Source: Ignavibacteria bacterium (lineage in GTDB: Bacteria; Bacteroidota; Ignavibacteria; Tepidaquicellales; OLB5). Taken from it: a stretch of DNA of 49,045 nt. The translations under genes and the position numbers were made by a program. Under the pieces are notes generated by a model that was not told the DNA's origin, did no database searches, and was given only the letters and a program-made list of their open reading frames with translations. The stretch spans positions 1 to 49,045 of the forward strand of contig JAIOIK010000187.1 in the NCBI GenBank assembly GCA_019912545.1. Direction: 5' to 3'. Numbering within the stretch: the stretch's first letter is position 1; each line of letters begins with the position of its first letter. This document shows positions 1 through 49,045 of the stretch, in pieces.

Positions 1-111
1 GGACTGGATGCATCTGCAATAGTATCAATAACAGGAAGGACTTTGAATGTTGTGAAACAATATATTAAATTGCATAACAACCTTAATACTGTCAAAAAAC
101 TTAAAAAATAG
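1..111 (+). CDS. C-terminal fragment of a DUF1670-like (transposase-associated) protein
   Basis: The frame is open from the first base and ends in TAG at 109-111, giving the last 36 residues of a protein that begins outside the window. The peptide contains 'IVSITGRTLNVVKQYIKL' followed by a basic tail. This resembles the helix-turn-helix-like C-terminus I recall for DUF1670 proteins ('IALVTG.S..LVREYLEL'), a family often found with mobile elements. The match is from memory and short, so the family is tentative. The palindrome and repeats just downstream fit the edge of a mobile or decaying element, but no terminal repeat pair can be closed inside the window. Confidence 0.45.
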   Translation, partial: GLDASAIVSITGRTLNVVKQYIKLHNNLNTVKKLKK

Positions 112-153
112 TCAGGGGACAAATGTCACTATAGTAAGTAATCATTGAAATCA

Positions 154-184
154 TTCATCCGATGACTTTAAGTCATCGGATGAA
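154..184. repeat. Perfect 15-bp palindrome next to the DUF1670-like gene
   Basis: Bases 154-168 are the exact reverse complement of 170-184, with a single central T at 169. No T-run follows directly, so it is not a classic terminator by itself. It could be an element end, a protein-binding site or an RNA hairpin in the 3' UTR of the upstream gene. Confidence 0.7.
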
Positions 185-190
185 TTCATA

Positions 191-223
191 AGCCTGTCAG
201 ATTTTGGCAGGCTTTTTGTTTTT
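191..223 (+). terminator. Rho-independent terminator
   Basis: AGCCTGTC (191-198) pairs with GGCAGGCT (205-212, one G-U pair) around a 6-nt loop and is followed by a T-rich tract. It probably ends the transcript of the gene truncated at the left edge. Confidence 0.75.
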
Positions 224-233
224 CCGACATGGT

Positions 234-312
234 GTCAGGTATGATGACCTGACTGTACGGATAGGTTTGAGATGACGGCAGAGAAGTCAAGTCAGGTTCT
301 AAAACCTGACTT
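234..312. repeat. Cluster of GTCAGGT/ACCTGAC inverted motifs
   Basis: GTCAGGT at 234-240 and ACCTGAC at 247-253 form one hairpin. AAGTCAGGTT (289-298) and AACCTGACTT (303-312) form a second, perfect 10-bp stem with a 4-nt loop. Another ACCTGAC lies at 546-552. The stretch 224-590 contains no convincing gene and looks like repeat-rich or decayed sequence. Confidence 0.55.
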
Positions 313-411
313 GTAAGACGAAGTCTGACGAAAAAAAGTTAAAGTCTAAATTGATTGTTTCTGCTCTTTTAAATGTCAGTTTGTTTTCAATGTTTTGCCT
401 TTCATTCCACA

Positions 412-509
412 GTAGGGAACGCATTTCAGCATTAATCTGCTTGCTGGAAAAAAATTTCGATTCAGATTGTTTTGCTGATTCTCATTAATTGCTCAAATGC
501 GTTCCCTAC
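412..509. repeat. MITE-like element with 15-bp terminal inverted repeats
   Basis: GTAGGGAACGCATTT (412-426) is the exact reverse complement of 495-509. The similarity continues imperfectly inward ('AGCATTAAT' against 'AGCAATTAAT'). The interior of about 68 bp is AT-rich and non-coding. The size and symmetry suit a miniature inverted-repeat element or a long-stem intergenic repeat. No clear target duplication is visible. Confidence 0.5.
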
Positions 510-596
510 ACAAAAAAATTTGCTTGAGTACCCGCCTGTACACCTACCTGACATGAAGACGATATTCGTGCCATGAGTGACACATAACAATAAAAA

Positions 597-623
597 AAGG
601 CTGTCTAAAATAGACAGCCTTTT
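597..623 (-). terminator. Terminator of the ferredoxin gene
   Basis: GGCTGTCTA (599-607) and TAGACAGCC (611-619) form a 9-bp stem with an AAA loop. On the minus strand it is followed by a run of Ts (plus-strand A-run 592-598), 25 nt past the ferredoxin stop. The plus strand also has TTTT after the stem, so it may work in both directions. Confidence 0.85.
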
Positions 624-643
624 GAGAAAATTTCAAAGTTGTT

Positions 644-1000
644 TTAAGCGTAACCCCATTTTTTCTTGTTCTCTTCGATTTCCTCAGGGGTTGGATTCTT
701 CCTGATAGCAGTCGGCTCGGTGGTGAAATCTTCAGGCGGATGCTTTTCGAATACCTTTGCATTCAATTCAATATCTGCATTAAAAAGGGTCGGGACCTGT
801 GAATCTTCAAAAATTGCCTGCCACGGACATGCGGGCTCGCATGCTGCGCAGTCAATGCACTCAGTAGGGTGAATATACAGCATATTCTTTGAAAATTCTT
901 CGTCATCAGCCTGAAGTTCATATATACAATCTACCGGACAAACTTCGGCGCATTCAGTGTCTTTGCAGTCCAAACACAGTTTTGTAATTACCCACGTCAT
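644..1000 (-). CDS. fdxA: 7Fe (3Fe-4S/4Fe-4S) ferredoxin, FdxA type
   Basis: This is a small soluble electron carrier of 118 aa. The N-terminal part carries C9, C12, C17 and C21-P, the arrangement of Azotobacter ferredoxin I, where residues equivalent to C9 and C17 bind a 3Fe-4S cluster. The second motif '[13 protein letters not shown]' supplies the 4Fe-4S ligands. The C-terminal half after 'QAIF' is acidic and lysine-rich, as in FdxA proteins. An extra segment of about 8 residues ('[10 protein letters not shown]') lies between the two cluster motifs compared with the Azotobacter protein. An AGGAG lies upstream of the ATG and a terminator follows, so it is probably a single-gene transcript. 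The physiological partner cannot be deduced. Confidence 0.92.
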
Positions 1001-1032
1001 ATTCTATTTATCTCCTGTTATAAGTTGTTATA

Positions 1033-1040
1033 CAAATATA
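1033..1040 (-). promoter_or_regulatory. Bacteroidota-type -7 box for the ferredoxin gene
   Basis: On the minus strand this reads TATATTTG, a full match to TAnnTTTG, 32 nt upstream of the ferredoxin ATG. No clear -33 TTG is visible at the usual distance. Confidence 0.45.
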
Positions 1041-1144
1041 TAAAAATAAACCTCATATATTAAAGCTACTTTTAAAAGTATATGACTTTCATCCATGAAT
1101 CTATACATTTTTTTCCACATAGAATGTTGCTTTAAAATGCACTA

Positions 1145-3238
1145 TCAAAGGATATTGCTCCGCTTCCTCAGAACCCATTCAGCCGCAAAAAGCAGTATGA
1201 TCAGCCCAAGTATGTACTTATTCTCCCATAAGTTAAATCGATTTTCACGTTTGGTCTGAGTAGTTGAGTTCTCTATTCGTGCCGTTTCACTTATAACAAT
1301 GTTCAGGTTTCCAAAGTCATTTGACTCAAGATATCTTCCTCCTGTATTATTTGCCAGAAGCCTTAGCTGTTCGGAATTTGTTTTAGTCTCCAGGAATTCA
1401 GTATTAACAGTATCCACTATGAATCGTGAGTTATCCTTGGCATAAAAAGTTCCTCCCAGTTCTGCTTCTGCTTCAATTTTGTATTCGTTATAAGGCAGGG
1501 GATCAACGTATGCACTGTATTTGTTCTCATCAGGAACAAAATTGAGGATAACAGACTTGCTTCCGTCTTTGTTCAAGATGCTGCCAGTAACTTTGGCATT
1601 TCTTGTGGGTGCAAAGTTGTCATCAAACACTTCTGCGATTATTTTTACTTTTTCCGAGTAGTCGAAAACACCCTTTTGCGGGTAAACTTTGAATTTTGTC
1701 TTCTTTTCCTTCTGCAAGGTCATATTTATCACTTCTGTTAAGAGGGATTCCATAGTTTTAATTGCGTCGCTTGATGAGTTGAGCCTCCATCTCCACAACC
1801 CATATCCTAAAAAAGCCGTTGATTTAAAATTACCTGATGTTCGGGTTATCATAACAGGTTCACCGGAACCTTTATCGGTAGCCAGAGTAACACTCCCCGG
1901 TTTTGGCAGTATTCCTGCAACATTCCTGAATATCTGTGCAGTTGAACCAAGTCCTGCAACTTTAGAAATCGGATTATCTGCGGAACCTACCGGCTGAAGC
2001 TGGAACTGTACTTCGCCCGCGCCAGGCCTTGAAAGGCTGAAAGGAATGAGTTCATCAAATGCATTTAGTTTCTGGTAGTCTGAGTTTCTTCCGGCAAAAA
2101 AGATAATCGGTATGCTGAATAATTTGGCATTTGCAGAGATCTCTCCCAAAATTTCGCCTGATGTTTGTGCAGCAGGGTAGCTCAACAGAAATATTGCCGA
2201 AAGTTCCGGAAAAGCTTTGTAATCAAGCCCGCCTTCGTAAAAATCTGTGCCGCTTTTTGATGTCCTGTAAGTGATGTTGTAGTTGCCCATCCTTTTAATT
2301 ACAGAGCCTGTGAATTCATTATCATAGCCGGGTCCGCCTGAGAGTACCAGCAGGTTAACTTTATTATCTGTATATGTTATGAAAAAATCTGAGTAATTGT
2401 TCTTATTTGTCAATTCACCGCTTAACGGTTCACTTTGCACCCTGTAATGTATCTTTCCGGGAGTTGATTCAGTTATATCAAACTCTGCTTCATAATTACT
2501 GCTGCCCGGGGAAACGCTGATCTGTTTGGATGATACAACTGTTCCTTCTTTGAGCAGGTTCATACTCACTGGTACCGAGCCATAACCAAACACATCAAAA
2601 GAGACTTTTATTTTTGTGGATATATTCGTAAAGGCGTTATCACTGTGAATTATGTTTCTTACAGAGACATCATTCTGCTGTACTGTATCACCAATTGCTA
2701 AGGTTATGAACGGAGCCTGGAAAGTCTTTGCTTCGTACAAAGGACTCGAGCCTGAGTTGAATATCCCGTCTGATATAATTGTAACAGAATTAAATGTCCT
2801 GTCCGGAAAGGTTTCTTTAATTGACCGGAGCGATGCACTCAGGTCTGTTTCAAAGCCATCTGTTTTTAATGAATCCGGAGCTATAAAGGGTCTCACTGAA
2901 TTCGTGAAAGTGAACAATTTATAATTACTGCCTGAGAGGTTATTATCACTAATGATACTTTTTATCATATCACTCTTGGAGTTAATATTATTACTCCTTG
3001 TATCATCAATAAGTATAACATCAAGCTTTTCGTTTGATACTCCTGATACAAGGGATATCACCGGTTCGATCAGAAGAAATAGAAGTAAAAAAATAGCGAG
3101 GGATTTAAGAATTATCAGGAAATATTTCTTACCTCCGGTAAGCGGAGAGTTCCTGTAAAAAAAATAAGATACCAGTATTGAAACTATTAGAATAAGAGCT
3201 GAGAAGAGGGGAGAGTAAGATGAAGAAAAGCCTGGCAT
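1145..3238 (-). CDS. VWA-like domain membrane protein
   Basis: This 697-aa membrane protein has two hydrophobic segments near the N-terminus (about residues 10-28 and 40-64), a large extracytoplasmic or cytoplasmic region, and a final membrane helix (about 674-692) followed by basic residues. Directly after the second helix, 'VILIDDTRSN' (D78, T80, S82) resembles a DxTxS metal-binding (MIDAS-like) motif, and 'TIISDGIFNSG' resembles the second VWA strand and loop. The overall plan is that of the uncharacterised BatA-like or glutamine-amidotransferase-like VWA membrane proteins common in this phylum. No enzymatic role can be assigned. It lies 46 nt downstream of the SurA-like gene and may share its transcript, which would suit an envelope role. 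Confidence 0.7.
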   Translation of the reverse strand: MPGFSSSYSPLFSALILIVSILVSYFFYRNSPLTGGKKYFLIILKSLAIFLLLFLLIEPVISLVSGVSNEKLDVILIDDTRSNNINSKSDMIKSIISDNNLSGSNYKLFTFTNSVRPFIAPDSLKTDGFETDLSASLRSIKETFPDRTFNSVTIISDGIFNSGSSPLYEAKTFQAPFITLAIGDTVQQNDVSVRNIIHSDNAFTNISTKIKVSFDVFGYGSVPVSMNLLKEGTVVSSKQISVSPGSSNYEAEFDITESTPGKIHYRVQSEPLSGELTNKNNYSDFFITYTDNKVNLLVLSGGPGYDNEFTGSVIKRMGNYNITYRTSKSGTDFYEGGLDYKAFPELSAIFLLSYPAAQTSGEILGEISANAKLFSIPIIFFAGRNSDYQKLNAFDELIPFSLSRPGAGEVQFQLQPVGSADNPISKVAGLGSTAQIFRNVAGILPKPGSVTLATDKGSGEPVMITRTSGNFKSTAFLGYGLWRWRLNSSSDAIKTMESLLTEVINMTLQKEKKTKFKVYPQKGVFDYSEKVKIIAEVFDDNFAPTRNAKVTGSILNKDGSKSVILNFVPDENKYSAYVDPLPYNEYKIEAEAELGGTFYAKDNSRFIVDTVNTEFLETKTNSEQLRLLANNTGGRYLESNDFGNLNIVISETARIENSTTQTKRENRFNLWENKYILGLIILLFAAEWVLRKRSNIL

Positions 3239-3258
3239 TAATTAGAATTGAAATTTAA

Positions 3259-3279
3259 GGGCAGTATTATACACTGCCC
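3259..3279. other. Hairpin between the SurA-like and VWA genes
   Basis: GGGCAGT (3259-3265) pairs with ACTGCCC (3273-3279). On the minus strand only a weak T-rich stretch follows, so it may be a partial terminator or a processing signal within the operon. Confidence 0.4.
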
Positions 3280-3284
3280 CGATA

Positions 3285-4565
3285 TTATAATTTAGTTTCT
3301 ACGTAAATCGTTTTCTTTAGCTCATTAAGCCACTCTTCAAGCAGTTTCTGCTCTTTATATTTCTGAGCGTAAGCCTGCAGCAAAAGGTAGTCGTTTTCAA
3401 TAGTTGCCTGATGTTCAGGGATCCTCTCCTTAAGCATATACACATAATAGCCGTAATAGCTGTCATTTCCCACTTTAACAGGCTCAGATATATCGCCTTT
3501 GTTCAGGTCTTTAATAGCCATTATCTCAAGGCTATCAAGGCTGTTAATTGCTATCTTCCCAACATATCCGCTATCGGTAGTATTCTTCGGGTCTTGTGAA
3601 TTCAAAACAGCAGCCTGCTGGAATGTCATCTGCCCGCTTTGTATTTTTGTTTTAAGCTCTTTCAGAAAGTTAATTTCTGAGAAATCTGCTGCATCAAGCC
3701 TCGGGAATTTTACAAGTATATGCTGCGCTGTAATGAAATCTCCCGATTTATCAATAAGCTTTATCAGATGATACCCATATTCAGTTTCAACTACTCCAGA
3801 GACTTCTCCTGGATTAAGCAGGAAAGCTGCTTCTTCAAATTCCTTTACAAAACTTCCGCGCTTGGCCTTGCCAAGGCTTCCGCCCTGTATCGCAGAAAGT
3901 GAATCATCGGAATATTTCTTCGCCAGGTCAGAAAAATCAGCGCCGTTTTTTAAGCTATCTGCCAGCTGTAATATCTTTTCTTTGGCTATGAATTTAGCAT
4001 CTTCTGTTATCTTTGGTATTCTGACAATTTGATAAAGGTCAAAAGTCTCTGGTACCGGCTGGAGTGAGTCTTTGAGATCATTGTAGAATTTTATGACTTC
4101 CGGTTTTGTTATTGTTACACCATAGCCGAACTTTTCCTGTTTTACCCGGCTCATCTTCATGTTCTTCTCAGTCTGTTCTTTCAGCAGCGCTTTTATCTTG
4201 GGTATTGTTACTCCATAGGCTTCTTCAATATTCTTTTCAGAGCCGAACTGCGCAACCATTTCCTTTATCCTGCCATCAACCTGTTTATTGATCTCATCCT
4301 GCGAAATATAAATACTATCCTGATCTGCTTTTGCAAGTATAAGTTTTTCAGTGATCATATTCTGGAATACTTCCTGAACAATATCAGGCGTAACCTGTTG
4401 TAGCTGGTTTTGAGTCATAAAATTATATAACTGAAAATTAAGGTCAGATTGCAGTATTACCTCATTACCTACAATTGCAATGATCTTGTCGCCTTCACCC
4501 TGTGAATAAACTGCGGCTGCACAAAATATCACAATAACAGCCGCTAATAATTTTATCTTACTCAA
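3285..4565 (-). CDS. surA: SurA-like periplasmic peptidylprolyl isomerase
   Basis: This is a 426-aa periplasmic chaperone/PPIase expected to help outer-membrane proteins fold. A Sec signal peptide ends near residue 21 ('AVYS-Q'). A SurA N-terminal domain (about 25-165, 'IIAIVGNEVILQSDL') follows. A first parvulin domain covers about 178-275, with 'GGSLG' and 'EYGYHLIKL' as family signatures. A second, more divergent rotamase domain starts at 'AQHILVKF' (about 280-385). Length and order match SurA. It lies 38 nt downstream of another parvulin-type PPIase gene on the same strand, so the two are probably co-transcribed as an envelope-folding unit. Confidence 0.88.
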   Translation of the reverse strand: MSKIKLLAAVIVIFCAAAVYSQGEGDKIIAIVGNEVILQSDLNFQLYNFMTQNQLQQVTPDIVQEVFQNMITEKLILAKADQDSIYISQDEINKQVDGRIKEMVAQFGSEKNIEEAYGVTIPKIKALLKEQTEKNMKMSRVKQEKFGYGVTITKPEVIKFYNDLKDSLQPVPETFDLYQIVRIPKITEDAKFIAKEKILQLADSLKNGADFSDLAKKYSDDSLSAIQGGSLGKAKRGSFVKEFEEAAFLLNPGEVSGVVETEYGYHLIKLIDKSGDFITAQHILVKFPRLDAADFSEINFLKELKTKIQSGQMTFQQAAVLNSQDPKNTTDSGYVGKIAINSLDSLEIMAIKDLNKGDISEPVKVGNDSYYGYYVYMLKERIPEHQATIENDYLLLQAYAQKYKEQKLLEEWLNELKKTIYVETKL

Positions 4566-4603
4566 TAGTTAATTTTAATGTTTCTGAATTCGTTTAAACG
4601 CCT

Positions 4604-6361
4604 TTAATCTTTGAAAGCTTCAGTTAATATCTCTTCATGAATTGTAACAGGATATTTCTGTCTCAGGCTTTCAATGTAAGCTTTTTCAGCATCTTTATAT
4701 TTCAACTGCTGCATTTCGTTGGATATTTCGGGTTTAGCTTCCTCCAGGCTCTTAGGAATTTGCTTGCCGGTAGAATCGGCTTTCACATATTTGCCCTTAT
4801 TGCTTTCATAATAAGAAGTTAAGTCTGCTTCCGAAAGCTTTACTTTGCTCCAGAGTTCATCCTGATCAACCCTGAAAACCAACAATCCGTTTTCATAATC
4901 GGTTATGCTTGCAATAAATTCATCGTCTTTTTCAATGTTTGATTCTGCCGACCTTTTGTTAAGCAGGGGGCTTTCAGAAGATGAACTTATGATTGCCTCA
5001 AGTGTCTTTTGGTTCAGCGTCATCCTTGCAAAATCGCGGTTAACATTCATATGATTCATAAAATCACCGATTTTAACTTGTCCGCCATCAAATGAAGCAA
5101 TTATCCTATCTTTATCAGCCTGGTTAAAAAGGCTATCCAGATTGTAATCAGCCAGTGTTTTCAAAGAATCAAATTTTGACTTCAGGAAATTAAGTCCGTC
5201 ATCTAATACTTTATAACCGTATTTTCCCTTTAATGTTTCAACAAATTTAGCATAATCGTCCTTGTATTTCTTTGTTTTTTTGTATTCAGTCTTAATGGTC
5301 TCAAAATCTTTCTCAAGTGAACCGATCTTTTTCTCTCCAAATTTCTTGACAATATGCCAGCCGTAAGGAGATCTTATCGGACCGGCAACATCTTCAATGC
5401 CCATTAAGAAAGCAACGGAATCCATTGGCTGAACGAGCCTTCTTCTTTCGATATTCCCTAAGTCACCCTTTGCTGTTTTTGATGCTGCATCTTCTGAAAA
5501 TTGTTCTACAAGTACTTCGAAGTTTTCGCCGCCTTTTGCTTTATTAAATACATCTAATGCCCTTTGATATGTTCCCACTGAATCAATTACATTTCCAAGG
5601 CTGTCTCTCTTATCCTGTATCAAGATATGGGAGAGTTTTACTGATTCTATCCTCGGTTGTCTATCAGTCAGTTTAATTATATGCAGCCCGAACATTGTTC
5701 TGATAGGTTTTTTAGTAAAGTCACCTTCTTTTAGATCGTAAACTGCATCTTCAAACTCAGGTACTGTCATTCCGGCTGTAAAATAATACAGGTCACCCCT
5801 ATTGGTTTTAACGGTTCTATCCTGTGAATATTCAACTGCAACATCACCAAAATCCGCACCCTTATCAAGTTTCTGGATTACTGAATCGGCTTTCATATAT
5901 GCTGCGGCTGAATCCTGAGGTGAGGCATTTTCCGGTAAATTTATCAAAATATGAGAAGCTCTTACTTCGTCTTTTCTTTTCTCATAGAGCTGCTTTACTT
6001 CAGCCTCAACTATTTCTTTATCTATCAGGTATGTTGGAGCAAAATTTCTTTTGTATTCTGCAACATCTTTCTGAATTTCAGGATTGTTCAGCAAGCCTCT
6101 TTCCCTTGCATCCTTAACTTTCAGCCTGAAATTAATGTACAAATTCAGGAACTGTTTTTTATCTTCCATCGGCTTATTCCGGGCACTATCCAGGTTGCCA
6201 ACTGTTTTCATGTACTGTTTTTCATACTCGCCAAGCGTTATTTTTTCATCTCCAATATCCACAAGGGTTTTATTTGCCCTGTTGCAATTCGATGTGGAAA
6301 ATGCGATTATAGCCAATATTAATAGGATTCCAAACATCTTCAATGTCTTAAATTTGTTCAT
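4604..6361 (-). CDS. Parvulin-type peptidylprolyl isomerase, probable lipoprotein
   Basis: The product is 585 aa from the ATG at 6361. An in-frame TTG nine bases upstream (6370) is possible but less likely. A hydrophobic N-terminus ends in 'STSNC', a loose lipobox with an unusual Asn before the Cys, so lipidation is uncertain. Two PpiC domains follow: 'ASHILINLP...FGLHIIKL' and 'LSHILIQDK...YGWHIVKKFG'. The last part, about 200 residues, is a PpiC-associated helical region without a catalytic motif. It is expected to act in the periplasm on outer-membrane or secreted proteins, together with the SurA-like protein encoded next. Two PPIases in a row is common in Bacteroidota. Confidence 0.85.
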   Translation of the reverse strand: MNKFKTLKMFGILLILAIIAFSTSNCNRANKTLVDIGDEKITLGEYEKQYMKTVGNLDSARNKPMEDKKQFLNLYINFRLKVKDARERGLLNNPEIQKDVAEYKRNFAPTYLIDKEIVEAEVKQLYEKRKDEVRASHILINLPENASPQDSAAAYMKADSVIQKLDKGADFGDVAVEYSQDRTVKTNRGDLYYFTAGMTVPEFEDAVYDLKEGDFTKKPIRTMFGLHIIKLTDRQPRIESVKLSHILIQDKRDSLGNVIDSVGTYQRALDVFNKAKGGENFEVLVEQFSEDAASKTAKGDLGNIERRRLVQPMDSVAFLMGIEDVAGPIRSPYGWHIVKKFGEKKIGSLEKDFETIKTEYKKTKKYKDDYAKFVETLKGKYGYKVLDDGLNFLKSKFDSLKTLADYNLDSLFNQADKDRIIASFDGGQVKIGDFMNHMNVNRDFARMTLNQKTLEAIISSSSESPLLNKRSAESNIEKDDEFIASITDYENGLLVFRVDQDELWSKVKLSEADLTSYYESNKGKYVKADSTGKQIPKSLEEAKPEISNEMQQLKYKDAEKAYIESLRQKYPVTIHEEILTEAFKD

Positions 6362-6484
6362 AAAAATCAATATAATGTTTAAATTTTAGGAAAATTAAGT
6401 TCAATTTTAGCTATTATATTAATGAGTTTCAAGGCAAACAGGTTATACTAAAGCCTATATATAGATTTTAAAATTATAAATTCT

Positions 6485-6492
6485 TATATTTG
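6485..6492 (+). promoter_or_regulatory. -7 box TATATTTG for rpsU
   Basis: This is a complete TAnnTTTG match 35 nt upstream of the rpsU start, in an AT-rich divergent intergenic region. The -33 element is not clear. Confidence 0.5.
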
Positions 6493-6527
6493 TAAGCTAA
6501 AATCCATAATAAAGGGGTGAATAAAAT

Positions 6528-6728
6528 TTGATCAAAGTTAGCTTACAAGAGGGCGAATCAATAGATAAGGTCCTTAAGAGATTTAAAAAGAAATACGAAA
6601 AAGCCGGTATTCTTAAAGAAGTAAGAAAAAGAGGTTTTTTTGTAAAGCCTTCTGTTAAGAATCGTATGAAAAAGGCAAAAGCGATAAGAAGAACCAAAAG
6701 GACTCTTGCTGAAGAAACCGCTGTGTAA
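6528..6728 (+). CDS. rpsU: Small ribosomal subunit protein bS21
   Basis: bS21 is a small basic protein of the 30S platform. The 66 aa match the family along the whole length ('IKVSLQEGESIDKVLKRFKKK', then a basic tail). The start is TTG at 6528, since no in-frame ATG lies near the expected N-terminus, and AAAGGGG at 6512-6518 gives good spacing. In many Bacteroidota the 16S 3' end is sequestered, and bS21 has been implicated in that control, so a strong purine-rich site here is noteworthy. A terminator follows directly, so it is probably transcribed alone. Confidence 0.95.
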   Translation: MIKVSLQEGESIDKVLKRFKKKYEKAGILKEVRKRGFFVKPSVKNRMKKAKAIRRTKRTLAEETAV

Positions 6729-6753
6729 AAGGGTATTGTACAGCCAGTATTGC

Positions 6754-6792
6754 CCCATCCATAATTCTACAGATTTGAAGGATGGGTTTTTT
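6754..6792 (+). terminator. Terminator after rpsU
   Basis: CCCATCC (6754-6760) pairs with GGATGGG (6780-6786) and is followed by six Ts. The loop is long (19 nt) but the stem and U-tract are clear. Confidence 0.75.
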
Positions 6793-6849
6793 ATTAGTGA
6801 TATGATGCATGGTTTTGAAACCACAAATTGAAAATTGTTGTTCTAAACA

Positions 6850-7398
6850 TTGAATTTACAGCGAAAAAGAGTTCAGAGTGATTCAAATCTTAAGCTATAT
6901 ATTTCTAAAGCCAGAATAAGGCAGCGGGTTAAATTAATTGCCCGTGAAATAAATAAAGATTATAAAGGCAGGATTCCGATTTTCATTGGTGTTCTTAATG
7001 GTTCTTTTATTTTTATCAGTGATCTTGTAAGGGAGCTTAAGGTTGATACTGAAATTGACTTCCTGAAACTCTCAAGTTATGGTGATAGTAAAATATCATC
7101 AGGAGAAGTAAAGCTGCTGAAAGATCTTAATTGTACAATTGAAGGACGGGACATTATTGTTGTTGAAGATATTGTTGACTCCGGGCTTTCAATAAAGTAC
7201 ATTAGGGATCTCATACTTTCTCATAACCCGGCAACGCTTGAATTTGCCGCGCTGTTGTTTAAGAAAGGGCTGAGTAAACTTGATTTTGATATTAAATACA
7301 TCGGATTCAAAGTCCCCAACAAGTTTTTAGTTGGATACGGACTTGACTACGCACAGAAGTACAGAAACTTAAAAGAAATTTGCATTTTAAAAAATTAA
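6850..7398 (+). CDS. hpt: Hypoxanthine phosphoribosyltransferase
   Basis: This is a 182-aa cytosolic purine-salvage enzyme that makes IMP or GMP from hypoxanthine or guanine and PRPP. The PRPP-binding motif is 'VVEDIVDSGLS' and the upstream 'GVLNGSFIF' loop is typical. The C-terminal 'FLVGYGLDY' matches the family. The start is TTG at 6850; there is no ATG in this part of the frame and the alignment to the family begins about 15 residues later, so a slightly different start cannot be excluded. It lies 8 nt before ftsH, an arrangement (hpt-ftsH) widely conserved in bacteria. Confidence 0.93.
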   Translation: MNLQRKRVQSDSNLKLYISKARIRQRVKLIAREINKDYKGRIPIFIGVLNGSFIFISDLVRELKVDTEIDFLKLSSYGDSKISSGEVKLLKDLNCTIEGRDIIVVEDIVDSGLSIKYIRDLILSHNPATLEFAALLFKKGLSKLDFDIKYIGFKVPNKFLVGYGLDYAQKYRNLKEICILKN

Positions 7399-7406
7399 TT
7401 AATTAG

Positions 7407-9443
7407 ATGCCTGACGATTTTCAAAATAACGGTTCTTCAAATCCAAAGCCTCCCAAGAAGAGACGCAACGAAGAATTTAACTGGAACAGGGTTTTTAAAG
7501 TAGTCCTTGGGTGGAGCGCTATTCTATTTGGTTTTTTCCTTATTATGATATGGAGCAAATCAGGTGATGGCGGCGAAGTAGAAATTGGATTTGACCAGTA
7601 CCAGAGACTATTAAGTGATAATAAAATTAAAGAAGCTGTTGTTAAGAAGCTTGATAACACCTTTACTTTTCATGGAGTGTTAAAACAGCCAGAACCTCTT
7701 AATGTTGGAAACAGGCAGGTTTCAGGTGATAAATTCTCCGTTCTGCTGCCATACACAAATATTGATGATGCTGTAATCAAAACATGGAATGAAAAAAGTA
7801 TTGCATTCAGAATTGAAAAAGAAGACACAAGCTGGGTAGGACCTTTGATCGGAGCTTTGCCGTGGATACTTATCATTGTATTCTGGATAGTTATAATGCG
7901 CAGGATGCAGGGGCAATCGGGCGGAACAAAAGGAATTTTCTCGTTTGGTAAGTCAAAAGCAAAACTGCTGACTGAAAACCAGCTTCTTGTTACCTTTAAA
8001 GATGTTGCCGGAGCAGATGAAGCAAAGTATGAACTTGAAGAAATAATCGAATTCTTAAGAGAGCCTTCCAAGTTCCAGAAACTTGGCGGAAAGATCCCGA
8101 AAGGAGTTTTGCTTCTCGGGCCTCCGGGTACCGGTAAGACCTTGCTTGCACGCGCAGTTGCAGGAGAAGCCGGAGTACCGTTCTTCTCTATCAGCGGTGC
8201 GGATTTTGTTGAGATGTTTGTTGGTGTTGGAGCGTCACGTGTACGTGACTTGTTTGAAAAAGGAAAGAAAAGCGCTCCCTGTATAATTTTTATAGATGAA
8301 ATTGACGCAGTCGGCAGGCATCGCGGTGCCGGACTAGGCGGCGGACACGATGAACGTGAGCAGACACTTAACCAGCTTTTGGTTGAAATGGATGGATTTG
8401 AACAGAATGCAGGAGTTATAATAATAGCTGCAACTAACCGTCCTGATGTACTTGATCCGGCTTTGTTGAGACCAGGCAGGTTTGACCGGCAGGTTGTTGT
8501 AGATAGGCCTGATGTAAAAGGACGTGAAGGAATTTTCAAAGTTCATGTTCGCAGTATTCCTCTTGATAAGAATGTTTCTTTGGAGGTACTTGCAAAAGGA
8601 ACTCCCGGGCTATCAGGAGCAGATATTGCAAACTTGGTTAATGAAGCTGCGCTTCTTGCGGCAAGAAGGAATCAAACAAACGTTACTATGGCTGATTTTG
8701 AAGAGGCCAAAGATAAAGTAATGATGGGTATGGAAAGAAAAAGCCTTATCATATCTGAAAAAGAAAAAAAGACTACTGCTTACCACGAAATTGGTCACGT
8801 ACTGGTTGCCAAGATGATACCTGAATCTGATCCTGTGCATAAAGTGACAATTATTCCAAGGGGCAGGGCGCTTGGTGTTACAACATATCTTCCAATTGAT
8901 GAAAAACACACTTATTCAAAAGAGTATCTTGAGGCAATGATTGCATATGCCATGGGCGGCCGTGCAGCTGAAAAGTTAGTTTTCAATCAGTTAACTACAG
9001 GAGCAGGAAACGATATTGAACGTGCAACTGCACTTGCAAGGAAGATGGTTTGCGAATGGGGCATGAGCGAAAAACTCGGGCCTCTTACATTCGGAAAGAA
9101 AGAAGAAGAGATATTTCTTGGAAGAGAAATTTCGCAGCACAGAGATTACAGCGAAGGTACTGCAATATTGATTGATGAAGAAGTTAAGAAAATTGTGAAC
9201 AGGGGAATGGAACGCGCTGAAACAGCGCTGAAAGAAAACATGGATTTGCTGCACAAGCTTTCAGCTGCTCTTCTTGAAAGGGAGATACTGGATTCATCCG
9301 AAATTGATACTATAATGAGAGGCGAAGTTCTTCCTCCTCTGGAGATATTAAAAGTTAACGGAAGCGCAGAAAATATTGCAGGTGATAACGGTTCCCCGGG
9401 TAAAAAACCTGAAGGAAAAAGCACCGAGATCAAGAAGGATTAA
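7407..9443 (+). CDS. ftsH: ATP-dependent zinc metalloprotease FtsH
   Basis: This is a 678-aa membrane-anchored AAA+ protease that degrades misfolded membrane proteins and short-lived regulators. It has two membrane helices (about residues 31-49 and 148-164) flanking a periplasmic domain. The AAA module carries Walker A 'GPPGTGKT' (about 238-245), Walker B 'IIFIDEID' and the SRH '[18 protein letters not shown]'. The zinc protease motif is 'HEIGH' (about 459-463). Length and order match the family. The C-terminus has a low-complexity charged tail ('[10 protein letters not shown]'), as in other Bacteroidota. A strong terminator follows at 9480-9517. Confidence 0.97.
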
Positions 9444-9479
9444 GCAAAGATAATATTTTCAGGAAGAAATTCTAAATTG

Positions 9480-9517
9480 GCCTGCCTGCGTAAAATAACA
9501 GGCAGGCTTTTGTTTTT
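9480..9517 (+). terminator. Terminator after ftsH, abutting the next start codon
   Basis: GCCTGCCTG (9480-9488) and CAGGCAGGC (9499-9507) form a 9-bp GC-rich stem followed by TTTTGTTTTT. The ATG of the next gene starts at the very next base (9518), so that gene depends either on read-through or on a promoter overlapping this structure. Confidence 0.85.
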
Positions 9518-10177
9518 ATGAGCCTAGAATATAAATTAAATAACCACTCCACCCCATTTAAGGGAGAGATTTTCAGAAAGCTGATCCATTATTCTTCGGC
9601 GGCTATTTCTATTGGTTACATTTTCCTTGAAAAGAACATTGTGCTTTCTGTACTTGTGATATTGATAGCCTTCATGCTGTTGTTTGAACTTACCAAATAC
9701 AGGAGCAAGTATATCCACACGCTTTACATGAAGTACTTTAAGGATATGCTGAGAGAGCACGAATATGACAGAAAAAAACTCAGAATTAACGGAGCTACAT
9801 GGGTAATACTCTCTGCAATATTCTGTATAATTTTATTCCCTAAAAATATTGCAATCACGGGTATGCTGATGCTTTCATTTGCAGATAGTACTTCTGCGCT
9901 GCTTGGCAGGTTATACGGGAAAAAACAATATGCGCCAAACAGGTCTTATGTTGGGACGATCTCATTCTTTGCCACAGGAACAGTTATAATGCTTTTTGCA
10001 CCCAAATATTTTGGAAGCTTGAAGGAATATTTGATCTGCCTGACAGCGCTTATCGCGACCACTGTTGTTGACTCCATGAGTCCGCCCGTTGATGATAATC
10101 TCACCATTCCTGTTACATGCTGTGTTGTACTTTATATAATGTATATTATTCTTTACCCGGGTATAATATTTCAGTGA
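9518..10177 (+). CDS. Dolichol/phytol kinase-like CTP-dependent membrane protein
   Basis: This 219-aa polytopic membrane protein has about six hydrophobic segments. 'FRKLIHYSSAAISIGY' near the N-terminus, 'FADSTSALLGRLYGKK', 'SYVGTISFF' and the closing 'DDNLTIPV' follow the pattern of the SEC59/DGK1/VTE5 family, which uses CTP to phosphorylate polyprenols, phytol or diacylglycerol. The family is related to CdsA, and the usual neighbour of ftsH is cdsA; here the fit to the kinase branch looks better. The ATG follows a terminator U-tract with no Shine-Dalgarno. A role in recycling polyprenol carriers or isoprenoid alcohols is inference. Confidence 0.7.
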   Translation: MSLEYKLNNHSTPFKGEIFRKLIHYSSAAISIGYIFLEKNIVLSVLVILIAFMLLFELTKYRSKYIHTLYMKYFKDMLREHEYDRKKLRINGATWVILSAIFCIILFPKNIAITGMLMLSFADSTSALLGRLYGKKQYAPNRSYVGTISFFATGTVIMLFAPKYFGSLKEYLICLTALIATTVVDSMSPPVDDNLTIPVTCCVVLYIMYIILYPGIIFQ

Positions 10178-10244
10178 TCTTAAAATGCGTTATGTGAACT
10201 CAATTTCAAAAGGAAATTTTTAATAAAACTACTTTAAATATTAC

Positions 10245-11357
10245 ATGGCATTAAAATGCGGAATAGTAGGATTACCGAATGTCGGTAAATCAACGTTGTT
10301 CAATTGTCTCACTTCATCCCAACAGGCAGAAGCAGCTAATTACCCTTTTTGTACAATAGAGCCCAATCTTGGAATTGTTACCGTTCCGGATAAGCGTGTT
10401 GACGAACTTGTCAAATTATACAACTCAAAGAAGATAGTTAAGACTGTAATAGAGTTTGTTGATATTGCAGGGCTTGTCGCCGGCGCATCCAAAGGCGAGG
10501 GACTGGGGAACCAGTTTCTTTCTCACATCCGTGAAGTAGATGCGATAATTCATATTGTCCGCTGCTTTGAAAATGATAATGTTATTCACGTAAATAATAA
10601 GGTTGATCCCAAATCCGATATAGAGATAATCGAGACAGAACTTATTTTGAAGGATATTGAAACAGTCGGAGCAAGAATTCAGAAAACCGAAAAAGGACTG
10701 AAGACCGGTGATAAAAAGATCAAAGATGAGTATGCCAGTTACCTTGCGTTAAAAAAGCACTTGGAATCGGGCCGCCTTGCTAAATATTTTACGGTTGAGT
10801 ATAAAAAAACTCACTCACATGATGATTCTATGCATCTGGCTGATCTGAATCTGCTGACAGATAAACATGTGCTTTATGTTGCAAATGTTGATGATCAGAA
10901 TCTTGGCGGCAACGAGTATTCAAAAGTTGTTGAAGATATAGCAAAGAAAGAAGGGGAAGACGCGCTTGTGCTATCTGTTGAAATAGAATCAGAGCTTGCA
11001 CAGCTAGAGCATGATGAGAAGGCAGAATTCCTAAAAGAGCTTGGCATTACTGAACCGGGCCTGGATAAACTCATCCACACTGCTTATGATCTGCTTGGAC
11101 TGAATACTTTCTTCACAGCAGGTGAAAAAGAAGTGCATGCATGGACGATCACAAGAGGAACCAAAGCGCCGCAGGCTGCCGGTGTCATTCATACCGATTT
11201 TGAACACGGTTTCATACGCGCAGAAATAATAAGTTATAAAGACCTCGTTTCTCTTGGCTCAGAGCATGCCGTAAAAGAAAAAGGACTAATGAGAGTGGAA
11301 GGAAAAGATTATGAAGTCAAAGATGGGGATGTTGTTTACTTCAGGTTTAATGTGTAA
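10245..11357 (+). CDS. ychF: Ribosome-binding GTPase/ATPase YchF (Obg family)
   Basis: This 370-aa cytosolic P-loop protein contains G1 'GLPNVGKST', G3 'DIAGLVAGASKGEGLGNQFL', a coiled-coil insertion (about 130-200) and a C-terminal TGS domain ending 'EVKDGDVVYFRFNV'. Members bind ribosomes and hydrolyse ATP in preference to GTP. Length and every motif match the family. The upstream AAAAGGAAA (about 10208-10216) lies rather far from the ATG. A possible weak terminator lies about 100 nt after the stop. Confidence 0.97.
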   Translation: MALKCGIVGLPNVGKSTLFNCLTSSQQAEAANYPFCTIEPNLGIVTVPDKRVDELVKLYNSKKIVKTVIEFVDIAGLVAGASKGEGLGNQFLSHIREVDAIIHIVRCFENDNVIHVNNKVDPKSDIEIIETELILKDIETVGARIQKTEKGLKTGDKKIKDEYASYLALKKHLESGRLAKYFTVEYKKTHSHDDSMHLADLNLLTDKHVLYVANVDDQNLGGNEYSKVVEDIAKKEGEDALVLSVEIESELAQLEHDEKAEFLKELGITEPGLDKLIHTAYDLLGLNTFFTAGEKEVHAWTITRGTKAPQAAGVIHTDFEHGFIRAEIISYKDLVSLGSEHAVKEKGLMRVEGKDYEVKDGDVVYFRFNV

Positions 11358-11457
11358 ATAAATAAATCAGATTCATCAAATTCGTCAGATTTATAAGATT
11401 GAGAATTGAAAGCAAATGGCTCAAATGCACTATAAACAGATATATAATAAAACTGTC

Positions 11458-11484
11458 ACTTTGACTAATTGTGATTGTCAAAGT
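11458..11484 (+). terminator. Possible weak terminator downstream of ychF
   Basis: ACTTTGAC (11458-11465) pairs with GTCAAAGT (11477-11484), followed by TTTAAA. The stem is AT-rich and the T-run is short. Apart from this hairpin, the 252-nt gap 11358-11609 shows only a -7-like box and no gene. Confidence 0.35.
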
Positions 11485-11554
11485 TTTAAATAGATATTTG
11501 GCGTGGATTCTGATTCAGAGCAACATTAATAATTCTTCATTTTTTCATTTGAAT

Positions 11555-11562
11555 TAGCTTTG
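11555..11562 (+). promoter_or_regulatory. -7-like box TAGCTTTG upstream of the GWxTD gene
   Basis: A TAnnTTTG match 47 nt upstream of the ATG at 11610. No TTG occurs at the expected -33 distance, so support is moderate. Confidence 0.35.
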
Positions 11563-11609
11563 TTTTGTATTAATTTAAGATAATCTGAGAATCTCATAAT
11601 AAAAATAAA

Positions 11610-12902
11610 ATGAGAGCAATAATTACCTTCGTTTTTTCAGCCCTCCTTTTCTTAGGCGCCTTTTCTTCTTCACATTCGCAGAACCTTAAGAAGACGAAAA
11701 CCAAGGCTGACCTGTTCTATTTAGACGTTCTGAATTTCTATTCTTCTGAGGGAACGCGCTCCAGAGTGGATGTTTACGTGGAGATACCTCTAAAGAACAT
11801 GGAGTTCAAGAGATCTAAAACTGATAAATCAAATTACGTATCGAAGTTTGACCTTAATATTGATGTTATAGATAAGGATAATAATGTCATTTATAATAAC
11901 CTATCAAAAGAGGAAGTAACAACAAAGGAAACAGGACAGGAATACCTTTCACAGAATTCCCAGATCCTGACCCGTAATCTCTTCTTGCCGCCCGGGGATT
12001 ATAATGTAAAAGTTTCTATTTACGAGCAAAGCACTAAGAAACGCTTTGAGAAGGATAAGAAGATTGTAGTAGAAGATTATTCCACACTTCCGCTTAGCAT
12101 AAGCGATGTTATGATAGTATCCCGCCTTTCGAGCAATGAAGGCAAGAAAACAATTACGCCTGATGTTGAGCGCAATGTAGGAATTGTTGATACATTTTAC
12201 CTTTTCTATTATGTGTATAAGAATAACGACGATCAAAAAGTTGATGTGAACTGCCGGATTATCGACTCGGAAAACAAAGAAGTTTATGTAAAAAAAGAGA
12301 CCATCGATTTTACGACCGGATTGGCTTTCCAGAACCAGGTATTTATGGCGGTGCCTACAACTGATTTTGGCTACGGAAAATACACAATAGAAATTTCCGC
12401 TGCAAGTAATAATTATAATGCTGAGGCAAACTCAACATTCCAAAATCTTAGCCCGGATTTCCCGGCACCGCTCAAAGATATCGATATGCTGGTTGAACAA
12501 TTGCAGTACATTGCAAAGGATGATGAAATGTCTTTCATGCGTGATGGCAAAGATAATACTGAAAAGCAGAAGCGTTTTCTCGATTTCTGGAAGAAAAAAG
12601 ATCCAAGCCCCAACAGCAAAAGAAATGAAGTTATGCAGGAGTATTACAGGCGTTTAATGACTGCTGACAAGTTCTTCTCAACAACATATACACCGGGCTG
12701 GAAAACTGATATGGGAATGGTATTCATCATTTTTGGAGAGCCAAGCAATATAGAACGACATCCTTATGATATGGATCAGAAACCTTATGAGATATGGGAT
12801 TATTACGAGGATAGTAAGCAATTTGTTTTTATAGATAATACAGGATTCGGGGATTACAGATTAATTACTCCCATCTGGGATACTTTCAGATTCTCAAAAT
12901 AA
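11610..12902 (+). CDS. GWxTD domain-containing secreted protein
   Basis: This 430-aa protein has a Sec signal peptide ending near residue 23 ('SSSHSQ'). The middle region is beta-rich and contains repeated short charged strands. The C-terminal portion holds the defining motif 'PGWKTDMGMVFIIFGEP' (about residues 360-376) followed by 'PYEIWDYY', which identifies the GWxTD family (about 100-aa domain). The family is found in Bacteroidota, Ignavibacteriota and Acidobacteriota, and its function is unknown. It is probably periplasmic or surface-associated. A bidirectional terminator separates it from the convergent lipoprotein gene. Confidence 0.88.
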   Translation: MRAIITFVFSALLFLGAFSSSHSQNLKKTKTKADLFYLDVLNFYSSEGTRSRVDVYVEIPLKNMEFKRSKTDKSNYVSKFDLNIDVIDKDNNVIYNNLSKEEVTTKETGQEYLSQNSQILTRNLFLPPGDYNVKVSIYEQSTKKRFEKDKKIVVEDYSTLPLSISDVMIVSRLSSNEGKKTITPDVERNVGIVDTFYLFYYVYKNNDDQKVDVNCRIIDSENKEVYVKKETIDFTTGLAFQNQVFMAVPTTDFGYGKYTIEISAASNNYNAEANSTFQNLSPDFPAPLKDIDMLVEQLQYIAKDDEMSFMRDGKDNTEKQKRFLDFWKKKDPSPNSKRNEVMQEYYRRLMTADKFFSTTYTPGWKTDMGMVFIIFGEPSNIERHPYDMDQKPYEIWDYYEDSKQFVFIDNTGFGDYRLITPIWDTFRFSK

Positions 12903-12943
12903 GGGGGAATTATTATTTGACCACTTTTTTTTAAGCAGATTTA

Positions 12944-12975
12944 AAAAAAGAAGGATACTAATATCCTTCTTTTTT
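12944..12975. terminator. Bidirectional terminator between convergent genes
   Basis: GAAGGATA (12950-12957) pairs with TATCCTTC (12962-12969). The stem is flanked by A and T runs on both sides, so it can act on either strand. The loop contains the stop codon of the minus-strand lipoprotein gene, so the hairpin overlaps that gene's last codons. Confidence 0.85.
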
Positions 12976-13419
12976 ATTTACTTCAGCTGTGATACTGCTT
13001 AACAGATTTTTCAAAGATGTTTCGTCCTTTATCTTGAAATTACCATCAATGTTAATAGTTTCAACCAAATGTGTCGGGCCGCCTATGGTTATAATATTCA
13101 CATTTGCAGAGTTTATGCTGTCTGATTGGATACTGTAATCCTTTTTCACACTGCGGAATCTTGAGATCTTTGCTATCTCGTTTTCGAGTGCGCCTCTTCC
13201 TGATTTCCGCATTTTTTCTCCAAGCCCGTTATAGTAGGTCTGTAGATCCGGACTTAATATATTCCATGCTTTGGTCATATCTCTTTGTTCTGCAGCAACT
13301 ATAAATGCAACCACTGCTCCATCGGGTGTTTTATGAATATTCCCGCATCCGGAGCAAAAGAAAGAGAAAACAATTAGTAGAATTAGTGAAAGATATTTCG
13401 CGGATTTAACTGACTTCAT
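12958..13419 (-). CDS. Small lipoprotein with NTF2/DUF4878-like fold
   Basis: The 153-aa product has a signal peptide with lipobox 'CSGC' (Cys25), so it is expected to be membrane-anchored. After the linker, 'TPDGAVVAFIVAAEQRDMTKAW' followed by an alternating helix-strand pattern resembles DUF4878 or NTF2-like lipoproteins, which occur widely in this phylum without known function. The match is by pattern only. The last codons form part of the bidirectional terminator. Confidence 0.65.
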   Translation of the reverse strand: MKSVKSAKYLSLILLIVFSFFCSGCGNIHKTPDGAVVAFIVAAEQRDMTKAWNILSPDLQTYYNGLGEKMRKSGRGALENEIAKISRFRSVKKDYSIQSDSINSANVNIITIGGPTHLVETINIDGNFKIKDETSLKNLLSSITAEVNKKEGY

Positions 13420-13455
13420 TGTTGTTGTAATCCTGTTTTTATTTCTGTAAATTTA

Positions 13456-13463
13456 CAAATATA
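13456..13463 (-). promoter_or_regulatory. -7 box TATATTTG for the lipoprotein gene
   Basis: On the minus strand a full TAnnTTTG match lies 36 nt upstream of the lipoprotein ATG (13419). It sits in the 65-nt divergent region shared with the lamin-tail protein gene. Confidence 0.45.
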
Positions 13464-13484
13464 TTTTATCAATTTCCTAATAAT

Positions 13485-16400
13485 ATGAAAATTAGAGTCC
13501 TATTGCTGATAGGTATTGCTGTCATTTTTAGTAGTTTAGCTTACTCTCAGAATCCCGGAGATGTTGCTATTAACGAAATTATGTACGCCCCAACTCCAAG
13601 CACAAATGAGTGGTTTGAGCTGTATAACAACACAGCAAATCCCATAAACCTTGCGAACTGGAAATGGAAAGATGCTACTGCAACACTAAGGGTTATTACT
13701 ACTTTAAGTATTAACATAAATGCGGGTGATTTTGCAGTCGTTTGCCAGGACTCTTCAACATTCAGGACTACTTACCCGGGTTTTTCCGGAATACTTTTAC
13801 AGCCCAATAACAGCTGGAGCGCCTTAAATAATACGGGTGATCAGCTTATTTTGTTCAGTGGCAGCGGAACTGTAATAGACAGCATTAATTTTACTTCAAG
13901 TTGGGGAGGTTCAACTGGCAACAAGTCTTTGGAAAGAGTAAGCTCAACAGCATCAACCAATCAGCAGACAAACTGGGGGACTTCAATTGCAGTTGCCGGC
14001 GCTACACCAAATCTAAGAAATTCAATTTCTCCTGCCAATAATGATCTCATCCTCAACATATTGTCTTTCAGCAGTAACTCACCTTTAATCGGAACAAATC
14101 TGCAGATAAACGCGAATGTTAAAAACAGGGGACTGCTTCCGGCTGTAGCATATACAGTATCATTTTATGAAGATTACAATAAAGATAGTATCCCAGTTCC
14201 TTCGGAATTGATAATAACGTTAAATTCTGCCGGTCCGTTAAATGCGGGTGACTCGGCTAATTATAATGCAAATGATCTCTTGGATAGCCTTGGTATAAGG
14301 CAGTACATTGCTGTTGTAACATATGCGCTTGATGAAGATACTACCAACAATAAAAGGATTGGGCAGGTTAATGTTATTTCTGCCGGTGGATTTGATTCAC
14401 TTATTGTAAACGAAATTATGTATGCGCCAACAACCAATACGGGTAAAGAATGGTTTGAAATATATAATAAGACAAGTAATCCGGTAAATCTTGCAAACTG
14501 GAAATGGAAAGACGCGACTGCTTCAATAAATACAATTACAACCCAGGCAATTACAATTCCGGCAAATGGTTTTGCTGTCGTCTGCGAGGATTCTACTGCA
14601 GTAAAAGGATTTTACCCTTTGAATACAGGTGTCTTTATCCAAACTTCATGGAGTGCTCTTAATAACACTGGTGATAATCTAATTCTTCTCAATTCCACTG
14701 GAGTTATCATAGATAGCTTGACATTTACTTCTTCATGGGGAGCGAGCACAGGCAATAAGTCACTTGAAAGAATTTCAGTCTCTGCACCAACTAATCAGCA
14801 ATCAAACTGGGGTACCAGTGTTTCGCCAATTGGATCAACACCAAACCGTGTGAACAGTTTAACACCAAAGCCAAATGATCTCGCTTTAAATAGTATTACT
14901 TTCAGCAGAACAACGCCGTCACTTGGTGATACTCTTGGCATTACAGCGCAGGTGAAAAACAGAGGACTCAATTCTGTAACGAGTTACACCGTTTCTTTTT
15001 ATGATGATTATAACAGGGATAGCATCCCAAATCCAAGTGAACTGAAAATAACGATGAATTCTTCCGGGACGATTAATGCCGGTGACTCTGCAAATTATAT
15101 GTATTCACAGGTTCTCGATAGCGCAGGATTCAGGCAGTACATATCAGTTGTGACATTTACACTTGATGAAGATACAACTAATAACAAGCTTACTAAAGGT
15201 ATCGAAGTATCAGGCGGCAGCACTGCCGGAAGAGTGTTGGTAAATGAAATAATGTATGACCCCCCGACGGGTGAATGTGAATGGGTGGAGTTGTTCAATA
15301 ATTCAGATTCCGTTGTAAACTTGAAGAACTGGAAGATACAGGATAATGGAACTACGCAGGTTGTAATTACAGCAAGTGATTATTTCCTGAATCCCGATCA
15401 GTACGTTGTTATTAGCCAGAATGATACTATTTTCAGCTTTCATCCCGGCTTAAAGCCGGAAAAAGTTATCATAAATTCTTCTCTGCCATCACTGAACAAT
15501 ACAGGGGATGCAGTAGTCATAAATAAGATTAATGGAACACTCTCTGATAGAGTTGATTATCTCCCTGATTGGGGCGGCTCGAATGTGTCGCTTGAGAGAA
15601 TAAACATAAACGGCGCTTCAACTGATTCTTCGAACTGGGCTAGCTCAATAGATTGTGAGAAATCAACACCTGCAAGAGAAAATTCAATTTCAGCAGCAAC
15701 TCATTATAATGCGGGTGATCTTATTATAAATGAGATCATGGCCGGTCCGCTAAGTAATAATTCTGAATATATAGAGCTGTATAATCCAACTTCTCAGACT
15801 ATAAATATAGTCGGGTGGCTGTATTCTGAGACGGGAAGCACAAAAGGAATTACAGATACCTGCGCTGCTTTGATAAAGCCGGGCTCATATGCAGTAATTG
15901 CTTCTGATACAACGATCTATAATATGTATTCTTATCTGCGTACTCCGGACTCCACTCAAAAAGTATTCATTATCGGTTTACTTGGATTAAACAATGATGC
16001 TGACCTGGTAAAAATAGCAGATGTGTTCAGAACGAAAATCGACAGCGTTTACTATTCCGATAACTGGTACAATCCAAATCTTTCCGGAAGCGGCAGGTCG
16101 CTTGAGAAAATTAATCCTTCGCTAAACGGCAATGACGGGAAGAACTGGAGCAGCTGTACGTATCCAAATGGAGGCTCGCCAGGACTGAGGAACAGCATAT
16201 TTACAAACCTGCAGCCGGGCGGCGGAGAGATCACAATTTCACCAAATCCTTTTTCACCAGATGGCGATGGATATGAAGATTTTACAATCATAAGCTATAA
16301 GCTTTCAAGTACAGTTTCTCAGGTAAGGATGAAGATATTTGATGTTAAAGGAAGACTGATCAAAACGATCCTCAATAACCAGACCACAGGTAACCAGGGT

Positions 16401-16541
16401 CAGATAGTCTATAACGGCCTTGATGACGAAAACAGGAAACTAAGGCTGGGTATTTATATTGTCTTCATGGAGGCTTTAAACGATCAGAATGGAGTAGTTG
16501 AAACGATCAAAACAACCATGGTAGTTGGCGCAAAACTGTAA
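13485..16541 (+). CDS. Secreted multi-lamin-tail-domain surface protein
   Basis: The 1018-aa protein has a signal peptide (cleavage near 'LAYSQ', residue 22). It contains four lamin-tail domains that begin with 'INEIM' or 'VNEIM' near residues 30, 305, 585 and 745. After the first and second there is a CARDB/Ig-like domain ('VKNRGL...YTVSFY.D'), so residues 26-300 and 302-580 form a direct tandem duplication. The end, from 'ISPNPFSPDGDG' (about 918), is a FlgD-Ig-like or type IX-type C-terminal domain ('MKIFDVKGRLIKT'). It is likely exported and surface-bound. Lamin-tail domains in bacteria often accompany nucleases or adhesins; no catalytic domain is visible here, so a structural or adhesive role is inference. 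Confidence 0.85.
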   Translation: MKIRVLLLIGIAVIFSSLAYSQNPGDVAINEIMYAPTPSTNEWFELYNNTANPINLANWKWKDATATLRVITTLSININAGDFAVVCQDSSTFRTTYPGFSGILLQPNNSWSALNNTGDQLILFSGSGTVIDSINFTSSWGGSTGNKSLERVSSTASTNQQTNWGTSIAVAGATPNLRNSISPANNDLILNILSFSSNSPLIGTNLQINANVKNRGLLPAVAYTVSFYEDYNKDSIPVPSELIITLNSAGPLNAGDSANYNANDLLDSLGIRQYIAVVTYALDEDTTNNKRIGQVNVISAGGFDSLIVNEIMYAPTTNTGKEWFEIYNKTSNPVNLANWKWKDATASINTITTQAITIPANGFAVVCEDSTAVKGFYPLNTGVFIQTSWSALNNTGDNLILLNSTGVIIDSLTFTSSWGASTGNKSLERISVSAPTNQQSNWGTSVSPIGSTPNRVNSLTPKPNDLALNSITFSRTTPSLGDTLGITAQVKNRGLNSVTSYTVSFYDDYNRDSIPNPSELKITMNSSGTINAGDSANYMYSQVLDSAGFRQYISVVTFTLDEDTTNNKLTKGIEVSGGSTAGRVLVNEIMYDPPTGECEWVELFNNSDSVVNLKNWKIQDNGTTQVVITASDYFLNPDQYVVISQNDTIFSFHPGLKPEKVIINSSLPSLNNTGDAVVINKINGTLSDRVDYLPDWGGSNVSLERININGASTDSSNWASSIDCEKSTPARENSISAATHYNAGDLIINEIMAGPLSNNSEYIELYNPTSQTINIVGWLYSETGSTKGITDTCAALIKPGSYAVIASDTTIYNMYSYLRTPDSTQKVFIIGLLGLNNDADLVKIADVFRTKIDSVYYSDNWYNPNLSGSGRSLEKINPSLNGNDGKNWSSCTYPNGGSPGLRNSIFTNLQPGGGEITISPNPFSPDGDGYEDFTIISYKLSSTVSQVRMKIFDVKGRLIKTILNNQTTGNQGQIVYNGLDDENRKLRLGIYIVFMEALNDQNGVVETIKTTMVVGAKL
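13561..15220 (+). repeat. Tandem duplication of about 830 bp inside the lamin-tail gene
   Basis: The unit starting about 13561 (residue 26) recurs from about 14390 (residue 302). Both encode 'NEIMYAPT', 'NLANWKWKDAT', 'SALNNTGD' and 'LDEDTTNNK' at matching positions. The copies have diverged at the DNA level but are collinear. Confidence 0.8.
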
Positions 16542-16565
16542 TTACATTTCATATTATAAAGTGTT

Positions 16566-18590
16566 TTGAATAAAACTAAACCCAAGCAAAATCCGGAAAA
16601 GAGTATCAAGGCCTCTTTTTACTACATACTGCTTGCACTGGTTACATTTGCTGTTTATGCAAATTCGCTTAATAATGAGTTTGTATTTGATGATGAGTCA
16701 GTTGTTCTTGGAGACCAGTCCATTACATCACTTTCAAACATCCCAAAATATTTCACAGCCGAGCAGGGCTTTCATAAAGTTATAGGTCGCTATTACAGGC
16801 CGGTTGTTTCGGCAACCTATGCTATTGATTATGCTTTATGGGGATTGAAACCGTTTGGATTCCATTTAACCAACGTTTTGATCCATGTTATAAATGTATT
16901 GCTGCTTTTCGGACTTCTCAGGATGATGTTTGAAAAGTCAACCTCTAAGTTTAAAAATTACGGCATACTCATAGGGACATTAATATTTGCACTTCATCCC
17001 GTTCACACTGAAGCAGTTGCATGGGTAAGCGGCAGGACAGACAGTCTTTCATGCACTTTTTTCTTCGCTTCATTTATTTACTATTTTAAATTCTCTAAAA
17101 AGAGCAGTGCATTAAACTTGACGCTTACATTATTTTTCTACCTGTTTGCTTTGCTTGCCAAAGAAATGGCAATTACACTGCCTGTTATGATCATTTTGTA
17201 CGATTTGATGGTTAACAAACTGAGTATTAAGGATGCACTGAAGGGTAAAATTAAGATATACAGCGCGCTCATAGTGCTTTCACTTGCATACCTGCTTCTA
17301 AGATGGGCTGTGTTGAAGGATATTCCTCAGCGCGAGAGCTATTTTTATTTTTACGGCAAAGATTCGGCTACTACAATATATACAATGCTCCAGACTATCC
17401 CGATATATTTCAAGCTGGCAGTTTTCCCGATCGGAATGGTTTATCATTATGGCGGGTTTCTTACTTATCTTTCATCGCTAATAGAGCCCGGTGTCATATT
17501 TGCCGTGATTTTTATGGCTGTAATGGGATTTGTTACATATTATCTCTTCAAAAGAATGCCGGTGGTATCATATGCAATCATTTTTTTCTTTATTACTTTA
17601 TTGCCTGTTCTGAATATTGTACCCACAATGAATTTTATGGCAGACCGTTTTCTTTATATTCCTTCGGTCTTTCTTAGCCTCATCGCGATTGCAGTTCTAT
17701 TTAAATACTATACTCCAAAAGCATCAAAGCTAATTTATACAATTACCGGAATTGTTTTAATTGTATTTGGATATATGACCATTGCCAGAAATGCCGAATG
17801 GAAAACCAATGATATTCTGTTCATGAGCGCTGATGGTATTCCGGGCTCGGTATTATATGTTAATATAGGAAATATTTATGCCAATAAAGGACAATATGAT
17901 GCTGCGGAAAAGTATTACAGGAAAGCAATTGACCTGAGGGTTGAGACAATACTCGGCAATAACAACATGGGCAAGCTGTTTATGATAAAGGGTAATATGG
18001 ATTCTGCCTATTATTATATTCATAAGGCTTACTTGCTGGACTCACTTTCCCCGGAGCCTATGCATACAATGGCCCAGCTTTATGCACGCAATGATAAGAT
18101 TCCTGAATCTGTCTTTTGGCTTGAGAAGCTTCAAACCGTCACTCCTAATTATATGAATTCAGTACAAATGCTGCAGGAACTTAAAGCGCGGCAGCAAATG
18201 CCATTACAGCAGGATAGCCCTTTGAATAATCAGGTTAATCCCAAAGTTACAATGCTGGAGGGCTCCTCATATAAGAATTACCAGGAAAAGAAATTTGATA
18301 AGGCAATCGAAGAACTTACTGAACTTGTTAAGCTGAATCCGGCAGGGGCATCGGGCTATAATAATAATATCGGTATGTGCTATCTTGATGGGCAGAAATA
18401 TAATGATGCAATTAAGTATTTTGAATTTGCAGTGAAAGAAAAACCGGATTTTTCAAGCGCAGTAAATAATCTTGGATTCTGTTACGAGAGGCTTGGGGAT
18501 AAAACAAATGCAGAAAAATATTACAGGAAAGCACTTGAGCTTGATCCAAATAATCAGTTAGCTAAAGATAATCTAAGTAAACTGAAATAA
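16566..18590 (+). CDS. TMTC-like GT-C membrane protein with C-terminal TPRs
   Basis: This 674-aa protein has about ten membrane segments in the first 420 residues and TPR repeats to the end. The first loop contains 'FVFDDESVV' (a DD-type acidic motif typical of GT-C glycosyltransferases). 'RPVVSATYAIDYALWG', 'HPVHTEAVAWVSGRTD' and 'PTMNFMADRFLYIPS' are the conserved blocks of the TMTC/DUF1736 group. The TPRs (about 430-674, e.g. 'AEKYYRKALELDPNN') follow. It may transfer a sugar from a polyprenyl-phosphate donor to exported proteins or glycans (inference from the family). The start is TTG at 16566; no ATG is close. It converges on the PhoH gene with a single-base gap and no terminator between. 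Confidence 0.8.
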   Translation: MNKTKPKQNPEKSIKASFYYILLALVTFAVYANSLNNEFVFDDESVVLGDQSITSLSNIPKYFTAEQGFHKVIGRYYRPVVSATYAIDYALWGLKPFGFHLTNVLIHVINVLLLFGLLRMMFEKSTSKFKNYGILIGTLIFALHPVHTEAVAWVSGRTDSLSCTFFFASFIYYFKFSKKSSALNLTLTLFFYLFALLAKEMAITLPVMIILYDLMVNKLSIKDALKGKIKIYSALIVLSLAYLLLRWAVLKDIPQRESYFYFYGKDSATTIYTMLQTIPIYFKLAVFPIGMVYHYGGFLTYLSSLIEPGVIFAVIFMAVMGFVTYYLFKRMPVVSYAIIFFFITLLPVLNIVPTMNFMADRFLYIPSVFLSLIAIAVLFKYYTPKASKLIYTITGIVLIVFGYMTIARNAEWKTNDILFMSADGIPGSVLYVNIGNIYANKGQYDAAEKYYRKAIDLRVETILGNNNMGKLFMIKGNMDSAYYYIHKAYLLDSLSPEPMHTMAQLYARNDKIPESVFWLEKLQTVTPNYMNSVQMLQELKARQQMPLQQDSPLNNQVNPKVTMLEGSSYKNYQEKKFDKAIEELTELVKLNPAGASGYNNNIGMCYLDGQKYNDAIKYFEFAVKEKPDFSSAVNNLGFCYERLGDKTNAEKYYRKALELDPNNQLAKDNLSKLK

Positions 18591-18591
18591 C

Positions 18592-19935
18592 TTATAGCAA
18601 ATTACTTGCAAGTTCTGCCAGTTCAGAACGTTCACCCTTTAACAGGTTTATATGAGCCGAGAGATTCTGCCCTTTGAAATGTTCTATAAGATAAGTCAGT
18701 CCGTTGGATTGTGAATCGAGATACGGATGATCAATCTGGTAAACATCTCCTGTAAATACTATCTTAGCTCCTTCGCCAACCCTTGTAATAATGGTCTTTA
18801 CTTCATGGGGCGTGAGATTCTGCGCTTCATCAACTATAAAGAATATCCTCTGCAGGCTTCTGCCTCTTATATAACTTAAAGGCTCTATTACAAGCTTCTG
18901 GTCTTTGACCATCTGCGTTATCTGCTGATGCTGTTTTTCTGTTTCCTGGTACTGATCCTGTATTACTTTCAGGTTATCCCAAAGCGGCTGCATATAGGGG
19001 GCGAGCTTGCTTTCTACATCACCCGGAAGGTAACCAATATCCTTATTGCTAAGAGGTACAACGGGCCTTGCAATATAAATTTGCCGATAGTATTTCTTAA
19101 TATTAAGAGCTGAAGCGAGCGCTAAGAGAGTTTTCCCCGTGCCGGCTTTGCCAGTTATTGTTACAAGCGGAATGTTAAGGTTTGTGAGCGCATCAATTGC
19201 AAAGGTTTGCTCTGCATTTCTTGGCTTGATGCCATAAACCGCGTTCTTATCAACTTTCCTGAGCTTTTCGTTCTTCATATCAATAGCCGCAAGTACCGAG
19301 TGGCTTGAATTCCGCAGTACAAGGTATTTATTCGGAACGACTTCTGATTTTGATTTCTTAAGCGTACTCTTAATAGGAATTTCAAATGGCGGCTGGTAAA
19401 GTTTTTCTATCAGTTCGTGGTTGAAATTCTCAATTGTTTCTTTTCCGCTGTAGAGTTCCTCAACGCTCGTGATCTTATCGGTGCTGTAATCCTCAGCAAA
19501 AACACCAACTGCCTTTGCCTTCATCCTTAGATTCACATCTTTGCTGATAAGTATAACTTCTTCGGTCTTCTTCTTTTTCTTTAATTCCAGTGCAATACTT
19601 AGTATCCTGTGATCGGGATTATCTTCTTTGAATATCTCCTTTATCTCATCACTCAATCCACGGCTTAATGCTATTGATACTTTTCCCCTGCCTTTTCCTA
19701 ATGGTACTCCGCCATTGAATAGTGCAGTTCCGGTCAGATTATCAAGTGTCCTGGCAAACTCTCTTGCATTCAGATTGATAACCTGGCTGCCGCGCTTAAA
19801 ATGGTCAAGTTCCTCTATAACAGTAATAGGAATTACAATATCGTGCTCCTGGAACTGGTTTATACAGGTAGAATCATGCAATATTACATTTGTATCAAGG
19901 ACAAAGGTCTTTCTCGAGGATTTACTCGTCTTCAT
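18592..19935 (-). CDS. PIN-PhoH family protein (YlaK-like)
   Basis: This 447-aa protein has an N-terminal PIN nuclease domain ('FVLDTNVILHD', 'VIEELDHFK', acidic residues to about 150) fused to a C-terminal PhoH ATPase domain with Walker A 'ITGKAGTGKT' and Walker B 'FFIVDEAQNL'. The architecture is that of PhoH2 proteins, reported to be RNA helicase/ribonucleases. It probably acts on RNA in the cytosol. The 5' leader is about 110 nt and holds a 6-bp hairpin (19976-19995) between the predicted promoter and the start codon, which might affect translation. Confidence 0.92.
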   Translation of the reverse strand: MKTSKSSRKTFVLDTNVILHDSTCINQFQEHDIVIPITVIEELDHFKRGSQVINLNAREFARTLDNLTGTALFNGGVPLGKGRGKVSIALSRGLSDEIKEIFKEDNPDHRILSIALELKKKKKTEEVILISKDVNLRMKAKAVGVFAEDYSTDKITSVEELYSGKETIENFNHELIEKLYQPPFEIPIKSTLKKSKSEVVPNKYLVLRNSSHSVLAAIDMKNEKLRKVDKNAVYGIKPRNAEQTFAIDALTNLNIPLVTITGKAGTGKTLLALASALNIKKYYRQIYIARPVVPLSNKDIGYLPGDVESKLAPYMQPLWDNLKVIQDQYQETEKQHQQITQMVKDQKLVIEPLSYIRGRSLQRIFFIVDEAQNLTPHEVKTIITRVGEGAKIVFTGDVYQIDHPYLDSQSNGLTYLIEHFKGQNLSAHINLLKGERSELAELASNLL

Positions 19936-20047
19936 TAACTGTAGTTTGATTAGGAATAGATAATTGTTTTTTACCTGAGGCTTGAAGTGGCCTCAAAAAA
20001 GTATGTAAGGCAGGATTTAATATTTCAGAACTTTTCAATCTTCATTA

Positions 20048-20080
20048 CAAATATAATGAATATTCTGAAACATAATCAAA
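20048..20080 (-). promoter_or_regulatory. Promoter for the PIN-PhoH gene
   Basis: On the minus strand, -7 box TATATTTG (20055 to 20048) and a TTTG -33 element (20080 to 20077) are separated by 21 nt, close to the Bacteroidota consensus (TTG, 19-20 nt, TAnnTTTG). Confidence 0.5.
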
Positions 20081-20163
20081 TAGAAAATGTAATAAGCTAA
20101 CAATAACTTAATAATAATGCTTAAGGTTATTGAACATTTATAATTAGCTTCATTATAAATTGC

Positions 20164-20547
20164 TTATTTCTTTCTTATTATTTGTCCTCCGTCATATACT
20201 TTTCCGGAGGTTACTTCCTGGTAATAAATAAATATGTTGCCGGTATCAATTTCAAGCTCTCTTACCAATACTCCGGCAGTTGTTCTAATCAGTTTTTCCA
20301 TAGTACCGGGATCCTTACCTTCAAAAGCTAAGATCTTAACTATAGGGGAGTGGGTATGTTCAGTTAAGCATTCGGAGGTTTCTTTCCCAACTGCATAATG
20401 ATGCGATTCAATAAACTCCCAGTAAGACCAAACATGACGTTCTTCCATGTTCAAAACAGCAGCGGCTTCGGTGTTCAGCTTTTTCAGTACAGTGGGAATA
20501 TCAATACTCTTGCTAAAAGGCAATGATTTTATTTCAATTATCGGCAT
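20164..20547 (-). CDS. Tautomerase (4-OT/MIF)-like protein
   Basis: This 127-aa protein begins Met-Pro, giving the N-terminal catalytic proline of tautomerases ('MPIIEIKSLPF'). The two halves each have a beta-alpha-beta pattern, the second running 'IVKILAFEGKDPGTMEKLI' to 'IFIYYQEVTSGKVYDGG', as in MIF/CHMI-like members that fuse two 4-OT-type units. The substrate is unknown. A 26-aa hydrophobic ORF ends two bases before this start. No other pathway gene is nearby. Confidence 0.6.
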   Translation of the reverse strand: MPIIEIKSLPFSKSIDIPTVLKKLNTEAAAVLNMEERHVWSYWEFIESHHYAVGKETSECLTEHTHSPIVKILAFEGKDPGTMEKLIRTTAGVLVRELEIDTGNIFIYYQEVTSGKVYDGGQIIRKK

Positions 20548-20549
20548 TT

Positions 20550-20630
20550 TCAGAACATTACCCTGAACAGTATGAAAATGAACATTAAAACTGCAGCTAA
20601 TATTAATATTTTTTGTTCTCTTGGTGACAT
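20550..20630 (-). CDS. Possible 26-aa membrane peptide
   Basis: ATG at 20630 to TGA at 20550 encodes a short peptide with a charged N-terminus ('MSPREQK') followed by a continuous hydrophobic stretch ('ILILAAVLMFIFILF'), which would make one membrane helix. The stop lies two bases before the tautomerase ATG, suggesting coupling. The Shine-Dalgarno (AGGA) is very close to the ATG. Chance cannot be excluded for an ORF of this size. Confidence 0.35.
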   Translation of the reverse strand: MSPREQKILILAAVLMFIFILFRVMF

Positions 20631-20732
20631 TATCCTAAATATAATGTCTCTTTTGTTAAATTAAAATTTATTAATTTAGAGTTGCAGTTAATTGTGCTTA
20701 TTGTATACTTGCGATCATAAATTTCCATTACA

Positions 20733-21143
20733 ATGCTCATTCTCAAAAATGTTATGTTAACCCGATTCATTATTTTAACTATCCTGGTTAGTTTCACCGG
20801 CTGCGTTAAAAGCAAGATTGAATACACCGAAAAAAATGAACTGCCGGAAGGTAAAGTTTACCGTATCTCAGAAGTTCACTTGAAAGATGGCACTGCAATT
20901 GACATGATGGGAAAAGAGCCGCAGTTTAAGTTAAAATACAAAGGAATTGAAAATGTAATTGTCTATTATAATGAAAACAATAATGAACTGTATATGCCTT
21001 TTAAAGACACAAAAAATATGAAAATAGAAGTTCTGAAAAGTAATGTTCTCTTAAGTGTAATTGTTATTGTCGGGTTTGTTGCAGTCTTCTTTGCACTTAT
21101 TCTTATTTATGCTTTTCCCTTTGGCAAGTTTAAAGCGACTTAG
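20733..21143 (+). CDS. Hypothetical lipoprotein with C-terminal membrane helix
   Basis: The 136-aa product has an N-terminal signal ending in lipobox 'SFTGC' (Cys24) and a hydrophobic helix near the C-terminus (about 104-128, 'SVIVIVGFVAVFFALILIYAF'). The ORF starts at ATG 20733, but the ATG at 20754 would give a more typical lipoprotein signal. The middle has beta-type pattern 'VYRISEVHLKDGT' and 'YNENNNELYMPFKDT', probably a small hydrophilic domain. I do not recognise the family. An AT-rich hairpin (21141-21164) lies downstream. Confidence 0.6.
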   Translation: MLILKNVMLTRFIILTILVSFTGCVKSKIEYTEKNELPEGKVYRISEVHLKDGTAIDMMGKEPQFKLKYKGIENVIVYYNENNNELYMPFKDTKNMKIEVLKSNVLLSVIVIVGFVAVFFALILIYAFPFGKFKAT

Positions 21144-21218
21144 TTTATTTATCAGCAAACTAAATTTCTGAAACGTAATACTACGTATAATTGTTTATAT
21201 TCTTAAATCAATTATATA

Positions 21219-21749
21219 ATGTGTAAAATGTTCATTTTTAGCTTAATTCTATCCGTTGGCATCCTGTTTGGATGCTCCAATATAAGTAACAAGACTGCCG
21301 GATCATATTCAACAGTTGGCAGTGACTCTACACAAATCAAAAATTCTAAAAATGGAAAATATAATGTTATGAAATCTGAAAATGAATGGAAAGAAAAACT
21401 TTCCGATGAGCAGTATCGTGTAACCCGTGAAAAGGGAACTGAGCGTCCTTTCAAAAACAAGTATTGGGATAATCATGAAGAGGGGATGTATAAATGCGTT
21501 TGCTGCGGGCAGGAGCTTTTTACTTCTGATACAAAATTCGAATCCGGTACAGGCTGGCCTAGCTTCTTTAAGCCTGTTAAACCTGAAAATGTCAAGGAAG
21601 AGACCGATAATACTCTCGGTATGTCAAGAACTGAAGCCTTATGTTCAAATTGCGGCGCACATTTAGGGCATGTGTTTGATGACGGGCCGGAACCTACAGG
21701 TCATAGATACTGTATGAATTCCGCTTCACTTGACTTTGTTAAGAAATAG
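21219..21749 (+). CDS. msrB: Peptide-methionine (R)-S-oxide reductase, lipoprotein form
   Basis: This 176-aa enzyme reduces methionine-R-sulfoxide in oxidised proteins. An N-terminal signal with lipobox 'LFGC' (Cys19) indicates export and lipid anchoring. The SelR/MsrB domain covers about 55-175. It has zinc-binding Cys pairs in 'KCVCC' and 'LCSNC', the fold motif '[10 protein letters not shown]', the '[12 protein letters not shown]' block and the catalytic Cys165 in 'RYCMNSASL'. Thus repair of oxidised envelope proteins is the likely job. It stands alone, 75 nt after the preceding lipoprotein gene. Confidence 0.93.
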
Positions 21750-21783
21750 ATCAGGGCAACGTTGAGCTTATGGTGGAAAAATT

Positions 21784-21818
21784 CCCCTCTTGAGAGGGGT
21801 GGATTCACCGCAGGTGAA
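21784..21818. repeat. Two small inverted repeats, possible interspersed repeat
   Basis: CCCCTCT (21784-21790) with AGAGGGG (21793-21799), then TTCACC (21804-21809) with GGTGAA (21813-21818). The GC content stands out from the surrounding AT-rich gap 21750-21932, which holds no gene. It resembles the short interspersed repeats of Bacteroidota intergenic DNA, but only one copy lies in the window. Confidence 0.45.
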
Positions 21819-21932
21819 GACGGGGTGTGTTAATGTTGATTTTCAACTAATTCTGATGTTGATGCATTTTGATTTGCGTCTCCGAACGAAATTCAGATTT
21901 AAGAATCTCAGCAGCAAGAATGTAAATTTCTT

Positions 21933-22238
21933 CTATTTTCTCATTAAACTTAATCTGAAAGGATAGATCTCAGGAGTCATGATCCCTCTTGAAACTGCAG
22001 GATCATTATAAACAAATTCTCTTGCCGCATCTAATGATTCTGCTTCAATGATGCTTAGCCCGAATTCACCTGTTATTACGGGACCTGCCACTATCAATAC
22101 TCCATCAGCCAGCAATTGTTTCATATAAGCAAAATGAATGCTCATTACTTCTGCTTCTTCATCAGTCATATTTGAGGCAAAATTTTTACGTCCGGGCCTT
22201 TTAAAGCAAAGAAATTGTTGTTTTATATTTTCACTCAT
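21933..22238 (-). CDS. YciI-like protein, copy 2
   Basis: This 101-aa protein is of the YciI/YCII type (dimeric alpha-beta barrel). 'HFAYMKQLLADGVLIVAGPV' and 'EAESLDAAREFVYNDPAV' correspond to the family core helix, loop and acidic motif. It is a clear paralogue of the protein encoded directly upstream (22293-22598), with the same length and block order. The enzymatic activity of YciI-like proteins is mostly unknown; some are proposed dehydrochlorinases or muconolactone-isomerase relatives. It is last in a four-gene minus-strand operon. Confidence 0.8.
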   Translation of the reverse strand: MSENIKQQFLCFKRPGRKNFASNMTDEEAEVMSIHFAYMKQLLADGVLIVAGPVITGEFGLSIIEAESLDAAREFVYNDPAVSRGIMTPEIYPFRLSLMRK

Positions 22239-22292
22239 TCACTTTTGATTGTCTGATCAAGATATAGGGCTTTTTGTTATTCAATGACGTTA

Positions 22293-22598
22293 CTATTTTC
22301 TTATTAAGCTTACCCTATATGGATACAACTGAGCTGTCATAAGTCCCTGCACAACCGAAGGATCATTATTCATTATAGTTTCAGCCTCATCTTTTGAATT
22401 CGCTTCAAAGATACATATTCCCATTTCTCCGGTAGTTACAGGTCCTGCAAGGATTAGATTTCCGTCTTCCAATAATTGCCTTAAATATACAAAATGATTG
22501 CTCATGATCTCTGCTTCAACTTCTGTAATTGTTTCGGCAAAGTTATTTCTCGGAGGCCTTATGATGTAAACAAACTGTTGTTTTTTGTCTTCGCTCAT
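22293..22598 (-). CDS. YciI-like protein, copy 1
   Basis: The 101-aa YciI-type protein contains 'HFVYLRQLLEDGNLILAGPV' and 'NDPSVVQGLMTAQLYPYRVSL', paralogous to the next gene. Its ATG overlaps the TGA of the 34-aa membrane peptide (ATGA), so translation is probably coupled. Gene duplication here looks old, as the two copies differ at many positions. The function is unknown. Confidence 0.8.
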   Translation of the reverse strand: MSEDKKQQFVYIIRPPRNNFAETITEVEAEIMSNHFVYLRQLLEDGNLILAGPVTTGEMGICIFEANSKDEAETIMNNDPSVVQGLMTAQLYPYRVSLIRK

Positions 22599-22699
22599 TT
22601 CAGATACCCGATATAAATTCCAATTAATATTATCGAGAAGATCAATATGCCGAACAACAAATAAAACTGAGAAGATCTTTTGAGTTTCCCAAGTATCAT
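22595..22699 (-). CDS. 34-aa single-pass membrane peptide (hidden small gene)
   Basis: ATG at 22699 to TGA at 22595 encodes a peptide with a basic N-terminus ('MILGKLKRSSQF') followed by a hydrophobic helix of about 20 residues ('YLLFGILIFSIILIGIYIGY'). Its ATG shares one base with the TAA of the protease gene upstream (TAATG), and its TGA overlaps the ATG of the following YciI gene (ATGA). Overlap at both ends in the same operon is strong context for a real, coupled gene. The positive-inside rule suggests the N-terminus is cytosolic. The function is unknown. Confidence 0.6.
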   Translation of the reverse strand: MILGKLKRSSQFYLLFGILIFSIILIGIYIGYLK

Positions 22700-23811
22700 T
22701 ATTTTGTGTTTTGTTTTAAAGTGTCTTCTGCTGTTTTGATCTTTCCGCTTAGCTCGGCTTCAAGCAGCGGATTAAGCTCGATGGCTTTTCGCCAGTCTGC
22801 TAAAGCCGTTTCATAACTGCCGGATTTAAATGAAGCATGGCCCCGGTTAAAATAAATGTCGAAATTTTCAGGCTCCTGTTCAAGTGCCTTTGTGTAATCT
22901 GCAAATGCATTCTTGTAATCCTTTAAAGAATAATAACAATTGCCGCGGTAAAAGTAGGATTCACTAGAGCCGCTGGTTTCAAGTACTGTCGAAAAATCAT
23001 TAATGGCATTTTTATATTCCTTTAATTTAAATCTGGCATAGCCGCGGTTATAGTATGCGCTTACATCATTTGAAAATTTCTCCAGATACTTGGAAAAATA
23101 AATTTCAGCATCCTTGTAATTTTTGTTCTCGTTTGCAAGCGTTCCTATTTTATAATAATTCACAGGATCAGTGATCTCGGCAATAACTGTATTTAATCCT
23201 GCCAGAATCAGAACATCATTTACGGGAATCGCAAAATACAGATTTCCTTCATGCTGCCCGCTTACACTTAGCCCAACCAGTTCTCCTTTTGAATTCAGCA
23301 CTGCACCCCCGCTTGAGCCATCGGTTATGGGACAGGTCATTTGTATAAGCCTCACATTAAATTCATCAGTTCTAAAACCACTAATGATCCCTTCTGAGAT
23401 TGAATTTTCGTAACCTTCCGGACTACCAACAGCATAAATTCTCTGACCCGCTTTTAAGTTATTACTGTTTCCGGTTTGGATAGGGTTGAAAGAAGCATCC
23501 GGTGAGCGTAGGATCAGGATATCTTTTACTTCATCAAACTTAACCGTTTCAACATGCTTGATCTCTTTATTGTAATGTTTTATTTCAATTCTGTTTGCAT
23601 CTTTGCAAACGTGATAATTTGTAGCCACAAGCCCGGTATTATCCAAAACCACGCCGCTGCCCTGGAAAACATTTCCGTTATTATCGTAAGCTAGAATAAC
23701 AACAATTGAATTATCGACATTTTCGTAGATCTTATCGGCAGTAAGTTCCTGGGATAGAATTCCCGTTGAATAGAGGACTGTTAGTATGAGGAATATGTAT
23801 GGTTTTAACAT
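22699..23811 (-). CDS. Secreted trypsin-like serine protease with TPR repeats
   Basis: The 370-aa product has a signal peptide (about 1-20), a trypsin-like S1C domain and about four TPRs (about 215-360, e.g. 'YYNRGYARFKLKEYKNAI'). The catalytic triad is visible: His67 in 'VATNYHVCK', Asp97 in 'EVKDILIL' and Ser167 in 'GSSGGAV'. No PDZ domain is present, unlike DegP. The TPRs may recruit substrate. It leads a compact minus-strand operon with the 34-aa membrane peptide and two YciI genes. Confidence 0.88.
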   Translation of the reverse strand: MLKPYIFLILTVLYSTGILSQELTADKIYENVDNSIVVILAYDNNGNVFQGSGVVLDNTGLVATNYHVCKDANRIEIKHYNKEIKHVETVKFDEVKDILILRSPDASFNPIQTGNSNNLKAGQRIYAVGSPEGYENSISEGIISGFRTDEFNVRLIQMTCPITDGSSGGAVLNSKGELVGLSVSGQHEGNLYFAIPVNDVLILAGLNTVIAEITDPVNYYKIGTLANENKNYKDAEIYFSKYLEKFSNDVSAYYNRGYARFKLKEYKNAINDFSTVLETSGSSESYFYRGNCYYSLKDYKNAFADYTKALEQEPENFDIYFNRGHASFKSGSYETALADWRKAIELNPLLEAELSGKIKTAEDTLKQNTK

Positions 23812-23836
23812 CTATCTCCCTGTTACTGATTTACAG

Positions 23837-23844
23837 CAAATATA
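23837..23844 (-). promoter_or_regulatory. -7 box TATATTTG for the protease operon
   Basis: On the minus strand a complete TAnnTTTG match lies 25 nt upstream of the protease ATG. The -33 TTG is not at the canonical distance. The remainder of the gap 23845-24085 contains an AT-rich inverted repeat (23963-23979) and no gene I can support. Confidence 0.45.
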
Positions 23845-24085
23845 ATGAAAAATGTTGATTTTATTATTATCAATTTGCACTTCCGATAGAATTTTTATTG
23901 AAGATGCATGGTCAAATGAACTCCAATTTACATATAACTAATACAATGTACCTTCAAAAAGATCCTTTTTAAAAAAGGAAATTATCCAGTTGGGTAAATA
24001 TATTAAGTAAGGAACTGTAAAATACTTAAGTGATTGCAAATATGACGCCTGTAAAGTATATTTATCCGATAGAAATCTGATAAAT

Positions 24086-25684
24086 ATGGTAAGTAAGAAT
24101 AAAGATTTGTGGTTTGCGATTTTGGCGTACCTGGTTTTAATCATAGCATTGTTAGCTGCATCTTTGTACCTGAATGGAGGACATTTCATATATGCATTAG
24201 ATGACCCGTATATTCATATGACAATGGCAAAAAATTTTGCGGCCCAAATGAATTGGGCTGTTAATAGTATGGACTATTCTTCAGCGTCCTCTTCGCCTTT
24301 GTGGGTTCTCTTGTTATCAGTGGTATATTTTGTATTTGGTGTTAATGCAATTGCCCCTTTTATTCTGAACATGATATTCCAGCTCCTTTGTATAATCATT
24401 GCCTTTCACATTTTAAAACAGTTCAATGTTTCAGGATATCTCTTCCTTTTTCTGATAGCGCTTGTTGTTGTTACTCCAATGCCGGCGCTTCTTTTTGTGG
24501 GGATGGAACACTCGGCACAGGTATTCTTTGCATTGGCTTTTGTATTTCTCAGCTCGAAATTGCTATCATCAGATGCCGGAAAGAATGATAATGGTATTAA
24601 GTTCCTATTAATCGTTACTCCCATACTTACCGGTTTGAGGTATGAAAGCATGTTCCTTGTGACTGTTGTATCCCTGTTGCTGTTGGTAAGAAAAAAGTTT
24701 TCCTATTCATTGTTGATATTTGCTCTTGGTATTCTTCCCATAGTAGTTTACGGGTTTATTTCAACATCACACGGATGGTACTTTCTCCCTAACCCTATAT
24801 TGCTCAAGAGTTCGATCCCGGGATTAACAGCGTTTGAGATATTGAAATTTTTCTACAAAGCTTTTAAAAATATTACAGAACCGCATATTTTTTTGCTTTT
24901 GCTCATATCCACAATCCTTTATGTATATAATTACAGAAAGCAGAAAGATATCTGGAGCACAAAACAGTCTTTTCTTCTCATTGTGATATTGACTACTATC
25001 ATAAACATGAGCATGATCGAGTTTCATCAAAACGGCTGGTTCTACAGGTATGATGCTTACTTAGTAGCATTAGGATTTACAGCAATAGTAATTAATGTTT
25101 ATGATTATGTACCCGCAATTTTGGAGACTGTAAAAAGGAGAACCAATTTGTTCCTGAAGTTTACAATTTATATAATAGCATTCATTTTGATCTCTCCACT
25201 TGTTTTAAGGTCATTTAGTTTGTTCGAAGTTCCTTTTGCTACAAAAAACATTCATGATCAGCATTACCAAATGTCACTATTTGTCAAAGATCACCTCAAA
25301 GGAATTAATCTTGCTGCAAATGATATTGGCATGATCGATTTCTATTCAAACAGTCTGGTGCTTGATCTTTACGGCCTCTCAAATATGGAAGTTGCACAGT
25401 CTAAATTGCAAAGAAAGTATAATACTGAGGCAATAGATAACATTACAAAAAGCAGAGATATTAAACTGGCAATTGTTTATGAAAATGGATACGGGATGTA
25501 TGGTGGATTGCCTCCCGGCTGGGAAAAGATTGCCGAATGGACAATGACGGATTATAACTTTGTCTGCGGATATGAGACAACGACATTTTTTTCTGTTAAT
25601 AAAGATGATACTGAGAAATTAAGGAAATTACTGAAGGAATTTTCGGCACAATTGCCCAAATCCGTTATCGCTAAGATCTTCTGA
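24086..25684 (+). CDS. GT-C-like polytopic membrane protein
   Basis: This 532-aa protein has about ten to eleven hydrophobic segments. Following the first helix, 'YALDDPYIHMTMAKNF' carries the DD-type acidic motif in the first extracytoplasmic loop that is typical of GT-C glycosyltransferases using polyprenyl-phosphate sugars. 'GLRYESMFLVTVV' is also common in this group. A soluble C-terminal region (about 390-532, 'ANDIGMIDFYSN') follows, as in other such proteins where it lies outside the membrane. Acceptor and donor are unknown. It is not similar enough to the neighbours at 16566 and 46216 to call them paralogues by eye. Confidence 0.7.
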   Translation: MVSKNKDLWFAILAYLVLIIALLAASLYLNGGHFIYALDDPYIHMTMAKNFAAQMNWAVNSMDYSSASSSPLWVLLLSVVYFVFGVNAIAPFILNMIFQLLCIIIAFHILKQFNVSGYLFLFLIALVVVTPMPALLFVGMEHSAQVFFALAFVFLSSKLLSSDAGKNDNGIKFLLIVTPILTGLRYESMFLVTVVSLLLLVRKKFSYSLLIFALGILPIVVYGFISTSHGWYFLPNPILLKSSIPGLTAFEILKFFYKAFKNITEPHIFLLLLISTILYVYNYRKQKDIWSTKQSFLLIVILTTIINMSMIEFHQNGWFYRYDAYLVALGFTAIVINVYDYVPAILETVKRRTNLFLKFTIYIIAFILISPLVLRSFSLFEVPFATKNIHDQHYQMSLFVKDHLKGINLAANDIGMIDFYSNSLVLDLYGLSNMEVAQSKLQRKYNTEAIDNITKSRDIKLAIVYENGYGMYGGLPPGWEKIAEWTMTDYNFVCGYETTTFFSVNKDDTEKLRKLLKEFSAQLPKSVIAKIF

Positions 25685-25790
25685 AACGATATTTTAGTAA
25701 ATCTCATAAATTGTTGAATTTTTGGTATATTTCTTAATTTCTATCAAATTATTGATTCTTCATGCCTTCTCAAGCATATCATTCCATAAC

Positions 25791-25821
25791 TTGACTATTT
25801 CGTAAAAAATCGCTAATTTTG
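25791..25821 (+). promoter_or_regulatory. Promoter of the str/S10 translation operon
   Basis: TTG (25791-25793), 20 nt, then TAATTTTG (25814-25821) is an almost ideal Bacteroidota promoter. It leaves a leader of about 90 nt before the rpsL start. The rest of the 235-nt gap shows no gene. Confidence 0.65.
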
Positions 25822-25919
25822 TAGTTTCTAATTAGAATGCCGCTCATCCAAAGCAGAAAAATTGCTTATGGGCGCAGAAATTTATTTAGTAAACTTAACG
25901 CTAAGTCAGGGAATATTAC

Positions 25920-26306
25920 GTGCCAACAATTAATCAGCTTGTCCGCAAGGGAAGAAAAGTTTTAAAATTCAAAAGTAAATCACCGGCTCTTGAATCATCA
26001 CCTCAAAAAAGGGGAGTATGCACAAGAGTATATACTACTACACCAAAAAAACCTAACTCGGCTTTGAGAAAAGTAGCAAGGGTTCGCCTTAGTAACGGTA
26101 TGGAAGTAACAGCATATATTCCGGGCGAGGGTCACAATTTACAGGAGCACTCAATTGTACTTATACGCGGCGGAAGAGTAAAAGATCTTCCGGGTGTAAG
26201 GTACCACATTGTAAGAGGCGCAGTTGATTCAAGCGGAGTAGCAGATAGAAAACAGGCGCGCTCAAAATACGGAGCTAAGAGAGTTAAAGCCGGCGCAAAG
26301 AAATAG
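25920..26306 (+). CDS. rpsL: Small ribosomal subunit protein uS12
   Basis: uS12 lines the decoding centre of the 30S subunit. The 128 aa match the family from the universal N-terminus '[11 protein letters not shown]' to 'RSKYGAKR'. The '[16 protein letters not shown]' loop holds the lysines where streptomycin-resistance substitutions occur; both are wild-type, so no resistance change is seen there. The start is GTG at 25920, fixed by the universal N-terminus, with AGGGA just upstream. It leads the str operon. Confidence 0.98.
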
Positions 26307-26316
26307 TCAGCTGTAG

Positions 26317-26336
26317 GTCAAACGCACGCGTTTGAC
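26317..26336 (+). promoter_or_regulatory. Hairpin between rpsL and rpsG
   Basis: GTCAAACGC (26317-26325) and GCGTTTGAC (26328-26336) form a stem of up to 9 bp with an extremely short loop, followed by TGTTTT. It may attenuate transcription or serve as a processing or regulatory site within the operon (in Enterobacteria S7 represses the str operon by binding between these same two genes). Confidence 0.5.
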
Positions 26337-26376
26337 TGTTTTATCCAAGAAAGAAAATTAAAATCATACATAAGCA

Positions 26377-26844
26377 TTGAGAAAAAGAACAGCAAATAAA
26401 AGGCACAGAAGAACAGACAGAATATTTGATGATATTTTAGTCGGCAGATTTATCAATTGTGTAATGAAAGACGGCTTGAAACAAAAAGCTGAAAGAGTTG
26501 TTTATGATGCATTCGATATCATAAAAGAAAAGCTAAATACAGAGCCTGTTGAAGTATTCAAAAAGGCTATTCACAATGTTGAGCCTTCATTGGAAGTTCG
26601 CTCACGCCGTGTTGGAGGATCGAATTACCAGGTCCCTACAGAAGTAAGGCCTGAGAGAAGAAAAGCTCTCGCAATAAAGTGGATATTAACCTATGCAAGG
26701 GATAAAGCTGGCAGAAGCATGGCTGAGAAGCTTGCAGGTGAATTAATGGCAGCAGCTAATAATGAAGGCAGTGCCGTTAAGAAGAAAGAAGATGTTCACA
26801 GAATGGCTGAAGCAAATAAAGCTTTTGCTCATTTCAGGTGGTAA
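26377..26844 (+). CDS. rpsG: Small ribosomal subunit protein uS7
   Basis: uS7 nucleates assembly of the 30S head. The 155 aa fit the family length (about 156). Signature blocks are 'EVRSRRVGGSNYQVPTEVRP' and the universal ending 'HRMAEANKAFAHFRW'. The start is TTG at 26377; the first in-frame ATG would cut deep into the conserved region. It lies 70 nt after rpsL with the hairpin described above between them. Confidence 0.98.
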   Translation: MRKRTANKRHRRTDRIFDDILVGRFINCVMKDGLKQKAERVVYDAFDIIKEKLNTEPVEVFKKAIHNVEPSLEVRSRRVGGSNYQVPTEVRPERRKALAIKWILTYARDKAGRSMAEKLAGELMAAANNEGSAVKKKEDVHRMAEANKAFAHFRW

Positions 26845-26906
26845 TATCGGTACCTTACAAAAAGTCATTATAGTAAAGTAAATAGAATAGAAAGCATAAT
26901 TATTTA

Positions 26907-29006
26907 ATGCCAAGAAAAGTATCATTAGAAAAGACAAGAAACATCGGCATCATGGCTCACATTGATGCCGGTAAGACGACAACGACAGAGCGAATTCTGT
27001 ATTACACCGGCCGTTTGCACAGGATGGGTGAAGTACATGAAGGCGCTGCTACTATGGACTGGATGGAACAGGAAAAAGAGCGCGGTATCACTATAACCAG
27101 CGCTGCTACAACATGTCAATGGAAAGATCACAGGATCAATATTATTGATACACCCGGCCACGTCGATTTTACTGCTGAAGTTGAGCGTTCTTTAAGAGTG
27201 CTTGATGGAGCAGTTGCGCTTTTCTGCGCAGTGGGCGGAGTTGAGCCGCAAAGCGAAACCGTTTGGAGACAGGCTGATAAATACGGCGTACCAAGGCTTG
27301 CTTTTGTGAACAAGATGGATAGAACAGGCGCTGATTTTTATCACGTGCTTGATATGATGAAAGACAGGCTAAAAGCAAATGTTGTACCGCTCCAGCTTCC
27401 TATCGGACAGGGAGAACTTTTCGTTGGCCAGATCGATTTGATCACTATGAGAGCTCTTATTTATAATGCGGATACTTTAGGGCAGACCTGGGAAGACCAG
27501 GAAATTCCTGCTTCACTATTAGAGAAGGCAAAAGAGTATCATTTAAAACTTCTTGAATCAGTTTCGGAAGTTGATGATACATTACTGAATAAATTTTTGA
27601 ATGGCCAGGAGATCTCCGAAGTTGAGATCAAAAAAGTGTTAAGGGAAGCAACCTTGAAAGTTAAGATCATTCCCGTGTTGTGCGGTTCTTCATTTAAGAA
27701 CAAAGGCGTACAGACACTTCTTGATTCTGTTATTGATTACCTCCCGTGTCCTAAGGATATCGGAGAAGTATGGGGACATCATATTCACACAGATGACCAT
27801 ATAACCAGGAATATTGATGATAGCGATAAGTTCTCATCACTGGCTTTTAAGATCATGACCGATCCGTTTGTTGGTAAACTTACATTTTTCAGAGTTTACT
27901 CCGGAACATTAAAGGCCGGTTCATATACTTTTAACCCGGTTTCGGGCAAGAAAGAAAGAGTTGGCAGGCTTCTGCAGATGCACGCTAATCACCGCGAAGA
28001 TCTTGACGAAGTTTTTGCAGGGGATATTGCTGCAGCTATTGGTTTGAAGCATACTAAAACAGGCGATACTTTGTGCGATGAAGGCGATCCGATTGTACTG
28101 GAAAGAATGACTTTCCCCGAGCCGGTTATTCATATTGCAATTGAGCCTAAAACTAAAGCTGATCAGGATAAACTATCTGAATCACTTGCAAAACTTGCAG
28201 ATGAAGATCCGACATTACGTATATCAACGAATGAAGAGACAGGACAGACAATTCTTGCCGGTATGGGTGAATTGCATCTTGAAATTATAGTTGACCGTTT
28301 AAAACGCGAATTTAAAGTCGAAGCTAATATCGGTAAACCACAGGTTGCTTACAAAGAAACAATTACTAAGAAAGTTGAGCAGGAAGGTAAGTTCATAAGG
28401 CAGTCCGGCGGTAAAGGACAGTTTGGTCATGTTTGGATCACGCTTGAGCCGAATGAAAAAGGCAAAGGTTTTGTATTTGAAAATAAGATCGTTGGCGGTT
28501 CTATTCCAAAGGAATATATTAAACCGGTGGAGCATGGAATTGAAGAAGCGATGAAAAATGGTGTTCTTGCAGGTTATCCTGTAGAGGATGTTAAAGCCGT
28601 TCTGATCGATGGTTCTTTCCATGATGTTGATTCCAGTGAAATGGCATTTAAGATAGCCGGCTCAATGGCATTTAAAGCAGGAGCTTTAAAAGCAGGTCCG
28701 ATAATTCTTGAGCCGATCATGAAAGTTGAAGTTACTACACCCGATGAATACATGGGTGATATAATGGGTGATTTAAGTTCAAGGCGCGGAAAGATAGAAG
28801 GAATGAATCAGCGCGGTGATGCACAGGTAATCAGGGCAATGGTGCCGCTTTCTGAAATGTTCGGTTATGCAACAGCAATGCGTTCTATGACACAGGGCAG
28901 AGCAATCTATAATATGGAATTCTCGCACTATGAAGAAGTTCCGAAATCTGTTTCTGAGCAGATAATTGAAAAGTTCAAAGGCAAAGAAACAGTAGGCGCA
29001 CATTAA
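26907..29006 (+). CDS. fusA: Elongation factor G
   Basis: This 699-aa translational GTPase drives ribosomal translocation. G1 is '[13 protein letters not shown]', G2 '[11 protein letters not shown]', G3 'DTPGHVDF' and G4 '[10 protein letters not shown]'. Domains II to V follow with the family blocks '[14 protein letters not shown]' and 'FSHYEEVP'. Length matches EF-G1. It sits in the canonical order after rpsG. Confidence 0.98.
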
Positions 29007-29021
29007 CATTTAAGATAAAAA

Positions 29022-29045
29022 TCGAAGAATCCAATGATTCTTCGA
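29022..29045 (+). terminator. 10-bp hairpin after fusA
   Basis: TCGAAGAATC (29022-29031) pairs perfectly with GATTCTTCGA (29036-29045) around CAAT, 16 nt past the fusA stop. No T-run follows, so it is more likely an RNA-stability or partial terminator element than a full terminator. Confidence 0.45.
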
Positions 29046-29096
29046 AGACATCAAAACAAAATAGTTTTTCGTTCTTTAAAATAAGTTTTTTGGGTT

Positions 29097-29115
29097 ATCC
29101 TGCTTTGGGCAGGAT
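29097..29115 (+). other. Short hairpin between fusA and the tRNA
   Basis: ATCCTGC (29097-29103) pairs with GCAGGAT (29109-29115). It may be a processing signal upstream of the tRNA. The stretch 29007-29200 contains no gene. Confidence 0.35.
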
Positions 29116-29200
29116 CCTCGTCAATTAGGTTAACGAATATGCTTTGTAAAATGATCTGTTTACTAAGAGTCTTATAAACAGATGATTCCAACTGAGTACT

Positions 29201-29274
29201 GGGCCAGTAGCTCAGTCGGTTAGAGCACGTGCCTTATAAGCACGGGGTGGGAGGTTCGATTCCTCCCTGGCCCA
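29201..29274 (+). tRNA. tRNA-Ile with UAU anticodon
   Basis: A full cloverleaf can be drawn. Acceptor stem GGGCCAG (29201-29207) pairs with CTGGCCC (29267-29273), and the discriminator base is A at 29274. The D stem is GCTC/GAGC and the anticodon stem is CGTGC (29228-29232) with GCACG (29240-29244). The loop CTTATAA gives anticodon TAT at 29235-29237. The T stem is GGAGG/CCTCC. CCA is not encoded. The body is that of ordinary tRNA-Ile(GAU), differing at position 34 (T for G). It is predicted to read AUA. It lies between fusA and tuf, where tRNA genes often occur. Confidence 0.9.
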
Positions 29275-29354
29275 CTATAAAAAGTTTTAGATTTTTTTCA
29301 CAATAAGTAAAAACCAAAAATAATATAAAATCATCTTAGGAGAACCAATTAAAA

Positions 29355-30590
29355 ATGGCTAAAGAAAAATTCGATAGAAGTAAACCCCACGTGAATATCG
29401 GAACGATCGGTCACGTTGATCATGGTAAGACAACTCTTACCGCTGCTATCACTATGGCACTTGCAAAAAAAGGTAAGTCAAAAGTAAGGGCATTCGATTC
29501 GATCGATAATGCTCCTGAAGAAAAAGCCAGAGGTATTACGATCGCGACTGCACACGTTGAGTATGAAACTGATAAAAGACATTACGCACACGTTGATTGT
29601 CCCGGTCATGCTGATTATGTTAAGAACATGATCACAGGTGCCGCACAGATGGACGGTGCGATTCTTGTTGTTGCTGCTAATGATGGTGCTATGCCTCAGA
29701 CAAAAGAGCATATTCTTTTGGCGCGGCAGGTTGGTGTTCCCAGGATAGTAGTATTCTTAAATAAAGTGGATATGATCTACGAGCAGGAAAAAACTGCTGA
29801 AGATGCTGAACTTCTTCTTGAAGTTGTTGAATCTGAGTTAAGGGATATACTTAACAGTTATGAATTCCCCGGAGATGAAATTCCAATTATCAGAGGCAGC
29901 GCTTTAAAAGCGATGGAAGCCGGTCTAAAAGAAGGCTCTACCCCTGATGAACCTGCTTTGAAATGCATTTATGACCTCATGGATTCAGTTGATAGCTATG
30001 TTCTTGAGCCGACAAGAGAAATTGATAAACCATACCTAATGTCAGTTGAAGATGTATTCTCTATAACAGGCCGCGGAACAGTTGCTACCGGAAGAGTTGA
30101 AAGAGGTAAAGTTAAGATGGGTGAGGAAGTTGAGCTTATCGGACTTGGTCAGCACAAAAAGACCGTTGTTACAGGTATTGAAATGTTCCAGAAGGAACTT
30201 GATGAAGGTCTTGCAGGCGATAATCTTGGTATGCTTTTAAGAGGTGTCGAAAAGAAAGATATCGAAAGAGGCATGGTTATAGCTAAGCCGGGTTCTATTA
30301 CCCCTCATAAAGTATTTAACTGCCAGGTATACGTTCTTTCAAAAGAAGAAGGCGGACGTCACACTCCGTTCTTCGGTAATTACAGGCCGCAGTTCTATTT
30401 CAGAACTACTGACGTAACAGGTGTTGTTTATTTACCCGAAGGCGTACAAATGGTTATGCCTGGTGATAATGTAGATAACCTTAAAGTAGAGCTGATCACT
30501 CCTATCGCGATGGAAGAAGGTTTAAGGTTCGCTATTCGTGAAGGCGGAAGAACAGTTGGCGCTGGTGTTGTAACTAAAATTATTGAATAA
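29355..30590 (+). CDS. tuf: Elongation factor Tu
   Basis: The 411-aa GTPase delivers aminoacyl-tRNA to the ribosome. Motifs include 'GHVDHGKTT', 'DCPGHADY', 'NKVDM' and the C-terminal '[13 protein letters not shown]'. The usual length is 393-397; two insertions account for the difference, one after 'NKVDM' (including 'EQEKTAEDA') and one after '[10 protein letters not shown]' ('[10 protein letters not shown]'). Both are in the G domain, after G4, and are likely surface loops. AGGAG lies upstream of the ATG. The tRNA-Ile gene ends 80 nt before the start. Confidence 0.98.
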
Positions 30591-30613
30591 TATAAAATCA
30601 GGTAAGGACTAAC

Positions 30614-30922
30614 TTGGCACCGCAGAAAATCAGGATTAAATTAAAATCTTATGACCACAGGCTTATTGATAAGTGGACAGACAGGATCATTAAAACTATA
30701 AAATCCACCGGTGGAGTGGTATCGGGTCCGATACCGCTTCCTACACGGAAGGCAGTTTATACTGTTTTAAGATCACCGCATGTAGATAAGAAGTCAAGGG
30801 AGCAGTTCGAAATAAGATCGCATAAGAGAGTGATCGATATTCTGAACTCAAACAAAAAGACAGTTGATGCGCTTACTAAGCTGGATCCTCCCGGTGGCGT
30901 ATATATTGAAATCAAAACATAA
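30614..30922 (+). CDS. rpsJ: Small ribosomal subunit protein uS10
   Basis: uS10 is part of the 30S head and also the NusE antitermination factor. The 102 aa match the family ('[15 protein letters not shown]', 'GPIPLPTRK', 'HKRVIDI'). The start is TTG at 30614, set by the conserved N-terminus; AAGGA lies upstream. It begins the S10 portion of the operon, 23 nt after tuf. Confidence 0.98.
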
Positions 30923-30931
30923 GGAAAAGTA

Positions 30932-31558
30932 ATGAAAGGTTTAATAGGAAGAAAACTCGGAATGACTTCGGTCTTTACCGATGATGGTTCCAGTGTACCA
31001 TGCACTCTGATAGAAGCGGGTCCGTGTTATATTACCGCTGTAAAAACTATAGAAGATGACGGCTATTCGGCAGTACAGCTCGGTTTTGAAGAAAGAAAAG
31101 AAAAAAGACTCGCAAAACCTCAGCTAAAAAACTTTAAAAAAAAGAATCTTCCCATCCTCAGGTTCTTAAAAGAAATCAGGGACTTTGAAAATATTGCCGA
31201 AATGAAAGTTGGCGATGTGATTAAAGCTGATCTTTTTAAACAGGGGGAAACGGTTAAAGTTACCGCTAAGAGCAAAGGAAAAGGATTCCAGGGTGTTGTT
31301 AAAAGACATGGATTCGGCGGCGGTTCTGTTACTCACGGTCAAAGCGATAGGTTAAGGGCGCCCGGCTCGATCGGCGCAAGTTCTTATCCCTCAAGGGTTT
31401 TTAAAGGACAGAGAATGGCCGGAAGAACAGGCGGCGACCAAATAAGTGTTCGTAATCTAAAAATTATTAAAGTTATTCCTGAATCAAATCTTTTGCTGGT
31501 CAAGGGAGCTGTTCCCGGAGCAATTTCAGGTTTAGTTGAAATTTATAAGGTGAAATAA
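30932..31558 (+). CDS. rplC: Large ribosomal subunit protein uL3
   Basis: uL3 organises the 3' domain of 23S rRNA near the peptidyl-transferase centre. The 208 aa carry 'GLIGRKLGMT' at the N-terminus, the loop 'HGFGGGSVTHGQSDRLRAPGS' region and 'GRTGGDQISVRNL'. Length is normal. It is spaced 9 nt from rpsJ with an AAGGA site. Confidence 0.98.
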   Translation: MKGLIGRKLGMTSVFTDDGSSVPCTLIEAGPCYITAVKTIEDDGYSAVQLGFEERKEKRLAKPQLKNFKKKNLPILRFLKEIRDFENIAEMKVGDVIKADLFKQGETVKVTAKSKGKGFQGVVKRHGFGGGSVTHGQSDRLRAPGSIGASSYPSRVFKGQRMAGRTGGDQISVRNLKIIKVIPESNLLLVKGAVPGAISGLVEIYKVK

Positions 31559-31559
31559 G

Positions 31560-32189
31560 ATGCAATTAAATGTATATAAAATTGACGGGTCTGAATCAAA
31601 AGAAAAAATAGAACTTCCGTCCAGTATTTTTGAAGTTGAGCCAAATCATCACTTGATTTACCAGGCTGTAAGGACCTACCTTTCTAACCAAAGGCAGGGT
31701 ACACACAAAGCCAAGGAAAGAAGTGAAGTGAGAGGCGGCGGCAGAAAACCATGGAAGCAAAAAGGCAGAGGAACAGCCAGAAGCGGAACTATCCGCTCCC
31801 CGGTTTGGGTCGGAGGCGGTACAATTCACGGACCGAGGCCGCATCTCTATAAGCTTGGTATGACTAAAAAATCAGCTCAGCTTGCCAGAAAGAGCGCATT
31901 AAGTCTTAAAGCTAAAAATGGCGAGATCATGGTTGTTGAAGATATCAATTTCGAGAAACCTAGGACGAAAGATTTTAGTTCTATACTAAAGAGCCTGAAC
32001 CTGGATGGCAAGAAAGTATTGATGCTGACGGTTAAAGATAACGATAATGTTTACAAATCAGGCAGGAATATAAACAAAGTCAATGTTTTGAATGCATCAA
32101 ATGCAGCTACATACGACCTTGTTAATAACCAGCTCATACTTATTCAAAAAAGTGCGCTTGATGAACTATGCAAGCCTTTAATTAAATAA
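31560..32189 (+). CDS. rplD: Large ribosomal subunit protein uL4
   Basis: uL4 lines the exit tunnel of the 50S subunit. In 209 aa the tunnel-loop signature 'RSEVRGGGRKPWKQKGRGTAR' region and 'SPVWVGGGTIHGP' are intact. It starts one base after the rplC stop, so translation is probably coupled. In Enterobacteria L4 autoregulates the S10 operon; no equivalent leader is recognised here. Confidence 0.98.
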   Translation: MQLNVYKIDGSESKEKIELPSSIFEVEPNHHLIYQAVRTYLSNQRQGTHKAKERSEVRGGGRKPWKQKGRGTARSGTIRSPVWVGGGTIHGPRPHLYKLGMTKKSAQLARKSALSLKAKNGEIMVVEDINFEKPRTKDFSSILKSLNLDGKKVLMLTVKDNDNVYKSGRNINKVNVLNASNAATYDLVNNQLILIQKSALDELCKPLIK

Positions 32190-32211
32190 ATTTAGCCACA
32201 ATTATAAGATC

Positions 32212-32511
32212 ATGATAAGAAGTATTTTAGTAAAACCGGTAATAACGGAAAAAATGACCTTGCTTCAGGAGCAAAAGAATCAGTATGCTTTTGAAGTTGA
32301 TATAAATGCGTCTAAAGTTGCCATTAAGAATGCAATACAGGGCAAGTTTAATGTAAAGGTAGATAGCATCAGAACCGTAACATCAAAAGGAAAGCGGAAA
32401 TCCCAATTCACCAAAAAAGGCAGATACGAGGGATTCAGGCCGACACGCAAAAGAGCGATAGTTACTTTAGCAAAAGATAACAAGATCGATCTTTTTGAAA
32501 CCTCGGCTTAA
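32212..32511 (+). CDS. rplW: Large ribosomal subunit protein uL23
   Basis: uL23 sits at the tunnel exit and docks SRP and trigger factor. The 99 aa contain 'ILVKPVITEKMT', 'FEVDINASKVAIKNAIQ' and 'VDSIRTV', then a basic extension. In nearly all bacteria rplB (uL2) follows directly. Here the next gene on this strand is the sigma factor after 53 nt, so the S10 cluster is interrupted at this point. Confidence 0.97.
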   Translation: MIRSILVKPVITEKMTLLQEQKNQYAFEVDINASKVAIKNAIQGKFNVKVDSIRTVTSKGKRKSQFTKKGRYEGFRPTRKRAIVTLAKDNKIDLFETSA

Positions 32512-32564
32512 TTTTTACGAATCTCTGAATATTTTTAATAATTTAACCTATGTAATCACCGCCT

Positions 32565-33431
32565 ATGAAAATTGGTAAACAATTTACAAATAGGGAATCC
32601 CAATCAATTGATAAGTATCTGCAGGAGATCGGGAAAGTAGAACTTCTTGATGTAGAAGAAGAGATTGACCTTGCAAAGAAAATAAAGTACGGCGACGAAA
32701 AAGAAAAGCAGAAGGCACTTGAAAAATTGACCAAGGCTAATCTTCGTTTTGTTGTAAGTGTCGCCAAGCAATATCAGAACCAGGGACTTTCTCTAGGCGA
32801 TCTTATTAATGAAGGAAATCTTGGACTGATCAAAGCTGCAAAAAGATTTGATGAGACCAGGGGATTCAAATTTATTTCATATGCTGTTTGGTGGATAAGA
32901 CAATCTATATTACAGGCTTTGGCGGAACAGTCACGTATTGTAAGGCTTCCACTTAACAGGGTAGGAGCGCTTAACAAAATTGGTAAAGCCTACAGCACGC
33001 TTGAGCAGGAATTTGAAAGAGAGCCAAGCGCAGATGAACTTGCTGAACAGCTTGATATGTCTTTATATGAAGTATCCGATACACTAAAAATTTCAGGAAG
33101 GCATTTATCTATTGATGCTCCGTTTGTTCATGGAGAAGATAGCAGGCTTGTTGATATTATGCCCAATCAGAACCAGCCCTTGCCGGATCATACACTTATC
33201 AATGAATCGCTTAAGATTGAAATTCAAAGGGCCTTAAATACTTTGAGCCCTAGAGAGCGTGATGTATTAAAATTATATTACGGCTTAGATCAGGAAAATC
33301 CATTAACTCTCGAAGAAATAGGCGAGAAATTCAAGCTGACAAGAGAAAGAGTAAGACAGATCAAAGAAAAAGCGATCAGAAGATTAAAGCACGCTTCAAA
33401 AAGCAAGCAATTGAAGACATATCTTGGCTAA
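32565..33431 (+). CDS. rpoD: Primary sigma factor, Bacteroidota-type RpoD
   Basis: The 288-aa sigma-70 factor lacks region 1.1, as is usual for the primary sigma of Bacteroidota. Region 1.2 starts at '[11 protein letters not shown]'. Regions 2.1-2.4 include '[18 protein letters not shown]' and '[13 protein letters not shown]'. Region 3 follows, and region 4.2 has '[23 protein letters not shown]'. It would direct RNA polymerase to TTTG/TAnnTTTG promoters such as those seen here. Its place immediately after rplW is unusual and may link its expression to the ribosomal operon; a terminator follows at 33464-33497. Confidence 0.96.
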
Positions 33432-33463
33432 TTAGGCCGGATATTGAAATAGAATAAAGTTTC

Positions 33464-33497
33464 AAATACGCCCGTAATAGTTACTGGCGTATTTTTT
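33464..33497 (+). terminator. Terminator after the sigma factor gene
   Basis: AAATACGCC (33464-33472) pairs with GGCGTATTT (33486-33494), with an inner GTAA/TTAC pair, followed by further Ts. It probably ends the long translation transcript. Confidence 0.85.
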
Positions 33498-33533
33498 AAT
33501 TATCATTAATATCTAAACTAAATCTTTAGTATT

Positions 33534-35279
33534 ATGAAAATAAAGTTCATGACTACGTTAACTCCCTTAATTATAATTTTTCTGATAAGTTTCATAGGTT
33601 GCGGAAAGAAATCAGGTGATGATAACCTGGTTGAGTTAAAGGGCGGCATCAAGGGCGGCGGGATCATGATCACAAATGAAAATGAGAACATTCGTGGCCT
33701 TGACCCGGTTGGAATGAACGATGTTGTATCTCACCATGTATCTCATCAGCTATATGATCTGTTGATAGATCTTGACACTAACCTGCAGTTGAAACCAATG
33801 CTTGCGAAGAAGTGGGAAATAACACCTGATGGTTTAACATATACATTTCATTTGAGAAATGATGTTCTGTTCCATGATAATCCCTGCTTCCCCGGAGGCA
33901 AGGGCAGAAAATTTGTTGCTGAGGATGTAAAATACTCTTTTACACGTGTACTTGATACAAGAACCGGAAGCCTTGGATTTGATTTCTACAAAAATTATGT
34001 TGAAGGCGCAAAGGAGTTTAATGATGAAATAACCAAATCGTTAAATGAAAGCCGTGAACCTAAATTGAAGGATGTGAGCGGATATAAAGTAATAGATGAT
34101 ACAACCTTCCAGATCAGGCTGACAAAACCTTTTGCTCCTTTCATTTATTATATGTGTCTTGGATTCGCCTACATTGTTCCAAAAGAGGCTGTTGATAAAT
34201 ATGGAAAAGATTTTTTCCAGAATCCGGTCGGAACAGGTCCGTTTGTTTTCGAGAACTGGACACCGGACTTAGAGCTAAATATGAAAAGGAATCCCAATTA
34301 TTGGGATAAAGATGTTCACGGCAATAGCATCCCATATTTAAGCGGAGTGAAATTCAGGTTTGTAAAAGATCTTTCACAGCAACTGCTTGAATTCAGAAAT
34401 GGCAATATCTATGATTCATACCGGATTCCCAACGAACTGTTTAAAACTATAGTTACCGAAGAAAAGACGCTTACTCCTGAATATTCAAAGTTCGTAGTTC
34501 AAAGGAAAACAGCGCTTGCAACTCAATATTATGGATTCCTGGTTACAAGTAAAACATTTTCTGATGTAAGAGTAAGACAGGCATTTAATTATGCTGTTGA
34601 CCGTGATAAGATTCTGAAGTATGTGATGCAGGGATCTGCTTCAGATCCTGCAATATATGGATTAGTGCCGCCGGTAACACCAAATTATAATGCAAAGAGA
34701 ATTAAGGGGTACAGTTTCGATCTTCAGAAGGCTAAACAGCTTATGAGCGATGCAGGTTATCCGGGCGGTGAAGGTTTCCCCGAAGTTACGCTGAATATAA
34801 ATGAAGGAGGCGGAAGAAATACCCAGATTGCAGAAGCTGTACAGGATATGCTTAAAGAGATCGGAGTAACTGTTAAACTCCAGTTACTGCAATTCGCCCA
34901 GCATTTAGATAATATCGATGCGGGCAGAACTGACTTTTACAGGCTTGGCTGGAATGCAGATTACCCCGACCCGGAAACTTTCCTGAACCTTTTCTACGGT
35001 AAGAACGTTCCGGCAAATCCAAAGGATAAGAGCCCCATCAACAGCTTCAGGTATAAGAACCCAAAGTTTGATGAGCTTTTTGAAAAAGCTATTGCGACAA
35101 CGGATATCAAAGAAAGAAACAAGCTTTATGAGGAAGCTGAACAGCTTGCTGTAAATGATGCTCCAATGCTGTTTTTATACTATGATGAGGACTGGAGGCT
35201 TGTACAATCTTTCGTAAGAGACTATGCGCTTGATCCAATGCACAGGGTAAACATGAGATTCACCTGGCTGGATAAATGA
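33534..35279 (+). CDS. Peptide ABC transporter substrate-binding lipoprotein
   Basis: This is a 581-aa family 5 solute-binding protein (DppA/OppA type). The signal ends in lipobox 'FIGC' (Cys23). Blocks typical of SBP_bac_5 include 'YSFTRVLD', 'VPKEAVDKYG...NPVGTGPFVFENW', 'VRQAFNYAVDRDKI' and 'DYPDPETFLNLFYG'. It captures peptides (or other oligomers) outside the inner membrane and passes them to a permease. The DppB-like gene downstream is the obvious partner, but no second permease or ATPase gene is nearby. Substrate type cannot be read from the sequence. Confidence 0.9.
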   Translation: MKIKFMTTLTPLIIIFLISFIGCGKKSGDDNLVELKGGIKGGGIMITNENENIRGLDPVGMNDVVSHHVSHQLYDLLIDLDTNLQLKPMLAKKWEITPDGLTYTFHLRNDVLFHDNPCFPGGKGRKFVAEDVKYSFTRVLDTRTGSLGFDFYKNYVEGAKEFNDEITKSLNESREPKLKDVSGYKVIDDTTFQIRLTKPFAPFIYYMCLGFAYIVPKEAVDKYGKDFFQNPVGTGPFVFENWTPDLELNMKRNPNYWDKDVHGNSIPYLSGVKFRFVKDLSQQLLEFRNGNIYDSYRIPNELFKTIVTEEKTLTPEYSKFVVQRKTALATQYYGFLVTSKTFSDVRVRQAFNYAVDRDKILKYVMQGSASDPAIYGLVPPVTPNYNAKRIKGYSFDLQKAKQLMSDAGYPGGEGFPEVTLNINEGGGRNTQIAEAVQDMLKEIGVTVKLQLLQFAQHLDNIDAGRTDFYRLGWNADYPDPETFLNLFYGKNVPANPKDKSPINSFRYKNPKFDELFEKAIATTDIKERNKLYEEAEQLAVNDAPMLFLYYDEDWRLVQSFVRDYALDPMHRVNMRFTWLDK

Positions 35280-35412
35280 AGATACTTATGGAATTGTTTT
35301 AGATTCTTAATTGTTTTATATCATATAGTTATCTCTACAGTTTTAGCTTTTATTAGTAATCAATAAAAGTTATATTACAATCAAATTTAAACCAAAGAAA
35401 GGAAACATCTAT

Positions 35413-36009
35413 TTGAGAATAAAAATGAAAATCATCGGCCTATTGTTCCTGCCGGTTCTGATCAGTACCATGATCGGGTGCTCGGCAAGCGATAGTGATT
35501 ACAGTGTTAAAACTAACAAAAAGACCAAGAAAACAGAGCAGGTAGCCAGTATAACTGGTATTCAGAAAAAAAGTTTGATCGAACAGTCTAACCTAGAGAC
35601 ACTCACAAACATTGTTTCCGAATATTCCAACACCTCTGTTGACAGGGACGCTGTAATGATCAGGATCATCGAATTGATAAATACTCCTTATTTATGGGGA
35701 GGTACTACTACTAATGGTATCGATTGCTCGGCATTTTGCCAGAGAGTAATGAAGTATGCATTAGGAGTTGATATACCGAGAACTTCCATAATGCAATCTA
35801 CTGTGGGAGACCCGGTTGATAGAGAAAACCTGCAATTTGGCGACCTTGTGTTCTTTAACACTATGGGAAGAAGGATATCGCATGTAGGCATATATCTTGG
35901 AGAAAGTGTATTTGCTCATTCTTCATCAAGCGGTGGTGTCAAAACCAGCTCATTAAGTGAAGATTACTACAATGCAAAATACGTAACAGCCAGACGTGTT
36001 ATAAAGTAA
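35413..36009 (+). CDS. NlpC/P60 family peptidoglycan endopeptidase lipoprotein
   Basis: In this 198-aa protein the signal ends in 'MIGC' (Cys23 from the TTG start). The C-terminal NlpC/P60 domain (about 80-196) contains catalytic Cys in 'GIDCSAFCQ', His in 'RISHVGIYLG' and a following 'FAHSSSS' block. It should cut peptide stems in peptidoglycan. The start is TTG at 35413, at good spacing from AAAGGAAA; the ATG at 35425 is too far from it but is also in frame. It lies between a peptide-binding protein and a peptide permease (3-nt gap to the permease), which suggests a link between wall-peptide release and uptake (inference). Confidence 0.9.
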   Translation: MRIKMKIIGLLFLPVLISTMIGCSASDSDYSVKTNKKTKKTEQVASITGIQKKSLIEQSNLETLTNIVSEYSNTSVDRDAVMIRIIELINTPYLWGGTTTNGIDCSAFCQRVMKYALGVDIPRTSIMQSTVGDPVDRENLQFGDLVFFNTMGRRISHVGIYLGESVFAHSSSSGGVKTSSLSEDYYNAKYVTARRVIK

Positions 36010-36012
36010 TTT

Positions 36013-36939
36013 ATGGCTACTTATATTTTAAGAAAGTTACTGTATTCTATCCTGATACTTATTGGAGTGATAACAGTAACTTTCTCTTTAATGTACGTAA
36101 TCCCCGGCGACCCTGCAAGATTAATGCTGGGACAAAGAGCTGATATAGCATCTATTGATGCAGTGAGAAAACAGCTTGGGCTTGACGATCCATTATACGT
36201 GCAGTATGGCAGGTTTATGGTTAAGGCAGTTCAGGGTGATCTGGGAAGGTCATACTCTTCAAACAGGGATGTATTGAAAACGATTATTGAAACGTTTCCT
36301 GCAACAGCATTACTGGCTTTTTCAGCACTCGTTCTTTCGTCGATATTAGGAATTTTGATAGGTGTAATATCATCTGTGAAACCATATACTTTTGCGGATA
36401 ACGCCTCTATGCTTCTTGCTTTGTTCGGGATTTCTTTTCCTCCATTTGCGCTGGGCCTCATCATGGCGCTTGTTTTTGGAGCCTGGCTTAAATGGTTTCC
36501 GATCTCGGGTTATGTAAATAACGGGATGATATACCTCGTTTTACCGATGCTTACACTTGCACTGAGACCCCTCTCAATAATCGCCCGCCTCACAAGATCC
36601 AGTATGCTGGATGTACTTGGACAGGATTACGTTAGGACGGCAAGAGCTAAAGGAGTAAATGAATGGAAAGTAATAATAAGGCATGCCTTAAGAAATGCGC
36701 TCAACCCGGTTATAACAACTATCAGCGCATGGCTTGCAGCCTTGTTAGGAGGAACTTTCTTCATTGAGTACATTTTTAACTGGCCTGGGATAGGGCTGCT
36801 TGCAATTAACTCAATCCTGTCACTGGATTTCCCTATGATACAGGGAACTGTTTTGTTTACTGCAGTAATTTTCATAATTGTAAACGTGATTGTAGATGTA
36901 GTATATGCTTTCTTGGATCCAAAAGTTAAATTAACCTAA
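36013..36939 (+). CDS. Peptide ABC transporter permease, DppB/OppB type
   Basis: The 308-aa inner-membrane protein has six predicted helices. The N-terminus 'YILRKLLYSILILIGVITVTF' region and 'IPGDPARLMLGQ' are characteristic of DppB. The EAA loop that contacts the ATPase is 'ARAKGVNEWKVIIRHALRNAL'. It requires a DppC-type second permease and ATPases, which are not seen within the window. It probably works with the binding protein encoded at 33534. It starts 3 nt after the NlpC/P60 gene. Confidence 0.93.
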   Translation: MATYILRKLLYSILILIGVITVTFSLMYVIPGDPARLMLGQRADIASIDAVRKQLGLDDPLYVQYGRFMVKAVQGDLGRSYSSNRDVLKTIIETFPATALLAFSALVLSSILGILIGVISSVKPYTFADNASMLLALFGISFPPFALGLIMALVFGAWLKWFPISGYVNNGMIYLVLPMLTLALRPLSIIARLTRSSMLDVLGQDYVRTARAKGVNEWKVIIRHALRNALNPVITTISAWLAALLGGTFFIEYIFNWPGIGLLAINSILSLDFPMIQGTVLFTAVIFIIVNVIVDVVYAFLDPKVKLT

Positions 36940-36960
36940 TCCAATAACTAAATATCTTCA

Positions 36961-39192
36961 ATGAAAAAAATTACTTCAATCCTCTTTTTGTTCCTAATGC
37001 TGGCTTCGGGTTTGTTTGCTCAGCCTGCATATCTCTCTCCGTTTAAAGTTAACGTTAATAAGACTAATTCAATTTCGAAGGAAATTAAGAGTGCTGTTAA
37101 TGACGCTAAAATTATAGATGTTGATCTAAACATTGTCAAACAGGTAGTTGAAAAAAAATCTGAATCCATTTCGGTTGAAGTCCCAAATGGCATTTCAACT
37201 ATTCGCCTGGTATTAAACAGGTTCGAAATTCTTGCTCCGGGCGCTAAAATTGTTGCCGGAACTGTATCAGGCGATAAACCTGTTGATATGAATAATACTT
37301 TTATTGTATATACTTCAAATCTCAAAGACAAGAATTCACCTTTGGTTGTCATGACATTTTTCAGGAATGATGTTACTGCAATGATCATATCAAGCGAAGA
37401 TGTTGCTGTGCTTTCCAGAAAAGAAGTTACAGATGTGAATTCCGACTATATTTTCTTCCAGCAGAGCAAAACCAAGGCAAACAGCGACTTCAAGTGCGGA
37501 GCTGAAAGTCTTGAAATACCAAAAGAGATTCTCGAAATGCAGAAAAACCTTAAACCTGGAAATGTGGATAACTTAACAAGTCAGATCATCAAAACTCAAA
37601 TTGCTGTTGAATCTGATTATGAAACTTTTCAGCGGTACGGCAGCGTAGAAAATGCTTCAAAGTATATTCTGAGCCTTCTTGCCCCTGTTTCTGCAATTTA
37701 CACCAGGGATATTAATGTTCAGATCGTATCAACTTATTTAAGGGTATGGGATAATATAAATGATCCTTATAACGGCACAACCTCCAATACATTGCTAAAT
37801 GAATTCAGAAGTTATTGGAACTCTAATATGACCGCTGTCCCAAGAAATCTGGCACATTACATTACTACAAGGCCCGGTGGATTGGGTGGTATAGCATGGG
37901 TGAATCAGCTTTGCGCAAATGTTAATAATGGTTACGGTTACGCTTTTAGCGATATTGACGGCACATTTAACAGCCTTCCGGCTTATTCATGGGACGTTAT
38001 GGTTGTTTCGCATGAAACAGGTCACAATTTTGGTTCTCCTCATACTCATAGTTGTACATGGCCAGGCGGCCCTATTGATAGTTGTTATGCAACCGAAGGA
38101 GCCTGCTATACCGGTGCACCAATTGCAATCGTTGGAACAATAATGAGTTACTGTCATTTGAACGGATCAATTTCTCTTGTGAAGGGTTTTGGGCCGTTAC
38201 CAACTCAATTGATCAGAAATAATGCAGAGAACGCACCTTGTTTGACTCCTATGAGTGGTTTTCTTGTTGCTACTCCAAATGGTGGTGAAATATTCAGAAG
38301 CGGGCAGCTGATCACAATTATTTGGGGAACAGGTATAACCGGTAATGTTAATATTGAGTATTCTTCAAATAACGGAACTAACTGGAGTACTATTCAGAAT
38401 GGTGTAAGTGCAATTTTAAGAAACGTAGACTGGACATTGCCTTATATGCCTACAGTTACACTGGGTAGAGTAAGAGTATATGAAACCGGAAATACTTCAA
38501 ATGGAGATTTGAGCGATAGTTCATTCCAGATCAGGCCGAATCTGAATACGTTTTCCGTTATTGATCCACCACAATTGTACAGAATGAACGTATATGCAGG
38601 AGATACGACTAAAGTTCATTTCACATTCACCAGTGCCGGAACTCTTCCTGAGATCAAATATAAATGGGTGCTTAGCACAATCAATAATTCAAACTTGTTC
38701 AACAGGTTTTCCAATAATAACGGAAATGATACAATGCTATCCATATCCAAAGGAACCCTTGATTCAATTGTTACTTCATGGGGTGCAGCAAACGTTGGTG
38801 ATTCATTACGGTTAAGATGGAATGTTAAAAGTTTTACTCAGCTTGATTCTCTGCAGACAAATAACTCATTCCTTATAACATTTGTTCGTTCAATAATTGG
38901 AATACAGACTATCTCTCAGGTCATACCAAATGTTTATTTTGTAAACCCGAATTATCCAAATCCCTTTAATCCGACAACTAATATTAAGTTTGGATTGCCG
39001 AAAGCAACGTTCGTCAAACTTACCGTTTTTGATATACTTGGAAGAGAAGTCTCGGTATTGGTTAATGAAAAGCTGGATGCGGGTGAGTTTTCTGCAGGCT
39101 GGAATGCAGCTGCATTTCCAAGCGGCGTTTATTTCTATAGGATCGAAGCAGGTGAGTTTGTAAAAACAGCAAAAATGATTCTGGTTAAGTAA
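36961..39192 (+). CDS. Secreted metzincin zinc protease with type IX sorting domain
   Basis: The 743-aa protein has a signal peptide ending near residue 20 ('GLFA-Q'). The propeptide and protease domain come first. The catalytic motif HETGHNFGSPH (His351, Glu352, His355, Gly358, His361) is the metzincin HExxHxxGxxH signature, and the following 'IMSYCHL' provides the Met-turn. This fits M12B-like (reprolysin) enzymes. An Ig-like region follows (about 440-530). The last 80 residues start with 'YPNPFNPTTNI' and end 'FVKTAKMILVK', the type A sorting domain of type IX secretion in Ignavibacteria-like genomes. It is expected to be exported across the outer membrane and to degrade extracellular protein. 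Confidence 0.92.
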   Translation: MKKITSILFLFLMLASGLFAQPAYLSPFKVNVNKTNSISKEIKSAVNDAKIIDVDLNIVKQVVEKKSESISVEVPNGISTIRLVLNRFEILAPGAKIVAGTVSGDKPVDMNNTFIVYTSNLKDKNSPLVVMTFFRNDVTAMIISSEDVAVLSRKEVTDVNSDYIFFQQSKTKANSDFKCGAESLEIPKEILEMQKNLKPGNVDNLTSQIIKTQIAVESDYETFQRYGSVENASKYILSLLAPVSAIYTRDINVQIVSTYLRVWDNINDPYNGTTSNTLLNEFRSYWNSNMTAVPRNLAHYITTRPGGLGGIAWVNQLCANVNNGYGYAFSDIDGTFNSLPAYSWDVMVVSHETGHNFGSPHTHSCTWPGGPIDSCYATEGACYTGAPIAIVGTIMSYCHLNGSISLVKGFGPLPTQLIRNNAENAPCLTPMSGFLVATPNGGEIFRSGQLITIIWGTGITGNVNIEYSSNNGTNWSTIQNGVSAILRNVDWTLPYMPTVTLGRVRVYETGNTSNGDLSDSSFQIRPNLNTFSVIDPPQLYRMNVYAGDTTKVHFTFTSAGTLPEIKYKWVLSTINNSNLFNRFSNNNGNDTMLSISKGTLDSIVTSWGAANVGDSLRLRWNVKSFTQLDSLQTNNSFLITFVRSIIGIQTISQVIPNVYFVNPNYPNPFNPTTNIKFGLPKATFVKLTVFDILGREVSVLVNEKLDAGEFSAGWNAAAFPSGVYFYRIEAGEFVKTAKMILVK

Positions 39193-39224
39193 GGATCGCA
39201 GAGATAATCTGTTCATGTATGAAG

Positions 39225-39248
39225 AGCGGTAGCAATACCGCTTTTTTT
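39225..39248 (+). terminator. Terminator after the metzincin gene
   Basis: AGCGGTA (39225-39231) pairs with TACCGCT (39236-39242) around GCAA (a stable tetraloop) and is followed by TTTTTT. An in-frame ATG at 39219 would translate through this structure, so it is not the start of the next gene. Confidence 0.88.
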
Positions 39249-39254
39249 ATACAT

Positions 39255-39285
39255 TTGTTTGATTCTACTATAAGTGTTATTTTTG
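39255..39285 (+). promoter_or_regulatory. Promoter of the M3-like peptidase/clpB-N transcript
   Basis: TTG (39255-39257), 20 nt, then TATTTTTG (39278-39285), both matching the Bacteroidota consensus. The G of the -7 box is 17 nt before the chosen ATG at 39303. Confidence 0.6.
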
Positions 39286-39302
39286 TTAACTTTAAAAATT
39301 CA

Positions 39303-40808
39303 ATGAATATTCAGGAAATTCGCAGGAAAATAGAGCTTTACACAGGTGAACTAAGTAAAGAGTTCTACTTGCAAGGGGCTGGTTTAAAAAATACTGTAGA
39401 TTTTGATAGTGTATCTGATAGATATCCGGATCTGTTTTCACAGGAGAATCTTGAGATAATTAAGAAGAGTCTTTCGGAAGCTTGCGAAAACGAAGAGAAA
39501 AACCGCCTAAGCTTACTTCTTGAATCTTTTTATGGAGAGATAATCTCACAGAAATTGAAGGAGGATTTGAACGAATTCTTTGTATTGGAATCAGAGCTTC
39601 GCGTTGAATCCGGAAATGGTTCACAAGTTCCTTACAGGAGCGCAATTGTATATCTTTTAAATGAACAAGACAGGAAAATAAGGGGCAGAATGCAGGATGC
39701 CATTGAGTTGATAACAGAACGTCGTTTGAACCCCTTGCTTGAAAAATTATACAGAAATGAGTCTCATGAATTATCTGTTCTTGGATTCAAGAGCAGATCA
39801 CAATTTTTTCACCATTTTTCCGGAATTGACCTTTTCTCTCTTGACAAAATGATGCAGGATTTCGTTCTGTATACAAATGACCTTTACGAGGAATATCTCT
39901 ACCGTTATGCTAAGATAAAAGTAAACATACCGCTGAGTGAATTGAAAAAGCATGATCTAAGTTTTATTTTAAGGGCTACGGAATTTGACAGTTTTTTCCC
40001 AAAAGAGCATATGTATGGGCATATATCAGATTTTATTACGAGAATGGGAATAGATATGAGTGCAGGCGGTAGAATTATTTATGATCTGGAAAATAGAGAG
40101 AACAAGACCTCCCGGGCTTTTTGTACCTATACAAGAATTCCCGAAGAAGTCTATCTTGTATTCCCGCCAAGGGGAGGAGAAGATGATTATTATGCATTTT
40201 TGCATGAATTGGGGCATGCTTTGCACTTTGCAAATACAGATAGGGATTTGCACATGGAGTTCAAATGGTTTGGCGATTCTTCTGTATCTGAAGCGTATGC
40301 TGTAAACTTTGATCATCTTACAATGGATGAACACTGGATGAATTATTATCTGGGTGTGAACAAATTCAACAACGAAGAGTATTTTAAATATAAAAATTTT
40401 AAAGAGCTTGTGAGCCTTAGAAGACTGGCATCAAAGCTTCATTATGAAATGAAACTAAGTTCATCACCGGATATTTCTGAAAGCAAAAGATACTACGCGA
40501 AAGTAAATACTGAAGCTATGAAAGTTGAGTATTCATCCACAAATTATCTAATGGATGTGGACCCGAATTTTTACTGTGCCCGCTACATACTTGCCTGGAT
40601 CTTGCAGGCCGGGCTTCAAAGCCGGCTGCGAACCTCTTTTGGAGAAATGTGGTTTCATAGTAAACAAGCCGGAGACTTTCTAGAAGAACTATGGTACCAT
40701 GGCCAGAAGTATGACGCTCAGGAATTAGCAAAACTGATTGGAATGGAACACCTATCAACAGAAAAAATTCTGGCAAATTTAAGAAAAGAATTATCAACAA
40801 AAGTATAA
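39303..40808 (+). CDS. M3-like (oligoendopeptidase F-type) zinc metallopeptidase
   Basis: The product is 501 aa from the ATG at 39303. The longer frame from 39219 is rejected because it would run through the preceding terminator and the promoter. The protein is largely helical and has no signal peptide. The zinc motif is HELGH (His301, Glu302, His305), with a third ligand candidate Glu330 in 'VSEAYAVNF' 25 residues on, the spacing seen in M3 gluzincins. '[11 protein letters not shown]' near the C-terminus also fits. It is shorter than classical M3 enzymes (about 600-680 aa). It is followed by clpB-N after 10 nt, so the two are probably in one transcript, a link of a cytosolic peptidase to a disaggregase. 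Confidence 0.75.
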
Positions 40809-40818
40809 TAGAATAGAC

Positions 40819-42135
40819 ATGGCAATAAATTTCAACAAATTCACAATAAAAGCACAGGAGGCTATGCAGGCAGCCGGAGAAATTGCGGTAAATTATTCTG
40901 ACCAGCAGCTTGAACCGGAACACCTCTTAGCGGCATTGATCCAGAATAATGATAGTATTGCAGTTTCACTGATAAACAAGATCGGGGCCGGACTTGATGC
41001 ATTAAAAATAAAGACGTCCGGATTGATTGATAAACTCCCTAAAGTATCCTCTACAGCTTCAACAAATCAATTCCTTTCTACTAATCTCCAGCAAGTTCTG
41101 GATAATGCTTTTAAGATCGCAGGGCAGTTGAAAGATGAGTACGTTAGCATTGAACATCTGCTTATTTCTTTAACTGAAGATAAAGGCAGCACCGGTAAGT
41201 TACTCAATGAACAGGGCCTGAATAAAGAAAGTATTCTGAAAGCCTTGTTGGATGTTCGTGGGAATCAGCGGGTAACTAACCAGGAACCTGAGGAAACCTA
41301 CCAGTCACTTAAGAAGTATGGACGTGATCTTAACCAGCTTGCAAAGCAGGGAAAGCTTGATCCTGTAATAGGAAGGGATGATGAGATCCGCAGAGTGTTG
41401 CAGGTCTTATCCCGCAGAACTAAAAATAACCCTGTCCTGGTGGGTGAACCCGGAGTTGGGAAAACTGCAATAGCTGAAGGTCTTGCTTTCAGGATTGTTA
41501 ATGGCGAAGTACCTGAAAATCTCAGAGCAAAAACAGTCATAGCACTTGATATGGGAGCGCTTATTGCAGGTGCAAGCTACAGGGGACAGTTTGAAGAACG
41601 GCTCAAAGCTGTTATAAATGAAGTTAAGAAGAGTGAAGGACAGATAATTCTATTTATAGACGAAATACATACACTTGTTGGAGCAGGTAAAACTGAAGGG
41701 GCAATGGATGCTGCCAATATTCTTAAGCCGGCACTTGCCAGGGGAGAACTGCATGCAATCGGGGCAACAACTCTGGATGAATACAGGAAATATATTGAAA
41801 AAGACCCAGCTCTTGAAAGGAGATTTCAGCCTGTTTTAGTCGATGAACCATCTGTTGAAGATACTATTTCGATCTTACGCGGCTTAAAAGAAAAATATGA
41901 AATTCATCATGGGGTGAGAATTACTGACTCTGCAATTGTTTCTGCGGCTGTACTTTCACAAAGATACATTACAGAGCGCTTCCTGCCGGATAAAGCAATA
42001 GACCTGATTGATGAAGCCGCAAGCAAGTTAAGGATTGAAATTGACTCCATGCCTGAAGAGCTTGATATAATAGAAAAGAAAATCAAACAATTAGAGATTG
42101 AAAGAGAAGCGCTTAAAAGAGAGCTTGCCGCTTAA
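40819..42135 (+). CDS. clpB: ClpB N-terminal half (ClpN domain, NBD1, start of M domain)
   Basis: This 438-aa protein matches the first half of the ClpB/Hsp104 disaggregase. The ClpN double repeat covers about 1-145. NBD1 has Walker A 'GEPGVGKT' (about 209-216), Walker B 'ILFIDEIH' and the 'LERRFQPV' arginine-finger region. The last residues '[19 protein letters not shown]' are the first helix of the M domain, then 'LKRELAA' and a TAA stop at 42133-42135. In ordinary ClpB this point runs directly on to NBD2. The missing part is found at 47898 on the same strand. The stop overlaps that of the convergent histidine kinase gene in the 4-base TTAA. See the finding on the split. Confidence 0.95.
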
Positions 42136-43877
42136 GATTTCTTTTTCTTCTCTGCGGTTAGAGTTTTATCCATAATAGGAAGAGTGAAAAAGAATGTTGT
42201 ACCTTTGCCGACTTCGGATTCAAACCAGATCTTGCCTCCGTGTTTTTCTATCACCCTTTTGCAAAGTGCAAGCCCGATTCCTGAGCCGGGATACTTCCTG
42301 TGATCATGGAGCTTCTGGAAAACAATAAATATCCTTTCGGAAAACCACTGCTCGATACCGATTCCGTTATCTTTTACTTCAAACTGCCACATTCCGTTCT
42401 TCTTTTCTGCCGATATTTCGATCGTTGGCTTGCTTTCTCCCTGATACTTAATAGCATTGGCAACCAGGTTTTGAAAAACTTGTGTCATTTGAACGAAATT
42501 ACCGAAAATCTTGGGCAGTGTGAAATGCTTAATGCTGGCTTTACTTTCTTTAATAGCTACATCCAGGTTAGCAAGTGCATCCTTAAGTGCAACGTTGCAG
42601 TCAACTTCTTCTTTTGGAGCCCTTTCAGTACCTACCCTGGAGTACATCAGAAAATCTGTTATAAGCCTGTACATTCTGGTAACTCCGTCATCAGCGTTTG
42701 TTATCTGCTCTTCCATTTCAGGGCCAAGCCGTTTCTTATACTTCTTATTGAGGATTTCCAGGAAGTTCTGTATTGATCTCAGAGGCTCCTGCAGGTCGTG
42801 GGATGCAGCATATGAGAATACATAAAGTTCCTCGTTTGATAGAGCAAGCTCTTCGGCATAACGCCTCAGCTCTTCTTCGACCTGCTTTTTAAATGTAATA
42901 TCCCGTGAAATTGCCGAGACCTGAGTTATAATTCCTGATTCTTCCCTGATAGGAGAAAGTGTCAACGAAACATCAATAATTGATCTATCTTTTCTTTGTC
43001 TTTTTGTTTCAAAGGATTCAATACGTTCGCCTTTTCCAACTTTGCCAAGAAGATGTTTAAGTTCGTTTTCTTTGAAATCCGGCACTACAATCGAAATATT
43101 TCTGCCGATTGCATCCTTTTCGATGTAGCCATAAAGTTTCTCTGCCCCCGGATTCCAGCTTTCGATCTGGCCATCAAGACTCATTGCATAAATTGCATCT
43201 CCGGAATTAAGTACAATTGAGGCAAGCTGTGATTTAATTTCTTCGTTTTTCTTACGATCGGTTATATCTCTCAATATTGTAATAACATGCGGAATTGAGT
43301 GATACAAAACAGGTGTTGATGCTGCATTAACATCAATATATACGCCGTTCAATTTTTTGATCGAGATATCAATTGGTGGGAATTGCTTCATATACTTAAC
43401 CATGTTTTCCACCCGCTGAGCTACCTTCTCACGGTAGGAATAATGAATGAGCTCATTCATGGTCAGTCCAAGGAGCTGGTCTTCAGTCTCTGCCCCGTAC
43501 AAAGCAAGACCTGCCTTGTTTACAAACATAAGTTTCCCGTCTCTGTGAACAGTTATTGCATCGGGAGAAAGATCAACTGTGCTCCTGAGTCTGTTAACAT
43601 TATCCTGAAGTTCTTCTATTTCTCTTTCGGTTGCACTTATCTGCGACTGTGATTCTTTTGCCCTTCTTCTTGAAAAAACCGCAAAAGCAAAACCAAATAC
43701 AGCAAGCACAAAAAGAAGTTCAACGATCCTGAATCCGTCCTGTTCGGCTGCAATGCCGCGCATCCAGACAAAAACATCCAGTAATGAAAATGCAACCAGT
43801 ATTACAATTATTACCGAAAAGATAATAATTATATCCTTCAGATCAGTGGATTCTTTTTTATTTTGCCCTTCGTTCAA
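42132..43877 (-). CDS. PAS-domain sensor histidine kinase
   Basis: The 581-aa kinase has two membrane helices near the N-terminus (about 15-35 and 46-64) and a short extracytoplasmic loop. Two or more PAS domains follow ('[18 protein letters not shown]' and '[19 protein letters not shown]'), with a PAC-like segment after each. The HisKA domain has His360 in '[11 protein letters not shown]'. The HATPase domain has the N box 'NLVANAIKY', G1 'DNGIGIE' and G2 'GSGIGLALC'. No response regulator is encoded beside it. Its start overlaps the GT2 gene by 20 nt, so it is the last member of the five-gene cassette inside clpB. A role in controlling glycan genes is inference from position only. Confidence 0.92.
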
Positions 43878-44589
43878 GAAGTTCTTTCTTTATTTCTTTT
43901 TTGAAAGCAATAATTTCCCTGATTGTCCTGAATATTATCGATGGCCGAGCCGCCGTTGAGACGCCGTCAACTCGCGGCAGGTGTCTTACTCCAACTTCAG
44001 TAAAGGTGTAACCCAGCAGACTTGCCCGTATCATTATCTCTGCGTCAATAAAAGCATCCTTGGTATTCACTTTGATCTTCTTAAACAGATCGGTCTTAAT
44101 GATCTTGAATGCGCAGTCTATATCAATATAATCTGTATTAAAAATTAACTTCAGCACGAAGTTATAGACAAAACTTGTTAACTTCCTGTAAGTTGAATAT
44201 TGTTTTTTCTTTCTGTAACCAACTATCATATCGCTATACGGGATCAGAGCAACAAATTTTCTTAATTCATCAAGATCGAACTGGTTATCACCATCGGTAT
44301 AAAAGACATACTCAAAACGCGCAGTAGAAAAACCCTCCCACAGGGTTGCGCCGTATCCTTTATTTGTTTTGTGGTGAACCACTTTTACCTTCGGATACTT
44401 CGCAGCAAGTCCATCAGCCACTTCTGCGGTATTATCAGGGCTTCCATCTTCAATTATAGTGATCTCGTAATCTTTAAGCTTCATGTCTTCCAAAACTGTT
44501 ACAGCTTTATCAACTACCTTATTGATGTTCTTTTCGTCAAAATATGCCGGGAAAAAAACTGAGAGTGTAATATCTTTATTGGTTATCAA
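43858..44589 (-). CDS. GT2 glycosyltransferase, polyprenyl-phosphate sugar synthase type
   Basis: The 243-aa cytosolic GT-A enzyme has 'SVFFPAYFDEKNI', 'IIEDGSPDNTAEV', the DxD-type 'YTDGDNQFD' and 'IDIDCAFKIIK'. The plan resembles dolichyl-phosphate mannose synthase (DPM1-like), which makes polyprenyl-phosphate sugars at the membrane. No transmembrane tail is present. The GT-C-like protein in the same operon would be a natural consumer of such a donor (inference). The gene overlaps the epimerase by 14 nt and the kinase by 20 nt. Confidence 0.88.
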   Translation of the reverse strand: MITNKDITLSVFFPAYFDEKNINKVVDKAVTVLEDMKLKDYEITIIEDGSPDNTAEVADGLAAKYPKVKVVHHKTNKGYGATLWEGFSTARFEYVFYTDGDNQFDLDELRKFVALIPYSDMIVGYRKKKQYSTYRKLTSFVYNFVLKLIFNTDYIDIDCAFKIIKTDLFKKIKVNTKDAFIDAEIMIRASLLGYTFTEVGVRHLPRVDGVSTAARPSIIFRTIREIIAFKKEIKKELLERRAK

Positions 44590-45508
44590 GAATATATCTC
44601 CAGGTGTTTTTCAGGCCTTCATTAAATTCTGTTTCGGGTGTCCATTTCAGTTGTTTTGCCGCCAGGCGGTTATCGAGCACATTGGCTTTTACATCAAACT
44701 TCCGGGAAGGCAGATATTTTACTCTGAATTTAAGCTTTAAGACTCTTCTGAACTTATCCAGTATCTGATTTATTGAATAGCCGGTTCCGCTGCTGATATT
44801 ATAAATGCTATTGTCTGAGTTATCCTGAAATGCCCTGTAAATAGCTTTAGCACCATCCTTGATGTAAAAGTAGTCTCTTACTATCTTACCATCGCCCCAA
44901 ATTTCAATTGTTTGCTTATGCTTGATCTTATACAATAAGTGTGCAATTAATCCCTGGCTCAACAAAGGGTTTTGCCTTTCACCAAATGGATTGGCAAATC
45001 GCAGAATTTTATAGTCTTGCCCTTTTAGATTTTTGTACAAGCTTAAATATTTCTCAATAGTCAGTTTAATTATGCCGTAAGAGTTTAATGGTTCGGTTGG
45101 GTGATCTTCTTTGATTGGCAGTTTAGTTGGATTACCGTAAACAGTACCGCCGGAGGAAATGAAAATTACTTTCTTAACGCTGTTATGAACACATCTCTCA
45201 AACAAATGGAGTGATGATATTAAGTTACTTTCAACATCGTAATACGGGTTTAAATTAGAACTTGCCGGAAGGGTGGAGCTTACCAGGTGTACTACATAAT
45301 CTTTATTCCTAAGCGATTTATTAATATCAATTTCGTTATTGAAATCCCCTTCAATAAAATCGATTTTTTCAAGGATATGTGCCACATTCCTTTTCGATGC
45401 ATTAAGTTTATCGAAAACGGTGACCTTCATATTTTTCAAAAGCAGGTCCTCTGCAATGTGCGAACCTATGAATCCTGCCCCTCCGTATATTATACAGCTT
45501 TGTTTCAA
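44576..45508 (-). CDS. NAD-dependent sugar-nucleotide epimerase/dehydratase (extended SDR)
   Basis: The 310-aa enzyme has the Rossmann motif 'GGAGFIGSH' at the N-terminus, the catalytic block 'ISSGGTVYG', Tyr/Lys of the YxxxK motif in 'SYGIIK', and 'RFANPFGE' for substrate binding. The family includes UDP-glucose 4-epimerase and relatives acting on UDP-, GDP- or dTDP-sugars; the exact substrate is not clear. It would supply an activated sugar to the glycosyltransferases of the cassette. It starts 2 nt after the methyltransferase stop. Confidence 0.9.
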   Translation of the reverse strand: MKQSCIIYGGAGFIGSHIAEDLLLKNMKVTVFDKLNASKRNVAHILEKIDFIEGDFNNEIDINKSLRNKDYVVHLVSSTLPASSNLNPYYDVESNLISSLHLFERCVHNSVKKVIFISSGGTVYGNPTKLPIKEDHPTEPLNSYGIIKLTIEKYLSLYKNLKGQDYKILRFANPFGERQNPLLSQGLIAHLLYKIKHKQTIEIWGDGKIVRDYFYIKDGAKAIYRAFQDNSDNSIYNISSGTGYSINQILDKFRRVLKLKFRVKYLPSRKFDVKANVLDNRLAAKQLKWTPETEFNEGLKNTWRYILDNQ

Positions 45509-45510
45509 TC

Positions 45511-46203
45511 TCAGGTTTTTTTTAGTTTTAAAACATACCTGAAAGGTACAAGAGTATTCGGAATTCTGGCAATTTCAGCAATATCCCAGATCCCGGCTAC
45601 ATGCTTCTTAATAAGTTCAAGGTTGTATTCGGTTAAGTGCCATTCATCAAGGTTATTCTTTGAAGCAAGGTCCCAGCCGCTTTTCTTGGGGGCGATGAGC
45701 CTTGTCAATCCCAGGTTCCTTAAGAGTTTCTTTGTAGAATTAATAAGATTCTCATTTGGTATAGAAAGCGATAACAAGCCATCATCTTTCAGGACTCTTT
45801 TCATTTCCTTAAGCAAAGGAATCGGTTCAAGGACATGTTCTATAACTTCTGAACATAAGAGCCTGTCAAAAAACTTATCCTCATAGGGTATAACTTCACC
45901 TGCTGATTTTTTCAGCTCAACCTTGCTGCCTAGTCTTTCCTTGGCACGTTTGATCTGTATCTCAGAAATATCAATTCCGTATAATTTCCCCTGGGGGATT
46001 CTTTCAAGTATATGCCCTGCGCCGCAGCCTACTTCAAGTACTTTGTCGCTTGATCTTATCTCAGCCAGATCGATAAGTCTTTTGATCCTTTTATTTTCTA
46101 TGTAGCGAAAGATCGGATTTGGATGGTTGTAAAATTTATCCAGGTCATGCTTTATTGCATGTACTTCATTCCATTCTTCAAAAGTCTCGTTAGTTGGTTT
46201 CAT
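45511..46203 (-). CDS. Class I SAM-dependent methyltransferase
   Basis: The 230-aa protein carries motif I 'VLEVGCGAGHILERIP', 'YGIDISEIQI' and 'LLCSEVIEHV', typical of class I methyltransferases (Methyltransf_11/25 type). A C-terminal segment after 'LISLSIPNE'-like sequence is variable. In its context between a GT-C protein and an epimerase it may methylate a sugar or lipid carrier. It lies 12 nt after the GT-C stop. Confidence 0.88.
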   Translation of the reverse strand: MKPTNETFEEWNEVHAIKHDLDKFYNHPNPIFRYIENKRIKRLIDLAEIRSSDKVLEVGCGAGHILERIPQGKLYGIDISEIQIKRAKERLGSKVELKKSAGEVIPYEDKFFDRLLCSEVIEHVLEPIPLLKEMKRVLKDDGLLSLSIPNENLINSTKKLLRNLGLTRLIAPKKSGWDLASKNNLDEWHLTEYNLELIKKHVAGIWDIAEIARIPNTLVPFRYVLKLKKT

Positions 46204-46215
46204 AATATTGCGGTA

Positions 46216-47796
46216 TCAAAGTTTTTCAAAAATAAATGCTCCAAATCTCTTATCTGAAGACATGAATTGGTTTAACAGTTTAAAATTAGGATTATTCTGT
46301 AAAAGCTCCAGCTGGGTATCGTATTTATATTCAGGCCTGTAGCTGTAATGCGAGTCCCATATTACTATTGTGCCTTTGGGTGATTCTTCAAGTGATTTCT
46401 TTGTAAGTATTGTGAATTTCTTTTTTTGTTCGCCAAAAATATCTCCATAAAAAAGTATCAGGCTGTGATTATACAAAACCTGTGTAGATTTATCTGCATT
46501 ACTCTTGTACCAGTCTGCCATTTGGTTTACAGTGATGTTTTCGGGTCCCTGCTGCTTCGGCTTCTCTGTGTAGAAAGTATATCCAACGGAAAGCAGGATC
46601 GTCAGAATGAGTATCTGGTGAAACTTTATCTCCCTACTCATTAACACCATTAAAACAAACCCTGCTATTAGTGCTGCTGCGGTTAGAAGCTTAAGGAATT
46701 CAGATTTTTCAGTCAATAGTAATCCCGTCGATTCTTTTGAAAGAAACAATAGAATAATTACCGCAGATGCAGCAAATACAGAAAGTACATATTTCTTCAT
46801 TTTCATATTCAATGCCTGGTCAAAACCAATAAGCGCAATAATCGCAGCAAACGGGCTTACCTGCAGCAAATATCTCCATGAACCCGGGTTTGTACCCTTG
46901 ACAACCAGATAACACTGAAACAATAAAACCACAAAGAAGAATAAGTAAACAATTAGTTCACGATTTATGAATTCTTTTTTGTCCTTTAAAGTGAATGGAT
47001 AAACAACGCCCACTAAAAACAAAGTAAACACAACCGGTCCTGCAATGTAAATTAACACCTGAAAGTAATGGAAGAAGCTTCTATCAATACCCAGGTTAAA
47101 ATCGCTCAAGCTCTGCATTTCAGTCCATGCCCAAATGGGATCACCTGTTTTAAGGAATCCAATCAAGTTTATTATTAAAGGAAATATTGCTATATAAAGT
47201 ATCGGGACATATTTCTTCCGCATAGCCATGAAAATGGCTAGTATAAGACAAAGCAAGGCAGATTCCTGCCTGACTGTAAATGCCAGGCCACACATTAGTG
47301 CAGAGAGAATTAGCTTATCTTTAAAGTAGAAATAGAGGGTTAAAACCAGTAACAGGCCTGTGAAGATTTCTGCATAGCTTCTGAATGCCAGCTGAAGCAG
47401 ATGAGGCTGGAACGCAAACAAAATTCCTGCCAAAATACTGTTCTTTAGTTTTAGCTCTTTTGCAAGCAAAATCGTAAAATAGGCTGTAACTGCTGTAATT
47501 ATTGAATTAAATATTACTACAAAGTCATACCCTAGCAGTGATGGAAGAACCATAAAGATTTTCCATCCGGGTTTGCCCCAATTAGACATGATAATAAAAG
47601 GATCGGTCCAGAAATCACGCATGTTTATAAAATGAGCAACCTCATCATCCTGATAAAAACCATTAGAGTAACGGCTGTAAATGTAGTAAATTATGACTAG
47701 TAGGGGGACTATCAGCCAGTAATACTTTGAATAATCTTTATCAACATTATAAACAATCGCCTTTTGGCCAGGAGTTGATTTTACTTGTTTTTTCAT
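46216..47796 (-). CDS. GT-C (PMT/ArnT-like) membrane glycosyltransferase
   Basis: The 526-aa protein has about ten hydrophobic helices. After helix 1, 'GFYQDDEVAHFINMRDF' contains the DD/DE acidic motif of GT-C enzymes. 'FAFQPHLLQLAFRSYAEI' and 'AFTVRQESALL' are common in the PMT/GT39-like group. A soluble C-terminal domain (about 400-526) follows, as in related proteins. It is expected to use a polyprenyl-phosphate sugar donor, possibly made by the GT2 protein of the same operon. It is the first gene of the cassette and has its own -7 box 12 nt upstream. Confidence 0.82.
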   Translation of the reverse strand: MKKQVKSTPGQKAIVYNVDKDYSKYYWLIVPLLVIIYYIYSRYSNGFYQDDEVAHFINMRDFWTDPFIIMSNWGKPGWKIFMVLPSLLGYDFVVIFNSIITAVTAYFTILLAKELKLKNSILAGILFAFQPHLLQLAFRSYAEIFTGLLLVLTLYFYFKDKLILSALMCGLAFTVRQESALLCLILAIFMAMRKKYVPILYIAIFPLIINLIGFLKTGDPIWAWTEMQSLSDFNLGIDRSFFHYFQVLIYIAGPVVFTLFLVGVVYPFTLKDKKEFINRELIVYLFFFVVLLFQCYLVVKGTNPGSWRYLLQVSPFAAIIALIGFDQALNMKMKKYVLSVFAASAVIILLFLSKESTGLLLTEKSEFLKLLTAAALIAGFVLMVLMSREIKFHQILILTILLSVGYTFYTEKPKQQGPENITVNQMADWYKSNADKSTQVLYNHSLILFYGDIFGEQKKKFTILTKKSLEESPKGTIVIWDSHYSYRPEYKYDTQLELLQNNPNFKLLNQFMSSDKRFGAFIFEKL

Positions 47797-47807
47797 TGAA
47801 TTATCAG

Positions 47808-47815
47808 CAAATATA
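47808..47815 (-). promoter_or_regulatory. -7 box TATATTTG for the glycan/kinase cassette
   Basis: On the minus strand this is a full TAnnTTTG match ending 11 nt before the GT-C ATG. The transcript would begin only a few bases upstream of the start codon, so it would be nearly leaderless. The -33 element is not clear. Confidence 0.5.
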
Positions 47816-47865
47816 GATAAGTATTTCGTAATATTCTATTCATTTTATCAATTAAACAGGTTCAT

Positions 47866-47873
47866 TATCTTTG
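47866..47873 (+). promoter_or_regulatory. -7 box TATCTTTG for the ClpB C-terminal half
   Basis: A complete TAnnTTTG match 24 nt before the ATG at 47898, in the 101-nt divergent region. Its presence argues that the C-terminal half is transcribed separately from the N-terminal half. Confidence 0.55.
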
Positions 47874-47897
47874 TCTAAAGATATAAACCAGGTAAAT

Positions 47898-49045
47898 ATG
47901 GCAAAACAGAAGAAAGAAAATCCGGCAGTTAAAAGGCTTCAGGATATTGATAAAGAAATTGCAGAGCTCAGTTCCGAGCGTGATGAGCTTAAAGCACACT
48001 GGCTGCAGGAAAAAGAGCTAATTGCTGAAATTCGAAGAATGAAGGAAGAGGTTGAGAGCCTTAAACTTGAAGCTGAGAATTATGAGCGGGAAGGTGATCT
48101 TGGTAAAGTTGCAGAAATACGTTACGGCAAAGTGATAGAACTTGAGAAAAAAATTGAAGAGAAGTCCGGAAAACTGAACGAATTGCAGAAAGACCGGAGA
48201 ATGTTAAAAGAAGAAGTTGAATCCGAAGATATTGCTGAAATTGTTGCTAAGTGGACAGGTATTCCTGTATCGAAAATGCTTGAAGGTGAGCGTGAAAAAC
48301 TTCTGCATATCGAAGAGAATCTTCATATGCGTGTAATAGGGCAGGATGAAGCAATTAGCGCTGTTGCAAATGCAATACGAAGAAGCCGCGCAGGCTTGCA
48401 GGACATGAACCGCCCGATAGGGTCATTTATTTTTCTTGGAACTACGGGTGTAGGGAAAACAGAACTTGCAAAAGCCCTTGCCGGATTCCTTTTTGATGAT
48501 GAGCACAATCTGATCAGAATTGACATGAGCGAATATATGGAGAAGTTCTCTGTCAGCCGTCTTATTGGCGCGCCACCAGGATATGTTGGTTATGAAGAAG
48601 GGGGACAGCTTACCGAGGCTGTTAGAAGAAAACCATATAGCGTAGTGCTGCTGGATGAAATTGAAAAAGCTCACGCGGATGTATTCAATATTTTGCTGCA
48701 ATTACTTGATGACGGAATATTAACAGATTCACAGGGAAGAACTGTGAATTTTAAGAATACCATTATTATAATGACATCCAACCTGGGTTCACATTTAATA
48801 CAGGATGAATTACTGAGCATTGATGAAAACAACAGGGAAGAAATACTGGGCAGGCTTAGAGAAAAGCTCTTCGAGCTGCTAAGGCAAAAGATCCGTCCTG
48901 AAATACTCAACCGCATTGATGAGGTTGTTATGTTTAAGCCGCTGCTTGGCGATGAACTTAGGAAAATAGTTGATATTCAGCTCAATATTATCAGTAAAAT
49001 GCTGAGCAAAAATAATGATATAACACTAACTGTTACTGATGATGC
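47898..49045 (+). CDS. clpB: ClpB C-terminal half (rest of M domain, NBD2), incomplete at window end
   Basis: The reading frame is open from ATG 47898 to the end of the window (382 codons seen). After a short basic start '[15 protein letters not shown]' the sequence continues the ClpB M domain exactly where the N half stops ('[20 protein letters not shown]'), then '[16 protein letters not shown]' and '[13 protein letters not shown]'. NBD2 has Walker A 'GTTGVGKT' (about 181-188), the pore loop '[13 protein letters not shown]' and Walker B '[11 protein letters not shown]'. The sensor-2 end lies outside the window. The AGG before the ATG (47890-47892) is a weak Shine-Dalgarno. Relative to other ClpB proteins nothing between the two halves is missing. 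Confidence 0.95.

Follow-up and report, generated by a model that had tools for sequence, protein, structure and literature searches.

Bacteria canonically read AUA as isoleucine with tRNA-Ile2(CAU), which works beside tRNA-Ile(GAU) and needs its C34 converted to lysidine by lysidine synthetase (TilS). A passage of PMC4810244 calls TilS essential but for a few exceptions, and the losses named in the literature excerpts cited here concern Mycoplasma relatives, Neorickettsia, and Bifidobacterium. According to passages of PMC8450103 and PMC4014445, a tRNA-Ile with the anticodon UAU takes the place of tRNA-Ile2(CAU) in Bifidobacterium, Neorickettsia, and hemoplasmas; for the hemoplasmas the loss of TilS is stated as well (PMC4014445). 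One excerpt counts 19 species with TAT tRNAs (PMC4013482), another 17 bacterial genomes with UAU in place of CAU, Bifidobacterium, Mycoplasma, and Neorickettsia among them (PMC8450103). In Mycoplasma mobile, by the account in passages of PMC4013482 and PMC4014445, U34 is unmodified, the isoleucyl-tRNA synthetase (IleRS) is altered, and the organism's own ribosome favours AUA. Other works to which such passages refer are Silva 2006, Fabret 2011, Taniguchi 2013, Tomikawa 2018, and Uesugi 2022.

The locus described here, from the order Tepidaquicellales of the class Ignavibacteria, resembles the system of M. mobile (Taniguchi et al. 2013, as described or cited in passages of other papers), in that tilS is not found and a tRNA-Ile with U34 replaces the CAU tRNA. 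However, the M. mobile case is confined to a single species, and its genome is reduced; here we are dealing with an order whose genomes measure 2–4.6 Mb. Since an order of 44 species with genomes of that size has fixed the alternative, extreme genome shrinkage would not be required for it. The order shares the replacement of tRNA-Ile2(CAU) with Bifidobacterium, Neorickettsia, and hemoplasmas (Bifidobacterium aesculapii, G443, is likewise a UAU carrier with no TilS match), and the loss of TilS with the hemoplasmas, but these belong to other phyla, and the passages cited neither give a basis in IleRS nor name this order. The eukaryotic cytosol offers another likeness, with a genome-encoded UAU anticodon and a type-2 IleRS, but there, by passages of PMC8007984 and PMC8879553, the anticodon is modified with pseudouridine and the major tRNA is AAU/IAU. 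The likeness to the canonical bacterial system is that AUA is read as isoleucine beside tRNA-Ile(GAU); neither the enzyme nor the tRNA peculiar to that system was found in the order.

We propose, with a probability of roughly 0.86, that tRNA-Ile(UAU) is the cell's reader of AUA and that it replaced tRNA-Ile2(CAU) and TilS in the ancestor of the order, together with a change in IleRS. The swap itself is already known. What appears to be new, judging from the sequences compared, is its extent over a whole order of full-sized genomes, its pairing with an IleRS of type 2, and a distinct residue as the candidate switch. A literature search over titles and abstract openings, with most subscription papers outside its reach, returned nothing that we recognised as concerning this clade or that residue of type-2 IleRS.

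A tRNA-Ile(UAU) gene between fusA and tuf

The window, i.e., the whole stretch of 49,045 nucleotides that was analysed, is one entire contig of genome G000 (206 contigs totalling 3,660,562 bases; completeness 99.68%). Three of its features concern us first:

26907 to 29006, plus strand: fusA (EF-G), upstream neighbour of the tRNA gene, from Pfam EF-G domains and conserved position
29201 to 29274, plus strand: tRNA-Ile(UAU) gene, from ARAGORN, Rfam RF00005 (72.8 bits), and stem pairing
29355 to 30590, plus strand: tuf (EF-Tu), downstream neighbour of the tRNA gene, from the Pfam domains GTP_EFTU, D2, and D3 and conserved position

A preliminary description, made from the letters of the window, had called the middle feature a tRNA-Ile with a UAU anticodon and perfectly paired stems, and both claims are confirmed. 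ARAGORN (which reports the gene as 29201–29275) places the anticodon TAT at 29235–29237, with the T at 29235 as nucleotide 35; the RF00005 score compares with a gathering score of 29; and pairing is complete in the acceptor (7/7), D (4/4), anticodon (5/5), and T (5/5) stems. The fold of the RNA has a z-score of -2.59, and the CCA end is absent from the gene sequence. The element is thus a canonical tRNA-Ile with a sound cloverleaf and the anticodon UAU.

A G at 29235 in place of T would make this an ordinary tRNA-Ile(GAU), misread through an error of sequencing or assembly. The chance of that is negligible. The anticodon loop TTATAA was found by pattern scan and hand count in 40 of the 44 genomes of the order, with both families represented, and conservation on this scale excludes chance and sequencing error. 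Moreover, G007, a genome of the same genus, encodes its GAU and UAU tRNAs in two genes that lie apart from each other. The four genomes with no match to the UAU pattern, G002, G006, G009, and G316, are 87, 94, 64, and 93% complete, respectively.

The position of the gene is conserved as well. In all 13 of the order's loci examined (of 40 carriers), it is flanked by fusA and tuf, and the same arrangement recurs in five named Ignavibacteria/Bacteroidetes loci (L077, L095, L108, L117, and L123), at least four of them from this order. Among 22 tuf loci from outgroups within the class, none has a tRNA within about 1.5 kb of tuf, and 21 have directly upstream of tuf a homologue of fusA, 50–74% identical to the window's (L437 is the one where fusA was not seen there). 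In the simplest history, the UAU gene would have been gained once, in the str operon, and tRNA-Ile2(CAU) and tilS lost once, both before the two families of the order split.

Transcription of the tRNA would proceed from the str operon region. In a scan of 28950–29420, consensus matching gave promoter-like sites on the plus strand at 29003–29030 and 29295–29326 and no terminator-like site on that strand; the sole terminator-like match is on the minus strand, at 29045–29022. This spot between fusA and the tRNA gene (29022–29045) is a 10-pair inverted repeat with a run of T on the minus strand, and the plus strand of the region, as RNA, likewise forms a hairpin (z -4.5).

Further downstream, at 30614–33431, the S10 ribosomal operon looks truncated: rpsJ and rplC (both named by eye) and rplD (L4, by Pfam) are followed by a gene for a sigma-70 factor in place of the usual L23 and L2 genes.

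The body of the tRNA had been likened to tRNA-Ile(GAU). The likeness exists (54/73 to the order's GAU consensus), but it is not specific, as identity to the class's CAU-Ile2 consensus is 56/73. The order's UAU consensus gives the reverse, 56/73 to GAU and 54/73 to CAU-Ile2, so that these figures do not discriminate between an origin by single change from the one or from the other. In a midpoint-rooted tree of 110 tRNAs, the order's eight distinct UAU tRNAs fall together (support 0.0), within a group of 12 that holds other UAU tRNAs (0.83) and is enclosed by a group of 26 that includes GAU tRNAs (0.80); they do not group with CAU-Ile2.

The accompanying isoleucine and methionine tRNAs

Among the 38 tRNA matches of G000, read with ARAGORN, are one tRNA-Ile (UAU) and two CAU tRNAs. 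By eye, one of the latter (L021) is elongator-like, with the loop ATCATAA, and the other (L022) has a C1/U72 mismatch as its first acceptor pair, as expected for an initiator. Neither Ile(GAU) nor Ala(TGC) was found among the 38, and because of the missing Ile(GAU), the full isoleucine and methionine set was taken from G007, which is assembled in two contigs and 100% complete. Its 43 tRNAs cover every amino acid and look like a complete set. They include one Ile(GAU), adjoining Ala(TGC), one Ile(UAU), and two CAU tRNAs, both Met-like, one identical to L021 and the other nearly identical to L022. With no third CAU tRNA in that set, no tRNA-Ile2 is found, and an Ile-type CAU tRNA was found neither there nor among the 38 matches of G000. 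A poorly matching tRNA could have been missed, since the searches scored 150 of 201 first-look candidates in G000 and 150 of 228 in G007.

Across 119 genomes of the class, a hand count found a tRNA with the Ile2-type loop CTCATAA in none of the 15 from the order and in 71 of the 104 from outside it, the latter figure being a lower bound because not every form fits the pattern. The UAU tRNA had been proposed to stand instead of the usual GAU or CAU tRNAs; that holds for CAU, of which no Ile-type form was found, but not for GAU, which coexists with UAU in relatives.

Lysidine synthetase

Two profiles were used to look for TilS: PF01171, the family of its ATP-binding domain, and TIGR02432, with a cut-off of 93.6 bits. 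By PF01171, all 14 named control genomes exceed the cut-off and G000 does not, nor does any of the 15 genomes of its family, where two weak matches of 21.6 bits are seen. TIGR02432 (over cut-off in 10 of the 14 controls) exceeds its cut-off in none of the order's 44 genomes, the best score being 27.8 bits, but does so in 292 of 296 genomes sampled from the phylum. The four exceptions are G000, G007, G194, and G133, and the first three are the only UAU carriers in the sample. The fourth, G133, is 99% complete and has neither TilS over cut-off nor a UAU match, which may reflect an assembly gap or another solution. Weak TIGR02432 matches (E of 0.01 or better) occur in 41 of the order's 44 genomes. 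Three such sub-threshold matches were examined; a pair of them proved to be GMP synthase (758 and 766 bits) and the third an N-acetyl sugar amidotransferase.

Neither of the features that define the canonical system, tilS and a CAU tRNA-Ile2, was thus found in the order, and the suggestion that the UAU tRNA serves as an alternative to that route is borne out by the TilS count and by the tRNA sets of G000 and G007. One might still suppose that the UAU tRNA is a redundant extra isoacceptor beside a normal CAU/TilS system, as is reported for lactic acid bacteria; the title of one cited work names redundant tRNAs of the CAU and UAU kind in Lactobacillus plantarum, and 7 of 50 UAU-bearing genomes in the wider survey described below also have TilS over cut-off. 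In the order, however, the count is 0 of 44, and no Ile-type CAU tRNA was found among the 43 or the 38 tRNAs, so redundancy is a very improbable explanation here.

A fixed change in the anticodon-binding domain of IleRS

If a UAU tRNA has replaced the lysidine route, its charging would fall to IleRS. The enzyme of G000 was translated from the stretch L373:

IleRS of G000 (L373), 1,049 amino acids from the start MFKELPD: Pfam domains tRNA-synt_1, Anticodon_1, and DUF5915

The DUF5915 match (PF19302, E 1.1e-47) lies at the C-terminus, where, reading by eye, there is no cluster of Cys. The nearest solved chains are 8c8w, which we take to be the type-2 enzyme IleRS2 of Priestia megaterium, and its near-identical relatives (E 5.6e-286), while 1ffy, presumably the type-1 IleRS of Staphylococcus aureus, gives 3.6e-106. 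Because the nearest chain is 8c8w rather than 1ffy, we class the clade's IleRS, by sequence, as type 2 (eukaryote-like). Type-1 enzymes carry a C-terminal zinc cluster of four Cys, which type 2 does without (passages of PMC4861432).

Seven IleRS sequences from the order were aligned with 20 from outgroups (16 from the class and 4 from elsewhere in the phylum), all 20 from genomes with TilS over cut-off. Of 186 columns invariant within each group, exactly one differs between the groups: residue 744, Trp in 20/20 outgroups and Arg in 7/7 members of the order. It lies in the Anticodon_1 (anticodon-binding) domain and ends the motif SNWYVRRNRRRF. Arg is found also in the partial IleRS of G328 and in G004, G006, G009, and G012, which makes 12 of 12 for the genomes of the order that yielded the region; of seven further stretches fetched for the enzyme, the three from G002, G008, and G013 had no match to IleRS. 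Outside the phylum, Trp occupies the column in 8c8w and 1ile (the latter, we assume, the Thermus enzyme), and 9w01, a cytoplasmic IleRS from a eukaryote, presumably human, has Lys there. In this basic residue, too, the eukaryotic enzyme resembles that of the order.

A second column, T to N at residue 988, was considered and dropped, because the 8c8w-type IleRS has Trp at the first column yet N at the second. MetRS-like proteins (named by eye) carry a similar motif, NKYFNDxEPW; we claim no parallel, since the two Trp were not brought into register by a profile alignment.

The adapted IleRS foreseen in the preliminary description is therefore present in the sense of a changed residue, fixed in the domain that binds the anticodon; that the change lets the enzyme accept U34 and charge the tRNA is a plausible reading of the alignment. 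Perhaps, however, a type-2 IleRS accepts U34 unchanged and the replacement of Trp by Arg is unrelated drift. Eukaryotic cytosolic IleRS, of type 2, charges a UAU-type tRNA-Ile, and this counts for drift. The case concerns, besides, a single fixed column, and Anticodon_1 holds 24 of the 186 constant columns, so that a lone fixed change would land in it by chance about 1 time in 8. That type 2 includes the eukaryotic cytosolic enzymes is stated in a passage of PMC4861432. Against drift, the Trp is kept in all the TilS-bearing outgroups as well as in 8c8w and 1ile, while the eukaryotic 9w01 has a basic residue. In two control clades with good support, of 5 and 7 sequences, there is no fixed difference to set them apart (a grouping of 11 without a support value has one, Leu/Val). 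Finally, the residue is missing from an independent UAU lineage, a member of the Woesebacteria (L097/G417) with a complete genome, a UAU tRNA, and no TilS match, whose IleRS, found in the stretches retrieved, is related (41% across 894 positions) and has no residues at the Trp column, hence no Arg; this is the one independent bacterial UAU lineage compared. Together these points make drift somewhat unlikely.

A broader proposal is more tentative, and we would hold it at rather less than even odds. The Trp that ends the motif NWYVRRNRRRF-W would be a candidate gate for the wobble base in type-2 IleRS: bacteria that keep TilS keep the Trp, and UAU lineages replace it with a basic residue or lose it. 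Opening the gate would be the key step that frees a cell from TilS; this order, candidate-phyla bacteria, and eukaryotes would each have taken it independently, in parallel with the switch reported for the type-1 enzyme of M. mobile. If so, one change in one enzyme would do away with the need for an otherwise essential TilS. The single fixed change in IleRS would explain directly, and in a form open to testing, how such a swap can arise. The natural pair of enzyme and tRNA could serve genetic-code engineering at AUA.

The parallel with M. mobile is not one of position. There, IleRS is of type 1 with an Arg in the C-terminal zinc region (the switch is reportedly an Arg in place of the Trp of E. 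coli, W905), whereas the order's enzyme is of type 2 with its Trp-to-Arg change in Anticodon_1. The altered enzyme of M. mobile charges its U34 tRNA, by the account in the passages cited above; the order's enzyme, with its fixed change, may do the same.

In the Woesebacteria Ch104b (L472:5631–8450), the IleRS frame runs to 939 codons, and an 851-aa piece of it matches Anticodon_1 with no match to DUF5915. IleRS candidates near other UAU tRNAs were class-I synthetases only 21–24% similar and were dropped.

How AUA may be read

The sequence comparisons support a scheme in which a native UAU tRNA-Ile replaces the CAU/TilS route with the help of a changed IleRS. The altered type-2 IleRS would charge tRNA-Ile(UAU) with isoleucine, and a plain U34 would pair directly with the A of AUA; therefore no conversion of C34 to lysidine would be needed. 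The GAU tRNA would read AUC and AUU, and the CAU tRNAs, elongator and initiator, would serve methionine at AUG. By analogy with M. mobile, AUG may be kept for methionine by the unmodified U34, by the ribosome, or by both.

It could instead be that U34 is modified, for example to a cm5U-type base or to pseudouridine, and that the modification rather than the bare anticodon sets the choice between AUA and AUG. U34 is often modified in the split codon boxes of bacteria, which counts for this possibility. So does the pseudouridine form that eukaryotes use (passages of PMC8879553). The precedent of M. mobile, however, is a tRNA with unmodified U34 (passages of PMC4013482 and PMC4014445), and a base of the cnm5U/cm5U type would, by a passage of PMC8879553, read AUG as well. 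We regard a modified U34 as fairly unlikely and prefer the plain one.

AUA is an everyday codon here, and base composition explains most of its frequency. By counts from mechanical ORFs in 20–60 kb per genome, it amounts in the window to 27.5 per 1000 codons, or 34% of isoleucine codons, in line with the earlier remark that AUA is common there, and to 25.6–40.6 per 1000 in five other genomes of the order. Of the 134 isoleucine codons in seven genes from the window's str and early S10 region, 30 are AUA. Enrichment of AUA as a consequence of the UAU tRNA was considered and set aside, as three AT-rich outgroups that bear TilS come close (22.3–30.1), while three GC-rich outgroups lie at 3.8–11.4.

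Distribution of tRNA-Ile(UAU) beyond the order

A native UAU tRNA had been called rare. It is less rare than thought: a search with the tRNA-Ile(UAU) pattern returned at least 115 stretches from a collection with one genome per species. Among the matches listed, all 80 are called Ile(TAT) by ARAGORN, and by their titles they come from many Patescibacteria lineages, Planctomycetota, a Bifidobacterium, Lachnospiraceae, Similichlamydia, and two Micrarchaeota. This suggests that the UAU tRNA-Ile is far more widespread in uncultured bacteria than the published 17 to 19 genomes or species, and Patescibacteria look like a large, little-described second home of UAU decoding.

Fifty of the 80 were examined by genome, irrespective of completeness. 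TilS is not over cut-off in 43, and is in seven (L078, L080, L090, L091, L094, L113, and L121); two further genomes of the 50 have TilS scores below the cut-off, 84 and 54 bits. Because seven genomes combine UAU with TilS, redundant or transitional states exist outside the lactic acid bacteria. Among viral contigs, at least 120 stretches match the tRNA-Ile(UAU) pattern (a match to the pattern only), and phages may thus bring with them a reading of AUA independent of the TilS of their hosts.
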